Below are positions 1 to 64,000 of a DNA stretch of 64,000 bases, piece by piece. The DNA lies in contig NZ_JBBLYU010000002.1 of the NCBI RefSeq assembly GCF_037911135.1, forward strand, positions 124,001 through 188,000, written 5' to 3'. The notes under the pieces were generated by a model, which ran no database searches, was not told where the DNA came from, and saw only the letters and a list, made by a program, of their open reading frames with translations. Source of the DNA: Phaeobacter sp. A36a-5a (GTDB lineage Bacteria; Pseudomonadota; Alphaproteobacteria; Rhodobacterales; Rhodobacteraceae). Within the stretch, counting starts at the first letter, position 1; each line of letters begins with the position of its first letter. The position numbers were made by a program, and so were the translations under genes.

Positions 1-191
1 CCGGCGCTGGCGGGAATCTGTCCTGAAATCAGGTTGAAATAAGTGGTCTTCCCAGCGCCATTGGGGCCGACAATGGCCGTGAGTTCGCCCGGATGAAAGT
101 CACAAGTCACTGCATCGACGGCCACATGCCCGCCAAAGCGTACGGTGAGATCGCTGGTGGACAGTAGAGGGGCGGGCATGGGTGCATCCAT
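1..191 (-). CDS. ABC transporter ATP-binding protein, branched-chain amino acid type (LivG-like), partial
   Basis: Only the N-terminal ~63 residues are present; the gene runs off the left edge. The translation holds a clear Walker A motif (GPNGAGKTT) preceded by a typical start of an ABC ATPase (LTVRFGGHVAVDAV), as in LivG subunits that power uptake of branched-chain amino acids or amides. An ATG at 191 and a second in-frame ATG at 179 are both possible starts. The substrate-binding protein gene just upstream on the same strand (293-1477) supports membership of one transporter operon. The substrate cannot be told from the fragment. Confidence 0.85.
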   Translation of the reverse strand, partial: MDAPMPAPLLSTSDLTVRFGGHVAVDAVTCDFHPGELTAIVGPNGAGKTTYFNLISGQIPASA

Positions 192-292
192 CTGAAACGG
201 GGTAGTGGCCGGGTGATCGCGGCGGGCCGCGCAATCCCATGTGACGTGCCGGGCCCGGTGGCGGTCGCCCCGGACCCGGTCGCGTTGTGTGA

Positions 293-1477
293 TCAGTTGC
301 GGATCGGAATCGGCAGATCGTCGATGCTCAGCTCGCGAACCAGTTCCGGGATGGCCCATTCGACATCGTCGTCGACACGCAGTTTGAAGTGATACATGGA
401 TTGCAGCGCCTGATGATCCTCGGCCCGGAATTTCATGGTGCCCTTCGGGGTTTGCCATTCCATGCCTTCCATCGCCGCAATCAACGCCTCGGTGTCGGTG
501 GATCCGGCCTTCTTGATCGCTTCCACGGCGGCGATGCCAGCGGCCATTCCGCCTGCGGTGAAGAAATCGGGCGGGCTGTCGAACCGTTCAAAATGGGTCT
601 TCACCAGCCAGTCGTTCACCGGATTGTCAGGCAGTTCGTAGTAGTAATACGTGCCACCTTCCATACCTGCGAAATCCTTGAACCCTTTCAGGGCGGCGAG
701 GATGTTTCCAACGCCGGCAAATTCGATCCCGAAACGACCGGGATCCATTGCGTTGATCTTGGCCCATGGATTGCCACCACCGGCCCAGATGATGAAAAGC
801 TTCTTCTCGCCCTCGAGATCTTTCATCGCGTTGAAAATGCGCTCGCCCGCAGCGGTAAAGTCGGTGGTGTCGGTTGGGGCGAATTCCTCATGGACAATTT
901 GGTGGCCCTGAGCGGCCAGGGCTTCGCGGAAGGCTGCGATGCCGTCGCGGCCAAAGGCATAGTCCTGTGCCAGCGTTGCGATATGCACATTTTCACCGGC
1001 TAGGGCGATGGCGCTGGCCACCGCATCCTGCGAGGAATTGCGCGAGGTGCGGAAAATGTAACGGTTCCAATTCGCGCCCGTGATGGAATCGGCAACCGCC
1101 GGCTCCACGATCAGCAGTTTTTCGTATTCTTCGGCAACCGGCAGCATCGCCAGCGCAACGCCGGAGCTGACCGGCCCGATGGCCAAATCCACCTCGTCGT
1201 CGCCGTAGGCTTCTTCCAGAAGTGCCTTGCCATTCTCAGGCTTGAGCTGGGTGTCCTTTTCGATCACGACGATTTTTTCGCCGTTGATTTCCATAGTGCC
1301 GCCGGTGGCATATTCCAGACCCAGCATCAGCCCGTCATGGGATTGTTTGGCATAGGCCTCGAACGGGCCGGTCTTGCCGTAGACATGGGCGATTTTGATA
1401 TCTGCAAAGGCGGCGGTGGCCAGCGCAGAGGTCAGCGTCAGTGCGGAGACCATCCCCGCAGCAAATGTGCGTTTCAT
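293..1477 (-). CDS. branched-chain amino acid-type ABC transporter substrate-binding protein
   Basis: 394 residues with a classical signal peptide (MKRTFAAG..., cleavage expected after ATAAFA near residue 25), so a periplasmic binding protein. The mature chain has the type I periplasmic fold of the Peripla_BP_6/LivK family, with IKIAHVYGKTGPFEAY at the start and the IGPVSSGVALAM segment that usually contacts the ligand amino acid. Length fits the family. It lies 101 bases upstream of the LivG-like ATPase gene and is read in the same direction. The start ATG follows an AGGGAGCTACAGG ribosome-binding region. The ligand is unknown: a branched-chain amino acid, amide or urea-like compound are all possible in this family. 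Confidence 0.9.
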   Translation of the reverse strand: MKRTFAAGMVSALTLTSALATAAFADIKIAHVYGKTGPFEAYAKQSHDGLMLGLEYATGGTMEINGEKIVVIEKDTQLKPENGKALLEEAYGDDEVDLAIGPVSSGVALAMLPVAEEYEKLLIVEPAVADSITGANWNRYIFRTSRNSSQDAVASAIALAGENVHIATLAQDYAFGRDGIAAFREALAAQGHQIVHEEFAPTDTTDFTAAGERIFNAMKDLEGEKKLFIIWAGGGNPWAKINAMDPGRFGIEFAGVGNILAALKGFKDFAGMEGGTYYYYELPDNPVNDWLVKTHFERFDSPPDFFTAGGMAAGIAAVEAIKKAGSTDTEALIAAMEGMEWQTPKGTMKFRAEDHQALQSMYHFKLRVDDDVEWAIPELVRELSIDDLPIPIRN

Positions 1478-1495
1478 CCTGTAGCTCCCTCGTGG

Positions 1496-1516
1496 CGCGC
1501 CAAGATGTTTGGCGCG
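1496..1516 (-). promoter_or_regulatory. short inverted repeat in the leader of the binding-protein gene
   Basis: CGCGCCAA and TTGGCGCG form an 8-bp stem with a 5-base spacer, 19 to 39 bases upstream of the ATG at 1477. It could be a leader hairpin or a protein-binding palindrome; nothing in the sequence decides between these. Confidence 0.3.
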
Positions 1517-1619
1517 GTCTCGCTCCTGTGGTGGCAGGCTAGCGGCGGGGTGTCAAACCGGTCAATTGCGCGGAAATACGTATTTTTTGATCCCATTTTG
1601 TGAACGTGGCGTTCGGCGT

Positions 1620-2390
1620 CTATTTCGCAGACCATTCAGTGGCGAGGGCTCGGGCGTTATTGGCCAAGACCATTACGTCAATCCCAACTGCAAGGAACTG
1701 CGCGCCCATATCCAGATAGGCCTGTGTCGCCTCGGGGGCAGTGCCCAGAATGCCAGGCGCCCTTCCGGCAGCCTTGATCCGGGTCATGGCATCGGCGATC
1801 ACTGCTCTGACCTCCGGGTGGGCGGAGTTGCCCTGATGTCCCATGTCAGTGGACAGGTCGGCAGGTCCTATAAAAATCCCGTCGACACCTTCGACCTCCA
1901 GAATGTCGTCGAGATTTTCGATGCCTTTACGGTTTTCGACCTGCAACAGGAGGCAGATTTCCTGATCGGCGGTTCGAGTATAGTCGCTGACAGAGCCGAA
2001 CATCGACGCCCGCGCCGCAGTTGCGCCCACGCCGCGGGTGCCGGTAGGCGGATAGCGGCAGGCTCGGACCAGCTCTCTGGCCTGTTCGGCAGTTTCGACG
2101 ATAGGTATCAGGACCGTTTGCGCACCGGCGTCTAGAACCTGTTTGATAATCCATGTCTCTCCAACCGGAACGCGCACGACGGGATGACTCTTGGAGGCAG
2201 CCAGAGCCATCAGCTGATCACGAATGGACCGGATGTCGTTTGGCGCATGTTCACCGTCGATCACTAGCCAATCGAAGCCACAGGTTCCCATTACTTCGGC
2301 TACGGCACCCTCACCAAAGCTCATCCAGCACCCAATCTGGCGATCGCCCCGCGATAGAGCCTGTTTGAAGGTGTTTTTGGTGGCGGGCAT
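1620..2390 (-). CDS. hpaI: HpcH/HpaI family aldolase (4-hydroxy-2-oxoheptanedioate aldolase-like)
   Basis: 256 residues from the ATG at 2390, which has AGGAGA seven bases upstream; a longer reading from 2438 lacks such a site. The family is class II pyruvate aldolases that split 4-hydroxy-2-oxo acids into pyruvate and an aldehyde with a divalent metal. Family motifs are visible: QIGCW, FDWLVIDGEHAPND with the catalytic-base His near residue 48, YPPTGTRGVG, LLQVENRKG with the metal-ligand Glu, and GIFIGPADLSTDMG with the metal-ligand Asp. The resemblance to E. coli HpaI of the homoprotocatechuate pathway is close from memory. It is followed upstream by a PLP decarboxylase gene 44 bases away on the same strand. 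No other homoprotocatechuate genes are present, so the real substrate may be a different hydroxy-oxo acid. Confidence 0.85.
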   Translation of the reverse strand: MPATKNTFKQALSRGDRQIGCWMSFGEGAVAEVMGTCGFDWLVIDGEHAPNDIRSIRDQLMALAASKSHPVVRVPVGETWIIKQVLDAGAQTVLIPIVETAEQARELVRACRYPPTGTRGVGATAARASMFGSVSDYTRTADQEICLLLQVENRKGIENLDDILEVEGVDGIFIGPADLSTDMGHQGNSAHPEVRAVIADAMTRIKAAGRAPGILGTAPEATQAYLDMGAQFLAVGIDVMVLANNARALATEWSAK

Positions 2391-2434
2391 TGGCAAATCT
2401 CCTGTTTGGGTCGGGTGGCGCGGGTTTGTTCTGG

Positions 2435-3853
2435 TCACCGGGCTTTCAGGGCGCGCGCAATCTCGGTGATAACCTCATGGGCCAGCATAACATCGGCTTC
2501 GGTTGTCTCAAACTGGCCAGCCTGGAACCGGATAACCAGCGCGCCGTCGACGCGGGTCTGGGTCAGGTAGATACGACCATCGTCATTGATCGCGTTCAAC
2601 AGTTGTAGATTGAGTTCATCCAGATCGTTAGCGCCCTGCGGGGCATAGCGGAACGACCAAAGCGACCACATTGGTGGTGTCACAATCTCGAAATCAGGCT
2701 CTAACTTGAGCTTATCGTGCAGCTGGTTGGACCAGATGATGTGGTTGCGCAGGCGCTGGCGCAGACCCTCCAGCCCGTAGGTGCGGATCAGGAACCAGAT
2801 TTTCAGGGCCCGGAACCGGCGGCCCAGCGGAACCGACCATTCGGAATAGTTGATGATGCCGTCATGGCCGTGGGTCTTGAGGTATTCCGGACTGATGGCG
2901 AGGGTTTGCACCAGATCGTCCGGGTTCCTCACAAAATGGGCGGAGCAGTCGAACTGCACGCCCAGCCATTTGTGCGGGTTGAAGACGATGCTGTCGGCGC
3001 GTTCGACGCCGGGCCAGTAGTGGCGGTATTGCGGGCAGATCATGGCGGAGCCGGCCCACGCGGCGTCCACATGGGTGTAGAGGCCGTATTTTTCGGCGAC
3101 GTTCAGCACCTGATCGACCGGATCGGTGGCACCAACGCCGGTGCCGCCCACGCAGAGAATGACGCCGGCTGGCTGGTGACCCGCGGCGAGGTCGGATTGG
3201 ATCGCCGCCTTCAGCGCGTCCGGGTCCATGCCGCGCCAGTCGCCCTTGATGGGGATGCGGATCAGGTTCTGCTGGCCGATGCCCGCGACCCAGATGGCGC
3301 GGTCGATGGAGGTGTGGACTTCAGATGAACAGTAAATCCGGAGTGGCTTTTGGGCGAACAGGCCCTGCTGGTTGCCCTGCCAGTTCAGCGCCTTTTCCCG
3401 CATGGTCAGCACGGCGGCGAGGGTGGCGGAGGAGGCCGAGTCCTGAATGACGCCCTGGAACTGGTCCGGCAGGTCCAGCGCCTGGCGCAGCCAGTCCATC
3501 ATCCGCGTTTCCATCTCAGTTGCCGCCGGCGAGGTCTGCCACAGCATGCATTGCGGAGCGATGGCGGAGGCGAGGAACTCCGCCAGCACCGAGGGCGCGG
3601 CGGCGTTGGAGGTGAAATAGGCAAAGAAGCGCGGGTGCTGCCAATGAGTGATGCCGGGCATCACGATGTCTTCGAAATCGCGGAAGATCACCTCCATCCC
3701 CTCGCCATCCTCGGGCGGGGTTTGGGGCAGGGCGCTCAGCACCTCGCCGGGAGCCGTCTGCGCTCGCACCGGGCGGTCGCCGACGGTCAGGTGATAGTCC
3801 TGTGCCCAGTCCGCAACCTTGCGGCCCCAGTGAGAAAAATCATTCCAGTTCAT
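2435..3853 (-). CDS. PLP-dependent group II decarboxylase (aromatic-L-amino-acid decarboxylase-like)
   Basis: 472 residues, the usual length for the cytosolic aromatic amino acid/tyrosine decarboxylases. The PLP-binding lysine sits in NPHKWLGVQ at about residue 295, the His that stacks on PLP in SSEVHTSI (about 180), and the Asp that pairs with the ring nitrogen in THVDAAWAG (about 263). The N-terminal segment MPGITHWQHPRFFAYF is typical of the family. It probably turns an aromatic amino acid into its amine and CO2. It forms a unit with the downstream hpaI-like gene and is divergent from the HpaR-type regulator at 4083. The exact amino acid (Tyr, Phe, Trp or Dopa) cannot be assigned from the sequence alone. 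Confidence 0.88.
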   Translation of the reverse strand: MNWNDFSHWGRKVADWAQDYHLTVGDRPVRAQTAPGEVLSALPQTPPEDGEGMEVIFRDFEDIVMPGITHWQHPRFFAYFTSNAAAPSVLAEFLASAIAPQCMLWQTSPAATEMETRMMDWLRQALDLPDQFQGVIQDSASSATLAAVLTMREKALNWQGNQQGLFAQKPLRIYCSSEVHTSIDRAIWVAGIGQQNLIRIPIKGDWRGMDPDALKAAIQSDLAAGHQPAGVILCVGGTGVGATDPVDQVLNVAEKYGLYTHVDAAWAGSAMICPQYRHYWPGVERADSIVFNPHKWLGVQFDCSAHFVRNPDDLVQTLAISPEYLKTHGHDGIINYSEWSVPLGRRFRALKIWFLIRTYGLEGLRQRLRNHIIWSNQLHDKLKLEPDFEIVTPPMWSLWSFRYAPQGANDLDELNLQLLNAINDDGRIYLTQTRVDGALVIRFQAGQFETTEADVMLAHEVITEIARALKAR

Positions 3854-3900
3854 CGTGTCGTCCTTGGGCTTAGCATCCGGCTACCTTAGATGAGCATATA

Positions 3901-3918
3901 ATTAACATGTGCATTAAT
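3901..3918. promoter_or_regulatory. candidate operator, ATTAA-N8-TTAAT palindrome
   Basis: An 18-base inverted repeat lies in the 229-base region between the divergent decarboxylase and MarR/HpaR-type genes, 48 bases upstream of the decarboxylase start. AT-rich palindromes of this size are common sites for MarR-family regulators, and one is encoded next door. The assignment is inference from position and symmetry. Confidence 0.35.
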
Positions 3919-4082
3919 ACCTGTCCACATGCTCGATCGTATCCGATGTCAGAGATCCGCTCAGCGTCATTCCGCCAATACAGGTATAGACCCGGTCGAT
4001 TTGGATTGCCCAGCAGCGTAAGTGCTAGTCACTCCGGGTACTGAGGATTTGCCTTTGCGCCCCTAGACAGCGATAATCTGGC

Positions 4083-4517
4083 ATGACCAAGCAGTTACCA
4101 AGCACAGACCGATCCTTGCCCATTGCCCTGCTGCGCGCGCGTGAGCGCGTGATGGGCCCTATTCGCGCGTTGCTGAGCGACGCGGGGCTGACCGAACAGC
4201 AATGGCGCGTGTTGCGGGTCGTTCAGGAAACAGGTGACATTGATCCGACGCAGATTTCCGAGCGCGCGTGCCTGCTGCTTCCCAGCTTGACCCGCATCCT
4301 GCAGAAGCTGGAGGATAAGGGGCTGATCCAACGGGCAAAGGATCAGATGGATCGCCGCCGCCAGATTGTCAGTATTACCGAAGCGGGCGAACAGGTGATT
4401 GACGACAACTTGCAGGCCAGTCTCGCCGTGATCGAACGGACCCGCGCGCAGATGGGGAATGAGCGTTACGAGGCGCTTCTGGATCTGCTGAACGAACTGC
4501 ACCAGCTGGAAGAGTAG
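4083..4517 (+). CDS. hpaR: MarR family regulator, HpaR type
   Basis: 144 residues with the winged-helix MarR fold. RALLSDAGLTEQQWRVLRV is the usual first helix pair, ISERACLLLPSLTRILQKLE the recognition helix region, and GLIQRAKDQMDRRRQIVSIT the wing. The LLLPSLTRILQ segment and overall length match HpaR, the repressor of the homoprotocatechuate (4-hydroxyphenylacetate) genes. HpaR-type regulators usually respond to an aromatic acid. The gene is divergent from the decarboxylase/aldolase pair, which are its most likely targets, and converges with the glycerate kinase gene with only 15 bases between stops. Effector and targets are inferred. Confidence 0.85.
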   Translation: MTKQLPSTDRSLPIALLRARERVMGPIRALLSDAGLTEQQWRVLRVVQETGDIDPTQISERACLLLPSLTRILQKLEDKGLIQRAKDQMDRRRQIVSITEAGEQVIDDNLQASLAVIERTRAQMGNERYEALLDLLNELHQLEE

Positions 4518-4532
4518 CCGCAACAGGTGTCC

Positions 4533-5807
4533 CTAACGGGCGGGCAAAAGCATGATCTGAATATCCGCCACATTGGTGCCGGTTCCGCCGGTTACAAACA
4601 GATCATCCGCAAATCTGAGCGCCCGGTTGCTGTCGTTGTTCCTGAGCAAGGCCATCGGGTCGCCCCCCTTGTCCAGAATGCGCTGCCACGTGCCCCCATC
4701 GACAATGCCTCCTGCCGCATCCGTCGGACCGTCCCGCCCATCGGTGCCCGCTGACAGGAAAGCCCAGCTTCCGCTCAGCGTTTGGCGGCCTAAGCGCGCC
4801 ACATGGAGCGCCAGTTCCTGATTGCGTCCACCGCGGCCTGTTCCGGTCAGATTTACCGTTGTTTCCCCGCCGAAGATCAGCGCGACCGGGTGGTTTGAAA
4901 CCCGTGCCTGGGTTGCGGAGATAATCCGTGCCGCGGCGGCCTCCACATCTCCGGTCAGGGCATAATCAACGATATCGGTAGACCAGCCCTTGCGTGCGGC
5001 CAGTTCCTTCATGGCGATCAGGCTGTGACGGTTAGACCCGATCAGATGTGCAATGACGGACCCTGTATCAAGGAGGGTTTGTGCAGGGTCTTCCTGTGCT
5101 GACAAATGGGCCTGAACAGCGCCCGGAAGCGAGGCCCAAAGGTCATGCGCTACAAGACAGTCGCGCGCCATGGTGCGCGATCCCAGCGGTGCCACCGTCG
5201 GACCCGAGGCTATCGCGCGCAGATCATCACCGATCACATCCGACAGAATATAGCTGCAGACCGGTGCGGGGTAGGCGGAGCGCAGGAGGCCACCTCCCTT
5301 CAGCTCAGAGAGTTGCTGACGGATCAGATTCATCTGCATGATGTCCAGTCCGGCTCCCAAAAGGAGATCGGTGACTGCGGTTTTGTGGGCAAGTGTAAGC
5401 CCTGCAGCCGGCGCCACGGCGAGGGCAGAACCACCACCGGAAATCAGCGCCACCACACTGTCATTGGCAGTCAGGTCGCCGACGGCCTGACGCAGGGCGG
5501 CGCCAGCCGCGAGGCTCATGTCATTGGGCACCGGATGGTCACCGGCCAGGACACTGGCTCCGGGGATCTCGGCAAGGTTTTCCGGGTTGGTGACGGCGAC
5601 CGCCCTGTCGGATGGCGGGAGCATCCGCATGGCCTGTCGCATCATGGGTACGGCGGCCTTCCCCAGTGCGATAAGGATCAGGCGTCCGCCGGGGCGCGGC
5701 AGGGGTGGCGGATGCTGTCGCAAGCTTTCCGCCAAGGCCATTGCAGGGTCGGCTCGGGCGATGGCGGCGGCAAACAGATCGCCGAGGGTGCTTCGCAGGT
5801 CAGCCAT
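4533..5807 (-). CDS. glycerate 2-kinase / MOFRL family protein (TtuD/GckA-like)
   Basis: 424 residues from the ATG at 5807, which overlaps the end of the upstream hydrolase gene by 8 bases; a longer reading from 6215 would run far into that gene and is not credible. The N-terminal DUF4147 region has LIALGKAA and the glycine-rich ISGGGSALA. The C-terminal MOFRL region has GRGGRNQELALHVA and SAGTDGRDGPTDAAGG. Family members phosphorylate D-glycerate, giving 2-phosphoglycerate, and some were first annotated as hydroxypyruvate reductase. The tight overlap with the hydrolase suggests that hydrolysis of an ester yields glycerate or a relative for this kinase. No other function looks more likely. 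Confidence 0.85.
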   Translation of the reverse strand: MADLRSTLGDLFAAAIARADPAMALAESLRQHPPPLPRPGGRLILIALGKAAVPMMRQAMRMLPPSDRAVAVTNPENLAEIPGASVLAGDHPVPNDMSLAAGAALRQAVGDLTANDSVVALISGGGSALAVAPAAGLTLAHKTAVTDLLLGAGLDIMQMNLIRQQLSELKGGGLLRSAYPAPVCSYILSDVIGDDLRAIASGPTVAPLGSRTMARDCLVAHDLWASLPGAVQAHLSAQEDPAQTLLDTGSVIAHLIGSNRHSLIAMKELAARKGWSTDIVDYALTGDVEAAAARIISATQARVSNHPVALIFGGETTVNLTGTGRGGRNQELALHVARLGRQTLSGSWAFLSAGTDGRDGPTDAAGGIVDGGTWQRILDKGGDPMALLRNNDSNRALRFADDLFVTGGTGTNVADIQIMLLPAR

Positions 5808-7377
5808 GCTGGACACCGGGAGTATTCGTTGGCCTGTGGCGGGCCTGCCTGCGCGGCCCATGCGGCGTAATGGTGTCGAGAGACAGGGTGTGGTCCATGT
5901 TGCGCATCCGGTGCCGCAGCATTTGGCGGGTGAGACGGGCCAGATCGCCCTGATGCTCAGGGTGTTCCGCGACATTGACCCTTTCGCCCTCGGCGGTGTG
6001 GTCAAATAGCAGTGGCGGCAGGTCAGCGGCAAATTCAACCAATGTAAACCGCGCGTCCCGTAGAATAGCGAGGCAGGAATTGCTGGCATCGGTTCCCAGA
6101 TGGTGTTGCCAGATACTGGGGCGTTCTGGCTCGCCAAAGTCCAGTTCCGAATAGCTGTAGCTGCGCCAGTCGTCTGGTGTTTCCCCGGAAACCAGTGGGA
6201 GCAAAGACCGCCCATCCATTGAGTTGGGGACCGCCTGACCGACCCAGTCGAGAATAGTCGGGGCCAGGTCGATCGACTCCGTGATGTCTTGCACGACCGC
6301 TCCGGCGCGCATGGCGTTGCCCGGTTGGCGAATGATCAACGGGGTATGATAGGCGGCATCATAGACAGAGAATTTGCCCCAGCTGTGCCGATCACCCAGC
6401 ATTTCCCCATGATCGGCGCTGAGCACGACAAGTGTATTCTCCAATTGGTCGCTGTTCTGCAGATATTGCATGACCCGGCCAATATGAGCGTCGACCTCGC
6501 TGGCGAGGCCTAGGTAGATCGCCCGCAGCGTCTGGATTACCGGGTCGCTGGGGTCCAGATCCGGAAAACCCTCGACAAAGGAGGCGGGAGACGCAGCGCG
6601 GGTGGTCGGGTCGAAAAACGGATGGACCGCGCGTTCGTCCTCTACAGTGGCGAGGCGCTGCGGCAGCGGCAGGCTGGCGGGATCGTACATCCGGTTGTAA
6701 GGCGCAGGCGCGACCAGCGGCGGATGCGGGCGGATATAGGTGAGATGTGCGAACCAGCTCTGGTCGCGGTAGCCAGGCATTGTCGCCAGAAACCGATCGG
6801 TGAGAAAGGCGGTATCGCTATCTTCGGCCCGGTACACAGCGGGGTCGTTCAGTCTAGGAGCGCCCCCGGTTGGCGAAACCGGTTTGTAGATGTCCCAGTA
6901 GCGATCGAAGGTATAGCCCTTGTTCAGCAGATGCGCGCGCCATGGATGCGACATCTCCATCCGCATTTCCAGCATCTCGTGGAAACCGGCCATCGGGTAT
7001 TCGTAGGTCTGCATCGCCGGGTCGCCGGGGTGGTAGATGCGCGGGTCATGCGAGGTGTCGGTATAGCCAAACAGCATCGGCAGATAACCCGCCTTGCGCA
7101 TCTCAGACGCGAGGTTTGGTGTGTCATGCCGGAGCGGTGTCCCGTTGCGAACGGATCGGTGGTTCATCGCATACTGGCCAGTCAGGATCGAGGCCCGCGA
7201 CGGTCCGCAGGGATTCACGACCGTATAGTTCCTCTGGAAGGTAACGGCATCCGCCATCAAGGCGCGCAGGTTTGGCAGCGCTACGTGCTCGGCCAGGGCT
7301 CCAAACAGGCAATCCGCCCGCATCTGATCGATCAGGATAAACAGGACATTCCTGCGCTGGTCTGAAGCTTGGCTCAT
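5800..7377 (-). CDS. phosphonate monoester hydrolase / sulfatase family protein
   Basis: 525 residues of the alkaline phosphatase superfamily. The sulfatase signature NPCGPSRASILTG places the residue converted to formylglycine at Cys57; LFILIDQMRAD carries the first metal aspartate, and LSADHGEMLGD the second metal site. Several blocks (MNHRSVRNGTPL, YRPHPPLVAPAPYNRMY, ITESIDLAPTILDWVG, LPPLLFDH) resemble the Rhizobium/Burkholderia phosphonate monoester hydrolases, promiscuous enzymes cleaving phosphonate and phosphate diesters and sulfate esters. There is no signal peptide, so it probably acts in the cytoplasm. It is co-transcribed with the glycerate kinase and divergent from a DeoR regulator. 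The physiological ester is unknown. A formylglycine-generating enzyme must be encoded elsewhere. Confidence 0.87.
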   Translation of the reverse strand: MSQASDQRRNVLFILIDQMRADCLFGALAEHVALPNLRALMADAVTFQRNYTVVNPCGPSRASILTGQYAMNHRSVRNGTPLRHDTPNLASEMRKAGYLPMLFGYTDTSHDPRIYHPGDPAMQTYEYPMAGFHEMLEMRMEMSHPWRAHLLNKGYTFDRYWDIYKPVSPTGGAPRLNDPAVYRAEDSDTAFLTDRFLATMPGYRDQSWFAHLTYIRPHPPLVAPAPYNRMYDPASLPLPQRLATVEDERAVHPFFDPTTRAASPASFVEGFPDLDPSDPVIQTLRAIYLGLASEVDAHIGRVMQYLQNSDQLENTLVVLSADHGEMLGDRHSWGKFSVYDAAYHTPLIIRQPGNAMRAGAVVQDITESIDLAPTILDWVGQAVPNSMDGRSLLPLVSGETPDDWRSYSYSELDFGEPERPSIWQHHLGTDASNSCLAILRDARFTLVEFAADLPPLLFDHTAEGERVNVAEHPEHQGDLARLTRQMLRHRMRNMDHTLSLDTITPHGPRRQARHRPTNTPGVQHG

Positions 7378-7563
7378 GTGGAATTTCCTTGCCGCAATTG
7401 CGGCCAGATAAGCCTGAAATCACGAGTATGGCAAAGGGTTTCCCTGCCATCACATTGTTGAATTTGACCGTTTGTGTGGAATTTTGTGTTTTTATGTTTG
7501 ATTTTTTCGGCATCCCTGTGGTTCACTCTCCAGCGAAATCTCACTCCTTACCAAGGCTGCCTA

Positions 7564-8391
7564 TTGCCCGAAGACCAGAAAATCTCGCACCGCGAATTGG
7601 AGCTGCTGGAGGCCTTGCGCCGTCTGGGCGGATCGGCACGCAGCGGCGAGATGGCCAAGGTTCTGAAGGTGTCGGAGGAAACCGTGCGTCGGACCATCAA
7701 GGCGCTTGCGAAACAGGGACTAGTGCAGCGAGTGCACGGAGGCGCCTACCTGGCGGGACCAGATGCGGCGGATAGTTTCTTCCGACGGATCTCGAAATAT
7801 ACGGCGGAAAAGCAAAGCATCGCTGCCAGGGCACTGGACCACGTTACCGACGGGATGGCGGTTTTTCTCGATGTCGGCTCCACCACCGCTTTTGTCGCCA
7901 AGGCGCTGCGTAGCCGCGCCGGTCTGACGGTGGTCACGAATTCCATTGGTGTGGCGCAGACGCTGGCCAATCATAACGGCAACAGGGTGCATTTCCTCGG
8001 CGGCGAAATACAGAGCAACGAACGCGGTACATTTGGACATGTCGCTGAACAGCAGGTCCAGGAGTTCGCGCTGGATGTGGCGGTGTTGTCGGCAGATGCG
8101 TTTTCTGCCAAACACGGCGCGCTTTACCAAAGTGCGACAGAAGCACAGCTGGCAGCTGTGGTGGCGCAGGTTGCCGAATGGACCATGCTGGTGGTCGCGC
8201 ACCCGAAATTCGAAGGCACTGCGCCGCATCGCGGTCCGCAACCGGAACTGCTGGATCTGTTGCTGACCGATATCATGCCTGCCCGCAAATACCGCCGTGC
8301 ATTGGAACTCTGGGATATTGACCTTGAACTGGCGCCTGGTTCGAACAGCCCGGAAACAGAAGGGGGCGAGAGCAAGACCATGAAGGGATAA
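7564..8391 (+). CDS. DeoR/GlpR family transcriptional regulator
   Basis: About 275 residues. The N-terminal DeoR helix-turn-helix is clear (RELELLEALRRLGGSARSG then VSEETVRRTIKALAKQGL and RVHGGAYL), followed by the sugar-phosphate-sensing DeoRC domain with FLDVGSTTAFVAKAL and VVTNSIGVAQTL. An ATG at 7474 would add 30 hydrophobic residues quite unlike DeoR proteins, so I prefer the TTG at 7564, although its ribosome-binding site is weak. The gene diverges from the hydrolase/glycerate kinase pair and likely represses it, responding to a phosphorylated sugar or sugar-acid intermediate. It may also be co-transcribed with the transporter gene that follows. Confidence 0.85.
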   Translation: MPEDQKISHRELELLEALRRLGGSARSGEMAKVLKVSEETVRRTIKALAKQGLVQRVHGGAYLAGPDAADSFFRRISKYTAEKQSIAARALDHVTDGMAVFLDVGSTTAFVAKALRSRAGLTVVTNSIGVAQTLANHNGNRVHFLGGEIQSNERGTFGHVAEQQVQEFALDVAVLSADAFSAKHGALYQSATEAQLAAVVAQVAEWTMLVVAHPKFEGTAPHRGPQPELLDLLLTDIMPARKYRRALELWDIDLELAPGSNSPETEGGESKTMKG

Positions 8392-8501
8392 CTTGATTGG
8401 CGGAATCGCCGGGAGGGCTGCGCAGCTGGGGTTTCCCATCGCGCCAAGAAAAGAGCGGTAACGTCACGACGCTGCCCAACAAAAGGACAAGACATAACTC
8501 T

Positions 8502-10178
8502 ATGGCCATATTGAGCTTTCTGACCAGCCTTGCCGGTGCCGTCATGTTGCTGCTGTTTGCGGTACGGATGGTGCGGACCGGTATTGAACGCAGCTACGGC
8601 GCGACGTTCCAGCGGCTATTGACCGGGCAGCGCAGCCTTGTGCAGGCCAGCTTCGTGGGGATTGGCATGGCCATCGTTCTGCAAAGCTCTGCCGCGGTTG
8701 CCCTGCTGACCTCGGGATTTGCGGCAAGCGGTTTGCTGTCCTTTGCCTCTGGTCTGGCGATTGTTTTGGGTGGCGACCTTGGATCGGCGCTTATCATTCA
8801 GCTCTTGTCGTTCCAGCTCGACTGGCTGGTGCCCGTGCTGCTGGCTGTCGGTGGCTATCTTTTCGTCAAGGTCGAGGCGAAGAAGGCCCGGCAAATGGGG
8901 CGCATTCTGATGGGGATCGCCTTTATTCTGATTTCGCTGCGGTTCCTGCGCGAGGCTATGGACCCCATCCGGGAGAGCGCGTTCCTACCGGCAATCGCGG
9001 AATATCTCGCCCGGGATTACATCACGGCGTTTCTCGTGGGCGCTGCTCTGGCGTTTGTCATGCACTCTTCGGTGGCGGCCATCCTCATGTGCGTCACCCT
9101 CGTTCAGATCGATGCGATCCCTTTCGCGGCCGGGTTGTCCCTGGTCCTGGGGGCCAATTTCGGCTCGGCCTTCATTCCGGTCTGGCTGAGCCGAGGGATG
9201 CCTGCGCCAGGGCGGCGTGTGCCGCTTGCGAATTTGGGACTGCGTGGAACCTGGGCGGTGATCTGCGTCTTTGGCGCCAATATCGCTTTGCGGGCGGGTG
9301 TTCTGGGCGCACCTGAGGGCGGCCAGATGCTGGTCTATGCGCATCTTCTGTTCAACACATCGCTGTTGATCCTGGCGCTGCCGTTCTGCGGAATGCTGCA
9401 TGGTGTCATGACCAGCCTGATACCAAACCCGACCCCTCTGCAGGGCAACACGCACGGGCTGCCGGTGAGCGTATTGAACACAGATGATTACCGGCAACCC
9501 AATCAGGCGATCAGCAGCCTGAAACGCGAACTGCTGCGGATGTCGGATCTGGTCGGTGCGATGTTCCGACCAATTCCCGATCTTTATCAGCACGGCGACC
9601 GTGCCCAGATCAAGGCGGTGCAGGCTCTGGATCGGGAAGTGAACAGCTGCCTGTCGGGTATCCGAAGCTACGTGGCTGGCATGCCAAGCGAAGGGTTCGG
9701 CAAAGAAAATGCCAAGGTTGCCCGAGATCTGGTTGAATATGCCATCCGGCTGGAGACGGCCGGCGACGTGGTGGATGAACGGCTCGCCGTCCTAGCTGCG
9801 TCCATGCACAAGAAGGGGGTGCGGTTCTCAAAAGAAGGCTGGGCAGAAATCACCCGTATGCACGAGGTGATCGTCGCCAATATGCAGCTTGCATCGAATG
9901 TGCTGATCTCGGACGACCTGGAAAGCGCACGCTTGCTGAGCCTTGAGAAAACCGAGGTCAAGCGGATGGAACGTGACAGCCGTAAGCGCCATCTGCGCCG
10001 ATTGCAGCGCGGCGCTGCGGAAAGTTTCGAGAGCTCGGATATCCATCTCGAGACATTGCGCGCGCTGCGGGAATTCAACAGCCATATCGCCGCCATCGCC
10101 TATCCGATCCTATACCGCAACGGGCAGCTGCTGGAGACCCGTTTGATCCAGGATATGCCTGCGGACGAAATGGACTGA
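8502..10178 (+). CDS. Na/Pi cotransporter family protein with PhoU-like C-terminus
   Basis: 558 residues from the ATG at 8502 (AGGAC upstream); a reading from 8397 adds a non-conserved tail. The inner-membrane half carries two Na/Pi-cotransporter repeats with the paired motifs VLQSSAAVALLTSG and FVMHSSVAAILM, and about eight to ten hydrophobic segments. The C-terminal ~180 residues are soluble, helical and PhoU-like. Family members import phosphate with sodium or influence phosphate balance. Its position after the DeoR gene, opposite a phosphoester hydrolase, fits release and uptake of phosphate from organic esters, but that link is inferred. Confidence 0.85.
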   Translation: MAILSFLTSLAGAVMLLLFAVRMVRTGIERSYGATFQRLLTGQRSLVQASFVGIGMAIVLQSSAAVALLTSGFAASGLLSFASGLAIVLGGDLGSALIIQLLSFQLDWLVPVLLAVGGYLFVKVEAKKARQMGRILMGIAFILISLRFLREAMDPIRESAFLPAIAEYLARDYITAFLVGAALAFVMHSSVAAILMCVTLVQIDAIPFAAGLSLVLGANFGSAFIPVWLSRGMPAPGRRVPLANLGLRGTWAVICVFGANIALRAGVLGAPEGGQMLVYAHLLFNTSLLILALPFCGMLHGVMTSLIPNPTPLQGNTHGLPVSVLNTDDYRQPNQAISSLKRELLRMSDLVGAMFRPIPDLYQHGDRAQIKAVQALDREVNSCLSGIRSYVAGMPSEGFGKENAKVARDLVEYAIRLETAGDVVDERLAVLAASMHKKGVRFSKEGWAEITRMHEVIVANMQLASNVLISDDLESARLLSLEKTEVKRMERDSRKRHLRRLQRGAAESFESSDIHLETLRALREFNSHIAAIAYPILYRNGQLLETRLIQDMPADEMD

Positions 10179-10216
10179 TGTGTGTTCTGGAAGCCCGCTA
10201 GCTGTGAAAGCCTGAT

Positions 10217-11056
10217 ATGACGCCATTTGTGATTGCCATCATTCTGTCGGCCGCGTTGCTGCACGCGATCTGGAATGCCATTGTAAAGACGGCGATCGAC
10301 AGGACCACGACGCTGGGTTTGGTGGCTTTGGGGCACGTCATCCCCGGGGCGGTCATGGTGGCCACGCTACCTTTGCCGGATGTGGCAAGCCTGCCCTACA
10401 TCGGCGTGTCGACGGTGGTGCATTTTGGGTATTTCTACATGCTCGGTCGCGCGTATCATCACGGCGACCTGAGCGTGGTCTATCCCATTGCGCGCGGCAT
10501 TGTCCCAGCGTTGGTTTCGCTCTGGGCGATGATCTTTGTCGGGGAAATCCTGCCGGCGCAGGCCTGGGTGGGAATCGCGCTCATTGCTGGGGGGATTCAG
10601 CTTAGCAGTTGGAAGGCGCTGCGATCAGGGGTCGGGCAGAGCGCTTTGTGGTACGCGCTGGGCACCGGTTTTTTCATCTCACTATATTCGCTGGTTGACG
10701 GCATTGGCGTGCGTCTGTCTGGCAACACGGTCAGCTACTGGGCTTGGGGCGCGTTTCTCCATGTCTTTGTCGCGGCGTTTGTTCTTCTGCGGAAACGTGC
10801 AACACTGCCCGATGTGCCTGCCGGGGTCTGGGCTTTGGGGATCGCCGGCGGTCTGGTATCTATGTGCGCCTACGGGCTGGTTCTCTTTGCCAAGAACTTT
10901 GCGCCGCTGGGGGCTGTATCTGCCCTGCGGGAAACGTCGGTTATCTTTGCCGCGCTGATCGGGTTTCTGATCCTGAAAGAGGGCAACTGGAAACGGCGTC
11001 TTGGGGCGGCTGTGCTCATGGCGGCGGGGGTAGCGCTCATCGGCATGGCGGTTTGA
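10217..11056 (+). CDS. EamA/DMT superfamily transporter
   Basis: 279 residues with about ten transmembrane helices arranged as two EamA repeats. The first contains AIWNAIVKTAI and YPIARGIVPALVSLWAMIFV, the second LFAKNFAPLGAVSALRETS and ILKEGNWKRRLGAA. Proteins of the drug/metabolite transporter superfamily move amino acids, nucleotides or other small molecules across the inner membrane. It lies 38 bases after the Na/Pi cotransporter-like gene on the same strand. The substrate is unknown. Confidence 0.87.
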   Translation: MTPFVIAIILSAALLHAIWNAIVKTAIDRTTTLGLVALGHVIPGAVMVATLPLPDVASLPYIGVSTVVHFGYFYMLGRAYHHGDLSVVYPIARGIVPALVSLWAMIFVGEILPAQAWVGIALIAGGIQLSSWKALRSGVGQSALWYALGTGFFISLYSLVDGIGVRLSGNTVSYWAWGAFLHVFVAAFVLLRKRATLPDVPAGVWALGIAGGLVSMCAYGLVLFAKNFAPLGAVSALRETSVIFAALIGFLILKEGNWKRRLGAAVLMAAGVALIGMAV

Positions 11057-11361
11057 GGGGTTCGGCGATTTTGTGAACACTTCCACAGTGTTGCATCGTT
11101 GACGTGAGAGGCGCCAAAGGCGCAGACTGACTGCGGTGGAACCATGTGGGAGTCGGCGTCTTCGCTGACAAACGCGCATAAGTTTCGTTCCGAATGTCTA
11201 GGGATGGAACTGAAACTGGCACCATAAATACGCCTGTAGGGCCTCTTCTGGCCTTATCGAATTCTGAATCTGTCACTGTAGCAATCGGAGTGTGTTTCGC
11301 AGAGTTCCACTACCAAAAAAGAAAAACAAAAGACCAACAGACCCATAGGGAGAAAAAGAAT
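11057..11361 (+). other. 305-base non-coding region before the polyamine ABC operon
   Basis: I see no convincing gene here. The region must hold the promoter and leader of the ABC operon. A weak GCGCC-AAA-GGCGC hairpin lies near 11112-11124. An AGGGAGA ribosome-binding site sits close to the ATG at 11362. An open frame from 11194 into the binding-protein gene is just an upstream extension of it. Confidence 0.5.
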
Positions 11362-12486
11362 ATGACTGCAAAGTCCAATGTAACCCGCCGCTCGATTCTG
11401 AAGAGCGCTGGTGCGGCAGCCCTGGCAGCGCCGCTCTATTCCAAGAGCGCACTGGCCTCCTCCGGCGAGATCAACATTCTGATGTGGTCCGACTATCTGC
11501 CACCTGAGTTCATCGCCGGGTTCGAGGGTAAGACCGGGATCAAGGTGAACTACACAGGTATCGGGTCGAACGAAGAAATCATCAACAAGATGAAAGCCAC
11601 GAAGGGGCAAGGCTTCGACATCGTTTCGCCAACCAACAACCGCTCCTTGCAATGGGGGCCACTGGAACTTCTGAAGCCGTTTGATCTCAATAAGGTAAAT
11701 GTTGACGCGGTGAACCCGGCGATGGCGAAGATTGGTACAGATGCCTGGAACTTTGGCGACAATGGCGCCCATTGGCTGCCGCATATCTGGGGCACTGAGG
11801 GAATTGCCTACCGGACTGACAAGTGGCTGCCATCCGGCGATGCGCCGTCTTACGGCGATGTCTGGAGTGAAGAGAACGCAGGCAAGACCATGGGCCGTGC
11901 CCATTCCATGATGCTGGGTGCGGGGCTCTACATGGAGGCCGCCGGCGAAATGGAACCTGGCTCGATCTGGGCGGCGTATGAAGATGAAGACACCATGCGC
12001 AAGGTCTGGGGGCAGGTCACCGACTGGTGTGTGGCGCGCAAAAACCGGATCAAGCTGATCTGGAACGATGCGGATACCCAGAAAAACGGCCTGCTGAACG
12101 AAGGTGTCGTTGTCGGGCAGACCTGGGATGGACCGCCGCTTGCGCTGAAATCCGCAGGTGAGCCTGTTCATTATCAGGCACCGGTCGAGGGGGCGATGGC
12201 CTGGGTTGACGGCATGTCGATGCCAGTCGGCGCCCAGAACGAAGAGCAGGTCTATGCCTTTATCGACTATGCTTACCAGCAGGAACCTGCGGGCAAGGCA
12301 ATCGACAGCCATGGGTACAACTCGCCCGTGCTGAAAGCGGATGATTACTCCGGCGATGTCTATAAGAAGAACTTTGCCGAAGCCTATCCCGGCAACAGCC
12401 TTGCCAATCTCAACCCATGGCCGGCTGAAGCCCCCTGGTACGCAGACGTACGGACCGAATTCGTCAACAAGTTCAAGAGCGCCTGA
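11362..12486 (+). CDS. spermidine/putrescine-type ABC transporter substrate-binding protein
   Basis: 374 residues. The N-terminus TRRSILKSAGAAALAAP with a following SKSALA site looks like a twin-arginine (Tat) or long Sec signal, so the protein is periplasmic. The mature part begins INILMWSDYLPPEFIAGFE and continues VNYTGIGSNEEIINKM and GFDIVSPTNN, the PotD/PotF pattern for binding polyamines or related cations. The start at 11362 has AGGGAGA upstream. It is the first gene of a four-gene operon, followed by a hairpin and then ATPase and two permeases. Polyamine, betaine-like or opine substrates are all seen among such Roseobacter transporters. Confidence 0.88.
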   Translation: MTAKSNVTRRSILKSAGAAALAAPLYSKSALASSGEINILMWSDYLPPEFIAGFEGKTGIKVNYTGIGSNEEIINKMKATKGQGFDIVSPTNNRSLQWGPLELLKPFDLNKVNVDAVNPAMAKIGTDAWNFGDNGAHWLPHIWGTEGIAYRTDKWLPSGDAPSYGDVWSEENAGKTMGRAHSMMLGAGLYMEAAGEMEPGSIWAAYEDEDTMRKVWGQVTDWCVARKNRIKLIWNDADTQKNGLLNEGVVVGQTWDGPPLALKSAGEPVHYQAPVEGAMAWVDGMSMPVGAQNEEQVYAFIDYAYQQEPAGKAIDSHGYNSPVLKADDYSGDVYKKNFAEAYPGNSLANLNPWPAEAPWYADVRTEFVNKFKSA

Positions 12487-12509
12487 TCACCTGATCGGGC
12501 AAGTACATC

Positions 12510-12533
12510 TGGCTCCCGTTTCGGCGGGGGCCA
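12510..12533 (+). terminator. intergenic hairpin after the binding-protein gene
   Basis: TGGCTCCCG and CGGGGGCCA form a 9-bp stem with one G-T wobble and a 6-base loop, 24 bases after the stop. There is no run of T, so it is more likely a partial terminator or mRNA-stabilising hairpin that lets the binding protein be made in excess over the membrane subunits. Confidence 0.45.
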
Positions 12534-12638
12534 GCCACACGCCTGAGGGCGTAAATTCAACATATCATCAACCGGATGCTATCTGCATCGGCCGGGGGTT
12601 CGCCTCCGAACGAACGGTTGCACCGAGGGAGAGGCCAC

Positions 12639-13751
12639 ATGAGTGCTGGGGTAGGCGTAGATCTTGAAAACCTCTGGATCCGCTTTGGAGATTTCGTCGC
12701 CGTGCGCGACGCAAATGTCAAAATCAACGGAGGCGATTTCTTTTCGTTCCTGGGCCCGTCTGGCTGTGGCAAGACGACAATCTTGCGCGCGGTTTCCGGT
12801 TTCCTGGAGCCAAGCGAAGGGAACGTCTTGATTGGCGGCAATAACATGCGCGGGATTGGCCCGAACAAGCGCCCGACCGCGCTGATCTTTCAGAACCTTG
12901 CGCTGTTCCCGCTGATGAAGGTCTGGGAAAACATCACCTTCTCCATGGAGATCAACGGCGCGTCGGCAAAGGATCGGCGCAAGCGCGCGGATGAGCTTCT
13001 GGACATGATTGCACTGCCGGGGCAGGGGGACAAACTGCCGTCGGAACTGTCTGGTGGTCAGCGTCAGCGGGTTGCCATCGCGCGCGCGCTCTGCGCTGAG
13101 CCGGATGTGCTCCTGCTGGATGAACCGCTGTCGGCACTTGATCTGAAGCTGCGTCAGCACATGCGGACCGAGCTACGCGAAATTCAGCAGCGGGTCGGCA
13201 TTACGTTTATCTATATCACCCACGATCAGGGCGAGGCGCTGACCATGTCCGACAATATCGCCGTCATGCGCGCCGGCGTGATCGACCAGATCGGCAACGG
13301 CAAGGCGGTCTATAACGATCCTGCAACGGCCTTTGCCGCATCCTTTGTCGGGGAGAACAACGTGTTCCGCGGCAAGGTGAAGCGGGTAATGGGGAATGAA
13401 GCGCTCATAGCGACGAACCGGTCCGGTAATCTGGTCGCGCGGATTTCTTCTGCCAATCAGGGAAAGATGAAAGAGGGCGATGATGCAATGATGTTCATTC
13501 GCCCCGAAGCTTTTGCCCTGGCGCCGCAAGGGGCCACCGGTGATCATTTTGTGACCGCCAAGGTCAACCACGAGGAATTTGAAGGCAATGCCTTCAACAT
13601 CTTCATGGAGGGAGACGGCGGTAAGGAGCTGAAGGTTTCCATCCCGAACCTTGGTCAGTCGTTCGACGATCACACAGGTCAAAACATCACCCTGGAATAC
13701 GAGACGAAGAATGCCGTCGTCGTGCCCGCGGGTGAGCTGGCCGCAGAATAA
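12639..13751 (+). CDS. potA: spermidine/putrescine-type ABC transporter ATP-binding protein
   Basis: 370 residues from the ATG at 12639, preceded by GAGGGAGAGG. The motifs are complete: Walker A GPSGCGKTT at residues 39-47, signature LSGGQRQRVAIARAL, Walker B VLLLDEPLSALD and switch His in ITHDQGEAL. The C-terminal ~120 residues form the TOBE domain typical of PotA. It hydrolyses ATP at the cytoplasmic face to drive import through the two permeases encoded next. The stop is 13 bases before the first permease start, so translation is probably coupled. Confidence 0.92.
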   Translation: MSAGVGVDLENLWIRFGDFVAVRDANVKINGGDFFSFLGPSGCGKTTILRAVSGFLEPSEGNVLIGGNNMRGIGPNKRPTALIFQNLALFPLMKVWENITFSMEINGASAKDRRKRADELLDMIALPGQGDKLPSELSGGQRQRVAIARALCAEPDVLLLDEPLSALDLKLRQHMRTELREIQQRVGITFIYITHDQGEALTMSDNIAVMRAGVIDQIGNGKAVYNDPATAFAASFVGENNVFRGKVKRVMGNEALIATNRSGNLVARISSANQGKMKEGDDAMMFIRPEAFALAPQGATGDHFVTAKVNHEEFEGNAFNIFMEGDGGKELKVSIPNLGQSFDDHTGQNITLEYETKNAVVVPAGELAAE

Positions 13752-13764
13752 GGAGGGCCAGGTC

Positions 13765-14685
13765 ATGCCAAGATTCCTGAGGGAATTCTTTAATCGCAAC
13801 GGCTACGGACTGGGTTCGTTGATGCTTGGTCTCGTCCTGTTTTGGACTATCGGCCTCATCATTCTGCCGCAGCTGTCGATGCTCGACTTTTCATTCCGAC
13901 CGAACCTGCCTCCACCAGAGATCGGCGGGCCAAAGGACGTCTATACGCTGGAGAACTACAAATATCTGGTCTTTGGCCCCGAGGGCGGTAGCCAAGACTA
14001 CAATGCAGTTGATCTGCGGGTATTCTTCCGCACGCTCGTCGCTGCGGTCTGTGTCACGGTGTTCAACCTGATCCTTTGCTATCCGATCGCCTATTATCTC
14101 GCGCAGACCAAGGGCAATCACATCCGTATTTTTGCCCTGATGCTGATCATCCCCTATTGGATCAATGAAATCCTGCGGGCCTTTGCCCTGCGCATCATTT
14201 TCGGGGAAAGCGGTGTTCTGAACACGGCCCTCGTCGGGATGGGGGTTTTCGATACGCCGTTTGATTTCATTCGCAATGATATCGCGCTCTATGCAGGGCT
14301 TGGCTATGCCTACATCCTGTTGATGATCTTTCCGATCTATAACGTGATCGAAAGCCTGGATCGCAACCAGATCGAGGCCGCTCGAGACATGGGGGCCAGC
14401 TGGGCCAAGATCCACCAACGTGTTGTAATCCCCTATGCCAAACCAGGTATCAGCTCGGGGTGCACCATGGTGTTCATGCTCTCGGCGGGCGCTCTGGCGG
14501 CGCCGCAGATCCTGGGTGGCCCCTCGTCCTTGTGGTTCACGCAGTTGATCTACCAGCAGTTCAATGACAACTCCGACTGGCCGCAGGGTGCTGCCTATGC
14601 GGTGGTACTGCTTGTGACCTGTATCCTGTTGGTTCTGGCCGTCATGCGCCTGTTCAAGGTGAATATGGGAGATATCGGCAAATGA
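13765..14685 (+). CDS. potB: ABC transporter permease, PotB type
   Basis: 306 residues from the ATG at 13765 with AGGAGGG upstream; an earlier in-frame start at 13651 lies inside the ATPase gene and is unlikely. It has about six to seven membrane segments, beginning with GLVLFWTIGLIILPQLSML. The EAA loop that contacts the ATPase is visible as EAARDMGASWAKIHQRVVIPYAKPGI. It is the first permease subunit of the importer. Its stop overlaps the next start as ATGA. Confidence 0.9.
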   Translation: MPRFLREFFNRNGYGLGSLMLGLVLFWTIGLIILPQLSMLDFSFRPNLPPPEIGGPKDVYTLENYKYLVFGPEGGSQDYNAVDLRVFFRTLVAAVCVTVFNLILCYPIAYYLAQTKGNHIRIFALMLIIPYWINEILRAFALRIIFGESGVLNTALVGMGVFDTPFDFIRNDIALYAGLGYAYILLMIFPIYNVIESLDRNQIEAARDMGASWAKIHQRVVIPYAKPGISSGCTMVFMLSAGALAAPQILGGPSSLWFTQLIYQQFNDNSDWPQGAAYAVVLLVTCILLVLAVMRLFKVNMGDIGK

Positions 14686-15998
14686 AGAATTTCTCCTTTC
14701 TGCGCCTGAGCGTCTGGTTCTATCTGGCGATATTCTTCGCCTATCTTCTGGGGCCGCTGGTGATCATGTCGGTCACCGCCTTCAACTCGCCGGGCTTTCC
14801 GCAAGCCACGCCATGGGAGTGCCTGACATTCGAATGGTTCTCTGCCCTGTTCCAGGACGAGCGCATTCTGAATGGCATCTGGAATTCTATTCTGGTGGGC
14901 GCGGGCACGGTGGTGCTGTCGGTGGCAATGGGTCTGGCGGGCGCTTTGATGCTAACGCAGATCTGGCCGAAGCTCCGGGCGACCTATTACACCGTCATCA
15001 TCGCACCGATCCTGATACCGGGCGTGGTGATCGGTATTTCGACGCTGGTGTTCTGGGATCGTATCAACCGTATGGTTGGTCTGGGGGCGGATAGTTTCCT
15101 GTCCAATGGGCTGTTCTTGACCATCATCGGCCAATCCACCTTCATCGCCAGCTATTGTATGCTGGTGCTGGTGGCGCGTCTGCAGCGTTACGACATCGCG
15201 CTGACTGAGGCGGCGCTTGACCTCGGGGCGACCCATGCGCAGGCGTTCCGCAAGGTTCTGTTGCCATTCATGAAACCGGCAATTGCGTCGGCGGCGGTTC
15301 TTGCCTTCCTTGCTAGTTTTGAGAACTACAACACCACTACTTTCACCTTCGGCGAATACCCGACCCTGACAATCGAACTGGCGCAAAAGGTGCGCTACGG
15401 TATCACTCCGGCGATCTCTGCTCTGGCATTTATCATCGTTGTGCTGACGGTTTTTGCGGCGCTGTTCAACGAGGCAACAATCCGTCGGCGTGAGTTGGTC
15501 GCGGCGGCCCGCAAGGACGCGACGGTAGAAGAGCTGGAAAGTGGCCGGCTGCGGCTGCCGGGGTTCCTCAGTTCGAACTGGGCGGCTCTTGGGCTGGTTG
15601 GGGTTGCCTGCTTCACCATTGTGATTGTCGGCACGGCGACTGTTTACAGCCCAGCTCAATGTATCGCCGAAGTGAAGGAGCAGAAACGTCTGGAAACCGA
15701 GCTGCGTATTCAGGAATTGCGTCAGCGCCGTGCCGAAGACGCTGCTCGCCGAGCAGCTGAAGAAGCCGAAAACGGGAGCTCTGATGCTGGAGGCGCAACA
15801 TCTGAGCCATCTGGCAGCGGTGGTAATAGCTCTGGGTTTGGGGGGGTATTTGACCCCAATGCTTTGGGTGGCGGAGACAGCGCTGCCCCTGAAGGCGAAG
15901 ACGAAAGCTCGGCACCGGCAAGCGGCGGAAACTCCGCCTTCGGTGGCGCGTTCGATCCCAATGCGCTCTCGGGTGAAAGCACGTCTGACGGCAACTGA
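14682..15998 (+). CDS. potC: ABC transporter permease, PotC type, with unusual C-terminal extension
   Basis: 438 residues, far longer than the 260-290 usual for PotC. Residues 1-275 are a normal permease, with the EAA loop at about 177-201 (EAALDLGATHAQAFRKV). After it come a linker, an extra hydrophobic segment at about 300-321 (LGLVGVACFTIVIVGTATV), a charged helix likely to form a coiled coil at 326-364, and a Ser/Gly/Glu-rich tail. The tail holds two copies of a repeat, GGNSSGFGGVFDPNALGG at 380-397 and SGGNSAFGGAFDPNALSG at 414-431. Coding is continuous, with no stop or obvious frameshift. The extension's role is unknown; the extra membrane segment would normally place the tail on the other side from the permease C-terminus. 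Confidence 0.88.
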   Translation: MKNFSFLRLSVWFYLAIFFAYLLGPLVIMSVTAFNSPGFPQATPWECLTFEWFSALFQDERILNGIWNSILVGAGTVVLSVAMGLAGALMLTQIWPKLRATYYTVIIAPILIPGVVIGISTLVFWDRINRMVGLGADSFLSNGLFLTIIGQSTFIASYCMLVLVARLQRYDIALTEAALDLGATHAQAFRKVLLPFMKPAIASAAVLAFLASFENYNTTTFTFGEYPTLTIELAQKVRYGITPAISALAFIIVVLTVFAALFNEATIRRRELVAAARKDATVEELESGRLRLPGFLSSNWAALGLVGVACFTIVIVGTATVYSPAQCIAEVKEQKRLETELRIQELRQRRAEDAARRAAEEAENGSSDAGGATSEPSGSGGNSSGFGGVFDPNALGGGDSAAPEGEDESSAPASGGNSAFGGAFDPNALSGESTSDGN

Positions 15999-16021
15999 GC
16001 AACTCTGCGTGTAATACTACA

Positions 16022-16060
16022 AAGCCTTGCCCAAGGTTCTCTCTTGGGCAGGGCTTATTT
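16022..16060 (+). terminator. rho-independent terminator of the polyamine ABC operon
   Basis: AAGCCTTGCCCAAG and CTTGGGCAGGGCTT pair over 14 positions with one wobble, around an 8-base loop, followed by ATTT. It lies 24 bases after the permease stop and before the convergent glycosyltransferase gene. Confidence 0.8.
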
Positions 16061-16172
16061 CATGCCAGACCAGTCCAGGCTGGTGACAGATCAATCTGGT
16101 TCCTCGAGCCCGTGAGAGGGGTAGGCCGCGATTTGCCCGATCCCGCAGGCCGGTTGTCATGCGGTCCGCAGG

Positions 16173-19100
16173 TCAGCTGAGATGCGCCCGGGCTGCAACT
16201 GTTGGCCGGACCGGCGCCTGAACGGATCCAAATCGACGTAGTTTGTGCCACCCCGTCAACCGCCCTGTCAGGATCCGCCACAGCGAGCGATAGACATTGA
16301 TGATCAGCAATTGGCGATAAATGAAGCGGTTCAACAACAACAGCAGCACCATGGCACGCGGGGTCGATGGCTCGGACCGTACGGCATAATCAGCCATGAT
16401 CATTTCCAGCAGCGGTAGCGCAAGGAAAACGGCGAGCACGGCATAATCACGAACGGTGAAGGCGTCAAAGGTGGTGCCGTCAAAGCTGGACACGAACCGC
16501 ACCAACATGAGCACCAGCAACAGGTCGATGATCGGGCCAAGAAGCGGCATGATCACTCCGAAGACAACCAGATCCGTAAGCCCGACCAAGCCGACAGCAT
16601 GGCCCTGACGGATGGTGCCGCGATGTTTCCATGCGGATTGCAGGATCCCGATCGACCAGCGCATCCGCTGTTTCATCAGCGTTCCGACGGATGCGGGCGC
16701 CTCGGTGTAGGCATATGCACGCTCCGCGGCACGGACCTCATACCCCTTTTCGAGGAGTGAGATGGTCAGATCGGTGTCTTCTGCCAGCGTCTGGCTGCTG
16801 TAGTAGCCACATTTGCGCACAGCGTCGGTTCGCCAGGCGCCAAATGCACCGGGTACAACCATGATCGCATTGATCGTTTCATAGGCGCGGCGGTCGATGT
16901 TCTGGGCGACCGTATACTCAAGCTTTTCCAGCTTTGTCAGAAGGTTGTTAGAGTTGCCGACCATGATTTTGCCAGCCACTGCACCAACTTTGGGGTTGCG
17001 CAAGGGCTGCATCAGACGGCGGATAGCATCCGGCGCGACGATGGTATCGGCATCAATCGCAACGACAAAGTCGGTGGTGACATGCGAGAAGGCGAGATTG
17101 GATGCTTTCCACTTGCCGCCATTGGGCTGACGCAGGATCTGTACCTTCGGGTTGCCTTTGTAGGTCTTTGTCACCAGCTCATAGGTGGAGTCCGTCGACC
17201 CGTCATCCACCACCAGCACTGATAGGTTGGGGTAGTCTGACTCCAGCACGCTGTAGATCGTCTTCAGGATGCTATTCTCTTCGTTATAGGCTGGGATCAC
17301 CACCGTCACCGGGGCGGAAAAATCACCTGTCCGGTGGCGTAGATCCATGCGGTCCGCACGGCGGGACCGGATCGCCATTATGAACAGGACAAGAGCGCGG
17401 ATGACCCCGAGAAGCACTGCAAATGGAACCACAAATGCCACCCACGTGGCGCTGTTGCCCACACCTGTAAAGGCCAGCGCTTCGAAGGGTTCAAGGCTGG
17501 CGACCTGCCGCGTCTCGTAGGGGCTTCCAAACCCCGCCATTGCCTGTTCCAGCGTCAGAAACTGATAGCCGCGCGCTTTCAGCTCGGGCAGCAACAGGCG
17601 TAGAGCGCTGATGGTACTGCTGCGCGGACCTCCGCCATCGTGCATGAGCAGCACCTGACCGCTGCCGTCCAAGGCTCCCAGAGTGTAGTCTACCAGTTGC
17701 TTCGGGCTCAGGCTGCGCCAATCCGGTGGCACGATATCGGCACCCAGGAGGTGATAACGTTGATCGATAATGGTCTTCAGCCGCCGCGCCAGATCGCCCT
17801 CCAGCGGTCCGGGACCACGCATATAGGGCGCGCGGAAAACAACTGGTGTGCGGCCGGTCAGCCAGGAAAAGATCCTTGACTGCAAAGCCAGTTCAACCTG
17901 CACCCGCGCAGGGGAGGCGCGATTGAGCTGCGGGTGAGAGAAGGTGTGCAGCCCGAAGTCGAATTCGGCTTCGGCGAGTGCGTTGACGACGTTCTTTTGC
18001 TCAAACATCTGATTGCCGACCATGAAGAACGTCGCAGGGACGTTGGCGGCATTCAGGATATCGAGGATCTCCTGCGTGTGGTCCTGCGACGGCCCGTCAT
18101 CAAAGGTCAGGAGAATGGATTTGTCTGGCAAGACCCCGTAGCGGTCCGCGATGACCGGCAAGGGCAGCGGATCGGTGATCGCATCGGTGACCATGAGCGT
18201 TTCGGAATCGCGGGTCACGTGGCGACGGCCGACGACTTCGGTTTCGCTGAACCGCAGAAATGGGCCGGTGCCACGATACGAGACAAAGCTGTTCAGATCG
18301 ATATCACGCAATGTGGCAAAGGCTTCGTCCGACAGGATATCTTCCTGGGCGAGCAGAGGCCAAATGGAGGGATCCTCTTGCCCCAGCCCCCAGATCGCAA
18401 CACCGTCGATGCCAGCTTCTGCGACACTCAGCAACTGGCTGTAGTGGCTTACGGCATCCAGATACCAGATCATGTTTCGCTCGCCACCAGCGTCCATATA
18501 GGAGATCAGCCCGTGACCTTTTTCGGGTGCATAGCCCGCGAAGGCGCCATATTGGTCGGCCTGGGACATTGCATCTGCATAGCTGATAAACTCCGGCGCA
18601 CTCGTGCCAGTGGTCCAGTGCACACCACCAGCCGCGAGACCAATCACCAGTTTATCCTGTGGGATAGTGGTGCGCGCACGTTCGAGAACGGACTGGAACC
18701 AATCAAGCGGAGCTGGCGATTCTTCGTAGATCCCGAGACGGTAGCTGTTCTGAATGGCGGGCAGGATCACCCGCTCGGGCAATGCGCTGCTATAGGCAAG
18801 GGTTTCGATCTGGTCTGGCGCGATAACTGCACAGGTTTCCAGGTTTGCTGCCGCGAAGTCCCCTTTCACACCATCGAGATGGAGTAGAGCCTTTTGCAGG
18901 TTTTGCACCTCAAGCCGACGCATATCAAAACACAGACCGGACCACCCCTGCCGCGCCGCAAGCGCTGCGGTATTAGACCAGTGACCAGACGCCTCGCTGC
19001 TGAGCGCGCTGGCCTGCACATGGATCAGCGGCTGGATCGGACTATCGCCAAAAGGATTGGTCCGCACGACATAGGGCGTACTAAAATCCTGATTGCCGGA

Positions 19101-19703
19101 CTGCAACCAGTCGACACCTTTGTCGCTGATGATCAGCCATTCGGGGACAAACACATTGATCGTGTTGCAGGTCCGTTGAACGGAGTTGGAAACGTCTTCG
19201 AGGTCCGCCGTTACAAAAGCGTATACTTTCGAGGGGTTATTGCTCGCACTGCGTGCCGTGCCTGTTTGGGTTTCGCAGGAACTGCCGCCCGCAATATCCG
19301 CGCTGGCGTAATCGCGGTCGAGCTGATCATTGCCCCCATCGCCTTCCAGATTGTCACTCTGCGGCAGGAAACGGCGCCAATCTTGGCTGATGTTATCCGC
19401 AGGCGCGCTGTTCTGAAACAATGGTCGCGCCAATTTGAACTCGGTGATCACATTCTGTGTCACGGCAATGATCATCGCCGCCGCCAGGGCGAGCGCAATC
19501 ACAAACAACAGGACCGCCAGAAACGGCCGGGTTGCGTTGCCAGCTTTGAAGATCTGCTTCTCCGCGTCGGTCGAAAGAGCCATCTCGGCCGGCAGAATCT
19601 CAGTCGGAAATGTCTTGTGACGACGCGTTGAAGCAGCAGGAGCCTTTGCTCTGCTTTTCTTTGGACCTGGCGTCGGCCGATTATCAGTCGTCGTGTACAT
19701 CAC
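16173..19703 (-). CDS. trimodular GH18-like / NodB polysaccharide deacetylase / GT2 glycosyltransferase
   Basis: 1176 residues. A membrane segment lies at about 61-83. Residues ~155-470 resemble a GH18-like barrel (YVVRTNPFGD, GLCFDMRRLE, VIGLAAGGVHWTTG, GVAIWGLGQEDP). Residues ~528-720 are a NodB deacetylase with LLTFDDGP, HTFSH, FRAPYMRGPG and LLMHDGGG. A membrane segment (~750-778) precedes a GT2 domain with VTVVIPAYNEEN, VVDDGSTD, AIDADT, EDTDLT and QRMRWSIG, then several C-terminal membrane helices. The GT2 part should polymerise a hexosamine-type sugar while the outer domains trim it, a one-protein analogue of the PgaB/PgaC pair. The polymer is not known. The gene diverges from a DUF3131 protein gene, which probably belongs to the same pathway. 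Confidence 0.88.
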   Translation of the reverse strand: MMYTTTDNRPTPGPKKSRAKAPAASTRRHKTFPTEILPAEMALSTDAEKQIFKAGNATRPFLAVLLFVIALALAAAMIIAVTQNVITEFKLARPLFQNSAPADNISQDWRRFLPQSDNLEGDGGNDQLDRDYASADIAGGSSCETQTGTARSASNNPSKVYAFVTADLEDVSNSVQRTCNTINVFVPEWLIISDKGVDWLQSGNQDFSTPYVVRTNPFGDSPIQPLIHVQASALSSEASGHWSNTAALAARQGWSGLCFDMRRLEVQNLQKALLHLDGVKGDFAAANLETCAVIAPDQIETLAYSSALPERVILPAIQNSYRLGIYEESPAPLDWFQSVLERARTTIPQDKLVIGLAAGGVHWTTGTSAPEFISYADAMSQADQYGAFAGYAPEKGHGLISYMDAGGERNMIWYLDAVSHYSQLLSVAEAGIDGVAIWGLGQEDPSIWPLLAQEDILSDEAFATLRDIDLNSFVSYRGTGPFLRFSETEVVGRRHVTRDSETLMVTDAITDPLPLPVIADRYGVLPDKSILLTFDDGPSQDHTQEILDILNAANVPATFFMVGNQMFEQKNVVNALAEAEFDFGLHTFSHPQLNRASPARVQVELALQSRIFSWLTGRTPVVFRAPYMRGPGPLEGDLARRLKTIIDQRYHLLGADIVPPDWRSLSPKQLVDYTLGALDGSGQVLLMHDGGGPRSSTISALRLLLPELKARGYQFLTLEQAMAGFGSPYETRQVASLEPFEALAFTGVGNSATWVAFVVPFAVLLGVIRALVLFIMAIRSRRADRMDLRHRTGDFSAPVTVVIPAYNEENSILKTIYSVLESDYPNLSVLVVDDGSTDSTYELVTKTYKGNPKVQILRQPNGGKWKASNLAFSHVTTDFVVAIDADTIVAPDAIRRLMQPLRNPKVGAVAGKIMVGNSNNLLTKLEKLEYTVAQNIDRRAYETINAIMVVPGAFGAWRTDAVRKCGYYSSQTLAEDTDLTISLLEKGYEVRAAERAYAYTEAPASVGTLMKQRMRWSIGILQSAWKHRGTIRQGHAVGLVGLTDLVVFGVIMPLLGPIIDLLLVLMLVRFVSSFDGTTFDAFTVRDYAVLAVFLALPLLEMIMADYAVRSEPSTPRAMVLLLLLNRFIYRQLLIINVYRSLWRILTGRLTGWHKLRRFGSVQAPVRPTVAARAHLS

Positions 19704-19912
19704 TTGCCAACCCGTTCAAATAACGTGTTACTTTTTCAATTACTCGTTTGGGGGGCAGGCGATTTTCGCCAGTCGTGCTTTCGCGCGAACCATTTCGATT
19801 CCGCGTCCGCTAATTAAGTTTTTAACAAAGTCCTAACGATAATTCAAGATGGGCATCGCGGCTCGTTCAAGTTATGGTAAACAGCGCTGAAACCAGAAAG
19901 TTGGACAGGGTA
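19704..19912. promoter_or_regulatory. divergent promoter region of the polysaccharide locus
   Basis: These 209 bases separate the divergent glycosyltransferase fusion and DUF3131 genes. The segment is more AT-rich than its surroundings (for example AATTAAGTTTTTAAC near 19810), as expected of promoters. I could not pick out a confident -35/-10 pair or a named operator. Confidence 0.4.
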
Positions 19913-22306
19913 ATGCGGTGGAAACGTCGGGAGTTTCTGGGGTTGGCCTCAGGTGGCCTGATAGGTGCAGCATGGCCGGCTGAAGCGCAGACAGATCACG
20001 CAGAGGGAATTCGGGCGTTTTCCATACTGCTGACAGGTGTGCATCCATCCCTGCCCGAGAACGCACTTGGCTCGCTGATCTTTGCGTTCCTGTCGCAAGG
20101 CGTTGCTTTGGCGGTTGAAGTTGAGTTCGATGACTTCGCCAGACACAGCCCGGATGCCGTTCATCCGGTCTTGTCGATGCTGAGTGACACGGCATCCAAA
20201 AACCGGACATTCGTCGAGATTGTCCCTGCCACGCGCGATCTCATGCAGAAGACGGGATATTTCAAGGCACGAGCACTCTGGAGCCTGCGATCACAGATTG
20301 ATCGGCTTTTGCCGGGATCGATGGCGGCGGCGGCCCAGCCTGCGCATTTTTCGACCGTATCCACAAATGGCATGGAGGGCGACCTGAGGCAGGATGGCTT
20401 GCGGACCGGAGGGTGCACGACCGTGATATACGATGCGGTTGCTGATGCCGAACGCGAGGCGCTGCTTGGGCCGGCCGCAGTTCTGATGTTACCGCTTAAG
20501 GCGCGTCTTGATCTGAGATCAGCCCAGCAGAAGATGACATCCGGGCTTTTCTCCCAATTGGGGGACGGGACGGTGCTGGCCATTGATGTGGCGGAACTGC
20601 CGATTGATCCGGCTCGCGCTTATGAGGTCGGTCAACGTATCGCCGCGAGTGTCAATCGCGCGCGCCTTTCAGGGTATCTTCTGTCGGTCCTGCCGCGAGA
20701 ACTCTACAAACGGTGTTGTGCTTTCCTGCCAAACCACTCCCGGCACTATGTCATTCTGCCCGAGTTCCCTGAGAGTGGGGAAGGCTATGACGCGTTACTG
20801 GGCCAGGCGCGGGCACGTCTCGGCGTTGACTGTGTGACTCTGGTGCGCGGCGGGGAGCGTCGCGCGGATGGCGCTTTGTTGTTGGAGACCCGTGACGGGG
20901 AGCAGCGCCGACTGGGAGCGCCAGGCCTGGGGCCTGACGGCGAACCGGTGGAAGGCCCGCTCTTCCTTGCCGATGAGGTTGCGCCGCAGCGGGGAGACGT
21001 GCGGCATCCGGATGCTGTCTTCGTTCATAAGGTTGACGCTGTTGGCAAGCTCGCCGCCAAGATTCCGGCCGCGAATGGGATCTGCCTTAATTATCCTACA
21101 GGAATTGTTGACCCGGCGCATGAGTTGCTGCTGGAGGCGCGAGAGGCACTGCGCAGTACTGATTTGGCGCCGGAGTCGCCTGTGTTTAATGAGGCCATGA
21201 TGGCCGACGCACAACTGGCCTACAGCTATCTGGAACAGGCAGAGATGAGCGCCACCGGGTTGGCGCTGACCGTCAGGAAGCAGATTAACGGTAAGTCTTT
21301 CAACAACTATGAAATCACGATGTGGGATGTCGGCAGCCTGATACTGGGGCTGCTCGCGGCAATTGATCTGGATCTGGCGCCCGCTGACAAGATCTATCGC
21401 CGCATCAAGAAGATCATGGCATCCCTGCCGGTGATCACTGACGGGGACATGGCCTATCCGCCTACGCTGATCAATGTGCGGGATGCGTCTATCGAACGCC
21501 GCGGCTTTGATGCCTGTGATTTTGCACGCCTGAGCAGTGCCGTGACCCGGGCCGCGAAACATGCGGCGCTTGCGGAGGTGTCGTCTCAGCTAATGAAGAA
21601 ATGGGAAATTGCAGGCCTTATGCAGGGTGGTGTGCTGAAGAATATTCTGAAGACACGCATCCAGTCGTCGTATCTGTCGCATTGCGCCCACTATCAGACG
21701 CGTATTCTGCCGTTGCTGGGTCAGCCTGATACGCGATCTCCTTATCGGGAGGCCTTCGTCGGGGATACCGTCGCCGACAGAACGGTCAGTCTACTCTATA
21801 CGGTGGATCAGGTTGGTATTCTGCCCACCGAACCGCTGCTGCTGGAATATGTCGAGTTGGGACCCTCGGCGGAATGCGCGGTCCTCACCGATATCTTCCT
21901 TGGGGCGATGAAGCATCACTATGATCAGACCGGGCAATTGCTGGCGCCATCAGAGACCCCAATCGATACAGCGCCCTGGTTTGTCTATCAGGGGTTCGAT
22001 CTTGGCCATGAAACGCGATGGAATGTCAGTTATCGAAAGGGGCGCGATGTGCTCTTTGAGCCTGTGGCGACCAGCCCCTACGGGATCTTTTCAACCAAAG
22101 CGGCTTATCTGTGGTATGCGGTGCGGCCATGCGCGTTCAGCCTGAAGATGCTGGAAACCGCACAGAGTCGCGCCCGAATTGATGGTTTTGGCATGAGCAG
22201 TGGCCTGTTCCTTGACGGCTATGGGCAAATGGCAAACCATGCTGACCTTAACACCAATGGGATCGTCCTGCAGGCGCTTGCGCATCTGAAGCGCCGCGCC
22301 CGCTAG
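19913..22306 (+). CDS. DUF3131 domain-containing exported protein
   Basis: About 797 residues. The N-terminus RWKRREFLGLASGGLIGAAW is a good twin-arginine signal, so the folded protein is probably sent to the periplasm. An ATG at 19874 would add 13 residues without a ribosome-binding site. The N-terminal ~380 residues are not assigned. The C-terminal ~390 residues match DUF3131, a helical glucosidase-like region, with MADAQLAYSYLEQA, NNYEITMWDVGSLILGLLAA, TRWNVSYRKGRDV and FGMSSGLFLDGYGQ. DUF3131 proteins are often found with glycosyltransferases of surface polysaccharides. The divergent GH18/NodB/GT2 gene suggests that this protein processes or degrades the same polymer. This is inference from context. 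Confidence 0.8.
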   Translation: MRWKRREFLGLASGGLIGAAWPAEAQTDHAEGIRAFSILLTGVHPSLPENALGSLIFAFLSQGVALAVEVEFDDFARHSPDAVHPVLSMLSDTASKNRTFVEIVPATRDLMQKTGYFKARALWSLRSQIDRLLPGSMAAAAQPAHFSTVSTNGMEGDLRQDGLRTGGCTTVIYDAVADAEREALLGPAAVLMLPLKARLDLRSAQQKMTSGLFSQLGDGTVLAIDVAELPIDPARAYEVGQRIAASVNRARLSGYLLSVLPRELYKRCCAFLPNHSRHYVILPEFPESGEGYDALLGQARARLGVDCVTLVRGGERRADGALLLETRDGEQRRLGAPGLGPDGEPVEGPLFLADEVAPQRGDVRHPDAVFVHKVDAVGKLAAKIPAANGICLNYPTGIVDPAHELLLEAREALRSTDLAPESPVFNEAMMADAQLAYSYLEQAEMSATGLALTVRKQINGKSFNNYEITMWDVGSLILGLLAAIDLDLAPADKIYRRIKKIMASLPVITDGDMAYPPTLINVRDASIERRGFDACDFARLSSAVTRAAKHAALAEVSSQLMKKWEIAGLMQGGVLKNILKTRIQSSYLSHCAHYQTRILPLLGQPDTRSPYREAFVGDTVADRTVSLLYTVDQVGILPTEPLLLEYVELGPSAECAVLTDIFLGAMKHHYDQTGQLLAPSETPIDTAPWFVYQGFDLGHETRWNVSYRKGRDVLFEPVATSPYGIFSTKAAYLWYAVRPCAFSLKMLETAQSRARIDGFGMSSGLFLDGYGQMANHADLNTNGIVLQALAHLKRRAR

Positions 22307-22333
22307 GGGTTAGTGAATTGGATCGCGGCCAAG

Positions 22334-22954
22334 TTAACTCACCGGGCCAAAGACCTGACAGCCGCTGGCCGAGATTTCGCCCTGTGCAACCGGATAGCCG
22401 CGCCGTGGGTTGAGGCGGATGGGCTGCATCCCTGTCAATCGGTTCATGCAGCGTTCGGTGTCGCGGACAGAGTTTCGCTTGCCCCCGATGTAAATGTCGA
22501 GCCAGGGGCGGCCATTCTTGCCGGTATGGCAGGGACCGTTTTGTGGCTGGTGCCCGTCGCCACATACATCTTCTACGATTGCGTATTTGCGCAGGCGCTC
22601 GATGTAAAACCGTGTACCTGCCGGGAAGTCCAACGTCTGGCGCCCGCGCCGAATGGCATGTCCCACCGCGATGGTAATTGGGTCATTATAAGTGCCGGTT
22701 CCGCCGGCCTGGCGCCGCAGGACCGGGCGCGCAATGGCGGCACTGCCGGGGGGAGTGTTATCCCAATAGCTGTAGCCGGTAAGATACCCTTCGAATCTCA
22801 CCTCGGTGCCACGTTTGACGAATTCGTCCAGCTGACTCTTGATATTGTTGTTGATGCTTTGCGCCGGGAGCATTCCGGCAGAAACGCTCATCATGGTCAG
22901 TGCAGCGGCAGCCACTGCAGTTTTTCGAATAATAGAGTTCCAGATCGTCGACAT
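22334..22954 (-). CDS. small secreted protein, possibly double-psi beta-barrel fold
   Basis: 206 residues with a signal peptide (TAVAAAALTMMSVSAGMLPA). The mature part has conserved-looking blocks: GYLTGYSYWDNTPPGSA, GTGTYNDPITIAVG, DFPAGTRFYIERLRKYAIVE, VCGDG and WLDIYIGG. The pattern of a Gly/Asp-rich start, a FPAGTRFYI strand and a closing Asp-containing strand recalls RlpA/3D-type double-psi beta-barrels that act on cell wall or polysaccharide. I do not recognise the exact family. The gene converges with the DUF3131 gene (27 bases between stops). A role with the neighbouring polysaccharide genes is possible but unproven. Confidence 0.65.
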   Translation of the reverse strand: MSTIWNSIIRKTAVAAAALTMMSVSAGMLPAQSINNNIKSQLDEFVKRGTEVRFEGYLTGYSYWDNTPPGSAAIARPVLRRQAGGTGTYNDPITIAVGHAIRRGRQTLDFPAGTRFYIERLRKYAIVEDVCGDGHQPQNGPCHTGKNGRPWLDIYIGGKRNSVRDTERCMNRLTGMQPIRLNPRRGYPVAQGEISASGCQVFGPVS

Positions 22955-24065
22955 GACGTGTTCCTTGTCGAGGCCAGCCTCGTGCTATCGCGGCTGATAG
23001 GGAGATCAGCACGCTGGTTTTGGGACAGCTCACCCGGCGCACCGACTGCATGTCGATGCGTTCCAGGCGGCCGGGTTCGGTATTGCCCTGTCGGCAGTTA
23101 TTGGTGTCGTGTGGTGGCCCGAGAACTGGCGTTCCCAGCAGGGGTGCAAAACGATGACGCGTCCATTTCGTTGGTCCCGTTCCGCAGCGCCTCACGACTG
23201 AAGCAAAGCGGATACACCAGATACGGTGTCGTACTCAAAGTGGGCCCACCGGTTTTGGCGGGAACCTTCCAATGGATAAGCGGATTTCAGGCAGTATCGA
23301 TTTTGGCGGCCACTTGATTTTTTTATGAGTTTGGAGTCGCGGCGCGGCACCATCGTCGTTTCCAGCGCGGCCTGAGGCAGAGCGCCAACGTCGGCTCGGC
23401 TAGATGCGATAGATCGCTCAAGCTGCGCTTCAACGAAAACACGCTGTCTCTGCACGCGCTGAATGTGGGGAGGACCCGGGAAAGTTGGACGCTTGCCTGT
23501 ATGATCTGCCCTGCGAGCTGTCGGTTGAAAAACCGTAGCCTTGACCCGCATTTTTCACTTTGGTCCAAACAGACTGGATCGACCCCATACCGCTTGGCAC
23601 CAGCCGGCACGATGCCCGGCCTTGTCCTGGTCGGCGGGCGGTCGTGTTGCACTTGATTTGTCATTCAACCCTCCTGTTCCGGGTGCTGCTGCGGTGCCGC
23701 GCCCCGCTTAGCTCGCGGGATTGCGGTCCTTGGCAATGAGAATGACGGCTGAAAATTAAAATCAGCCTTAACCAGAGTGATTCGCGCATCGCAATCTGTA
23801 GACAATTTGATTCAACGGCGGTTAACCGCTGACAGTCTCAAGCAGCTGTCGGCGTTGTTGCTGCAATGGCAACGAATCGGAGTTCGAATGCTCAGGATCG
23901 ATTCGGTCTCGAGGGACGTTGTGCTCGACCGGTGGGCTATCGGCGGACAATCTGTGGGAGAAGCTCTGCAATCGAGAAAGGTCCCTGCATACGGAGGGGG
24001 TAGCGGCCGAGAATGGCGGCTTCAGATATGCTGTTAAGCATATAATCTTGCGATGTTCTGGAAAC
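22955..24065. other. gene-poor region of about 1.1 kb
   Basis: No protein family is recognisable in any frame. Open frames overlap each other on both strands and have no shared motifs. The only positive sign of a gene is a strong ribosome-binding site near 23670 on the minus strand. The segment may be decayed coding DNA or a regulatory stretch. A direct transfer marker such as a transposase or repeat end is not visible. Confidence 0.5.
23323..23664 (-). CDS. doubtful ORF with a strong ribosome-binding site
   Basis: 113 residues starting MTNQVQHDRPPTRTR and rich in Arg, Ser and Leu. I do not recognise it. An ideal AGGAGGG lies four bases before the ATG at 23664, which suggests that a translated start existed here. 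The amino-acid make-up after residue 40 is not convincing, and an overlapping frame (23192-23551) is as open. It may be the 5' end of a decayed gene. Confidence 0.25.
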   Translation of the reverse strand: MTNQVQHDRPPTRTRPGIVPAGAKRYGVDPVCLDQSEKCGSRLRFFNRQLAGQIIQASVQLSRVLPTFSACRDSVFSLKRSLSDLSHLAEPTLALCLRPRWKRRWCRAATPNS

Positions 24066-24140
<75 letters not shown>

Positions 24141-24153
24141 GCCGGTGAGGGGG

Positions 24154-24182
24154 CTTTTAGGCATAAACGAAGTGGGGTGCAA
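24154..24182 (-). promoter_or_regulatory. promoter of tRNA-Thr
   Basis: On the minus strand TTGCAC and TAAAAG are spaced by 17 bases, ending 13 bases before the mature tRNA 5' end. Spacing and position suit a sigma-70 promoter. Confidence 0.5.
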
Positions 24183-24225
24183 GAGCATTCTGGACGGTTT
24201 TTTCACACTCCGGTACAGAAGATCT

Positions 24226-24405
24226 ATGGCAGAGAAGAAAACAGTAAAAAGCGGCGGGTCAGCGCCCACACGCGAAGATCGGTTGAAGGCCGCATTGAAG
24301 GCGAATATGGGCCGTCGGAAGGCTCAGGCCAAGGCGCGTGCGGTAAAAGACGACAGTATCGAACGCAGGGCCGACGACCTCTCAACAGGCAGTTCCAAGG
24401 AGTAA
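24226..24405 (+). CDS. small basic hypothetical protein upstream of murA
   Basis: 59 residues, very rich in Lys, Arg and Ala (SAPTREDRLKAALKANMGRR), with no membrane segment or cysteines. The ATG at 24226 is preferred to an earlier in-frame start at 24145 that would overlap the tRNA-Thr promoter. It ends 6 bases before murA, so the two are likely co-transcribed. I recall similar short charged proteins before murA in related bacteria, but no function is known to me. Composition suggests nucleic-acid or ribosome contact; that is speculative. Confidence 0.7.
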   Translation: MAEKKTVKSGGSAPTREDRLKAALKANMGRRKAQAKARAVKDDSIERRADDLSTGSSKE

Positions 24406-24411
24406 GGGCAG

Positions 24412-25683
24412 ATGGATTCGATTTTGGTGACCGGGAATGGCCCGCTCAAGGGGCAGATTCCCATCGCGGGTGCAAAAAACGCCTGTCTCACGCTGATGCC
24501 GGCAACCATGCTGAGCGAGGAGCCGCTGACGCTGACAAATGCGCCGCGACTTTCGGATATTCGCACCATGACGACCTTGTTGCAGTCGCTGGGAGCCGAG
24601 GTGTCGACGCTGCAGGATGGCCAAGTGCTGGCGATGTCCAGCCATGACATCAACAATCATACCGCAGACTACGATATCGTGCGTAAAATGCGGGCGTCGA
24701 TTCTGGTTCTGGGGCCAATGTTGGCACGCGATGGTCATGCGGTTGTCTCGCTGCCTGGTGGCTGTGCCATTGGGGCGCGTCCGGTAGATCTGCACCTGAA
24801 AGCGCTGGAAGCGCTAGGGGCAGAGCTGGAACTGAAAGACGGTTACGTCCATGCCAAGGCGCCGATGGGCGGCTTGAAAGGTGGCACTATCGATTTCCCC
24901 TTGGTTTCAGTCGGCGCGACCGAAAATGCCCTGATGGCCGCGACTTTGGCCAAAGGCACCACCGTGATCAACAACGCGGCGCGGGAGCCTGAAATCGTCG
25001 ACTTGGCGCAGTGCTTGCGCAAGATGGGTGCTCAGATCGAAGGTGAAGGCACCTCGACGATCACAATTCAGGGCGTGGATCGTCTGCACGGCGCCACCCA
25101 TCCGGTTGTTACCGACCGGATCGAGCTGGGCACCTATATGCTGGCGCCAGCGATCTGCGGTGGTGAGGTTGAGCTGCTCGGCGGAAAACGGTCCTTGATC
25201 GAGGCGTTCTGTGATAAGTTGGAGGCCGCCGGCGTCGAGATCACCGAGAATGAGAACAGCCTGACCGTGCGCCGCGGCAGTAACCGCGTTCAGGCCGTGG
25301 ATGTCGTGACCGAACCGTTCCCCGGTTTTCCGACCGATCTTCAGGCGCAGATGATGGCCCTGATGTGCACGGCCGAGGGAACCAGCGTTCTGGAAGAGAA
25401 GATCTTTGAGAACAGGTTTATGCATGCGCCGGAGCTGATGCGCATGGGCGCGAAGATCGACGTGCATGGTGGCCATGCTACCGTGACCGGCGTCGAAAAA
25501 CTGAAAGGAGCACCGGTGATGGCCACCGATCTGCGTGCCTCGGTTTCCCTGATCCTTGCCGGCCTCGCGGCAGAGGGTGAAACCAAGGTTAGTCGGGTCT
25601 ATCATCTGGACCGCGGCTACGAGCATGTGGTGCGGAAGTTGTCGTCGGTCGGTGCCAAGATCGAACGGATCCAGGAGCAGTGA
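24412..25683 (+). CDS. murA: UDP-N-acetylglucosamine 1-carboxyvinyltransferase
   Basis: 423 residues, normal length. MurA transfers enolpyruvate from PEP to UDP-GlcNAc, the first committed step of peptidoglycan synthesis in the cytoplasm. The KN pair that binds the substrates is in [12 protein letters not shown] (22-23). The catalytic, fosfomycin-target cysteine is present at about residue 118 in [17 protein letters not shown]. The late block [18 protein letters not shown] is typical. It starts a tight operon: its stop overlaps the next gene. Confidence 0.97.
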
Positions 25684-26159
25684 TGTCAGATGCCAGTTTC
25701 GACGATGGGCGCGAAGCGCCGCTGAATCTTGGTGCCCTGGGTCCCGACGATCTGCAGGTCATCGCCTCGCTCGCACAGGATGCGGTGTTTCCGGTGACGG
25801 AAATCAGCTGGCGCCCGAGCGAACGGCGTTTTGCCCTGCTGCTGAACCGGTTCCGCTGGGAGGACAAGGACGCCTCTGAAAGGCGCGGACGCCCTTATGA
25901 ACGGGTGCAGAGTGTACTGGTGGTCGATCAGGTGCTGTCTGTGGCGTCGCAAGGGGTGGATCGCAAAGAGCGCGATCTTATCCTGTCTCTCCTATCGCTG
26001 AGTTTTGAGCCCGGTACCGACGGTGACGGGCATATTGTCTTGACGCTTGCCGGTGATGGGGCCATCCGTCTGGCTGTCGAGGCGATCGAGGTGACCTTGC
26101 GCGATGTGACGCGTCCCTATCAGGCACCATCGGGTCGGGCACCGCAGCACGAGACATGA
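25683..26159 (+). CDS. DUF2948 family protein
   Basis: 158 residues from the ATG at 25683, overlapping the murA stop; a GTG at 25680 is an alternative. The sequence LGALGPDDLQVIASLAQDAV, WRPSERRFALLLNRFRWED and the RLAVEAIEVTLRDVTRPYQAPSG end match the small alphaproteobacterial DUF2948 family, often found between murA and hisD. It is soluble with no catalytic motif, and its function is unknown. Overlap with both neighbours (ATGA on the 3' side) argues for translational coupling. Confidence 0.85.
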   Translation: MSDASFDDGREAPLNLGALGPDDLQVIASLAQDAVFPVTEISWRPSERRFALLLNRFRWEDKDASERRGRPYERVQSVLVVDQVLSVASQGVDRKERDLILSLLSLSFEPGTDGDGHIVLTLAGDGAIRLAVEAIEVTLRDVTRPYQAPSGRAPQHET

Positions 26160-26698
26160 TGTTGCGCCGACTGGTCAAGGCTGATCTTGCGGATCTTCGT
26201 GCCCTGTGGCGCGAGGGGCTGACAGAGTTTCCTGCGTCATTTCTGATGACCGTGGAAGAAGCCGACAGCATTCCGGATGCGGCTCTGATCAGCGGCTTCG
26301 AGAGCGGCGCCTATTGGGGCGCGTTTGCCGAGGAACGGTTGGTGGGTTTTGCCGTGCTACGGCAGGGGGGATTGTCACGCATTTCCCATACCGCCGATCT
26401 GGGGCCTTTCTATATCTCACGTGCCTATCAAGGTCAGGGGATGGCCCGAGCCCTATTGACGCAAATTCTGGGTCACGCGCGCAAGATTGGATTGACCCAG
26501 GTCGAGCTTTGCGTGGATCAGGAAAACAAGAAAGCGCAAAGGCTCTATCAGCAGGCCGGTTTTCGCCCATTCGGTCTTCGCCCCCGTTCGGTGATGTTGG
26601 GAAGTGAGCCCCGACATGATGTGCTGATGCTATGTCCGCTGGATGATGCTCTGCCGCCGGACATGATATCGCAACTGGCGCGGCGGGTGCTGCGCTGA
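26156..26698 (+). CDS. GNAT family N-acetyltransferase
   Basis: 180 residues with the GNAT fold. The acetyl-CoA loop is visible as YISRAYQGQGMARALLTQILGHA, followed by ELCVDQENKKAQRLYQQAGFRPFG, the usual beta5/alpha4 block. The start ATG at 26156 overlaps the preceding stop. The acceptor is unknown: amino acids, amines or proteins are possible. It is inserted between DUF2948 and hisD, so probably a lineage-specific addition to the operon. Confidence 0.85.
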   Translation: MMLRRLVKADLADLRALWREGLTEFPASFLMTVEEADSIPDAALISGFESGAYWGAFAEERLVGFAVLRQGGLSRISHTADLGPFYISRAYQGQGMARALLTQILGHARKIGLTQVELCVDQENKKAQRLYQQAGFRPFGLRPRSVMLGSEPRHDVLMLCPLDDALPPDMISQLARRVLR

Positions 26699-26764
26699 CA
26701 TCAACGCAAGCAATCATCTTGAGACTGAGGGCTGGGGGCTATATTGCAGGCGCAAAGGAGAGCC

Positions 26765-28069
26765 ATGATGCCCGTTTTTCTAAACGCGTCCGACGCTGAT
26801 TTCGAAAAGGCCTTTACCGCGCTTCTGGGCGCGAAACGTGAAGACAGTCCCGATGTGGATGCTGTGGTTGCCGATATTATCGCGGATGTCCGCGCCCGTG
26901 GCGATGCCGCGCTGATTGAGCTGACCGCAAAATTCGACCGGTTGCAGCTGACAGCCGATCAGCTGCGAATCTCTGACGCCGAAATTGACGCGGCTGTGCA
27001 GGCGGTCTCTGGCAAGGAACGTGCAGCGCTTGAGCTGGCGGTTGATCGAATTCGCGCCTATCACGCACGGCAGATGCCTGCGGATGATGCGTGGCAGGAT
27101 GATACTGGCGCGTCATTGGGGTGGCGCTGGTCGGCGGTATCGGCCGCAGGTCTTTATGTGCCGGGGGGGCTGGCGAGTTATCCGTCCTCTGTGCTGATGA
27201 ATGCGGTTCCGGCGAAGGTTGCCGGTGTTGAACGGCTCGCGGTTGTGGTTCCGACGCCGGATGGGCAGATCAACCCGTTGGTTCTGCTGGCGGCGCGGTT
27301 GGCGGGCGTCGATGAAATATACCGTATCGGTGGTGCGCAGGCGATTGCGGCCCTTGCCTATGGAACCGAGAGCATCGCCCCTGTCGACAAAATCACCGGC
27401 CCCGGAAACGCATTTGTTGCTGCGGCAAAACGGCGTGTTTTCGGGAAGGTAGGCATCGACATGATTGCAGGGCCGTCCGAGATCCTAGTGATTGCGGACA
27501 AGGACAACGACCCAGACTGGATCGCGCTGGATCTGCTGAGTCAGGCTGAGCATGACGAAAGTGCGCAGTCGATCCTGATCACCGATGATGAAGGATTTGG
27601 GCGGGCCGTGGCGGAAGCGGTCGAGCAACGATTGAAGACGTTGGAGCGTGCCGCCATCGCTGGCCCCAGCTGGCGCGACTATGGTGCAGTGATTACCGTG
27701 CCGGATCTTGCAGAGGCAGCGCGGCTTTCGAACCGCATCGCGCCCGAGCATCTTGAACTCTGTGTTGCTGATCCGCGCGCGCTCAGCGAAAAGACCATTC
27801 ATGCCGGGGCGATCTTCCTTGGCCAATATACGCCCGAAGCCATCGGTGATTATATCGGCGGACCGAACCACGTGTTGCCAACGGCGCGATCTGCACGGTT
27901 CTCATCTGGCCTGTCAGTCATGGATTTCCTGAAGCGCACGACGCTGAGTGAGATCACGCCTGAGGCGCTGCGGGCTATCGGACCTGCGGCCGAGACTCTT
28001 GCGAATAGCGAAAGCCTGCAGGCCCATGGTCTGTCTATCCGCGCCCGGCTGGATCGGTTGAATCGGTAA
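26765..28069 (+). CDS. hisD: histidinol dehydrogenase
   Basis: 434 residues from the ATG at 26765, with AAAGGAG just before it. HisD oxidises L-histidinol twice with NAD to L-histidine, the last steps of histidine synthesis, using zinc. Characteristic blocks are GLYVPGGLASYPSSVLMNAVPAKVAGV, RIGGAQAIAALAYGTESI, KITGPGNAFVAAAKRRVFG, DMIAGPSEILVIAD, DLLSQAEHDE, NRIAPEHLEL and GPNHVLPTARSARFSSGLSV; the Gln, His, Glu and His residues of the active site are in these. No other his genes are present in the window. Confidence 0.97.
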   Translation: MMPVFLNASDADFEKAFTALLGAKREDSPDVDAVVADIIADVRARGDAALIELTAKFDRLQLTADQLRISDAEIDAAVQAVSGKERAALELAVDRIRAYHARQMPADDAWQDDTGASLGWRWSAVSAAGLYVPGGLASYPSSVLMNAVPAKVAGVERLAVVVPTPDGQINPLVLLAARLAGVDEIYRIGGAQAIAALAYGTESIAPVDKITGPGNAFVAAAKRRVFGKVGIDMIAGPSEILVIADKDNDPDWIALDLLSQAEHDESAQSILITDDEGFGRAVAEAVEQRLKTLERAAIAGPSWRDYGAVITVPDLAEAARLSNRIAPEHLELCVADPRALSEKTIHAGAIFLGQYTPEAIGDYIGGPNHVLPTARSARFSSGLSVMDFLKRTTLSEITPEALRAIGPAAETLANSESLQAHGLSIRARLDRLNR

Positions 28070-28227
28070 TGCAACGGAGCAGGCCGTGACGAATTGCGGG
28101 GCGGCCTTCAGATGCGAGACTGTCCCAAGAGACACATCCTTGCGGCACATCGTGCCCCGCGGATTGCCGTTGCAGCGGCCATCGGCTAGTCAGTTATCTG
28201 TATGACCCGCGCACAGAGATCTGACCC

Positions 28228-28707
28228 ATGAGCCGCATCAGCCAAATTGACCTTGATGACAGTAACTTGCCGCCGCCGACGCCCGAGATTGAGCAGGAGC
28301 GCCGGGTCGCCATTTTCGACCTGATCGAGGACAACAGCTTTGCCCTACCTGCGCGCGGCGAGCGCGAGGTGCCAGAAGGTCCCTATCATCTAGGTCTTGC
28401 GATCCGGGATAAGCGGCTGGTGTTTGATGTGGCGTCCGAAGCCGGGGAGAAAGCCGCGGAATTCCATCTGTCACTGTCGCCGTTCCGTCAGGTCGTCAAA
28501 GACTACTATCAGATCTGCGAGAGCTATTTCACAGCTGTTAAGACCCTGCCGCCCAGTCAGATCGAGACGATCGACATGGCCCGCCGAGGTATCCATAACG
28601 AAGGCAGCCGCGTTCTTCAGGAACGTCTGGAAGGGAAGGCCGAGATTGATACGGATACGGCGCGCCGCCTCTTCACGCTGATTTGCGTTCTGCATTTTGG
28701 GGGCTGA
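28228..28707 (+). CDS. UPF0262 family protein
   Basis: 159 residues with family blocks ISQIDLDDSNL, EQERRVAIFDLIEDNSF, GPYHLGLAIRDKRLVFDV, FHLSLSPFRQVVKDYYQICESY and MARRGIHNEGSRVLQERLEGKAEID. UPF0262 proteins are confined mostly to alphaproteobacteria, lie beside hisD and have no assigned function. No signal or membrane segment is present. The phosphatase-like gene begins three bases after its stop. Confidence 0.9.
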   Translation: MSRISQIDLDDSNLPPPTPEIEQERRVAIFDLIEDNSFALPARGEREVPEGPYHLGLAIRDKRLVFDVASEAGEKAAEFHLSLSPFRQVVKDYYQICESYFTAVKTLPPSQIETIDMARRGIHNEGSRVLQERLEGKAEIDTDTARRLFTLICVLHFGG

Positions 28708-28710
28708 AGC

Positions 28711-29169
28711 GTGAGCGAGTTGCCACAGTCGATTTTGTTCTGCTGTGACCACAACGCGGTCCGTTCCCCTATGGCCGAGGGGATCATGAAGCAATTTTAT
28801 GGCTCTGGCACCTATGTGCAGTCGGTCGGTGTCAAGAATGATATGGAAATCGACGGTTTCTGCATCGCGGTCTGCCAGGAGATCGGCGTTGAATTGTCGC
28901 GTCATCGCTCGCGGTCGTTTGACGAAATGGAGCAATGGGGCGACGACCTGTCGTCTTTTGATCTGGTCGTGGCTTTGTCGCCTGCCAGCCAGAGACGGGC
29001 CTTGGAACTCACCCGGTTTTTTCACCTCGATGTCGAATATTGGCCAATTATGGACCCAACTGGACTGGGGGAAACCCGGGATGCCAAGCTAGACAGCTAC
29101 AGGCAAACCCGATCCCAGATCATCCAGCGCCTGACTGAGCGCTGGGGCAACCCGTTGGAGACAAAATGA
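28711..29169 (+). CDS. low molecular weight phosphatase family protein
   Basis: 152 residues beginning with GTG. The phosphate loop FCCDHNAVRSPMAEG fits the C-x5-R-S signature of low molecular weight protein tyrosine phosphatases and arsenate reductases, with the nucleophile at Cys12 and Arg18. The general acid Asp is likely in WPIMDPTGLG. It could dephosphorylate a tyrosine, arginine or small-molecule phosphate, or reduce arsenate; the absence of further arsenic genes makes the last less likely. It is coupled to its neighbours, and its stop overlaps the next start. Confidence 0.87.
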   Translation: MSELPQSILFCCDHNAVRSPMAEGIMKQFYGSGTYVQSVGVKNDMEIDGFCIAVCQEIGVELSRHRSRSFDEMEQWGDDLSSFDLVVALSPASQRRALELTRFFHLDVEYWPIMDPTGLGETRDAKLDSYRQTRSQIIQRLTERWGNPLETK

Positions 29170-29561
29170 ACCGCACCGTCACCCGATATTTTGAAGCATT
29201 CAACGCCAAAGATACCGAAGCCATGCTGTCGTGTCTTTCCGATGACGTGGCCCACCACGTGAACGAAGGCAAAATCCGCACCGGTAAGGCGTTGTTTGCC
29301 GAGTTTTGCGCCCATATGAGCCGCTGCTACGACGAAAACCTCACCGATATGGTGATTTTCGATAATGAAGACGGTACCCGGGCGGCTGCCGAATACATCG
29401 TGAACGGCGTCTACCTCGAAACCGATGCAGGTCTGCCCGAAGCGCATCGGCAAAGTTACCGCCTTCCCGCCGGGTCGTTCTTCGATCTGAAGGACGGCAA
29501 GATCATCCGCGTGACGACATATTACAACCTGGCGGATTGGACGGCGCAGGTCTCTGGCTGA
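29166..29561 (+). CDS. SnoaL/NTF2-like (ketosteroid isomerase-related) protein
   Basis: 131 residues with the small cone-like NTF2 fold suggested by VTRYFEAFNAKDTEAMLSCLSDDVAHHVNEG at the start and PAGSFFDLKDGKIIRVTTYYNLADW at the end. Members of this group are isomerases, hydratases or binding proteins for small polar ligands. No catalytic assignment is possible. Its stop overlaps the acetyltransferase start as TGATG, so the two are co-translated. Confidence 0.8.
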   Translation: MNRTVTRYFEAFNAKDTEAMLSCLSDDVAHHVNEGKIRTGKALFAEFCAHMSRCYDENLTDMVIFDNEDGTRAAAEYIVNGVYLETDAGLPEAHRQSYRLPAGSFFDLKDGKIIRVTTYYNLADWTAQVSG

Positions 29562-30151
29562 TGGACCTGCAATTGGAGGTTTTGCGTGGCGCGGCCTTGG
29601 CTGAAGCGATTGATGACATCGCCCGCCTTCGCATAGCTGTCTTTCGCGATTGGCCTTATCTCTATGATGGCGATTTGGCCTACGAACGCAGTTATCTGCA
29701 AAGCTATCTGGACAGCGACCGGTCTATCGTAATTGGGGCATGGGATGGCGAGGCGCTTGTTGGTGCTTCGACCGGCGCACCTCTCTCGGATCACGCCGAG
29801 GATTTTGCCGCTGCGTTCGACGGAACCGGCTTGGCGCTGACGGATGTTTTCTACTGCGCCGAATCCGTGCTGTTGCCACAGTATCGCGGGCGCGGGCTTG
29901 GGCACAGTTTCTTTGATATGCGGGAGGCCCATGCCCGAAATCTCGGCTTTTGCGTATCCGCGTTTTGCAGCGTTCAACGTCCGGGCGACCATCCCGCTAG
30001 GCCCGAGGTGTACAATGATCTACACAGTTTCTGGCACAAACGTGGATACTCCCCCATGCCGGGTGTGGTGGCTCGTTTTTCGTGGCGTGACGTGGGAGAT
30101 GTGGAGGAAACCCGAAAACCGCTTCAATTCTGGTCACGCAGCTTGACCTGA
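29561..30151 (+). CDS. GNAT family N-acetyltransferase
   Basis: 196 residues from the ATG at 29561. The acetyl-CoA-binding region is SVLLPQYRGRGLGHSFFDMREAHARN, a good RGRGLG loop. The start (IARLRIAVFRDWPYLYDGD) and YSPMPGVVARFSWRDVGD end look like a distinct GNAT subgroup common in Proteobacteria. The substrate is not known. It lies in a three-gene insert (NTF2-like protein, this enzyme, amidohydrolase) between phosphatase and infA. Confidence 0.83.
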   Translation: MDLQLEVLRGAALAEAIDDIARLRIAVFRDWPYLYDGDLAYERSYLQSYLDSDRSIVIGAWDGEALVGASTGAPLSDHAEDFAAAFDGTGLALTDVFYCAESVLLPQYRGRGLGHSFFDMREAHARNLGFCVSAFCSVQRPGDHPARPEVYNDLHSFWHKRGYSPMPGVVARFSWRDVGDVEETRKPLQFWSRSLT

Positions 30152-30210
30152 GCGGTCTCGTGCAGCTCAGCTCTTCTCAGCCGTTCGATGTCAAACGACA
30201 GGAAAATCTC

Positions 30211-31089
30211 ATGAAAATCGCCACTGCTGCCTATCCGCTCGATTGGTTTGATGACTGGTCCGAATATGATGCCAAAATCACCAATTGGGTAAAAGAAGCG
30301 GCTGAACAGGGAGCAGAGCTGCTGGTGTTTCCCGAATATGGCGCGATGGAGCTGTCCACGCTCGATGGTGCCGAGGTTGCCGGAAATCTGGAACAATCCC
30401 TACATGCGGTTTCCAGCCGGATGCCTGAAGTCGATGCCTTGCACCTGCGTCTCGCCGCGCAATTCGGAGTGCATATTCTTGGGGCATCGGCGCCCGTATT
30501 TGATGGCCGGGATCGTCCGGTTAATCGTGCGACCCTATATGCCCCGAACGGCAGGAAGGGCGTTCAAGACAAGCAGATCATGACCATGTTTGAGCGTGAT
30601 CCATGGGAGGTGGTCGGTGGCGGCCCACTCAAAGTGTTTGACACCGAACTGGGCAAGATCGGCATCCTCATCTGCTACGATAGTGAATTTCCGCTTTTGG
30701 GACGGGCGCTTGCAGATGTGGATCTATTGTTGGTGCCGTCCTGCACGGAGGCACTGGCGGGCTATTGGCGGGTCCGCATTGGCGCCATGGCCCGCGCTCT
30801 CGAAAATCAGTGCGTCTCGGTGATGTCGTCTATCGTAGGCCCTGCGGAATGGTCAGAGGCCGTGGATCAGAATACCGGAACGGGTGGCATATTTGGACCG
30901 CCTGATACCGGCTTCCCCGCGACTGGTGTCTTGGCCGAGGGCATATTGAACAAGCCGGGCTGGACCTATGCCGACATTGATCTTGAGGCGATTGCCCATG
31001 TGCGCCGCGATGGCGTTGTACGCAACCGCACGCATTGGGACGAAAGGGCCGAACCTGAGAAATCGGTCACAATATGTCAGCTGCGGTGA
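30211..31089 (+). CDS. carbon-nitrogen hydrolase (nitrilase superfamily)
   Basis: 292 residues from the ATG at 30211, with CAGGAAA upstream; a GTG at 30160 would add a non-conserved tail. The catalytic triad is visible: Glu42 in LLVFPEYGAMELS, Lys121 in GVQDKQIMTMFER and Cys155 in GILICYDSEFP. Enzymes of this superfamily hydrolyse amides, nitriles or carbamoyl groups in the cytoplasm. Spacing and length resemble the amidase branch rather than true nitrilases. The physiological amide is unknown. It may act with the co-transcribed acetyltransferase and NTF2-like protein. Confidence 0.87.
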   Translation: MKIATAAYPLDWFDDWSEYDAKITNWVKEAAEQGAELLVFPEYGAMELSTLDGAEVAGNLEQSLHAVSSRMPEVDALHLRLAAQFGVHILGASAPVFDGRDRPVNRATLYAPNGRKGVQDKQIMTMFERDPWEVVGGGPLKVFDTELGKIGILICYDSEFPLLGRALADVDLLLVPSCTEALAGYWRVRIGAMARALENQCVSVMSSIVGPAEWSEAVDQNTGTGGIFGPPDTGFPATGVLAEGILNKPGWTYADIDLEAIAHVRRDGVVRNRTHWDERAEPEKSVTICQLR

Positions 31090-31097
31090 TTGCGCCC

Positions 31098-31126
31098 TTG
31101 AAAATCTGGGAAAAAGCGCTCATTTA
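31098..31126 (+). promoter_or_regulatory. candidate promoter of infA
   Basis: TTGAAA and CATTTA are separated by 17 bases in the 84-base gap before infA. The -10 match is moderate. Confidence 0.4.
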
Positions 31127-31173
31127 AGCGCACGTCCCGCAGACTCGCGGGAAACCGCAATTATGGAGATAAC

Positions 31174-31392
31174 ATGGCCAAGGAAGATACGCTCGAATTT
31201 CCCGGTGTCGTGAAGGAACTCCTGCCCAATGCGACGTTTCGGGTCGAGCTGGAGAACGGCCATGAGATCATCGCACATACGGCAGGCAAGATGCGCAAGA
31301 ACCGCATCCGTGTTCTGGCTGGCGACAAGGTACAGGTTGAAATGACCCCATACGACCTGACCAAGGGACGGATCAACTACCGCTTCAAGTAA
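31174..31392 (+). CDS. infA: translation initiation factor IF-1
   Basis: 72 residues, exactly the usual length. It is a single S1-like OB fold with [52 protein letters not shown] and [15 protein letters not shown], which are near invariant in IF-1. It binds the ribosomal A site during initiation. It has its own promoter region and is followed by a strong terminator. Confidence 0.98.
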
Positions 31393-31413
31393 GCGTGGCG
31401 ATCCCTCATATGA

Positions 31414-31447
31414 ACAAAGCCCGGCCTTCGAGCCGGGCTTTTGTTTT
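31414..31447 (+). terminator. rho-independent terminator after infA
   Basis: AACAAAGCCCGGC and AGCCGGGCTTTTGTT form a GC-rich stem around a TTCG tetraloop region, followed by TTTTG. It lies 22 bases after the infA stop. Confidence 0.88.
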
Positions 31448-31567
31448 GGGTGCAGCTCGCAGCGTGCTGGGTTGGGCTTTCCCCGGTCCGGCAGAGCCAG
31501 TAAGACAAGTCTGAAATGCCTGACGGCTTTCGCCCGCGGGTGACAAACACGAACAAGAGGTCCGGAC

Positions 31568-32149
31568 ATGGCATTCATTCTGGGATCAGGCAGCCCGCGT
31601 CGATTGGAACTGCTGGCTCAGCTGGGAATCACCCCGGATGCGGTCTGCCCACCCGATATTGATGAGACTCCCAAGAAGGGAGAATTGCCGCGTCTTTATT
31701 GCGCGCGTATTGCCCGGCAGAAAGCCGAGGCGATCGTTGCCAATCCAGAGGATGTGGTTCTCTGTGCGGACACCACAGTAGCGTTGGGGCGCAGGATCAT
31801 GGGAAAACCGTCCGACGCCGGGGAAGCTGCGGAATTTCTCCTGGCGCTTTCTGGACGTCGTCATCAGGTGATTACCTCGGTTGCGGTGCGCCGCGGCGAT
31901 CGCATTTGGGCGCGTGATGTTGTCAGTGCCGTGAAGATGAAACGCCTCTCGGATGAGGATCTGAATGCCTATCTTGCGACCGGTGATTGGCAGGGCAAGG
32001 CGGGCGCCTATGCAATTCAAGGCCCAGCAGGAGCGTTGATCCCTTGGATCAACGGATCCTTCACTGGAATCGTCGGTCTGCCATTGGCCGAAACCGCCGC
32101 CCTGTTGCGCGGCGCAGGCTGGACACAGAGTAAGGAGACAGCAGCATGA
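31568..32149 (+). CDS. maf: Maf family nucleoside triphosphate pyrophosphatase
   Basis: 193 residues. The Maf start [19 protein letters not shown] carries the conserved SxSPRR motif, and the fold's other signatures follow: [52 protein letters not shown] and [14 protein letters not shown]. Maf proteins hydrolyse dTTP, UTP or modified nucleotides to monophosphates, acting as house-cleaning enzymes. Its stop overlaps the RNase gene start as ATGA, a pairing common in alphaproteobacteria. Confidence 0.95.
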
Positions 32150-33168
32150 AGGGACGGACAATTGTGCTCGACCATATCGATGGTCGCGAGGCCGCGGCGC
32201 TCATGGTAGATGGCCAGCTTGAGGATCTGCTGATTGACAGCGACGCACCGACACCGGGCACGATTTACCGGGCCCGAGCAGATCGCCCCGTCAAGGGGCA
32301 GGGCGGAATGTTCCTGACCACACCGGACGGGCCTGCTTTTTTGCGTCAGGTCAAGGGGTTGGCGCCCGGTCAGGAGTTGCTGGTGCAGCTGACAGGATAC
32401 GCCGAAGCTGGCAAGGCCTTGCCAGTCTCCCAAAAACTCCTGTTCAAGAGCCGCTACGCGATCGTCACGCCTGAGGCTCCTGGCCTTAATATTTCCCGCT
32501 CGATCCGCGACGAGGATGAGCGGGACCGCCTTTTGGAAATCGCCCACGATGCGATGGGGGATCACGGCTATGGCCTGATCCTGCGCTCCGCCTGTCATGG
32601 CGCTGACGGGGAGGAGATTGAAGAAGATATCCTCGCCATGGTGGCGCTGGCCTCCCAGGTCATGGAGGATTCCGGTAGCGGACCAGAAGTATTGGCGGAG
32701 GGGGACACCCCGCATCTTCTTGCATGGCGTGACTGGACCGATCCGGCAGATATCGAGCGCGATCCCGGTGGATTTGAACGTCTTGGCGTATTGGATGCAC
32801 TGGAAACGGTTCAGGGCATTCGCGAACCTCTCAGCGGGGGTGCCTTTCTTTTTATCGAACAGACCCGCGCGCTAATCGCTGTCGACGTAAACACTGGCAG
32901 CGACACATCGCTTGCAGCTGGCGTGAAAGCCAATATGGCCTGCGCAAAATCCCTGGCCCGGGCGCTGCGGTTGCGCGGTCTCGGCGGGCAGATCGTGATC
33001 GATCCGGCTCCTATGCCCAAGAAAGATCGTCGCGCTTTTGAAACCGCGTTGCGGGCCAGTTTTCGCAATGACAGCGAAGACACCGTTCTGGTTGGCTGGA
33101 CCACGCTTGGCCACTTTGAACTGCAACGTAAGCGAGGCCGTATTCCGCTGGCGGAGGTGCTTGCATGA
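32146..33168 (+). CDS. rng: ribonuclease E/G family protein, short form
   Basis: 340 residues, the short RNase E/G form with only the catalytic domain and no long scaffold. The metal-binding acidic residues are in [13 protein letters not shown] and [11 protein letters not shown], and the 5'-sensor/RNase H-like parts surround [17 protein letters not shown]. It would cleave single-stranded RNA in rRNA processing or mRNA turnover. The zinc-link cysteines of E. coli RNase E are not obvious. The order maf-rng-yacG with overlapping ends is conserved in the group. Confidence 0.9.
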
Positions 33169-33347
33169 GCTGCCCGATCTGTGACGGAGAAACCTCCAGC
33201 GATTATCGCCCCTTCTGTTCACGCCGCTGCGCGGATATTGACCTTGCGAAGTGGTTCAACGGCGCCTATGCGACCCCGAGCGCGGACCCGGAAGATATTG
33301 AAAACGCTTTGGAAGAAGTCGAAAAACACCGAGAAACCAAACATTAG
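33165..33347 (+). CDS. yacG: YacG family zinc-binding protein (DNA gyrase inhibitor)
   Basis: 60 residues. The zinc ligands are Cys3, Cys6, Cys18 and Cys22 in CPICDGET and PFCSRRCADIDLAKWFNG. YacG of E. coli binds GyrB and inhibits gyrase. The last 25 residues are acidic. It overlaps the RNase gene by 4 bases and ends the housekeeping operon before tRNA-Phe. Confidence 0.92.
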   Translation: MSCPICDGETSSDYRPFCSRRCADIDLAKWFNGAYATPSADPEDIENALEEVEKHRETKH

Positions 33348-33428
33348 CGATTTTCTTTGAAAAAGCCTCTGGACACGGTCACGCCCACGTCATAGAAGGC
33401 CCACACCCAAGGCGATAAGCCTTCCCGT

Positions 33429-33503
33429 GCCCGGGTAGCTCAGGGGTAGAGCAGTGGATTGAAAATCCTCGTGTCGGTGGTTCGATTCCGCCCCCGGGCA
33501 CCA
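33429..33503 (+). tRNA. tRNA-Phe (GAA)
   Basis: A complete cloverleaf: acceptor GCCCGGG/CCCGGGC, D stem GCTC/GAGC, anticodon loop TTGAAAA (GAA) and T loop GTTCGATTC, with encoded CCA at the 3' end. tRNA 3' ends are common integration sites, and an integrase-like fragment lies 135 bases downstream. Confidence 0.97.
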
Positions 33504-33637
33504 TTGTATAAGTATAAATCAATGATTTAAGTTGAGATGCGCTACGCTCCTACCAATCTGATGGCTAGCTGGGTGCCAACTGCCGCTCCTGCATCTTCTT
33601 GATCGTCGTTAGTCGTGCGCACGCCTCGCGAGCAAAC

Positions 33638-33906
33638 TCAATCCGAGTCACTCTCCTTCTTGAATAGCTTCTCTAGCGCTTGGATGTCATCGTCACTGAA
33701 CTCCGTGAAAAGCGACAAAGACATCGCGCTCGTTACTTTCGCTTGCACGGCGTCCCAATCGTCAGATGGGTCATGCTCGATGTACTTCGAGATACCTTTT
33801 GTACTTCGATGCGCACTGACGTCGATAGCTCTCGGCTGGTCGCAAAGTGATAGGGTGTTGGAAAGCCGAAACGCATGAGTTGTGGTAGAAAAGGCGATAC
33901 TGCGGT
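33638..33906 (-). pseudogene. possible C-terminal remnant of a tyrosine recombinase (integrase)
   Basis: About 85 open codons after the dnaE2 stop, with no start of their own. The translation contains TTTHAFRLSNT, resembling the HxxR box of tyrosine recombinases, and then VSAHRSTKGISKYIEH, resembling the GH...Y box. The spacing of nine residues from His to Tyr fits the catalytic pair. The remaining catalytic domain is absent. It sits between tRNA-Phe and dnaE2, the usual place for an integrase. The call rests on short motifs only. Confidence 0.45.
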
Positions 33907-36900
33907 TCAATGAAAGTCCCGGCTTGGAAAGAGCCTCTTGGCTTGATCCCTTGGATGCATTGCGCGGGCTGGATAGCGGGTGCGTTTCGGGGTGTCGTCC
34001 GCACGTGGCCCCTCGGATTGAATTGCACTGTCTAGCGGGTGGCCTAGCTCCGATAGCCTCGCAGATTCGTCCTCGATATTCTGGGCGATGACATGCACCA
34101 CAGCACCTTCTCGTTGAAGGTAGCCTGTTACGCGCAACAATCTCCCCCCCATGACAGTGCGGCGAAAACGTTCGTATATCCTGTTCCAAACCACCACATT
34201 GCAAACGCCGGTCTCATCCTCAAGGGTCAGAAATATCACGCCTGAAGCGGTGCCCGGTCGTTGCCTCGTAATGACCAGGCCGCATACGCAGACTGGCTGT
34301 AATGGCGCGGTTATCAGCTGGTCGTGGCAGATCAGGCCGGGTAGAGCCGGACGCAGAAGTTCCATCGGATGCGCGCGTAAGCTCAGGCGCATTGAGACAT
34401 AGTCTTCGACGACTTCTTCCCCCAGATGCATCCGCGGCAGCATGACGTCCGGCTCGGTGATGGCTTCTCCGTCGAACTGATCGTTGAACAGCGGAAGCTG
34501 TGCAGGAGTTCGGATTGATTTTACTTGCCAGAGCGCCTCTCGGCGCGGGACACCCATAGACGAGAAGGCATCCGCCTCAGCCAGACGCTCCAGGGCTGCA
34601 GGGGCAAGCCCCGCGCGCAGCCAGAGGTGCTCAGGATCTATATACCCGTTTCCGCGCGCAGCAATGATCCAGCCTGCGTCGTCTTCCTTGAAACCTTTGA
34701 TCTGACGAAACCCTAGACGCAGGGCCAATGTTCCATCCGGGCGGCGTTCAAGCGTGTTGTCCCATTCGGAGCAGTTTACACAGATCGGCCGGACTTCGAT
34801 ACCATGATCACGTAGATCCCGGATGATCTGTGCTGGAGCATAAAAGCCCATCGGCTGAGAATTGAGCAAGGCACAGGCAAAAATTGCCGGGTGGTGACAT
34901 TTCAGCCAAGCTGAGACATAGGCCAGCATGGCAAAGGCTGCAGCGTGGCTTTCGGGAAATCCATAGTCCGCAAAGCCTTCTATCTGTCCGAAGCACCGTT
35001 CGGCAATGTCTTGGCTATAGCCGTTCCTCAGCATTCCAGCGATGAATTTGTCGCGATACTTTCCAATTGTTCCCATGCGCCTAAAGGAGGCAAGAGAACG
35101 GCGCAGGTGGTCAGCTTCTTCTGCAGAAAAACCCGCACCGACAACAGCGATCTGCAAAGCCTGCTCCTGAAACAGAGGCACGCCCATTGTGCGCTTGGTT
35201 ACCTGTTCCAGAGCAGGTCCGAAGGGATCCGGGTTTTCCAAACCGTTTCGCCTGCGAATATAAGGTTTCACCATATCTCCCTGTATCGGACCCGGGCGGA
35301 CGATCGCGACTTCGATAACCAGATCGTAGAATTTGCGGGGCCGCATCCGGGGCAGGAAATTCATCTGTGCCCGGCTTTCTACCTGAAAGACCCCCACCGC
35401 ATCTGCGGCACAGAGCATATCGTAGGTCGCCTCATCTTTTTGGGGTACGGTTGCGATGCTGTGCGTTATGTTCTCGTGTTGCTGCATCAAGGCAAAGGCT
35501 TTTTTAATGCAGGTGAGCATACCCAATCCCAGCACATCTACTTTCAGAATGCGCAGGGCATCAATATCATCCTTGTCCCAGCAGATGACGGTACGATCTT
35601 CCATTGCGGCATTCTCAATCGGGGCAAGTTCGTCCAGCCGTCCACTGGTGATGACAAACCCGCCCACATGTTGAGAAAGATGACGTGGAAAGCCGATGAT
35701 CTCGCCGATCCGTTGTATCGTCTGCATCAGGCGGCGGTCTTCTAGATTGAGCCCAAGTTCACGAATGCGATCCAGATCCACATTGCCATTGCTCATGCCC
35801 CAGATCTGTCCGGACAGGCCTGCAGTTACATCCTGGCTGAGGCCCATAACCTTGCCGACCTCGCGAATGGCAGCGCGCGTGCGAAAGTGGATGACGGTTG
35901 CGCAAAGTCCAGCACGATGGCGACCGTATTTCTGGTAAATCCACTGGATGATTTCTTCACGCCGTTCGTGTTCGAAATCAACGTCGATATCCGGTGGCTC
36001 TCCCCGATGCTTTGACACGAAACGCTCAAAAACCATCGCAATCATATCGGGGCTGACATCCGTAATGCCCAAGAGATAGCAAAGGATTGAATTGGCAGCA
36101 GACCCGCGTCCCTGGCAGAGGATCCCCTTGGATTTGGCAAATTGCACGATGTCATGAACGGTCAGAAAATAGGCTGAAAACTCCAGTTCTTTGACAACAG
36201 AAAGCTCTTTCTCCATCAGCTGAATTGCCCTGTCCGGAGGACCATCTGGGTAGCGACGTTTCAAGCCTTCCTGAACCAGGCGTTCCAAACGGGCCTGTGC
36301 TGTTTCACCGTCCGCCTCTTCATGTGGGTATTCATAGGAGAGTTCACCCAGATCAAAATTACATCTATTGGCAATCTCCAACGTGCGGCGGAGCGCTGCA
36401 GGGTGATCACGAAATATACGTGCCATATCGGCGCCCGCTTTGAGCCGACGTTCTCCATTTGGCAAGGCGCGGGTGCCGATCTCATCGATGGTGATATTCT
36501 CGCGCATGCAGGTCAAAACATCAGCAAGCTGCCTGCGATTGGCACGGTGCATCAGGACATCTCCGATCGCCACCATTGGAGCGCATGTTTTTTGCGCTGT
36601 CTGGGCGCAGGCCGCGAGATAAGCCTGATCGCTTCCATCATAGCGCGGCGCGGCCCCCAAGAAGACATGGTGCGGAAACTGCCGCCCCATTCGTTGAATA
36701 TCCAGGACAGCATCGTTCAATGATCCCTTTGGCAAGGCGATCAGGATCATGGCCTGGCAGGCATTGATGACGTCTTCAGTGTAGAGAATACATTTACCTT
36801 TTTCCGCACGCCGTTTCCCGAGGGTGAGCAATCTTGCCAACTTACTATAGGCGGTTCGGTTGCATGGTAGGGCCAGCCAATCCACTGCGCTGTCCTGCAA

Positions 36901-37290
36901 GATGAGACGGCATCCGACAATCAACTTGGGAAGGACCGGTGCTATCGGCTTGGGAATGGCAGATGCGTGGCCTACCTCTTGCCGAGAGGAGGAATCGATC
37001 CGCTGGTGGGACCGGATTTTCAAGGCATCCTGTGTTTCCCGTGTCAGCTCCTTTAGCGCACTCCAGGCCCGGACAACCCCCGCAAGCGAGTTGTGATCTG
37101 TTATTGCCAGCGCTGACAGTCCCAATTCGGCAGCTCGCGCAACCAGTTCTTCGGGATGGGAGGCCCCGGTCAGGAAGGTGAAATTTGTGGTGACACACAG
37201 TTCGGCATAATCTTGCTTTTGCAGTCGTCGATCCGGCAGATCTTTCTGAAACACCTCAACCTGCCGATGCTTGTGGTTGACCTCAATCAT
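33907..37290 (-). CDS. dnaE2: error-prone DNA polymerase DnaE2 (ImuC)
   Basis: 1127 residues from the ATG at 37290, which overlaps the imuB stop as ATGA. Domains in order: PHP (YAELCVTTNFTFLTGASHPEELV, ALAITDHNSLAGVV), polymerase core (GRGSAANSILCYLLGITDVSP, with acidic residues in PPDIDVDFEHERREE), helix-hairpin region, and C-terminal OB domain. The protein ends FPSRDFH, the usual DnaE2 terminus, so it is complete. With ImuA and ImuB it forms the mutasome that makes damage-induced mutations in bacteria lacking PolV. Known systems are LexA-controlled; I found no clear GTTC-N7-GTTC box upstream of imuA. Confidence 0.96.
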   Translation of the reverse strand: MIEVNHKHRQVEVFQKDLPDRRLQKQDYAELCVTTNFTFLTGASHPEELVARAAELGLSALAITDHNSLAGVVRAWSALKELTRETQDALKIRSHQRIDSSSRQEVGHASAIPKPIAPVLPKLIVGCRLILQDSAVDWLALPCNRTAYSKLARLLTLGKRRAEKGKCILYTEDVINACQAMILIALPKGSLNDAVLDIQRMGRQFPHHVFLGAAPRYDGSDQAYLAACAQTAQKTCAPMVAIGDVLMHRANRRQLADVLTCMRENITIDEIGTRALPNGERRLKAGADMARIFRDHPAALRRTLEIANRCNFDLGELSYEYPHEEADGETAQARLERLVQEGLKRRYPDGPPDRAIQLMEKELSVVKELEFSAYFLTVHDIVQFAKSKGILCQGRGSAANSILCYLLGITDVSPDMIAMVFERFVSKHRGEPPDIDVDFEHERREEIIQWIYQKYGRHRAGLCATVIHFRTRAAIREVGKVMGLSQDVTAGLSGQIWGMSNGNVDLDRIRELGLNLEDRRLMQTIQRIGEIIGFPRHLSQHVGGFVITSGRLDELAPIENAAMEDRTVICWDKDDIDALRILKVDVLGLGMLTCIKKAFALMQQHENITHSIATVPQKDEATYDMLCAADAVGVFQVESRAQMNFLPRMRPRKFYDLVIEVAIVRPGPIQGDMVKPYIRRRNGLENPDPFGPALEQVTKRTMGVPLFQEQALQIAVVGAGFSAEEADHLRRSLASFRRMGTIGKYRDKFIAGMLRNGYSQDIAERCFGQIEGFADYGFPESHAAAFAMLAYVSAWLKCHHPAIFACALLNSQPMGFYAPAQIIRDLRDHGIEVRPICVNCSEWDNTLERRPDGTLALRLGFRQIKGFKEDDAGWIIAARGNGYIDPEHLWLRAGLAPAALERLAEADAFSSMGVPRREALWQVKSIRTPAQLPLFNDQFDGEAITEPDVMLPRMHLGEEVVEDYVSMRLSLRAHPMELLRPALPGLICHDQLITAPLQPVCVCGLVITRQRPGTASGVIFLTLEDETGVCNVVVWNRIYERFRRTVMGGRLLRVTGYLQREGAVVHVIAQNIEDESARLSELGHPLDSAIQSEGPRADDTPKRTRYPARAMHPRDQAKRLFPSRDFH

Positions 37291-38765
37291 GCGAATTCCC
37301 CCTGCACGTACCAGCCGGGGTTTTGAGGCGTATAAAACAGCCAGAGCCGTCGCCCCTGCGTGGTTTCCACCCGCCAATAATCACGCAAGCCAGAACGCCA
37401 GTTGTCGTCATCAAACCACCATTCGGGGGTGATGCGCTCCGGTCCGGTGGCCCTGCCTGTGGTCAATGACATGCGTCGCCAGCGGAAATGGGTCGGCGGA
37501 TAAGATCCGCCCCCTGCAATTGGTTCTGGGTGAAACAGGCAGAGTGGGCGTGGGTTCCTGCAAACCCAACCGCTGGCAGCGGTTGAATAGGCCGCAGGTG
37601 ATGTAATGAAGCTACGTTCCGGAATATGGCTGTCGGCGGGAAGAAAACGCTGAATGTTTTCAAGACCGATCCGTGTCCCGAGCCGCGTAATCAGATCGTC
37701 CAGCCGGTCGTCGCTGTCAGTGGCAACGTGAGTCATCTGCTGCGCGGGCAGAGCCTCGGTCTGTGTCGCTTCGAGACGCAGCTGATCTATGCCAAAGCCA
37801 GCGTCAATTTCAGACAGTCCCTTTTCGAACAGGGGGAGAATCCGGAGTGGATCGCGCAAGGGGCGGGCCAGACGCAATTCCACTTCTTGGTGTCCCTGAT
37901 CCACTCGCCGCAGTGTTACGACAAACACACGGGCGCCCATCTCATGGGTTTTCAAGGTTGCACAGAGTCGTGTCAGCAGTCTTTTCGTGCCAGCCATGAC
38001 ATCATCTATCAGGCCGATAGGCTCTGGCAATGTCATGCGGACACCGTAATGGGGCGGCGCGGCCAAAGGTGTGATTTCTTCAACTTGCTGCCCTAAGGCC
38101 TGATCCAGCCTCATCACTACGTTTGGTCCAAAACGGCGTGTCAGCGGGGCACGGGGCGTTGTCGCAAGATCCCCGATTTTGCGCAGCCCCAATCTGATCA
38201 GAGCGGTTGTTGTCTTCACATCCAGCCGCAGAGCGGCAACGGGAAGGTCCTTAAGAGCTGGCAACATAGCCCCTGGTGCAGCCTGTCCCTCGCCGAAATG
38301 TGCCAGCGCCCAGGCTGCTCCGCGTGTGTCGGCCAGTCCGATCTGTGCCGATAGGCCCGCCCGTGTCAGACCTGTGCGGATATCACTCAACATATTGTCC
38401 TCTCCTCCAAAAAGGTGAGAAGAGCCACTGATATCAAGAACCAGGCCGTCCCGGCCTTCTAACCCTACCCAAGGGCAATACCGGGTGGCCCATCGGCGCA
38501 GGGTCAGCAAGAATTGCTGATCCCGGTAGAGATCCGCAGGGGCTGTTTGTAGTTTTGGACAAAATGCGCGGGCGTCTGAGTGGGACATACCCTGGTGCAA
38601 GCCTTGCTGCGCGGCTTCCGTATTGAGGCAATACAGCCGATTTGCATTGCTGTGTTTGATGGTCAGCGCAAAAGGGCCGGACAGCGGGTACTGCCGAAGA
38701 AACCGGTCACTCGCTAACCGGTGAAACCATATCGACACGACGCGACGTGCGATTCCATCGAACAT
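37287..38765 (-). CDS. imuB: ImuB, Y-family polymerase-like mutasome protein
   Basis: 492 residues from the ATG at 38765 (MFDGIARRVVSIWFHRLASD); the longer frame from 39038 lies wholly inside imuA. The Y-family fold is recognisable: GLVLDISGSSHLFGGEDNM, GLADTRGAAWALAHFG, the helix-hairpin-helix IRLGLRKIGDLATTPR, and the little finger. ImuB proteins lack polymerase acidic residues and act as hubs binding the beta clamp, ImuA and DnaE2. The C-terminal extension past the little finger is typical. It overlaps imuA by 59 bases and dnaE2 by 4, so the three are co-translated. Confidence 0.9.
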   Translation of the reverse strand: MFDGIARRVVSIWFHRLASDRFLRQYPLSGPFALTIKHSNANRLYCLNTEAAQQGLHQGMSHSDARAFCPKLQTAPADLYRDQQFLLTLRRWATRYCPWVGLEGRDGLVLDISGSSHLFGGEDNMLSDIRTGLTRAGLSAQIGLADTRGAAWALAHFGEGQAAPGAMLPALKDLPVAALRLDVKTTTALIRLGLRKIGDLATTPRAPLTRRFGPNVVMRLDQALGQQVEEITPLAAPPHYGVRMTLPEPIGLIDDVMAGTKRLLTRLCATLKTHEMGARVFVVTLRRVDQGHQEVELRLARPLRDPLRILPLFEKGLSEIDAGFGIDQLRLEATQTEALPAQQMTHVATDSDDRLDDLITRLGTRIGLENIQRFLPADSHIPERSFITSPAAYSTAASGWVCRNPRPLCLFHPEPIAGGGSYPPTHFRWRRMSLTTGRATGPERITPEWWFDDDNWRSGLRDYWRVETTQGRRLWLFYTPQNPGWYVQGEFA

Positions 38766-39261
38766 GCCAAGATCCAACCGTTCCCGATTTGTTCTTAATA
38801 AGACTCCAGTGAAAATGAGTCGAGTCCTGTGCATGAAATAGAGGTCGACAGCGCCAGCGGCTTTCGGCGGCATTGCTGCCCATCCCTTCAGGGATAAGGC
38901 AAAGCCCGGTGCTGTTTCCTGTCTTCGCCGCGAGTTGCAGACGCCGCCCGGCAGTAAGGCTGAGAGGTTTGCTGATGTCGATCGCGACCAATGCGACAGC
39001 GCGCTCCCGCAACGCCTCCTCGGCACTGGCAAGCCCATCGGTCTGATGCGTCACATTTGCAACCAGCATCTGAGAGGGATCTGCAAATTCACCTAGCCCC
39101 ATAGGGTTGATATATTCTGGACGGTGGCTTTCACGTATCCAAAGCGTGGGTCCGCAGGTCTGGGCCATCAAAGCTGCAAGAAACCCAAAACTGCCAGGAC
39201 CGCAGACTTCATGTACGCGTCCGCGCTTGAGTGGAAAATATGGGAGCGTTGAAGTGGTCAT
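38707..39261 (-). CDS. imuA: ImuA-like mutasome protein, short form
   Basis: 184 residues from the ATG at 39261 (MTTSTLPYFPLKRGRVHEVCGPGS); another ATG at 39327 is possible. It has the RecA/SulA-like ImuA pattern with RVHEVCGPGSFGFLAALMAQ, although the P-loop is degenerate, and ALVAIDISKPLSLTAGRRLQLAAKTGN. Classical ImuA proteins are about 230-260 residues, so this is a shortened version. Position at the head of imuA-imuB-dnaE2 supports the call. The upstream gap of about 170 bases should hold the operon promoter. Confidence 0.85.
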   Translation of the reverse strand: MTTSTLPYFPLKRGRVHEVCGPGSFGFLAALMAQTCGPTLWIRESHRPEYINPMGLGEFADPSQMLVANVTHQTDGLASAEEALRERAVALVAIDISKPLSLTAGRRLQLAAKTGNSTGLCLIPEGMGSNAAESRWRCRPLFHAQDSTHFHWSLIKNKSGTVGSWHVRWNRTSRRVDMVSPVSE

Positions 39262-39433
39262 GATCGATTTATACCGTGTCACATCGCCCTGCAAAAGTGG
39301 CTGCCCTGACAACAGCACAGACCGCACGACAAACCAGTCGAGGGCAAAGCGCCAATTCTGACGGACATGTTTGGTGAAAGGAGCGTGATCCTGAATCGGG
39401 TTAATATTCGGCCAAATCCCCGAAAATGCCTAT

Positions 39434-40984
39434 TTAGAGACTGTTCAGAACCTTTCTTGCACTGCTGAGATAGGCCTCCTGTTTGTCTGAAGACATTCTG
39501 TCCCAGGTCCGATAGGGCTGCATCAAACGCGGGTTTCTTGACAGTTTTTCACGGTTTCGGATCAGAAAATCCCAGTACAGCGGTGTAAACGGGCAAGCCT
39601 TGGGCCCTGTTTTTTGTTTCACGTCATAGGCGCAATTCGCACAGTAATCCGACATTTTGTTGATGTAATTTCCACTGGCGGCATAGGGCTTGGACCCTAG
39701 GAAACCGCCATCTGCAAACTGTCTCATGCCGATGACATTTGGCGCTTCAACCCATTCATAGGCATCTGCGTAGACCGCCAGATACCATTCGTGGACCTGG
39801 TGCGGGTCCACTCCAGCCAGCATGGCGAAATTGCCGGTGACCATCAGCCGCTGAATATGATGTGCATAGGCCTCGTCACGGGTCTGACTGATGGCTGCGG
39901 CCATACAGGCCATGTCGGTTCGGCCACTCCAGTAGAACTCTGGCAGGTCCCGTGTTGCCCCCAGGAAATTCATTGAGGTGTAGCCCGGCATGTTCAGCCA
40001 GTAGATACCGCGCATATACTCGCGCCAGCCGATAATCTGACGAATAAACCCTTCGACCGCATTGAGAGGAGCGCGCCCCTCATAATAGGCACGTTCGGCG
40101 CGGAGGCAGACTTCTAAAGGGCCAAGCAGGCCAATATTGATGTATTGCGCCAGAACGGAGTGGTAGAGAAACGGCTCTCCTGTCAGCATGGCATCCTGAT
40201 AATCGCCAAATAGTGGCAGCGCCTCATCTACAAAATGATCTAGCGCCGCCAGGGCTTCCTTGCGGGTGACTGCGAACCAGAAGGGGGTTAGCTGTCCGAA
40301 ATTGCTGGAAAACCGCTGCTCCACCAGCGCGAGTACGCCTTGCGTGATTTTGTCCGGATCGGTGTGAACAGGCTTGGGCATGAACATGTCGTTCTGGGCC
40401 GGTTTGCGGTTCTCAGAATCATAGTTCCATTTGCCACCCTCAGGGTCATCACCCTGCATCAATAAGCCGGTTTTGCGACGCATTTCGCGATAGAAATACT
40501 CCATGCGGAGTTGTTTGCGCCCCTCCACCCAGTTGCGGAACATCTCATGACTGGCGAGAAAGCGGCTGTCCTCAAGCATGGTCAGCTTTGCCGGTCCAGA
40601 CCAGTTGGTCAGCGCCTCTTTGAGGCGATATTCTCCCGGCTCGGTGATGAGAACCTCTGTTGCCGGGGTCTGCTCCAACGCACGCTCCAGCTCGCCAATC
40701 AAGCTGCCTGAATTGTCGGGGTCCTCAAGTCGTATGTACCGCAGGGCCCAACCGTCGGCGGACAGCTCATCCGCGAAGTGCCGCATGGCGGAAAAGACAA
40801 AGGCGAGTTTCTTTTTGTGGTGCGGGACATAACTGGCTTCCTCCGTAACTTCAGCCATCAGGAGGCGGTCTTTCTGTCGGTCACCCTGCTGCAGAGACGA
40901 AAGATCATGCGACAGCTGATCACCCAGGATCAGAATAATCCTGCCGCGGTCATTGCTGTCCTGAGGTGTCACATTATTGGTCAT
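39434..40984 (-). CDS. iron-sulfur cryptochrome/photolyase (FeS-BCP, PhrB type)
   Basis: 516 residues from the ATG at 40984 (GGAGTACCGGGAC upstream). The N-terminal antenna domain begins ILILGDQLSHDLSSLQQGD, typical of deoxyribodipyrimidine photolyase-related proteins. The C-terminal FAD domain includes GFIRQIIGWREYMRGIYW and the iron-sulfur cysteines Cys448, Cys451 and Cys464 in CANCAYDVKQKTGPKAC, plus another expected earlier. Such enzymes repair (6-4) photoproducts or act as blue-light receptors, using FAD and a lumazine. It lies upstream of, and codirectional with, the mutasome operon. Confidence 0.92.
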   Translation of the reverse strand: MTNNVTPQDSNDRGRIILILGDQLSHDLSSLQQGDRQKDRLLMAEVTEEASYVPHHKKKLAFVFSAMRHFADELSADGWALRYIRLEDPDNSGSLIGELERALEQTPATEVLITEPGEYRLKEALTNWSGPAKLTMLEDSRFLASHEMFRNWVEGRKQLRMEYFYREMRRKTGLLMQGDDPEGGKWNYDSENRKPAQNDMFMPKPVHTDPDKITQGVLALVEQRFSSNFGQLTPFWFAVTRKEALAALDHFVDEALPLFGDYQDAMLTGEPFLYHSVLAQYINIGLLGPLEVCLRAERAYYEGRAPLNAVEGFIRQIIGWREYMRGIYWLNMPGYTSMNFLGATRDLPEFYWSGRTDMACMAAAISQTRDEAYAHHIQRLMVTGNFAMLAGVDPHQVHEWYLAVYADAYEWVEAPNVIGMRQFADGGFLGSKPYAASGNYINKMSDYCANCAYDVKQKTGPKACPFTPLYWDFLIRNREKLSRNPRLMQPYRTWDRMSSDKQEAYLSSARKVLNSL

Positions 40985-41130
40985 GTCCCGGTACTCCGCT
41001 GGTCTGGCAGCAGATAGCGTGACCGTGAAAGCTGGCAATGGGGAAAGCTGGCAACGGCAGGGTGGTCCCGCGCAGAAAGGCGCGACAGATAAGCCAATAT
41101 TAGAGACTGATCTATGTCATTTTCAAAGCG

Positions 41131-42486
41131 TCAGGAGGCCTGGCTGTAGCGGACACCCTCCGGTTTATGCGCGTCGAATGCGCTGGCGATGATCCGGGTC
41201 AGCGCGCGCCCTTCGGGTTTGATACGGAGGGCGTCGTCCGCCCAGGTCACCAGTTCACCGTAGGTCGCGGTGACCTCCTCCAGATCCGCAGTCAGCTGCT
41301 GGCATATGGGCCCGTACCGCTGGCGCAGTTCCGTGAGATCCAGCAGGAAATCACACATCAGCATTTCAATCGCCCGAGCCCGCACCTTGTCGATCTGGGT
41401 AAGTTGATGGCCGCGTGCGCCGGCAAGCTCGCCGGCTTCAATCCTCTGAACATAGGCGGCCGTAGCAGCTGCATTCTGCACATAGCCGCCTTCAAAGCGC
41501 GAGATCGAAGAAGCGCCAACACCGATCAGCGTCGGGCAGCGGTCATCCGTATAACCCTGGAAGTTTCGCCGCAAGCCGCCATTTTCGCTGGCCAGGTTCA
41601 AACGGTCCTGAGGGCGCGCAAAATGATCTATGCCGATGTTGGCAAATCCGGCAGATCGAAATGCCTCTGCGGCCAGCTCAGCCAGATGGTAGCGGGCTTC
41701 ATCGCCTGGCAGCGCGGTATCATCAATCAGCTTCTGCCGTTTTGCCACCCATGGGACATGGGCATAACCAAACAGGGCGACACGATCTGGCGCCAGTGTC
41801 AGCACCTTGTCAACCGTATCCGCGATGCGTGTCGCGTCCTGATGGGGCAATCCATAGACGAGATCGGTATTCAGAGATCGAATGCCAGCCGCGCGCAGCT
41901 CAGCGACACAGGCGGCAGTGACGTCATAGGGCTGGATACGACCGATTGCTGCCTGCACCTCGGGATCAAAATCCTGAATGCCGATGCTGGCGCGGTTCAT
42001 GCCTTCCTCTGCCAGAGCCGCAATCTTGTCGCCGTCTACCATTGTCGGGTCGATCTCGACTGAAAACTCGCAATCATCTGTCGGTGGTATGGCAGATTTC
42101 ACCGCTTGCGCCAGCCGGTGTATCAGCGCTGGCGGCAGAATGGTCGGAGTGCCGCCTCCCCAATGCAGGCGGCCCATCTGCAACCCTTTGGGAAGTCGCT
42201 CGGCGAGAAGGGACAGTTCTTTTTCGACGGTGGCGATATAGCTTTCGACCGGGCTGAGTGTCTGAGTGCCCTGGGTTCGGCACGCACAAAACCAGCACAA
42301 GCGTTCGCAAAAGGGCACGTGTATATAGACTGACACAGGTTCCGCCGGGTCCAGCGCCGACAGTGCATGGCTCTGAAAAGCGCTATCGACGGCTGCGCTG
42401 AATACCGGCGCTGTGGGGTAGGAGGTATAGCGGGGAACGCGGTTGTCAAAAAGTCCCAGCTCGCGAAGGCGATCAATCTGTTTCAT
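41131..42486 (-). CDS. hemN: oxygen-independent coproporphyrinogen III oxidase
   Basis: 451 residues, the full length of true HemN. The radical-SAM cluster cysteines are Cys60, Cys64 and Cys67 in HVPFCERLCWFCACR. The next blocks, LHWGGGTPTILPP, VEIDPTMVDGDKIAAL, GMNRASIGIQDFDPEVQAAIGR and NTDLVYGLPHQD, are typical. HemN decarboxylates coproporphyrinogen III to protoporphyrinogen IX for heme and bacteriochlorophyll when oxygen is low. An FNR-like box lies directly upstream. The gene starts 52 bases after the NnrU gene and may also be read from its promoter. Confidence 0.95.
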   Translation of the reverse strand: MKQIDRLRELGLFDNRVPRYTSYPTAPVFSAAVDSAFQSHALSALDPAEPVSVYIHVPFCERLCWFCACRTQGTQTLSPVESYIATVEKELSLLAERLPKGLQMGRLHWGGGTPTILPPALIHRLAQAVKSAIPPTDDCEFSVEIDPTMVDGDKIAALAEEGMNRASIGIQDFDPEVQAAIGRIQPYDVTAACVAELRAAGIRSLNTDLVYGLPHQDATRIADTVDKVLTLAPDRVALFGYAHVPWVAKRQKLIDDTALPGDEARYHLAELAAEAFRSAGFANIGIDHFARPQDRLNLASENGGLRRNFQGYTDDRCPTLIGVGASSISRFEGGYVQNAAATAAYVQRIEAGELAGARGHQLTQIDKVRARAIEMLMCDFLLDLTELRQRYGPICQQLTADLEEVTATYGELVTWADDALRIKPEGRALTRIIASAFDAHKPEGVRYSQAS

Positions 42487-42521
42487 ATTGCCAGATATGA
42501 CCGATTTCTGAATGCAGAACT

Positions 42522-42535
42522 TTGCGCGAAATCAA
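42522..42535 (-). promoter_or_regulatory. FNR/FnrL-like box before hemN
   Basis: TTGCG-CGAA-ATCAA keeps the TTG and ATCAA halves and spacing of the FNR consensus TTGAT-N4-ATCAA and lies 36 bases before the hemN start. Control of hemN by FnrL is known in Rhodobacter. One half-site is imperfect. Confidence 0.5.
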
Positions 42536-42538
42536 ATT

Positions 42539-43234
42539 TTAGACTGGCAAGGGTGAAACGCCGATCACGCGCTCATGCAAATGTAACGCGGCCGCCCAGA
42601 GCAACAGGCCAAGAGCAGCCCGTATGGCCAGATCCCGCAGGTGCTGTTGCCGCCAGCCTGAGTTGAGGATCGGGCGTAGCGAGAACACGGCGGTAGTTGC
42701 GAAATAAGCCGCTGCGTCCGCACCAAGCGTTGCGCGTGCCTTAAGGTCAAAGAGCAGGATTGCAGCACCGGCCAGGAGAAAGGATCCACCAAACACAATC
42801 GCATGAGCCAAATCGCCGTTGGCCAGCAGATGTGATAGCGACCAGAGTGCCAGCGCCAAGAGGATCGGATGGCGGCTGAGCGCGGCGCGCCCGGGATCAT
42901 CCCGCGTCGGATCGGAACTGCGCCGTCCTCCAAGCGTAAAGGGGGTTTCCACGCCCAAACCGCAGCTTGTCAGCACAAAGACCAAGGGCATTGTCAGCAT
43001 CGGGGCCCATCGCAACCAATCAGATGGCGGCCAGAGTTCGACATAAGGCGCATCAGCCGCGGCTACGATGACCCAGCCGAACACTCCGAGTGACAAAAGC
43101 CCGTAGGCCGAGAAATAGGCGCGGCGACCAAGGGTTGCGATCAGTCGCCCGCGCAGATCTGCGAGGCGTGGCAGGAAATGGCTGACGATAAACACTGTCA
43201 TGGCAAGGGTGAAACCCGTCCAATCGGTTGACAT
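42539..43234 (-). CDS. NnrU family membrane protein
   Basis: 231 residues from the ATG at 43234 (GAGGGGATC upstream). It has about six membrane segments, with the family blocks TVFIVSHFLPRLADLRGRL, PMLTMPLVFVLTSCGLG and DDPGRAALSRHPILLALALWSLSHLLANGD. NnrU proteins occur with denitrification genes and relate to NnrU/isoprenoid-methylating enzymes such as phytoene-related NDR; function is unproven. It lies directly upstream of hemN on the same strand, which agrees with an oxygen- or nitric-oxide-related role. No denitrification reductases are present in this window. Confidence 0.85.
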   Translation of the reverse strand: MSTDWTGFTLAMTVFIVSHFLPRLADLRGRLIATLGRRAYFSAYGLLSLGVFGWVIVAAADAPYVELWPPSDWLRWAPMLTMPLVFVLTSCGLGVETPFTLGGRRSSDPTRDDPGRAALSRHPILLALALWSLSHLLANGDLAHAIVFGGSFLLAGAAILLFDLKARATLGADAAAYFATTAVFSLRPILNSGWRQQHLRDLAIRAALGLLLWAAALHLHERVIGVSPLPV

Positions 43235-43278
43235 CAATGATCCCCTCGTCTGGCAGGAGCGGTACCGCTGGATGCGGA

Positions 43279-43965
43279 CTATCCTATCTGTTTGTCCGTT
43301 GTAGTGGCGGAATGAACTGCATCCGGATGCGCCATCGCGAAGGCCTGATTGCTTGCACATGTGGCTTCAATCTCACCAAGACGGGACAGGTCGTTGAAAT
43401 CCACCCCCCAGCGTCGTGCGTTGTAGAGTTGTGGCATCAGGCAGAGATCTGCGAGCCCCGGACGGTCTCCGGTGCAATATGGCGCAGGGGGATATCTTTC
43501 CAGAAGCGCATTAAAAGCAATGAGACCCGGACGAATGAAGTGGCGCATCCAGCCTGCGGGCATGTCGAGAGAGTGTTCAGCATCTTGCGGCTGTGCCTCT
43601 GCACAAAGGCTGGTGGCGTAGCGGGCGACCTTCAGATTGCAGACAGGGTGCAGATCAACCGCGATGGAGTGGGCAAGGGCCTGAACCCCCGCACGCTCTG
43701 CCGGGGTGCCAGGCAGCAGGCCAAGGTTTCGGGTCTGGTCCAGGTAGTCGAGGATTGCCAGCGATTGCGTCAGGCGCAGCCCGTCGATTTCCAGCACCGG
43801 CACGAACCCTTGCGGGTTGCGGGCCAGATGCTCGGGGCCGGTTTGCTCGCCGTTGACCAGATCCACGGTTTGGCTCCGGTAGGCGATACCCGCGAGATTG
43901 AGGGCAATGCGAACACGATAGCTGGCCGATGATCGCCAGTAGTCGTAGAGTATGACATCAGACAT
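43279..43965 (-). CDS. maiA: maleylacetoacetate isomerase (zeta-class GST)
   Basis: 228 residues of the zeta glutathione S-transferase family. The catalytic N-terminal motif YWRSSASYRVRIALNLAGI contains the SSxSxRVR signature, and NPQGFVPVLEIDGLRLTQSLAILDYLD binds glutathione. MaiA converts maleylacetoacetate to fumarylacetoacetate with glutathione, step two of homogentisate breakdown. HmgA and FahA, steps one and three, are in the same operon. It is the last gene of that operon, 58 bases after the VOC gene. Confidence 0.93.
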   Translation of the reverse strand: MSDVILYDYWRSSASYRVRIALNLAGIAYRSQTVDLVNGEQTGPEHLARNPQGFVPVLEIDGLRLTQSLAILDYLDQTRNLGLLPGTPAERAGVQALAHSIAVDLHPVCNLKVARYATSLCAEAQPQDAEHSLDMPAGWMRHFIRPGLIAFNALLERYPPAPYCTGDRPGLADLCLMPQLYNARRWGVDFNDLSRLGEIEATCASNQAFAMAHPDAVHSATTTDKQIG

Positions 43966-43987
43966 TCCGGTCTCCCTGCATGGCCTG

Positions 43988-44025
43988 AGTGATCGATGGA
44001 AACACCGCCCCGCGGCCCGATCACT
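43988..44025 (-). repeat. inverted repeat between VOC and maiA genes
   Basis: AGTGATCG and CGATCACT form an 8-bp perfect inverted repeat with a 22-base loop and overlap the VOC stop codon. There is no T run, so it may be an mRNA-processing hairpin or a chance palindrome. Confidence 0.35.
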
Positions 44026-44566
44026 AAAGCTCGCTCAATTCCTTGGCGTGCAGCCATTCGGCATGTTTCGGCGCCTTCTTGGTCTTGGACCATTCTTCCA
44101 GCATTTCCCATTTCACGGAGTCCAGCTTTTGCAGCAGTGCCTGTTCCTCCGGGTCGGGGCAGGCCAGCTCCACCCGGTGGCCGTTCGGATCGAAGAAATA
44201 GATCGAGTGGAAGATCGAGTGGTCGGTGACGCCCAGCACCTCGACGCCGTTGGCCTCCAGATGGTCCTTGAACTGGATCAGGGTCTCGCGATCCTTCACC
44301 TTGAAGGCGATGTGCTGCACCCAGACCGGCGTGTTGCGGTCGCGGTCCATCTCCGGCTTGGTCGGCAGCTCAAAAAAGGCCAGGACGTTGCCGTTGCCTG
44401 CATCCATGAAGATATGCATGTAGGGATCGGGTTCATGGGTCGAGGGAACATGGTCCTCGGCAATTGCCAGGACAAAGTCCATGTTCAGCATTTGCCCATA
44501 CCACTCCACCGTCTGCTTGGCGTCCTTGCAGCGGTAGGCGACGTGGTGGATCTGTTCGATTTTCAA
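44024..44566 (-). CDS. VOC (vicinal oxygen chelate) family protein
   Basis: 180 residues with a two-module VOC fold, metal ligands probably in EQIHHVAYRC, WVQHIAFKVKD and the Glu of HRVELACPD. The fold is used by extradiol dioxygenases, glyoxalases and isomerases. The C-terminal 40 residues are a charged helix outside the VOC fold (LDSVKWEMLEEWSKTKKAPK). In a homogentisate operon it may act on a ring or ring-fission compound. It overlaps the DUF2783 gene by 4 bases. A precise reaction cannot be given. Confidence 0.85.
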   Translation of the reverse strand: MKIEQIHHVAYRCKDAKQTVEWYGQMLNMDFVLAIAEDHVPSTHEPDPYMHIFMDAGNGNVLAFFELPTKPEMDRDRNTPVWVQHIAFKVKDRETLIQFKDHLEANGVEVLGVTDHSIFHSIYFFDPNGHRVELACPDPEEQALLQKLDSVKWEMLEEWSKTKKAPKHAEWLHAKELSEL

Positions 44567-44787
44567 GCGGAGTCCTCCCCGGGTTTCAGCGCGGCAGCAG
44601 CCAGCGCCTGTTTCAGGATCGCGCGTTTCCCGATGTGATTTGCCAGCACCAGCACCAGCCGTGCATTCAGCGCATCGCTTTCGGCCTTGCTCAGGTCCTC
44701 ATGCGCGGCCAGCAGATCGGCATAGAAATCGTCGGCGCGTTCGAGGTTGGCGGCCAGGATCAGTTGGTCTTCGGTCATCTTGATCAC
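44563..44787 (-). CDS. DUF2783 family small protein
   Basis: 74 residues, helical and acidic at the start (TEDQLILAANLERADDFYADLLAAHEDLS), then ARLVLVLANHIGKR. It matches the small DUF2783 proteins that accompany FAD-dependent aromatic hydroxylases. It overlaps the FAD hydroxylase gene upstream and the VOC gene downstream by 4 bases each, so all three are co-translated. It may be a small accessory subunit of the hydroxylase; no experiment known to me shows this. Confidence 0.8.
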   Translation of the reverse strand: MIKMTEDQLILAANLERADDFYADLLAAHEDLSKAESDALNARLVLVLANHIGKRAILKQALAAAALKPGEDSA

Positions 44788-46394
44788 TCCTTGCCGATGG
44801 CCCGGCGGATCGCATGCCGGAACTGGTTATCGTCATAGCTGGGGCGGCGGGCGGCGACATGCTGGTCCGGGCGGATCAGGTAGACACCGCTTTCATGCTT
44901 GCCCAGGTAGCGGTCCTTCAGCGCCAGTGTTTTGTCGTCCTTGCTGGAGAGCGCCAATCGGGTGACCGTGATGCCGGATTCCTCAATCTCATCAGGCGCG
45001 TCGGCGTCGATGGTCAGCAGGGTGAATTTGTCGCCCAGCTTGCCGAGCAGAAACCCGTCGACCAGCGGCACATCGGGGCAGGGTGAGCCGGGCCGGGTGC
45101 GTTCCGGCCCGTTGAGCGCGTCTGCCGAATTCAGCGGTGAGCCTTCATAGGTGCAGGGCACCGACAGCCGGCCGGAGTTCACCAAAGGACGCGCGAATTC
45201 ATACTGTTCGGACAGGTCCAGAACCGCGTCGCGCATGACCCGGCTGATTTCCGACTTGGGCGTGATGAAATCGGTGGAGCGCGAGGAGTTCCGGATATTC
45301 TCGTCAGCGCCGTGGACGCGTTCAATGTCATAGCTGTCCAGCAGGCTTTCTGGCGCTTTGCCGTCCATCACCAGCTTGAGTTTCCAGCACAGATTGTCGG
45401 TATCTTGCAGGCCGGAGTTGGCACCGCGGGCTCCGAACGGCGACACCTGATGTGCGGCGTCGCCGGCGAAGATCACCCGGCCATGGCGGAACTTCTCCAT
45501 GCGGCGGCACTGGAAGGTGTAGATCGAGACCCACTCAAGTTCGAATTTTACATCTTCGCCCAGCATCGCCTTGAGTCGCGGGATCACGTTCTCGGGGCGC
45601 TTCTCGCGTTCCTTGTCGATGTCCCAGCCCAGTTGCAGGTCGATCCGCCAGACGCCATCCGGCTGCTTATGCAAGAGTGCTGATTGGCCCCTGTTGAAGG
45701 GCGGATCGAACCAGAACCAGCGTTCGGTCGGGAAATCCGCGTCCATGATCACATCAGCAATCAGGAAGTTGTCTTCGAACACCCGTCCGACGAAATCCAG
45801 CCCCAGCATCTGCCGGGTGGGGGAGCCGGCACCGTCGCAGGCAATCAGCCAGTCGGCTTCCAGGTTGTAGGAACCTTCTGGCGTGTCAATTTCCAGCACG
45901 GCATGGCTGGGGTGGGTGCCGATGGCAGAGACCTTGTTGCGGCCGCGGATTTCGATCGGCGCGCCTTGCTCCTGCAGCTCTCGGACCCGGTTCACCAGGT
46001 ATTCTTCGAAATAATATTGCTGTAGATTGATAAATGCGGACCGCTTGTGGCCCTCCTCAGGAAGAAGATTGAAATCGTACACCTTGCGGTCGTCGAAGAA
46101 GACTTTGCCGAGGTTCCATTGAACGCCTTTGGCGACCATCGGATCCCCGAGGCCAAGCCGATCGGCGATTTCCAGTGTCCGTTTCGAGAAGCAGATGGCG
46201 CGAGAGCCAAAACTGACCTTGTCGTTGTCGTCCAGCACAACCACGCCAATGCCCTGCTGGGCCAGGTCAATTGCGGCAGCAAGACCAACCGGCCCCGCAC
46301 CGATCACGACGACTGGATGACGCACCGGCGAGGGCGCATCCTGATCGTCACTGCGTTGATAAGAATACAAGGGAACTTCAAAGATCTTGTTCAT
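44784..46394 (-). CDS. FAD-dependent aromatic hydroxylase (MhpA-like)
   Basis: 536 residues from the ATG at 46394, with AGGAGG nine bases upstream. The FAD-binding motif HPVVVIGAGPVGLAAAIDLAQQG is near the start, the DG motif is in LIACDGAGSPTRQMLGL, and the second FAD motif is GRVIFAGDAAHQVSPFGARGANSG. After ~380 residues comes the thioredoxin-like C-terminal domain seen in MhpA-type phenol hydroxylases. It would hydroxylate an aromatic acid with NAD(P)H and O2. In this operon a hydroxyphenylacetate-type substrate leading to homogentisate is a reasonable guess; a direct assignment is not possible. Confidence 0.9.
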   Translation of the reverse strand: MNKIFEVPLYSYQRSDDQDAPSPVRHPVVVIGAGPVGLAAAIDLAQQGIGVVVLDDNDKVSFGSRAICFSKRTLEIADRLGLGDPMVAKGVQWNLGKVFFDDRKVYDFNLLPEEGHKRSAFINLQQYYFEEYLVNRVRELQEQGAPIEIRGRNKVSAIGTHPSHAVLEIDTPEGSYNLEADWLIACDGAGSPTRQMLGLDFVGRVFEDNFLIADVIMDADFPTERWFWFDPPFNRGQSALLHKQPDGVWRIDLQLGWDIDKEREKRPENVIPRLKAMLGEDVKFELEWVSIYTFQCRRMEKFRHGRVIFAGDAAHQVSPFGARGANSGLQDTDNLCWKLKLVMDGKAPESLLDSYDIERVHGADENIRNSSRSTDFITPKSEISRVMRDAVLDLSEQYEFARPLVNSGRLSVPCTYEGSPLNSADALNGPERTRPGSPCPDVPLVDGFLLGKLGDKFTLLTIDADAPDEIEESGITVTRLALSSKDDKTLALKDRYLGKHESGVYLIRPDQHVAARRPSYDDNQFRHAIRRAIGKE

Positions 46395-46544
46395 CTGGCC
46401 TCCTCCCAAATCCGGGTGCCGTCAGGCACGGCTCGACTAGCCCCCGGTCGCGGCTACGCCGAGGTTCTGGTCAAACATTTCATAGGTACTGCTGGGGCGA
46501 TACGATCTGGATCAAACCGCCCCGAGTATAAATTTTCCTGGGCC

Positions 46545-47495
46545 TCACCCCTGCAGGGCTTCCCACATCTCCAGATCGCGTTGAGCGGTCCAGATCCGGG
46601 GGGTGTCGATGCCGCGTGCCTCGTCATAGGCACGGGCCACGTTGAAGGGCAGGCAATGCTCGTAGATGGCATAATCTGCAAACTTCGGATCGCATTCTGC
46701 GCGCACCGCGTCCCAGGCTTCTTTCAGCGTGCCGTTGCGGGCTGCAACTTTCGCTGCCGGGCGGTAGGTGCTTTCAACGAAATCGCGGGTGCTTTCGACG
46801 GCGCGTTCCACCGCGTCCTTGCCCACCAGCGCGTCTCCACGACCGGGGGCAATGGCGTCGACATCATAAGCTTTGATATTGTCCAGCGTCCTGCCCCAGT
46901 CACCGAAATGCCCGTCGCCGCAGTAGCAGGCTGAGTGGTCTTCGACGATATCGCCGGTGAACATCACGTTCTGATCCGGCACGTGGATCACCGCGTCACC
47001 CGCGGTATGGGCGCGACCCAGATGCTTGATGTCGATCCGGCGATTGCCGAGGTAAACGGTCATCGAATCGCTGAAGGTGGTGGAGGGCCAGGTCAGTCCG
47101 GGGATGCTCTCATAGCCCTCGAAAAGGCGCGGGAAGCGCTGGAATTCGCTGTCCCAGTCCTCCTGCCCGCGTTCGACCACCATAGATCGGGCCTTGTCCG
47201 ACATGATTATGTTCTGCGCGCCAAATGCGGAAGCACCCAGTACGCGAACAGCGTGGTAATGTGTCAGCACCACATGGGTGATCGGCTTGTCGGTGACAGA
47301 GCGAACGCAGTCGATCACCTTGCTCGCAAGCCGTGGGGTCGCCTGCGCTTCGACGATCATCACAGAGTCATCGCCGATGATCACGCCGGAGTTCGGGTCG
47401 CCCTCGGCGGTAAAAGCATAAAGCCCCTCGCCGATCTCATCAAAGGTGATCTTCTTTTCAGTCATGTCCCCTTGGGACGCAAAAGCCTTGGCCAT
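46545..47495 (-). CDS. MBL-fold hydrolase with altered metal motif
   Basis: 316 residues with the metallo-beta-lactamase fold: SGVIIGDDSVMIVEAQATP, the metal loop LTHYHAVRVLGASAFGA, GRAHTAGDAVIHVPDQNVMFTGDIV. The usual HxHxDH becomes H79-Y-H81-A-V83-R84, so the Asp and last His that bind the second metal are replaced by Val and Arg. H163 and D182 keep the remaining site. It may use one metal or be non-hydrolytic. It lies 11 bases before fahA and probably acts on a thioester or lactone in the pathway; the substrate is unknown. Confidence 0.85.
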   Translation of the reverse strand: MAKAFASQGDMTEKKITFDEIGEGLYAFTAEGDPNSGVIIGDDSVMIVEAQATPRLASKVIDCVRSVTDKPITHVVLTHYHAVRVLGASAFGAQNIIMSDKARSMVVERGQEDWDSEFQRFPRLFEGYESIPGLTWPSTTFSDSMTVYLGNRRIDIKHLGRAHTAGDAVIHVPDQNVMFTGDIVEDHSACYCGDGHFGDWGRTLDNIKAYDVDAIAPGRGDALVGKDAVERAVESTRDFVESTYRPAAKVAARNGTLKEAWDAVRAECDPKFADYAIYEHCLPFNVARAYDEARGIDTPRIWTAQRDLEMWEALQG

Positions 47496-47506
47496 GGTGG
47501 TCTTCC

Positions 47507-48763
47507 TTATCTTGCGTAGGGGTTTTCAAGCGCGGGCAGCACGGTACCGGTGCAGTCGCCGAAACCGATGGTGTAGCCGTCGCCTTTGGCCGCGCCTTTC
47601 AGGGTCAGCGTGTCACCGTCGGCGATGAAGGAGCGCTCCTCGCCAGTGTCCAGCGTCAGCGGCTCCTTACCGCCCCAGCTGAGTTCCAGGAGCGAGCCGC
47701 GGCTTTCCTTGGTGGGGCCGGAGATGGTGCCAGAGCCCAGAAGATCGCCCGCGTTCATCGGGCAGCCCGAGGTGGTGTGATGCGCCAGCTGCTGTGCGGC
47801 GGAGTAATACATTTCCTTGTAGTTGGTCCGCGCGATGGTTGTGGCCTCTTTGCCTTCCGGCGCCATGGTGACCTCAAGGTCGATATCATAGAGCATCGGG
47901 CCGCAATCCTTCAGGTGGTCCAGCAGTTCCACCTCACGCCCGGGCGTGTCGCAGCGGAACGGCTCCAGCGCCGTTTTGGTCACGATCCAAGGAGAGATCG
48001 TGTTGGCAGTGGCCTTGGCCTGGAACGGTCCCAAGGGCTGGTATTCCCAGGCCTGGATATCGCGCGCGGACCAGTCGTTCAGCAGTACATAGCCAAAGAT
48101 ATGGTCATCCGCTTCCTGCACGGTAATCGGGCCATCGGAGGGGGTGCCGACAATGGCGCCCATCTCCAGCTCGATATCGAAGCGCGCGCAGGGCGCCCAC
48201 CGCGGCGTCTCGTCATTTGGACCTTTCAGCTGACCCCAGGGTCGGCGCACATCGGTACCGGACACCACAACGGAGGAGGCCCGCCCGTTATAGCCGATCG
48301 GGATATGCAGCCAGTTCGGCGGCAGCGCATTTTCCGGACCGCGGAACATGGTGCCGACGTTGAAGGCGTGGTTCTTGCCTGCATAGAAGTCGGTGTATTC
48401 GCTGACGGCAAAGGGCATGTGCAGCTCGGCGTCCGTAGCCGGAACCAGCAAAGGTTCGACCTTACCCTGCTCGGCAGAGCCTTCGGACAGCAGCGCTGTC
48501 AAACGGTTGCGAAGCGCAGTCCAGACGGCCGGACCTTCTTCCATAAGGTCGTTCCAATACGGAACGTCGAACAGTGGCGCATCGCTCAACTGGATCAAGC
48601 CGGTTTCCTCGGCGGCCTGCATATCGAGGATCATGTCCCCGATGGCCACGCCGCAGCGCGGATCGTCGCCATCAACAGAAAACACGCCATAAGGCAGGTT
48701 ATTCAGTGGGAACGGATGGGTCGCGCTGTTGGCGGAGGTGACCCAGGATTTTGTCAAAGGCAT
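47507..48763 (-). CDS. fahA: fumarylacetoacetase
   Basis: 418 residues from the ATG at 48763, with AAAGGACC upstream; the longer frame from 48961 runs into the hmgA-downstream hairpins. FahA splits fumarylacetoacetate into fumarate and acetoacetate, the final step of tyrosine/homogentisate breakdown. Typical blocks are PYGVFSVDGDDPRCGVAIGD, DFYAGKNHAFNVGTMF, PIGYNGRASSVVVSGTDVRRPWGQ, FDIELEMGAIVGTPSDGPI and LNDWSARDIQAWEYQPLGPF. It is the second gene of the operon, after hmgA. Confidence 0.96.
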   Translation of the reverse strand: MPLTKSWVTSANSATHPFPLNNLPYGVFSVDGDDPRCGVAIGDMILDMQAAEETGLIQLSDAPLFDVPYWNDLMEEGPAVWTALRNRLTALLSEGSAEQGKVEPLLVPATDAELHMPFAVSEYTDFYAGKNHAFNVGTMFRGPENALPPNWLHIPIGYNGRASSVVVSGTDVRRPWGQLKGPNDETPRWAPCARFDIELEMGAIVGTPSDGPITVQEADDHIFGYVLLNDWSARDIQAWEYQPLGPFQAKATANTISPWIVTKTALEPFRCDTPGREVELLDHLKDCGPMLYDIDLEVTMAPEGKEATTIARTNYKEMYYSAAQQLAHHTTSGCPMNAGDLLGSGTISGPTKESRGSLLELSWGGKEPLTLDTGEERSFIADGDTLTLKGAAKGDGYTIGFGDCTGTVLPALENPYAR

Positions 48764-48781
48764 ACGTGGTCCTTTTCGTTT

Positions 48782-48863
48782 GAGAGCAGCTGCTCTCGTC
48801 ATCTTTCCCGAAATACTCCGGGGGTGAATGCGGCCTTCAGGCCGCAGAGGGGGCAGCGCCCCC
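48782..48863. repeat. palindromic intergenic element between hmgA and fahA
   Basis: Three inverted repeats lie in 82 bases: the perfect palindrome GAGAGCAGCTGCTCTC (48782-48797), TGCGGCC-TTCA-GGCCGCA (48829-48846) and GGGGGC-AGC-GCCCCC (48849-48863). Between them is CCCGAAATACTCCGGGGG. I recall similar GGAGTATTT-plus-GC-hairpin strings after many genes in Rhodobacterales genomes, so it may be a dispersed REP-like element. It probably ends or stabilises the hmgA message. Confidence 0.6.
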
Positions 48864-48869
48864 GTTGGA

Positions 48870-50225
48870 TTACTTCTTGCCTGGTGTGCCGTCGAATTTC
48901 TTCTCGATATCGGCCCAGCAGTCGATGTAGTCATCCTGCAGCGGTGCTTCGTTCGCGGCAAAGCCTGTCAGATGCTGCGGGAAACGGGTCTCGAACATGA
49001 AGGACATTGTGTTCTCGAGCTTCTCGGGGCCGAGGTTGGAGTTCGACGCGCCTTCAAAGGCGTTCTTGTCCGGCCCGTGCGGCAGCATCATGTTGTGCAA
49101 GGACATGCCACCCGGCGCGAACCCTTGCGGTTTGGCATCATACTGGCCGTAGATATTGCCCATTAGCTCCGACATGATGTTCTTGTGATACCACGGCGGG
49201 CGGAAGGTGTTCTCAGCCACCATCCAGCGCTCGCGGAACAGCACAAAGTCAATGTTGGCAGTGCCCGGCACCCCCGACGGTGCCGTCAGCACGGTAAAGA
49301 TCGACGGGTCCGGGTGGTCGAACAGGATCGCGCCGACCGGGCAATAGGTGGTCAGGTCGTATTTGTAGGGCGCATAGTTTCCGTGCCAGGCCACCACATC
49401 CAACGGCGAGTGGCCGATCCTGGTCTCATGGAATTGACCGCACCATTTGATGGTCACGGTGGACGGCGTCTCGCGATCCTCGAACGCCGCCACCGGCGCC
49501 TTGAAGTCGCGCGGGTTGGCCATGCAGTTGGCGCCGATGGGCCCGCGGCCGGGCAACTCGAATTTCTGGCCGTAGTTCTCGCAGACAAAGCCGCGGCAGG
49601 GGCCTTCCAGCACCTCCACCCGGTACACCAGACCGCGCGGGATGATGGCGATTTCCTGCGGTGCGAGGTCGATGATACCCAGCTCAGTGGCAAAGCGCAG
49701 GCGTCCTTCCTGTGGCACCACCAAGAGTTCAGAATCGGCGGAGAAGAAGTAGCTGTCCACCATCGACTCGGTGACCAAATAGATGTGGCTGGCCATGCCG
49801 ACCTGGGTGTTCACATCGCCTGCGGTGGTCATCGTGCGCATGCCGGTGAGCCAAGTCAGGCCTTCATCCGAATGCGGCACCGGATCCCAGCGGTACTGGC
49901 CCAGCGAGATCACGTCCGGATCGACGCAGGGGGCAGACTTCCAATGCGGCAGGTCGATCTTCTGATAGCGGTGCGAATGCTTGACGGACGGGCGGATGCG
50001 GTAGCACCAGGTCCGCTCCGGCACATCGGCGGTAAAAGCGGTGCCGCTCAGCTGTTCGCCGTAAAGACCATAGTTGCACTTTTGCGGGCTGTTCATGCCT
50101 TGCGGCAGCGCACCGGGCAGCGCCTCGGTTTCAAAATCATTGGCAAAGCCCGGCATATAGCCCTCGTGTGGCCCGGTAAGGGACGGGGCCTGGATCATTT
50201 TGTGGGCATCGACTTTGCGATTCAT
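48870..50225 (-). CDS. hmgA: homogentisate 1,2-dioxygenase
   Basis: 451 residues; the start ATG at 50225 has AAAGGAGCG upstream. HmgA opens the ring of homogentisate to maleylacetoacetate with non-heme iron and O2. Recognisable blocks are [91 protein letters not shown]-like [16 protein letters not shown] and [19 protein letters not shown], which include the iron His/Glu ligands. It is the first gene of the homogentisate operon, divergent from a MarR regulator 73 bases away. Confidence 0.97.
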
Positions 50226-50261
50226 GGCGCGCTCCTTTTCTTAACTCTCTGTTTCGGTAAT

Positions 50262-50279
50262 AGTTGATTTTGTAACTAA
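50262..50279. promoter_or_regulatory. candidate MarR operator, TAGTT-N8-AACTA palindrome
   Basis: An 18-base inverted repeat lies in the middle of the 73-base gap between hmgA and the divergent MarR gene, in the right place to control both. Size and symmetry suit a MarR dimer. Binding is inferred. Confidence 0.5.
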
Positions 50280-50298
50280 CAAGGCATAGGTCACCCTC

Positions 50299-50739
50299 AT
50301 GACCGAAAAAGATGACTTCGCGCTGCAGGATTTCTTACCCTATCTCCTCAATCGCGCCGCAGAAGAGAGCTCGCTTGAGTTTCAACAACACTACAAGAAT
50401 CGCTACGGGATGCTCCGTACCGAATGGCGGGTCCTGTTTCATTTGGGCAGCTACGGGCGCATGACCGCAAAGGAAATTGGCCAGCGCGCCAAAATCCATA
50501 AGACCAAGATCAGCCGTGCCGTTGCGAAGCTCGCCGAGCGTCGATTTGTATTGCGTCACCGGGATGAACGAGACCGACGATCGGAGCATCTGGAACTGAC
50601 CCCGCAGGGGCAGGCCGCCTATCGCGATCTTCGGGAGCAGGCCGCCATCTATGATGGGCAGCTTGCATCCCGACTCAGCGAAGGTGAAAGCGAGGCGCTA
50701 CGCCACATGCTGCGCAAACTGGCCGGAATTGAACCATAG
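50299..50739 (+). CDS. MarR family regulator of the homogentisate operon
   Basis: 146 residues with a MarR winged helix: GMLRTEWRVLFHLGSYGRMTAKEIGQRAKIHKTKISRAVAKL, then the wing VLRHRDERDRRSEHLELTPQGQAAYRDL. It is divergent from hmgA with a palindrome between, so likely represses or regulates the homogentisate operon and itself, with an aromatic acid as possible effector. It differs clearly from the HpaR-type regulator at 4083. The target is inferred from position. Confidence 0.88.
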   Translation: MTEKDDFALQDFLPYLLNRAAEESSLEFQQHYKNRYGMLRTEWRVLFHLGSYGRMTAKEIGQRAKIHKTKISRAVAKLAERRFVLRHRDERDRRSEHLELTPQGQAAYRDLREQAAIYDGQLASRLSEGESEALRHMLRKLAGIEP

Positions 50740-50796
50740 ACATCCGTTGGTTGAGGCTTCAGATTGGGCCGGAACCACAATGTGAGGCCGTGCACA

Positions 50797-52056
50797 ATGA
50801 CGGATGCTGCTCTGCGCGCCACGCCGATAATCGACTGGCTGACTGCTGAAGGACTAAGAGGGGCAAGCCGTCAGGAGATGCTGCAAGGCTTTTGCCAGAG
50901 GCTTGCTGACGACGGCGTGCCGCTCCTGCGGTTTCATCTGGCGCAGCGTGCCTATCACCCAAAATACGGTGGTATCGGCTTTAGCTGGACCCGCGCGGAC
51001 GGCTTGTCGCATGAATTTTATGAACACAGCGATACACCGCGGGATGAGTGGCTCTACAGCACCTTCTATTATATGTTGGAACGCCAAGTGCCTGAGTTTC
51101 GCACCAAACTGACCGGGCATGTGCTGGAGCGGTTTCCTGCACTAGCGCAGTTCAAACAGCGCGGGGCCACGGATTACTTTGCGCTGGCAATGCGCTTTGG
51201 TGATTTTGCCGATGCCCCTTTTGATCCTAAGCGGCCGGGAGAGGGCATCCTGTCATCCTGGTCAACCGATCATCTCGATGGTTTCTCAGAGGCGGATCTC
51301 ACGTTGATCCGTTTTATCTACCCGCATCTGGCGCTGGCGCTGCGGGCGGCCTCTGCCCAGCAGATGGCCAAGGATCTGCTTCAGGTCTATCTCGGTCGCG
51401 ATGCTGGTCAGCGGGTTCTGTCAGGAGAAATACAGCGGGGCTCGTCACGCCAGATTGATGCGGTGATCTGCTATTTCGATCTGAAAGGCTTTACCCAACT
51501 GGCTGAGCAAATTCCGGGCGCCGAATTGATCGACATGATTAACGACTACTTTGGTCTGGCGGTCGAGACCATTCAGACCCATGGAGGGAATATCCTCAAA
51601 TTCATGGGTGATGGCATATTGGCGATGTTTGACCTTGGCAGTATCGGCGAAGATGCAACAGCAGCGCTCGCGGCGGCCAGTGGCTTGCAGAGCAAGATAC
51701 GCAATCGCAATGTCGAGCGTGCGCAGCAGGGTAACCCGGTTGCTGATTTCACGCTGGCCCTGCATGCCGGCGAAATCCTCTATGGTAATATAGGATCTGA
51801 GAACCGGTTGGATTTCACGGTGATCGGACCAACCGTCAACCTGACGGCACGGCTGTCAGGTATGCACGCCTCTGTTGGTCGCAGCATCATTGTCTCGGAA
51901 CAGGTTCAACGGGCAGCCCAGCCGACCAGTCACGATCTGGTGTCGCTGGGTCGCTATATGCTGCGCGGTGTTGCCGAGCCGGTTGAGCTCTTCACGATTT
52001 ACGAAGGCAGCGCAGCGGGCCTTTCTGATCGGGCGTCAGAACAACGCTCAGCCTGA
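50797..52056 (+). CDS. adenylate/guanylate cyclase with N-terminal sensory region
   Basis: 419 residues from the ATG at 50797; an earlier in-frame GTG-like start is less likely. The class III cyclase domain is residues ~225-400: CYFDLKGFTQLAEQIPG with the first metal Asp, GGNILKFMGDGILAMF with the second, and GSENRLDFTVIGPTVNLTARL. The first ~200 residues are a soluble domain with conserved hydrophobic/aromatic residues (QRAYHPKYGGIGFSWTRADG) and no membrane helix; I do not recognise it. It would make cAMP or cGMP in the cytoplasm in response to an unknown signal. Confidence 0.87.
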   Translation: MTDAALRATPIIDWLTAEGLRGASRQEMLQGFCQRLADDGVPLLRFHLAQRAYHPKYGGIGFSWTRADGLSHEFYEHSDTPRDEWLYSTFYYMLERQVPEFRTKLTGHVLERFPALAQFKQRGATDYFALAMRFGDFADAPFDPKRPGEGILSSWSTDHLDGFSEADLTLIRFIYPHLALALRAASAQQMAKDLLQVYLGRDAGQRVLSGEIQRGSSRQIDAVICYFDLKGFTQLAEQIPGAELIDMINDYFGLAVETIQTHGGNILKFMGDGILAMFDLGSIGEDATAALAAASGLQSKIRNRNVERAQQGNPVADFTLALHAGEILYGNIGSENRLDFTVIGPTVNLTARLSGMHASVGRSIIVSEQVQRAAQPTSHDLVSLGRYMLRGVAEPVELFTIYEGSAAGLSDRASEQRSA

Positions 52057-52195
52057 ACAAAGGTAAAAATTGCCATAATTTACGCATTTTTTCCGCGTAG
52101 AGCAGAGCTGGGACAGATTATGGCCAACGAGATTCGTGCAAGAAATCTTGAACTGCCATGCCTGACTTTATTGAGAGAGCAGCGAGGAAAGTGTG

Positions 52196-52489
52196 ATGAA
52201 ACTGGCAGTGCGCATACATGACCTGATAACCGTTGCGGCCGTTTTGTGTGCAACTGCCCCCATGGCATTTGCGGCTGGTGAATGGCCTGACGCGGGCGGA
52301 CCGGGCAATGGGAACGGCAATGGCAATGGTTGGGGCAATGGTTGGGGCAACGGCGGGGGCAATGGGAACGGCAACGGCAATGGCCAGACCGTGCCTGAGA
52401 TCGACGTCAGCGCAGGTATGCTCGCCGTGGCTGCGGTCGCCGCTGCTTTGCTTCTGAGCTGGGAGTTGCGCCGGCGCCGGTCTGTCTAG
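52196..52489 (+). CDS. VPEID-CTERM sorting-signal protein, Gly/Asn-rich
   Basis: 97 residues from the ATG at 52196 (GAGGAAAGTG upstream; GTG 52193 also possible). The signal peptide is residues 1-27 (ITVAAVLCATAPMAFA). Residues 37-63 are an almost pure Gly/Asn tract with two Trp. It ends with the VPEID-CTERM tripartite signal: VPEID (66-70), a hydrophobic helix (VSAGMLAVAAVAAALLLSW) and RRRR-SV. Such proteins are substrates of exosortase E, which is encoded convergently 44 bases away, so the helix should be recognised and the protein processed or anchored at the surface. The mature part is only ~38 residues, mostly low complexity, so a structural or spacer role is likely. Confidence 0.88.
   Translation: MKLAVRIHDLITVAAVLCATAPMAFAAGEWPDAGGPGNGNGNGNGWGNGWGNGGGNGNGNGNGQTVPEIDVSAGMLAVAAVAAALLLSWELRRRRSV
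52306..52386 (+). repeat. GGCAAT/GGCAAC short tandem repeat inside the VPEID-CTERM gene
   Basis: Repeats of GGCAATGG/GGCAACGG-like units encode the Gly/Asn tract. Such low-complexity runs can change length by slippage. Confidence 0.7.
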
Positions 52490-52533
52490 AACCAATGGCT
52501 GCCAGGGCGTCGCTTGAGTCAACCATTCTTGAC

Positions 52534-54165
52534 CTAGATAAGTGTCCAGTTCCCGGTCGCAAAGGCAACATAGGCGATCAGGGCATTTGCCACCATATGG
52601 GCCAATATGGCGGCCGGTAACCCGCCCCCACGCAGATATAGGGCGCCAAAGATTGCGCCAGCGGCCATACCAAGCGCGAAGCGGTCATGCATCAGACCGA
52701 ACAGAAGGCTGCTGACGACCAAGGCGATAACCGCCCGTAGAACCTGACCCTGCCCGGCCATGCGGCGCAGCAGATACCCGCGAAAGAACAGCTCTTCGAT
52801 GATGGGCACCAGAATTATGGTCCCGAGCAGGCGTGTCGCAATCCATAGGGTATCCCGGTGCTCTGTAATGTTGCCACGGCTGATGTCGGGTGTGGCCATC
52901 ACGATCCAGACGGCTGCAATTGCGGCCCCGGCGGTGATATCCATAGGGCGTGGCCTGTAGGCCAGCGCCCTAAGGGCAGGCCAGAACAACAGCAATGCGG
53001 CTGCCATCATTGCGGTACGCAGCGGATATCCGTCGGCAGGTTCTGCCCAGATTGCAGAAACCAATACGCCGCTCAGCATCATCACGACAAAAGGCACTAT
53101 GCTCGCGATCAGCATATCGGCGCGCAGCGGTGGCAGGTCGGCGGTTGCGGCGGCCACCCTAGCGGGGTTGCTCTGCAACCAGCGAGAGCGATGGGCAATC
53201 GCCAGGATCAGCAGCGCAAGACAGGTGAACATCAGCCAGCCGGCATAGCTGTGAAATCCGTTGACCGCATGTTCCGGTGCAATCCAGGCGCCGATCAGGA
53301 TCAGTATAGCGATACGCGCGACATTGAAGCCCCAGCTGAGCAGCAGAGCGGCGGGAAACAGGAACAGCCAATATCGTGTCTGCCTGAGATCGCGGCCCAT
53401 CAACAGCGCATAAAGCCCCATAAAGGTCGTGACGAGGGCAAACCCTTCGACGCCTGAGCAGGGTTCGCCGATCTCCACCAGAAAACCGTCGACACGGATC
53501 AGATGCAACGCCGGATCGGACCAGACAGTGGCACCTGAGTTTTCCAGAACCCATGTCACGAGGAGGAACGTCACCGACGTCAGCGCTTCTATGTTCCAGA
53601 TCGGCTCCATCATGCGAGTGATATCGGGCATGACCAGTGCCACAAGAAGCGCCAGGATCAGAGGCAGGCCGCAGCCGCGCAGCCAGACAACCCAATCTCG
53701 AAGTGGCATCAGGGCCAGCAGACCGCCTAGCCCGGCGATGCCGCCGCCTAGGCAGACCAGAATAAGGGTCGGCGAAATCCATGCGTTGATACCACTGGGC
53801 CCAAACAGGGCCAGCGGGACCAGCGCGATCAGAAGACCGACGAGGTTCAGGATAACTGCCGATGGGCGTTGCGAGGCGCGCCCGACAAATGCGGCCAGCG
53901 CAGTATAGGCGCTGCGCACCAGCACAAGATAAAGGCTGAGCACGGTCAACAACGCCAGCAAGCGCCCGGCGAGTGATCGCACGGTGGTGCAGGCCAGATC
54001 CGCGCCGGTGAATTTGCAATGCACATTGGCCAGCAGCTGGTAGGCGACCATGACAAGCAACAGCTCGGCAATCGCCAACCCGAGGATCAGGAATAACCGT
54101 CGGCTGCCCTTGCCCAACACCTGGTCGATAGGGCGCGACGGCTGTGGCTGATCAGATATCGACAT
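52534..54165 (-). CDS. xrtE: exosortase E fused to CPBP-family protease (XrtE)
   Basis: 543 residues with about 14 membrane helices. The exosortase half has the triad Cys236 (GEPCSGVEGF), Arg284 (NVARIAIL) and His305 (NGFHSYAGW), as in known exosortases. The C-terminal half is a CPBP (Abi/CAAX-like) intramembrane protease with EELFFRGYLLRRM (Glu457, Glu458, Arg462), FGLMHDRF (His493) and LAHMVANALI (His523, Asn527). This fusion is the exosortase E/protease form reported with VPEID-CTERM proteins. It would recognise and cut the VPEID protein at 52196. The 5' end overlaps the mipZ stop by 14 bases, so it is translated from the mipZ transcript. Confidence 0.92.
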   Translation of the reverse strand: MSISDQPQPSRPIDQVLGKGSRRLFLILGLAIAELLLVMVAYQLLANVHCKFTGADLACTTVRSLAGRLLALLTVLSLYLVLVRSAYTALAAFVGRASQRPSAVILNLVGLLIALVPLALFGPSGINAWISPTLILVCLGGGIAGLGGLLALMPLRDWVVWLRGCGLPLILALLVALVMPDITRMMEPIWNIEALTSVTFLLVTWVLENSGATVWSDPALHLIRVDGFLVEIGEPCSGVEGFALVTTFMGLYALLMGRDLRQTRYWLFLFPAALLLSWGFNVARIAILILIGAWIAPEHAVNGFHSYAGWLMFTCLALLILAIAHRSRWLQSNPARVAAATADLPPLRADMLIASIVPFVVMMLSGVLVSAIWAEPADGYPLRTAMMAAALLLFWPALRALAYRPRPMDITAGAAIAAVWIVMATPDISRGNITEHRDTLWIATRLLGTIILVPIIEELFFRGYLLRRMAGQGQVLRAVIALVVSSLLFGLMHDRFALGMAAGAIFGALYLRGGGLPAAILAHMVANALIAYVAFATGNWTLI

Positions 54166-54961
54166 CCACGCCTGGCAGATTCAGCGATTTCATCATGTCG
54201 CGCAGTTCCTGCCGTGCCGCGATGTTGGAGATATTCAGCTGTTTGACGCCAATATCCTTGAGGTCCAGCAGGGTCAGCCCGCGCGGAAACAACTCCCGGA
54301 ACACCACCCGTTCCGAAAATCCGGGGGCAACGCGGAATCCGATCCGTTTCGAAAGCATGGAAATCGCGCGTTCCATCTTTTCCTTGTTCACCATGCGCTG
54401 AGTGCCAACTCGATTTCGGATCACAATCCAGTCAATTGGTTTCAGGCCAGCCTGCGCGCGCAACTGTCGCGCGTTCCAGACCATTTCGGAATAAACGGAC
54501 GGCCCGGTGATCTTTTCACCCTTTTGGTCAGTATGCGCCAGGAGGTCGAAATCGACAAAACTGTCGTTCAGTGGCGTGATCAGCGTGTCGGCCAGGGAAT
54601 GGGCGACCTGACTGAGCCGGGTGTGCGAACCCGGGCAGTCGATCAGGATAAAGTCGTTGTTGGGTTCCAGCTCGGAGACCGCCGCAGACAGCCGGTGGTC
54701 ATAGATGTTCTCGCCGGGTTGCAGGCTTTCGGGATCGATTTCGGGCAGCTCATGCAGCTCCACCAGCGGCAGGTCCAGCGCGGCCTTTTCCATGAACGCC
54801 TTGCGGTTTTCCAGATAGCGCCCCAGTGAACGTTGACGCAAGTCGAGGTCCAGGGCGGCAATCTTGTATCCCAATCGGGCCAGGGTGGTTGCCACATGCA
54901 TGGAAACGGTGGATTTGCCCGCGCCCCCTTTTTCGTTGCCGACGACAATAATATGCGCCAC
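54152..54961 (-). CDS. mipZ: division-plane positioning ATPase MipZ
   Basis: 269 residues from a GTG at 54961 with GGGGGAAG six bases upstream; a TTG at 54976 is possible but would include that site. It is a ParA/MinD-type ATPase with deviant Walker A EKGGAGKSTVSMHV, and the MipZ blocks LDLDLRQRSLGRYLENR, LIDCPGSHTRLSQVAHSLADTLITPLNDSFVDFDLL. MipZ forms a gradient from the ParB-bound poles and inhibits FtsZ near them in alphaproteobacteria. Its end overlaps xrtE. Confidence 0.95.
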   Translation of the reverse strand: MAHIIVVGNEKGGAGKSTVSMHVATTLARLGYKIAALDLDLRQRSLGRYLENRKAFMEKAALDLPLVELHELPEIDPESLQPGENIYDHRLSAAVSELEPNNDFILIDCPGSHTRLSQVAHSLADTLITPLNDSFVDFDLLAHTDQKGEKITGPSVYSEMVWNARQLRAQAGLKPIDWIVIRNRVGTQRMVNKEKMERAISMLSKRIGFRVAPGFSERVVFRELFPRGLTLLDLKDIGVKQLNISNIAARQELRDMMKSLNLPGVDVDI

Positions 54962-55130
54962 GTTCGCTTCCCCCAATCACTGCGCAAAATACCGCGCATT
55001 TTGGGATGAGTATACTGCCCGCGCGAATCGATGGAAAGCGGGATATCCGCACGTTAGGCCCTGTTTTAGGGTCTAGGGTTCATCCCGCGTTAACCGGAGA
55101 GGGCGCTGCGCGGGCAGGCGTGGCACCAAT

Positions 55131-55161
55131 AAAAAACGCCGCCCAAAATGAGCGGCGTTTT
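55131..55161 (-). terminator. rho-independent terminator after rpmE
   Basis: On the minus strand AAACGCCGC and GCGGCGTTT pair around a 9-base loop and are followed by a run of T. It lies 25 bases after the rpmE stop. Confidence 0.88.
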
Positions 55162-55185
55162 CCGAAAGAACAAGACCGGATCGGC

Positions 55186-55407
55186 TTAGAAGCCCAGGCC
55201 TTCGTATTTTTTCTTGAACTTCGATACGCGACCACCGGCGTCCATCAGGCGGGTCGAACCACCGGTCCATGCGGGGTGCACGGTGGGGTCGATGTCCAGC
55301 GAGAGAGTGTCACCCTCTTTGCCCCAGGTGGAGCGCATCTTGAGGATGGTGCCATCGGTCATTTTGACGTCGATGAAGTGGTATTCGGGATGGGTGTCGG
55401 CTTTCAT
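55186..55407 (-). CDS. rpmE: 50S ribosomal protein L31
   Basis: 73 residues with the L31 start [20 protein letters not shown] and a basic end ([12 protein letters not shown]). It lacks the CxxC...CxxC zinc cysteines, so it is the zinc-free form. It follows rplS by 11 bases and is the last gene of its unit, before the terminator. Confidence 0.96.
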
Positions 55408-55418
55408 GATACCACTCC

Positions 55419-55790
55419 TTACGCTTTGGCTTTGTAGTTTGTATCTTCTGCAATCCGTGCGGATTTACCGCGACGGGCGCGCAGATAGTACAGTTTCGCA
55501 CGGCGAACACGGCCGCGGCGCACAACAGTGATGCTGTCGATGTTGGTCGAGTGCAGCGGGAAAACACGCTCCACACCTTCGCCAAACGAAATCTTGCGAA
55601 CGGTGAACGAACCGGCGATGCCGGAGCCATTCTTGCGGCTGATGCAGACACCTTCGTAGTTCTGCACGCGCGAGCGGCTGCCTTCGGTCACTTTGTAGCC
55701 AACGCGGATGGTGTCACCGGCTTTGAAATCGGGGATCTCTTTCCCCAGGGCGGCAACTTGTTCCGCCTCCAACTGTGCGATCAGATCCAT
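55419..55790 (-). CDS. rplS: 50S ribosomal protein L19
   Basis: 123 residues from the ATG at 55790 with GGAGACC seven bases upstream; earlier frames are not conserved. L19 sits at the subunit interface. Blocks such as [20 protein letters not shown] and [37 protein letters not shown] are near invariant. It is transcribed with rpmE. Confidence 0.97.
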
Positions 55791-56089
55791 CGCAGGTCTC
55801 CTATGGTTGCTCGTGGTTTTGTCCACGAAGTTTTGCGCGGTTGCGAGAGCTCTTGGTCTTCATCGGGTCCCGCCATTTGCAGCCCGCCAGAGATCGTCCC
55901 GTTCTTTCCTGAGAGCGAGCTGACATCCCCCCAGATTGCCGAAGAAGGCGGGTCGGAGGTTTCATGATGCAACAGCACACCGGTCCATAGACGCAAAAGC
56001 GAATCCAGACAGGGGCCTTCTATGCCTGTTTTGCTGGCGGATCAAGAGCCCAGGTTCAGTCTGGGACCGGCCTGTCCACTTGCGGGCGC
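55791..56089. other. 299-base region between rplS and trmD
   Basis: I see no credible gene. A 71-codon frame on the minus strand (55781-55996) has no recognisable motif and would overlap rplS. The stretch likely holds the rplS leader, where ribosomal proteins often act on their own mRNA. No clear promoter was picked out. Confidence 0.4.
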
Positions 56090-56890
56090 TCACTCGGCCT
56101 TTTTGCGGTTCAGAAAGGCCTGCCAAAGGTCAGGGCGCCGCGCCTGCGTGATCTCTTCGCTCATTTTCTGGCGCCATTCAGCGATCTTGCCGTGATGGCC
56201 GGACATCAGAACATCAGGTATGGGGTGACCCTTCCAGTCTGCCGGGCGGGTGTATTGCGGGTGCTCGAGCAAGCCTGAGGAGAAGCTCTCTTCCTCGGCA
56301 GAGGCTTGGTTGCCCAAGACGCCTGGGATCAGCCGAACGGTGGCATCAATCATGGCTTGGGCGGCAATCTCGCCGCCGGTCATCACAAAATCTCCAAGGG
56401 AGACTTCCTGAATGCCATAGTGCTGCAAGACGCGCTCGTCGACACCCTCGAATCTCCCGCAGAGCAAGGTGACCCCGTCGCAGCGTGCGAGGTTCTGCAT
56501 CAACGCCTGATCCATCCGGCGACCGCGCGGAGACAGATAGATCAGGGGCCAGTTACCGGAGGTGCCTGTCATTGTGTGTTCAATAGCGTTGCCAAGAACG
56601 TCGGCCCGCAGGACCATGCCGGCGCCGCCACCTGCCGGAGTGTCATCGACATTGCGATGCTTACCGATGCCGAATTGGCGCAGGTCAATGGTTTCCAGCT
56701 GCCATAACCCTTCCTGCAACGCCTTTCCGGTCAGGCTTTCGCCAAGTATGCCGGGGAAGGCATTCGGGAACAGCGTCATGATCTTGGCCTTCCAGACGCC
56801 GACCAGATCCGGCGTCGGCGTCATCAGCTCGCGCGGTTTAAATGAGGGGCGAATGGCTTTGCGGCCATGAGATTTGTTTTGTGCACTCAT
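56090..56890 (-). CDS. trmD: tRNA (guanine-37-N1)-methyltransferase
   Basis: 266 residues. TrmD methylates G37 of tRNAs with SAM, preventing +1 frameshifting. The SPOUT knot is visible in YLSPRGRRMDQALMQNLA, LLCGRFEGVDERVLQHYGIQEVSLGDFVMTGGEIAA and LLEHPQYTRPADWKGHPIPDVLMSGHHGKIAEWR. The first ~33 residues are an extension before KIMTLFPNAFPG, where most TrmD start; relatives in this group share such extensions, so I keep the ATG at 56890. It is divergent from the kinase gene. Confidence 0.95.
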   Translation of the reverse strand: MSAQNKSHGRKAIRPSFKPRELMTPTPDLVGVWKAKIMTLFPNAFPGILGESLTGKALQEGLWQLETIDLRQFGIGKHRNVDDTPAGGGAGMVLRADVLGNAIEHTMTGTSGNWPLIYLSPRGRRMDQALMQNLARCDGVTLLCGRFEGVDERVLQHYGIQEVSLGDFVMTGGEIAAQAMIDATVRLIPGVLGNQASAEEESFSSGLLEHPQYTRPADWKGHPIPDVLMSGHHGKIAEWRQKMSEEITQARRPDLWQAFLNRKKAE

Positions 56891-56945
56891 GTGGTGCTGT
56901 TTAATCCAGTTAGAACGACACGCAATAAAAAGCTTTGGTGTTTGG

Positions 56946-57986
56946 ATGAATTCGGAAATGGCCCTTATTGTTACCGACCGTGAGTATCAGGCCGCAATCG
57001 ACGATGTGCAGGCGCGCGCAAAAGCGTTCTGGCCACGTATTGCGTCGGATCTAGGTCTGCCGCCCCATGGGGTCAGTTTTCGCAGACTACAGGTGCATAG
57101 TCGGCGCCAACACTGTCGCAGTGTGCTCGAGGTCAAAACGGCCAGTGGGCAAAGCTATGTCTTGAGGGCGGTTTTTGACGAAGCCAACGCCGCGCGGCAG
57201 ATCAGGTTTCTTGACCGGCATCAGCAAGCGGCGCTTGGCCTGCAATCGGTCTGCAGTGTGTCATCGCCTGACGTGCTGTGGCGAGATCAAGATAGTGCTG
57301 TGGTTTTGATGGACTTTGTCCAAGGGGATACCGCCTACCGCGAGCTGGCTATGACCGAATACGGGTTTGGTGACCGGGCAGAGGTTCTTCGACGGATTGG
57401 ACATGCGGTCGCTGAATTGCACAGGGTTTCGGATGCCGGAGATATGCAATTCTGGCCAAAACCGTTTCTGAAACAGGTCTCAGCGCGGGCGGAGGCGGTA
57501 CGTGCCGGGGAGTTCCAGGTCTTGAAGCCCAAGAGGTACCTGGGCCTCTGCGCGCTGCTTCACCGGGAGGCACGGCGCGCCCGTGCACAGACATTTCGTG
57601 GTGCATTGGAGCATGGAGATCTTCATCTACGCAATATCTTGATGTGCGATGGTGAGGTGTCATTCATTGACTATTCAAACCACGACGGAACATTCCCGCA
57701 GCGCGATATTGCCGATATCTGGTTGTCCAACTGCCCCGACCACCTGGCTGCAGAAGGGCGCGCGCCTGGTTTCGGAGGTGTTGCCAAAGCCGATTGGGCA
57801 GCATTTGAGGACGGCTATGGTGCAGAACTGACGACGGATCCGATCTTTAGGTTCTTCTTTACTTGGCGCCTGTTCAAGCTGTGGTCAGCGCTGGGCGGCA
57901 AACTATCGGAGCCGCGACAGAGAACAAAGGATCTCGGGGTCGCTGTTGAACATGTGCTGGAGCAGCTGTTGGCAGCTGAAGGCTGA
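56946..57986 (+). CDS. aminoglycoside-phosphotransferase-like kinase
   Basis: 346 residues from the ATG at 56946. The protein-kinase-like catalytic loop is FRGALEHGDLHLRNILM (Asp in HGDLH, Asn six residues on), followed by the metal Asp in VSFIDYSNHDG. The N-terminal lobe has RSVLEVKTASGQSYVLRAV. Members phosphorylate small molecules, such as choline, fructosamine or antibiotics. Resistance is only one possibility, and no resistance or mobile gene is nearby. It is the only plus-strand gene between rimM and trmD, which suggests insertion into that block. Confidence 0.82.
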   Translation: MNSEMALIVTDREYQAAIDDVQARAKAFWPRIASDLGLPPHGVSFRRLQVHSRRQHCRSVLEVKTASGQSYVLRAVFDEANAARQIRFLDRHQQAALGLQSVCSVSSPDVLWRDQDSAVVLMDFVQGDTAYRELAMTEYGFGDRAEVLRRIGHAVAELHRVSDAGDMQFWPKPFLKQVSARAEAVRAGEFQVLKPKRYLGLCALLHREARRARAQTFRGALEHGDLHLRNILMCDGEVSFIDYSNHDGTFPQRDIADIWLSNCPDHLAAEGRAPGFGGVAKADWAAFEDGYGAELTTDPIFRFFFTWRLFKLWSALGGKLSEPRQRTKDLGVAVEHVLEQLLAAEG

Positions 57987-57991
57987 CGGGC

Positions 57992-58495
57992 TCAGAATAC
58001 GCCGTCCGGCGGGTCTGCGATGATGCGTCCGCTGGCAAGATCGACCGTCGGCACCGCAGCCAGTGTAAAGGGCAGCAATACTGTTTTGCTGTCTGCCGGG
58101 AGGGCGACTTCCAGAAGATCACTGGCGCCGTGGTTCTGCACAGATTTCACGGTCCCCAGCAGGGTCCCGCCGGTGTCGTACACCTCCAGCCCCATCAGAT
58201 CGGTGTGGTAGTATTCATCATCCGGCAGGCTCGGCAGACGGTTACGCGGTGCAAACAGGCGGACCCCCTTTAGAGTATCGGCCTGCTCCTTGGTCTCGAT
58301 TCCGCCGATACGGGCGGTAAACCCGTTCTTGATGGCGCGGACCAAGGTGATCGTATAGGTCTGGCTGCCGTCTTCGGTGCTGAGCGGGGAATAGTCTTCG
58401 ATATCCTCGGGCATCGCACAAAAGCTCTTCAGCCGCACTTCGCCCCGCACTCCGTACGAGCCGGAAATGGCACCAACGCAAATCTGCTCAGTCAT
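57992..58495 (-). CDS. rimM: ribosome maturation factor RimM
   Basis: 167 residues with the N-terminal barrel [10 protein letters not shown]-type start ([21 protein letters not shown]) and the PRC-like C-terminal domain ([31 protein letters not shown]). RimM assists assembly of the 30S head by binding S19. Its start overlaps the stop of a small membrane protein gene as ATGA. It converges with the kinase gene. Confidence 0.96.
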
Positions 58496-58638
58496 TCAGT
58501 CCATCCTTTGCAGAACCGCGCAGCAGTCCAAGTGCCGCCCGCGAGTCCGCAGCGTTCTGTTTGGTAATTGCGTTCATATAGAACGCCTGCGGTAAAGGCG
58601 ATCAGAACAAAAACCGCAAGCCGTATCAATCGCCACAT
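58492..58638 (-). CDS. small single-span membrane protein
   Basis: 48 residues with one membrane segment ([19 protein letters not shown]) then a short Cys-containing tail ([19 protein letters not shown]). The ATG at 58638 is preferred over a longer frame from 58740, which overlaps bluB. It overlaps rimM by 4 bases and so is translated with it. I do not recognise a named family; the two cysteines, 14 residues apart, may form a disulfide in the periplasm. Confidence 0.65.
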
Positions 58639-58645
58639 GGGCGGA

Positions 58646-59287
58646 TTACCGAGTTTCGATCGGCAATGCGTTGCGACGGGTTTCCCAACCCAGTTGTTCC
58701 AGTTCGGGCGTCTTGGACATCCGCTCCGGGTGACCAACACAGAAATAGCCGATCAGCTGCCAGTCCGCTGGCACATCCAGATCCCTGTTCAACCGTTGTG
58801 GTTCAAGGATGGATACCCAGCCCAGCCCCAGCCCTTCGGCGCGCAAGGCCAGCCAGAACAGAGTCACGGCGGTGACCACCGAATAGCGACGCATCTCCGG
58901 CATGGTGCCGGCGCCCAGCTTGTGACCTTTTGTGGTGGAATCGTCGCAGTAGATCGCCAACTGAACCGGTGCTTCGCGCATGCCGGAAAGCTTCAGTTTG
59001 GCGTAGCGTTCGGCCTTGGCTTCGGAGAAACCCGCTAGCGCTTCGGCGTTTGCGCTTTCAAAATTGGCAAGTGCGGCGGCCCGGGCTGCGTCACTTTCGA
59101 CGCGAATGACCCGCCATGGTTCGCTGAGACCCACGGAGGGAGCCAGCTGAATGGTGTCGAGACAGCGCGCAAGCACTGTCTCGTCCACCGGATCAGAGCG
59201 GAACCGGCGCACATCGCGCCGGACACGCATCAACAGATCAAGTTGCATGCGGAAGTCTTCAGAGAATGAATTGTCCCGCATGTTCAT
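58646..59287 (-). CDS. bluB: 5,6-dimethylbenzimidazole synthase (BluB)
   Basis: 213 residues from the ATG at 59287 with GGAG ten bases before. It is a nitroreductase-fold flavoprotein with RRDVRRFRSDPVDETVL, LAPSVGLSEPWRVIRV, GHKLGAGTMPEMRRYSVVTAVTLFWLALRAEGLGLGWVSIL and GYFCVGHP. These blocks separate BluB, which breaks up reduced FMN with O2 to make the lower ligand of cobalamin, from ordinary nitroreductases. It begins four bases after the rpsP stop. No other cobalamin gene is in the window. Confidence 0.87.
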   Translation of the reverse strand: MNMRDNSFSEDFRMQLDLLMRVRRDVRRFRSDPVDETVLARCLDTIQLAPSVGLSEPWRVIRVESDAARAAALANFESANAEALAGFSEAKAERYAKLKLSGMREAPVQLAIYCDDSTTKGHKLGAGTMPEMRRYSVVTAVTLFWLALRAEGLGLGWVSILEPQRLNRDLDVPADWQLIGYFCVGHPERMSKTPELEQLGWETRRNALPIETR

Positions 59288-59291
59288 CAAC

Positions 59292-59651
59292 TTACTCCGC
59301 TTCTGCAGTCGCTTCAGCAGCTTTGGCTGCTTTCTCTTCAGCACGTTCCTGGGCTTTCTTGCCCGGGGTGCCTTTCTTAGGGTTGTTGCGTTCAACCTTA
59401 GCGCGTACGCCGGCGGATTCCAACATGCGAGCGATACGATCTGTGGGCTGGGCGCCCTGGTCCAGCCAGTGCTGCACACGCTCCATGTCCATTTTCACGC
59501 GCTCTTCGCTGTCTTTCGGCAGCAGCGGGTTGTAGGTGCCCAGCTTTTCGATGAAGCGACCATCGCGCGGCATGCGGCTGTCGGCAGCCACGATGCGGTA
59601 GAAGGGACGCTTTTTCGAGCCGCCGCGGGCCAGACGAATTTTCATTGCCAT
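59292..59651 (-). CDS. rpsP: 30S ribosomal protein S16
   Basis: 119 residues. The S16 core [40 protein letters not shown] is near invariant. Residues ~85-119 are a Lys/Glu/Ala-rich tail, longer than the E. coli protein and typical of alphaproteobacteria. It lies 41 bases after the chorismate mutase gene. Confidence 0.97.
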
Positions 59652-59692
59652 GGGTTCAGTCTCCTTTAATGGCGTTTGCAGGGAAGTCCCTG

Positions 59693-60001
59693 TTATTCCT
59701 GGTGTTTCTTGTGGTGTCGGATGACTTCCTGAATAATGAAATTCAGGAAAGCCTTGGCGAAATCGGGGTCCAGGTCGGCCTGTTTCGCCAGGTCTTCGAG
59801 CCGTGCGATCTGCGCTGTCTCACGCGTCGGATCGGACGGGGGAAGGTCGTGTTCTGCCTTGAGTCGGCCCACCGCCTGGGTGTGCTTGAACCGCTCGCCC
59901 AACGTGTAGACGAGGATCGCATCGAGGCGATCAATACTCTCGCGGTGGCCTTTCAGCAACGCCGCTGCGCGGGCGACGGGATCTTGAGTCTCTGTCGTCA
60001 T
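59693..60001 (-). CDS. chorismate mutase (AroQ class)
   Basis: 102 residues from the ATG at 60001 with GGAG upstream; a GTG at 60013 also exists. It is an all-helical AroQ-type domain: [47 protein letters not shown]. Chorismate mutase makes prephenate for phenylalanine and tyrosine. It stands alone rather than fused to prephenate dehydratase, and sits between ribosomal and GNAT genes. Confidence 0.9.
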
Positions 60002-60058
60002 TTCTGGCTCCACAAGGCAATGAAGGCATATCGCATCAGGCAGCGTTGGGTGAATAGA

Positions 60059-60661
60059 TCAGTCAAGCGCCCAACCCTCCGGTTTGAACATGGGATCTGC
60101 GTAGTGGCTTATCTCCATCTCGATCCCATGGGACAACTGGCTGTTTTTGAGCGCTTCTGGTGCGGGATGCCTGTAGACGGCGTCGTTGCCATCAATGGTT
60201 GCGGCGTCCTGGTCCTTCTTGGCACCCAGCCGTTCGGCAAGACGGATCGAATCCAGGTTCTTGGGGTCAATATAGCTGACCGCCCCATCCCAGCCGAGCG
60301 TATTGTAATAGTAGTTCCGTGCCGCGTGGGTTGCTTCCAGCGCATAGCCTTTACCTGCTGCATCGGGCCAGATGATCCAGGCGATCTCACGCTCGGGCCA
60401 GCCAGCAGGCATCCAGCCACCGGCCATGCCGTAAGTTTCCTCGGTGGTCTTATCGTGGATCATCCACATGCCAAAGCCACGCACCTGCCAGTGGCCGATT
60501 TCGGCGGCATAGAGCATCCAGGCCTCATAGGGGTTCAGTGGACCGCCCATGAAACGCGCACGATAGGAACTGAACGTGGCTTTGAAGTCGGGATAATCCA
60601 CGGCTTCCGGGCCACGTAGAATCAGGCGCTTGGTTTCGATTACGGGGATGGACGATGGCAT
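60059..60661 (-). CDS. GNAT family N-acetyltransferase (RimJ/RimL-like)
   Basis: 200 residues from the ATG at 60661. The start VIETKRLILRGPEAVDYPDF and the acetyl-CoA region IIWPDAAGKGYALEATHAARNYYYNTLGW, with SYIDPKNLDSIRLAERLGAK, are those of the Acetyltransf_3 group that modify ribosomal protein N-termini or other amines. It is one of several related genes here and ends like its neighbours (YRHPAPEAL). The substrate is unknown. Confidence 0.85.
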   Translation of the reverse strand: MPSSIPVIETKRLILRGPEAVDYPDFKATFSSYRARFMGGPLNPYEAWMLYAAEIGHWQVRGFGMWMIHDKTTEETYGMAGGWMPAGWPEREIAWIIWPDAAGKGYALEATHAARNYYYNTLGWDGAVSYIDPKNLDSIRLAERLGAKKDQDAATIDGNDAVYRHPAPEALKNSQLSHGIEMEISHYADPMFKPEGWALD

Positions 60662-60698
60662 CAGATGCCCCCCGCGCTGAAGTCGCAGTGGCAATAGA

Positions 60699-61265
60699 TC
60701 ATTGAAGGCGCCCTGTGATTGCAGGCCGGTCCAGCAGATGTTTGCGGGGCTGATGGCGCCAGGTGCGCATATTGTGTGCAGGCGCGAGGCGGAACGATAC
60801 CAATTTTTCTGGGCGGGCGCCGATTCGCTGCGCTAGGGCAATGGAGGCTGCGTTGTCCTCGGGAATGAAGGAGGCGATGCTGCTCCAGTTTTTCTCGCGG
60901 AACAGCCAGTCGAGAACGACCTCTGCGGCCTCGCTTGCGTAGCCTTTACCACGGGCATCCTCGGTCAGGTGCCACGAAAGCTCCGGCTCTGGCCAGCCCT
61001 TCGGGAACCAGGGGCCAATCATGCCGACCGGGCGCCCGGTATTGCGCTCGATGAGGGCGAATAATCCGTAACCACGCAGGTGCCAGTGGCCGATGATCGT
61101 CGCTATCGACCACCACAGCGCATCAGGATCGTCGACCGCGTCGATGAAGCGCGGCGCACCAATGCGCAGGAAGGCATCATGCGCGTCAAAACCGGCCTCC
61201 GCAGGGGAGACCAACAATAGCCTCTTCGTCATGAGGCTAGGGAAACGATTGTCTGTGTCTGGCAT
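60699..61265 (-). CDS. GNAT family N-acetyltransferase
   Basis: About 188 residues from the ATG at 61265. A longer open frame to 61445 is not conserved-looking. Motifs: MTKRLLLVSPAEAGFDAHDAF at the start, HLRGYGLFALIERNTGRPVGMIGPWFPKGWPEPELSWHL, DARGKGYASEAAEVVLDWL and FIPEDNAASIALAQRIGAR. It is related to the genes on both sides, so local duplication is likely. The substrate is unknown. It is the least typical copy at its N-terminus. Confidence 0.8.
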   Translation of the reverse strand: MPDTDNRFPSLMTKRLLLVSPAEAGFDAHDAFLRIGAPRFIDAVDDPDALWWSIATIIGHWHLRGYGLFALIERNTGRPVGMIGPWFPKGWPEPELSWHLTEDARGKGYASEAAEVVLDWLFREKNWSSIASFIPEDNAASIALAQRIGARPEKLVSFRLAPAHNMRTWRHQPRKHLLDRPAITGRLQ

Positions 61266-61441
61266 ACCCACACTCGTTTCGGCCCCTGCCGCGCGCGCAC
61301 CAGTGACCTGTTTCGGCATCAATGACGGCTCGATCATGCCAGATGCCGGGAAACAAGGGGTTAAGGCGCTGTTGCGCTGTGGCAAGGCGGCCACAGCGGA
61401 GCGGATGTGGGTAAAGACGCGTGTGGGAAGGTGGGTGGCCA

Positions 61442-61516
61442 TCATGCGTAGGCCTCCGGTCCGCGCAGGACCAAGTGTTCGGTTTCAAGCTGAAGGATAG
61501 CCGGGATCTGCATCAT
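61442..61516 (-). pseudogene. 24-codon remnant of another GNAT gene
   Basis: An ATG at 61516 overlaps the stop of the preceding acetyltransferase gene and opens MMQIPAILQLETEHLVLRGP, the exact kind of N-terminus seen in the two flanking GNATs (compare IETKRLILRGPE). It stops after 24 codons at 61442. It is probably the surviving start of a fourth tandem copy, lost by deletion or frameshift. Confidence 0.5.
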
Positions 61517-62028
61517 GCCAGCCCCCGCAGATCATGCACGATCACCACGTCGTCGGCGCATTCGCCCTCTGCGTCGGGGTCGATAACACCGCCGAGACGC
61601 TGGCCCAGGGCGATTGATCGGTGGTTGTTCGGGTCGATAATATTGATCAGACTGTCCCAGCCGAAATTCTGTCGCGCCCAGGTCATGACAGCTTGCGCGG
61701 CCTCGGCAGCGATTCCCTTTCCTTCAGCTTCGGGGACGACGAACCAGCCCAGTTCCGGGCCGGGATAGCCGTCGGGTTGGTAAATCCCGACCTCGCCCGC
61801 ATAGGCGCCGGTTTCTCGGATTTCGACACCGAAGGGGCCGTACCCACGAAGTGTCCAAAGTGCCACATCCCCGGCCCAGACTCTCCACGCTTCGCCGCGC
61901 GGCAGGATGCCACGCTCGTAGCGGGCGCGTTCGGACGCAAAGAACGCGGCCCAATGCTCAAAATCCTCAAGCTTGGGGGCGCGCAGCGTCAGGCGCTCGG
62001 TCTGAAGGGTAGGGATGGAGGCGATCAT
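61513..62028 (-). CDS. GNAT family N-acetyltransferase
   Basis: 171 residues with IPTLQTERLTLRAPKLEDFEHW at the start, LRGYGPFGVEIRETGAYAGEVG, LGWFVVPEAEGKGIAAEAAQAVM (acetyl-CoA loop) and IIDPNNHRSIALGQRLGG. Same subgroup as the genes at 60059 and 60699. It starts 5 bases after the ffh stop, so it is likely in the ffh transcript. The substrate is unknown. Confidence 0.87.
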   Translation of the reverse strand: MIASIPTLQTERLTLRAPKLEDFEHWAAFFASERARYERGILPRGEAWRVWAGDVALWTLRGYGPFGVEIRETGAYAGEVGIYQPDGYPGPELGWFVVPEAEGKGIAAEAAQAVMTWARQNFGWDSLINIIDPNNHRSIALGQRLGGVIDPDAEGECADDVVIVHDLRGLA

Positions 62029-62033
62029 GCGGC

Positions 62034-63563
62034 TTATTTCTTCTTGCCGAAACCGGAGAGGCCGCCGGGCAGCCCCATGCCACCCCCAAGACCACCAAGC
62101 CCGCCGAGACCGCCGGGCAAACCGCCCTTGCCGCCCATCGCCTTGGCCGCCGCTTCCAGCGCATTTGGGTCCATCTGGCTCGGATCCATGCCGACCATTT
62201 CGGGCATGCCACCTTTGCCGAACATGCCTTTCATAGCCTGCTTCAGCATCTTGCCTTTGCCCATCTTACCCATTTTCTTCATGACGTCGGCCATCTGGCG
62301 ATGCATTTTCATGAGCTTGTTGAGGTCAGAGACCTGCATGCCGGATCCTGCTGCAATCCGTTTCTTGCGAGACGCCTGGAGCAGGGCAGGATTGGCGCGT
62401 TCTTTCTTGGTCATCGACTGGATCATGGCGATCTGCTGACGCAGAACCTTGTCGTCGAACCCCGAATCCTCAACCTGCTTGGCCATCTTCGCCATGCCAG
62501 GCATCATCTGCATCATGCCCTGCATGCCGCCCATCTGGATCATCTGCTCAAGCTGCATCTTCAGGTCATTCATATTGAATTGACCCTTCATCATGCGCTT
62601 CATCATGCGCTCAGCCTGTTCGGCCTCGATGGTTTCTTGGGCCTTTTCGACCAGTGCAACGATGTCGCCCATGCCGAGGATCCGGCCCGCGATTCGATCC
62701 GGCTCGAAGGTTTCGATGGCGTCCATTTTCTCGCCGAGACCAACAAAGCGGATCGGCTTGCCGGTGACAGCGCGCATCGAAAGCGCCGCACCGCCACGGC
62801 CGTCGCCATCCATCCGGGTCAGGACCACACCGGAGATGCCAATTTTGGCATCGAATTCTTCGGCCACTTCAACGGCGACCTGACCTGTCAGCCCGTCAAC
62901 AACAAGCAGGGTTTCGCGGGGGGAAACGACATCACGGACGTCTTCGACCTCCCGCATCAACACTTCGTCGATCTGCAACCGGCCCGCCGTGTCGAGCATA
63001 TAGACGTCGTAACCACCAAGCGCCGCCTGCTGTTTGGCGCGTTTGGCGATATCGACGGGTTTCTGGCCTGGAACGATGGGCAGCGTGTCGACACCGATCT
63101 GTGTGCCCAGCACAGCCAGCTGGTCCATCGCGGCAGGGCGATAGACGTCAAGCGACGCCATCAGGACGCGCTTGCCTTCTTTATCTTTCAGGCGCTTGGC
63201 AAGCTTGCCGGTGGTCGTGGTCTTACCTGACCCCTGCAAACCGACCATCAGGATCGGCGCGGGAGGATTGTCGACCTTCAGCTGTCCGGGATCTTCGTCG
63301 CCGCGCAGCACGTCAACCAGTGCGTCATGGACGATCTTTACAACCTGCTGGCCCGGGGTGACCGATTTGGTGACGGCTTGGCCCGTTGCCTGCTCCTGTA
63401 CGCGCTTCACAAAATCGCGGGCGACCGGCAGGGAGACATCTGCCTCGAGCAGCGCGACACGGACTTCGCGCAGGGCGGTCTTTACATCTTCTTCAGAGAG
63501 CGCGCCCTGTTTGGTCAACCGGTCGAAGACACCGGATAGGCGTTCGGATAGATTTTCAAACAT
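62034..63563 (-). CDS. ffh: signal recognition particle protein Ffh
   Basis: 509 residues. The N domain (FENLSERLSGVFDRLTKQGAL) is followed by the GTPase domain with GLQGSGKTTTTGKLAKRL, LLDTAGR-type LDTAGRLQIDEVLM, TRMDGDGRGGAALSM and GLGEKMDAIETFEPDRIAGRILGMGD. The methionine-rich M domain at ~330-450 (MKRMMKGQFNMNDLKMQLEQM) binds signal peptides and SRP RNA. The last ~60 residues are a Gly/Met/Pro-rich tail. It delivers nascent membrane proteins to FtsY. Confidence 0.97.
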   Translation of the reverse strand: MFENLSERLSGVFDRLTKQGALSEEDVKTALREVRVALLEADVSLPVARDFVKRVQEQATGQAVTKSVTPGQQVVKIVHDALVDVLRGDEDPGQLKVDNPPAPILMVGLQGSGKTTTTGKLAKRLKDKEGKRVLMASLDVYRPAAMDQLAVLGTQIGVDTLPIVPGQKPVDIAKRAKQQAALGGYDVYMLDTAGRLQIDEVLMREVEDVRDVVSPRETLLVVDGLTGQVAVEVAEEFDAKIGISGVVLTRMDGDGRGGAALSMRAVTGKPIRFVGLGEKMDAIETFEPDRIAGRILGMGDIVALVEKAQETIEAEQAERMMKRMMKGQFNMNDLKMQLEQMIQMGGMQGMMQMMPGMAKMAKQVEDSGFDDKVLRQQIAMIQSMTKKERANPALLQASRKKRIAAGSGMQVSDLNKLMKMHRQMADVMKKMGKMGKGKMLKQAMKGMFGKGGMPEMVGMDPSQMDPNALEAAAKAMGGKGGLPGGLGGLGGLGGGMGLPGGLSGFGKKK

Positions 63564-63631
63564 GCCTGCGGCCTCCTATGCCGGTTTCGAAGTGGACGCC
63601 CCACATGTAGGGAGCAAATGGTCCATGCACA

Positions 63632-63669
63632 ATCGCCCCCACGGGCGTAACACGCTGGTGGGGGGCGAT
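63632..63669 (-). promoter_or_regulatory. leader hairpin upstream of ffh
   Basis: ATCGCCCCCAC and GTGGGGGGCGAT form an 11-bp stem with one bulge around a 15-base loop, between the candidate ffh promoter and its start. It may influence ffh expression. No function is known. Confidence 0.35.
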
Positions 63670-63723
63670 CCCTGACACGGGCAGGGACCGGAAGACTCAT
63701 CATGGCTCCCGGATTTGCAGCAT

Positions 63724-63752
63724 GCGTTACGCCTTTGTCCGGAGTGAGTCAA
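63724..63752 (-). promoter_or_regulatory. candidate promoter of ffh
   Basis: On the minus strand TTGACT and TAACGC are spaced by 17 bases, about 160 bases before the ffh start. Confidence 0.45.
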
Positions 63753-64000
63753 CCCGGCGCGCCCAGACAGAGCGAGGGGGAGGCTGCCATGCGCTGGGTG
63801 CAACGGTTGACGTGAGCCACCTCCCTGAGGGAATATCGCAGGGAGACGGCACCTCGGCGACCACCTTCACAGGCGCTTATTCGGGTGTTCCCCCATATGA
63901 CGAAACTACGGTGTCGAGTAAGCGGCACCACGCGAGAGGCAGTTATTCTCAAGGCATCTGTTGCGGCAATCTAATGCCGCATTCCTTCATCGGGCGGCTT
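63753..64000. other. right-edge region without a visible gene
   Basis: No frame here shows recognisable protein features. An ATG at 63974 opens a frame that leaves the window after nine codons, without a ribosome-binding site. The SRP RNA core motif was looked for and not found. Confidence 0.4.

Follow-up and report, generated by a model that had tools for sequence, protein, structure and literature searches.

In the window, by which we mean the whole stretch of 64,000 nucleotides from Phaeobacter sp. A36a-5a that was analyzed, a small gene encoding a VPEID-CTERM protein and a large gene encoding an exosortase E/CPBP protease fusion (XrtE) converge on each other (Table 1). The product of the small gene aligns with all 31 positions (1 to 31) of TIGR04161 at 59.2 bits (cut-off, 33; E = 3e-16). 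Its predicted signal peptide, MKLAVRIHDLITVAAVLCATAPMAFA, was delimited heuristically, and its C-terminal part consists, in this order, of VPEID, a single hydrophobic helix, and RRRRSV. A GTG located one codon 5' of the ATG is an alternative start that would yield 98 residues. XrtE aligns through its residues 26 to 542 with positions 2 to 516 of the 516 in TIGR04162, at 760.1 bits (cut-off, 150). The original prediction of a 97-residue protein with a signal peptide, a Gly/Asn tract, and a VPEID-helix-RRRR end is thus borne out, as both models that it had named as a check, VPEID-CTERM and XrtE, match; the ORF coordinates likewise agree with the convergence and the 44-base spacing that it had described. 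A terminator between the two genes was considered and rejected, since a consensus scan of positions 52050 to 52600 gave no terminator-like site in the gap; the two stems found on the + strand both lie within the substrate gene. Because both family models match over their full length and far above cut-off, we regard as secure, at the level of sequence, the membership of the two proteins in the exosortase E/VPEID-CTERM family already named by NCBI, and the pair in the window shares with that family (TIGR04162/TIGR04161) the same fusion, the same motif, and the adjacency of the genes. In the open-access literature that we searched, we found no paper using the name VPEID-CTERM or exosortase E and no experiments on XrtE.

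Table 1. Features of the convergent substrate and xrtE genes (positions are those of the window)
Feature	Position	Strand	Basis or remark
Likely ribosome-binding site of substrate gene, GAGGAA	52184..52189	+	ends six bases 5' of ATG
Substrate gene, VPEID-CTERM protein, 97 aa	52196..52489	+	from ATG; TIGR04161 match
Predicted signal peptide, 26 aa, ends AFA	52196..52273	+	heuristic, h-region + A-X-A rule
Mature Gly/Asn/Trp segment through VPE, 42 aa	52274..52399	+	composition 18 G, 10 N, 3 W
VPEID-CTERM domain, residues 66-96: VPEID motif, transmembrane helix, RRRR tail	52391..52483	+	TIGR04161
Gap separating the two converging stop codons, 44 bases	52490..52533	.	ORF coordinates
xrtE, exosortase E/CPBP protease fusion, 543 aa	52534..54165	-	TIGR04162
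CPBP (Rce1-like) glutamic protease core, residues 440-528	52582..52848	-	PF02517, 66.3 bits vs 22.4
Exosortase core, residues 229-323, Cys236 Arg284 His305	53197..53481	-	TIGR04178, 59.9 bits vs 23

The original prediction had further read an intact exosortase triad and an intact CPBP motif set in XrtE, and conservation agrees. Indeed, all 44 aligned rows share Cys236, Arg284, and His305, and the residues of the CPBP motifs EExxxR, H, and HxxxN (Glu457, Glu458, and Arg462; His493; His523 and Asn527) are invariant in the 43 rows that cover those columns, the remaining row (G123) being broken by an in-frame TAA before it reaches them. TIGR03008, a CAAX prenyl protease-related model, also passes on residues 353 to 542 (106.2 bits; cut-off, 81.05). 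The XrtA and XrtD models stay under their cut-offs on XrtE (38 bits against 208 and 9.9 bits against 400, respectively), and the Mrt_core and MYXO-CTERM models stay under theirs (36.3 against 100 and 15.7 against 20). Four rows of a second set of 54 depart at the checked sites: L180 and L181 only at Cys50 and Cys59, L178 by leaving the XrtE family past the exosortase part, probably through a broken frame, and L174, from a Henriciella MAG, through C236Y, H493Y, and N527A together, next to a neighboring protein without VPE. The joint decay of both halves in this single MAG would fit the halves serving one pathway.

With regard to topology, the mean number of Lys and Arg per XrtE loop over the 54 rows is at least 2.0 in the loops assigned inside and at most 1.1 in those assigned outside. 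The loops carrying C236 and H305 are assigned to the outside, the periplasmic face, and E457 and E458 are predicted to sit midway along a helix that crosses from the outer to the inner side; the helix of residues 192 to 209 is flanked by two outside-scoring loops and must therefore be re-entrant or interfacial. The AlphaFold2 model of XrtE has a mean pLDDT of 89.9 and a pTM of 0.80. Neither a profile search for solved chains (E ≤ 1) nor Foldseek (E ≤ 0.001) returned a relative, so that the modeled active-site geometry stands without template support.

The original prediction had also proposed a system of one enzyme and one substrate, and suggested looking for further VPEID-CTERM proteins in the rest of the genome. 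Whole-genome profile searches gave XrtE as the sole exosortase-family match, a single VPEID-CTERM protein over cut-off (the second match reaches 10.6 bits, E = 3.65), and no match to VPLPA-CTERM. Seven of seven genomes of the genus hold exactly one VPEID-CTERM match, as does each of the 43 VPEID-CTERM genomes (E ≤ 0.001; 34 over cut-off) in a sample of 390 genomes of the order. The proposal thus holds in the organism itself and in its genus, but not throughout the family: one relative (L156) has two VPEID mini-proteins beside xrtE, and the one-to-one rule is not absolute.

The two families also occur together. XrtE passes its cut-off in 44 of the 390 order genomes, 41 of which have a VPEID-CTERM match as well (Fisher p = 2e-49, a test that ignores phylogeny); in G262 and G311 the two are on different contigs. 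The three XrtE genomes without a match to the VPEID-CTERM model (G272, G303, and G379) all have PE[IV]-helix-Arg candidates near xrtE, and two genomes, G178 and G353, have VPEID-CTERM but no XrtE. That the two genes in the window are vestigial or unrelated neighbors paired by chance would agree with the different flanking genes seen in different lineages, but it is contradicted by the model scores, the co-occurrence, the presence of the pair in 7 of 7 genus genomes, and the selection described below, and we give it next to no probability. In a sample of 289 genomes from across the class, XrtE passed in 3, two of them from the family of the window; among more remote records, a Planctomycetaceae MAG and a Hyphomicrobiaceae MAG also exceed the cut-off. 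Seventy-nine named loci were found, of which 56 (L129 to L184) were used and L185 to L207, matching in the CPBP part only, were excluded. Two further lines were dropped. Among neighbor genes of the window's clade, those of the MipZ, MarR, and homogentisate types were seen repeatedly in related loci only. Outside support had been sought in a TIGR03008 protease that stands alone and is linked to an exosortase; the model passed in 4 of 200 phylum genomes, three of them XrtE genomes and the fourth (G498) with its own exosortase/CPBP fusion of 547 aa, and stayed below cut-off in 32 others of that sample.

The mature part of the substrate, almost entirely Gly, Asn, and Trp, had been called unusual for a sorted cargo. 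We compared it with the cargos of 85 distinct substrates (55 convergent with xrtE, 25 in tandem, 4 unlinked, and 1 other), cargo length being counted by a home-made heuristic that runs to VPE from the predicted signal-peptide cleavage point or, where there is none, from the first residue. This set leaves out G379, L174 (no VPE), the second mini-protein of L156, duplicates, and 10 of the 56 named loci in whose fetched flanks no substrate was found. The cargo spans 8 to 62 residues by this heuristic, which cut too early in at least one row (G001) and overstates the length there. Convergent cargos have 10 to 62 residues (median, 27), tandem ones 9 to 23 (median, 14), and unlinked ones 8 to 15. 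A short segment is therefore the rule rather than an oddity: by these comparisons, short, low-complexity cargo appears to be a habit of the VPEID-CTERM family, with G379 as a real exception, and the Gly/Asn/Trp segment of the window is a local version of it, belonging to the window's genus in a family whose cargo differs strongly from genus to genus. Convergent cargos contain 9.1% Trp and 13.5% Trp, Phe, and Tyr together; two Cys occur in 14 of the 85 cargos, a single Cys in 1, and Lys in 4.

Within the seven genomes of the genus, pN/pS is 0.65 for the signal peptide, 0.15 for the mature segment (the 39 residues before VPE), and 0.13 for the CTERM domain; these are uncorrected proportions with a high pS (0.57 to 0.68), and the alignment of the mature part contains 128 gap cells and is made uncertain by the repeat. 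At this resolution the cargo appears to be under purifying selection in the window's genus and the signal peptide hardly so. The Gly/Asn/Trp repeat is conserved at the protein level, with drift among the codons that encode it, which argues that it is not mere filler.

Could the peptides nevertheless be nothing special, and the pair perform ordinary exosortase sorting of a glycine-rich structural surface protein that is small by happenstance? A flexible surface coat would be in keeping with a sequence rich in Gly and Asn, and in G379 four proteins of ordinary size (187 to 483 aa) with matching tails lie near XrtE, compared with one small candidate each in G272 and G303. A DNA pattern for the G379 tail gave five matches in that genome, three of them within those proteins, and none in seven other genomes searched. 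XrtE is therefore not restricted to peptides. Against this reading stands the VPLPA-CTERM control. XrtD/VPLPA-CTERM, found in the same order, resembles the pair in the window in joining an exosortase to substrates with a C-terminal motif, a helix, and a basic tail, but it is sharply unlike it in size and copy number: VPLPA-CTERM occurs in 42 of 101 order genomes with 1 to 27 substrate matches per positive genome, and its ORFs are, among the matches listed, mostly of 180 to 550 aa, a few being shorter than 120. To our knowledge, XrtD has no CPBP half. Ordinary sorting is further disfavored by the repeated loss of the signal peptide among VPEID-CTERM proteins, and we hold it to be unlikely.

These losses concern 14 convergent relatives, in which the open frame 5' of VPE contains no strongly hydrophobic stretch (the highest 11-residue mean is 1.30 in one of them and below 1 in the remaining 13). 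The heuristic had scored 17 of the 55 convergent rows as lacking a signal peptide, and G124, L132, and L149 were restored by eye. A GGAG-type box lies just 5' of the last ATG in 10 of the 14, in the form AGGAGG in L102, L159, L161, and L175. On the XrtE tree, the signal-peptide state requires three changes over 78 rows, 13 of which lack it. The exported part of these substrates has an aromatic-rich start, such as MWWDSWRIFFGGG, followed by a Ser/Thr/Gly linker. Passages of PMC3237569 state that a signal peptide is invariably found in LPXTG and PEP-CTERM proteins; given the 14 relatives described here, this statement, as worded there, does not extend to the VPEID-CTERM system.

The XrtE tree itself (89 rows, built by a quick method, rooted on L180 and L181, with several long branches; G123, L178, L183, and short or duplicate rows left out) separates a mostly convergent clade of 56 rows (SH-aLRT, 94), which contains the window, from a mostly tandem clade of 30 rows (SH-aLRT, 91), with G272 in neither. 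Members of the tandem clade carry, 5' of the substrate gene, a gene for a multidomain protein of 455 to 1844 aa in the gene calls (median, 1049); the sequences inspected show no evident signal peptide. SdrD_B repeats were found in 6 of 6 proteins tested, and 5 of these 6 matched the thioester domain at E ≤ 0.1, two of them above the gathering score. The last 210 residues contain Cys and Gln in thioester-type motifs and a C-terminal CxC, kept in 16 of 16 sequences; the Cys motif and the Cys-Gln bond of thioester domains are described in passages of PMC8092201. A model of this C-terminal domain (pLDDT, 85.9) has as its PDB ranks 1 to 10 thioester domains of Gram-positive adhesins, three of the PDB matches being at E ≤ 0.001, and its sequence gave nothing meaningful against the PDB (best E, 0.56).

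The adhesin follows the arrangement of the pair closely. It was found in all 14 tandem genomes whose substrate matches the model (14 of 16 once G272 and G303 are counted), in 4 of 4 unlinked or XrtE-less genomes, and in 0 of 25 convergent ones. Among the 56 named loci, which are partly the same records as genomes of the order sample, the fetched flanks contain it in 9 of 12 cases for the tandem arrangement and in 1 of 33 for the convergent one. Over the labeled rows of the tree, arrangement needs two changes and the adhesin three, with G262 and G311 counted as adhesin-bearing even though the adhesin is on another contig than xrtE. In the genome of the window, there is no match to the adhesin alignment at E ≤ 0.001, and the tree places the window's pair in the other clade, so that the adhesion lead for XrtE comes from the sister clade and not from the window's genome. 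An obligate association of the adhesin with VPEID-CTERM was rejected: of 26 adhesin genomes, 8 lack a VPEID-CTERM match, and a DNA pattern search found no convincing PE-helix-Arg mini-gene 3' of the adhesin in those 8. In the sister clade, the position of the substrate gene behind a thioester-domain adhesin gene points to the cell surface.

The adhesin-bearing genomes also bring in a different role for the mini-protein, namely that of a membrane partner whose helix regulates or docks XrtE, or anchors the adhesin of the sister clade, the exported part serving as a spacer. Consistent with such a role, the CTERM helix is the part alignable across genera; in L154, G262, G311, and G353 mini-gene and adhesin gene are still together, whereas xrtE is inverted, on another contig, or not found; and in G178, a genome with no exosortase-family match, a VPEIS mini-protein persists beside the adhesin, and the mini-protein may thus act without the enzyme. 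On the other hand, a partner of this kind is hard to reconcile with the conservation of the motif (VPE in 82 of 85 substrates, and PE in 85 of 85, PE being required for counting), with the purifying selection on the mature part in the window's genus, and with the near-perfect co-occurrence of XrtE and VPEID-CTERM; we therefore regard it as improbable. G379, with its ordinary-sized substrates, and G178, with its mini-protein but no exosortase, are the main facts against a strictly peptide-only, enzyme-dependent reading of the family.

With both family memberships, the intact active-site residues, a consistent topology prediction, and the count of one enzyme and one substrate computed here, we consider it likely that the pair in the window is a dedicated exosortase E system processing a peptide-sized product. 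The 97-residue precursor would enter the Sec pathway and lose its 26 N-terminal residues to signal peptidase, its C-terminal helix being held in the inner membrane with the RRRR tail in the cytoplasm. The Cys236-Arg284-His305 site of XrtE, at the periplasmic face, would then cut within or beside VPEID and hand the peptide of about 42 residues to an acceptor, a lipid or a glycan, and we propose that the peptide thereby ends on the cell envelope. Cleavage at VPEID followed by transfer is the favored course by analogy with other exosortases, for which passages of PMC11980579 suggest transfer rather than release. The fused intramembrane CPBP site would most likely handle the same substrate afterward, for instance by degrading the released helix. 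A role in clearing the leftover helix is probable by analogy, because the two domains are fused and because a CPBP protease is described as cutting and sorting on its own in the passages discussed next.

Several known systems resemble the pair in part. Myxosortase (MrtX), a CPBP-family protease, was shown experimentally to cut and sort MYXO-CTERM proteins (passages of PMC11980579) and resembles the XrtE pair in that a CPBP protease acts on a motif-helix-basic tail; according to the abstract, the myxosortase work made use of co-expression in laboratory E. coli. As described there, however, it acts without an exosortase and on a motif whose Cys is thought to be lipidated, whereas the CPBP domain of XrtE is fused to an exosortase and the VPEID motif has no Cys. 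Four EpsH-like/CAAX-protease-like fusions, the same kind of domain fusion as XrtE, were argued in 2006 to indicate a functional link between the two domains, of the Rosetta-stone type (passages of PMC1569441). In the rhombosortase/GlyGly-CTERM system, an enzyme with a single genomic target is called dedicated, and such pairs tend to adjoin (passages of PMC3237569); the single-target pairing is like that of XrtE, but the protease is unrelated.

Instead of being anchored, the small cargo could be released, as a secreted peptide (either a signal or an antimicrobial) that XrtE matures together with its CPBP half. Membrane proteases that process peptide pheromones provide the analogy, and the CPBP half does match MroQ, although far below cut-off (32.8 bits against 270). 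The peptide size of the cargo in nearly all members, the aromatic content of the convergent cargos, the prevalence of paired over single Cys, and the strong differences between genera would all suit a released product. In contrast, the Gly/Asn repeat of the window is unlike a defined signal, no receptor or regulator was recognized among the recurrent neighbor genes, most of which were read by eye, and the preference for transfer over release in passages of PMC11980579 applies here as well. Release thus strikes us as quite improbable, and we infer that the biological use of the dedicated exosortase E system would lie in surface display or adhesion and not in a free signal.

A more general and decidedly tentative reading is that exosortase E is a peptide-display machine, which would join to the envelope a short, lineage-specific peptide of 8 to 62 residues, be it a Gly/Asn/Trp repeat, an aromatic-rich stretch, or a two-Cys loop. 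A signal peptide would not be needed in every case, since the C-terminal helix could export the N terminus unaided. In the sister clade, the system would have been built into a covalent-adhesin operon, with the displayed peptide perhaps acting, on the envelope side, as the partner of an adhesin that has a thioester domain and SdrD repeats, here in Gram-negative bacteria.

The pair itself is of a known type; what is new is comparative, namely the cargo habit, the selection, the loss of signal peptides, and the clades with their adhesin. Many exosortase systems have many large substrates, and what exosortases attach to their targets is still a matter of suggestion in passages of PMC11980579. With one exosortase and one 97-residue substrate, whose cargo has about 40 residues, such a genome lends itself unusually well to a clean test: given its small size, the entire modified product could be analyzed directly by mass spectrometry, which could show both where the cut falls and which group is attached. 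Together, our comparisons with relatives suggest that the job of the pair may be to process a short surface peptide and not a folded protein, offer, in the thioester adhesin of one clade, an initial lead to the function of XrtE, and open the way to testing the purpose of the fused CPBP protease.

In these Rhodobacterales loci, a short substrate gene of the VPEIS type comes immediately after a gene for a thioester-domain, SdrD_B-repeat protein (see the table), and 16 of 16 such adhesins carry the thioester-type Cys and Gln together with a C-terminal CxC. One locus (L076, from the sampled genome G178) retains both the VPEIS mini-gene and the thioester adhesin, and its genome gave no exosortase-family match at E values up to 0.001.

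In the XrtE homologue from a Henriciella MAG, Tyr stands in place of the exosortase Cys, two of the CPBP residues differ as well, and the tail of the neighboring protein is devoid of the VPE motif. In G123, an in-frame TAA falls after the exosortase part and ahead of the CPBP motifs, and the substrate adjoining this xrtE is missing its signal peptide. The fusion of G498, a genome from a different class within the same phylum as the window, exceeds the cut-off of the CPBP-half model.

Features discussed in the text (L-numbers, loci from relatives, with positions within the locus)
Feature	Position	Strand	Remark
G379 XrtE and four nearby candidate substrates	L074:8790-13980		
XrtE Cys50 and Cys59 codons	window 53989-54018		
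XrtE homologue, Henriciella MAG	L174:6001-7704		
G123 XrtE, interrupted frame	L091:6306-7976		
G498 exosortase/CPBP fusion	L213:1498-3141		above TIGR03008 cut-off
MipZ-family gene	window 54152-54976	as xrtE	PF09140, 387 bits
Adenylate/guanylate cyclase-domain gene	window 50764-52056	as substrate gene	upstream of substrate gene
Three successive GNAT acetyltransferase-like genes	window 60059-62028	one strand	judged by eye
Thioester-domain, SdrD_B-repeat protein genes, Rhodobacterales	L062:2940-5777; L063:8535-11579; L107:3440-6196		plus 13 more loci

In the window, the MipZ-family gene shares 14 bases with the beginning of xrtE, and this gene order is found again in eight loci (neighbor-gene cluster c4); the neighbor cluster of the cyclase-domain gene comprises only the three same-genus loci examined. 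Cys50 and Cys59 of XrtE, conserved in 42 and 44 of the 44 aligned rows, respectively, lie at a predicted periplasmic loop, and the pair may possibly form a disulfide.

At L156, a single xrtE is accompanied by two VPEID mini-proteins, and the adhesin is absent from the fetched flanks. Near the XrtE of G379, we found four candidate substrates of 187 to 483 residues, with tails of the form PEV-(helix)-FLWERRR, none of which was matched by the VPEID-CTERM model. The G379 locus is a multi-substrate version of the XrtE system, the four substrates being candidates.
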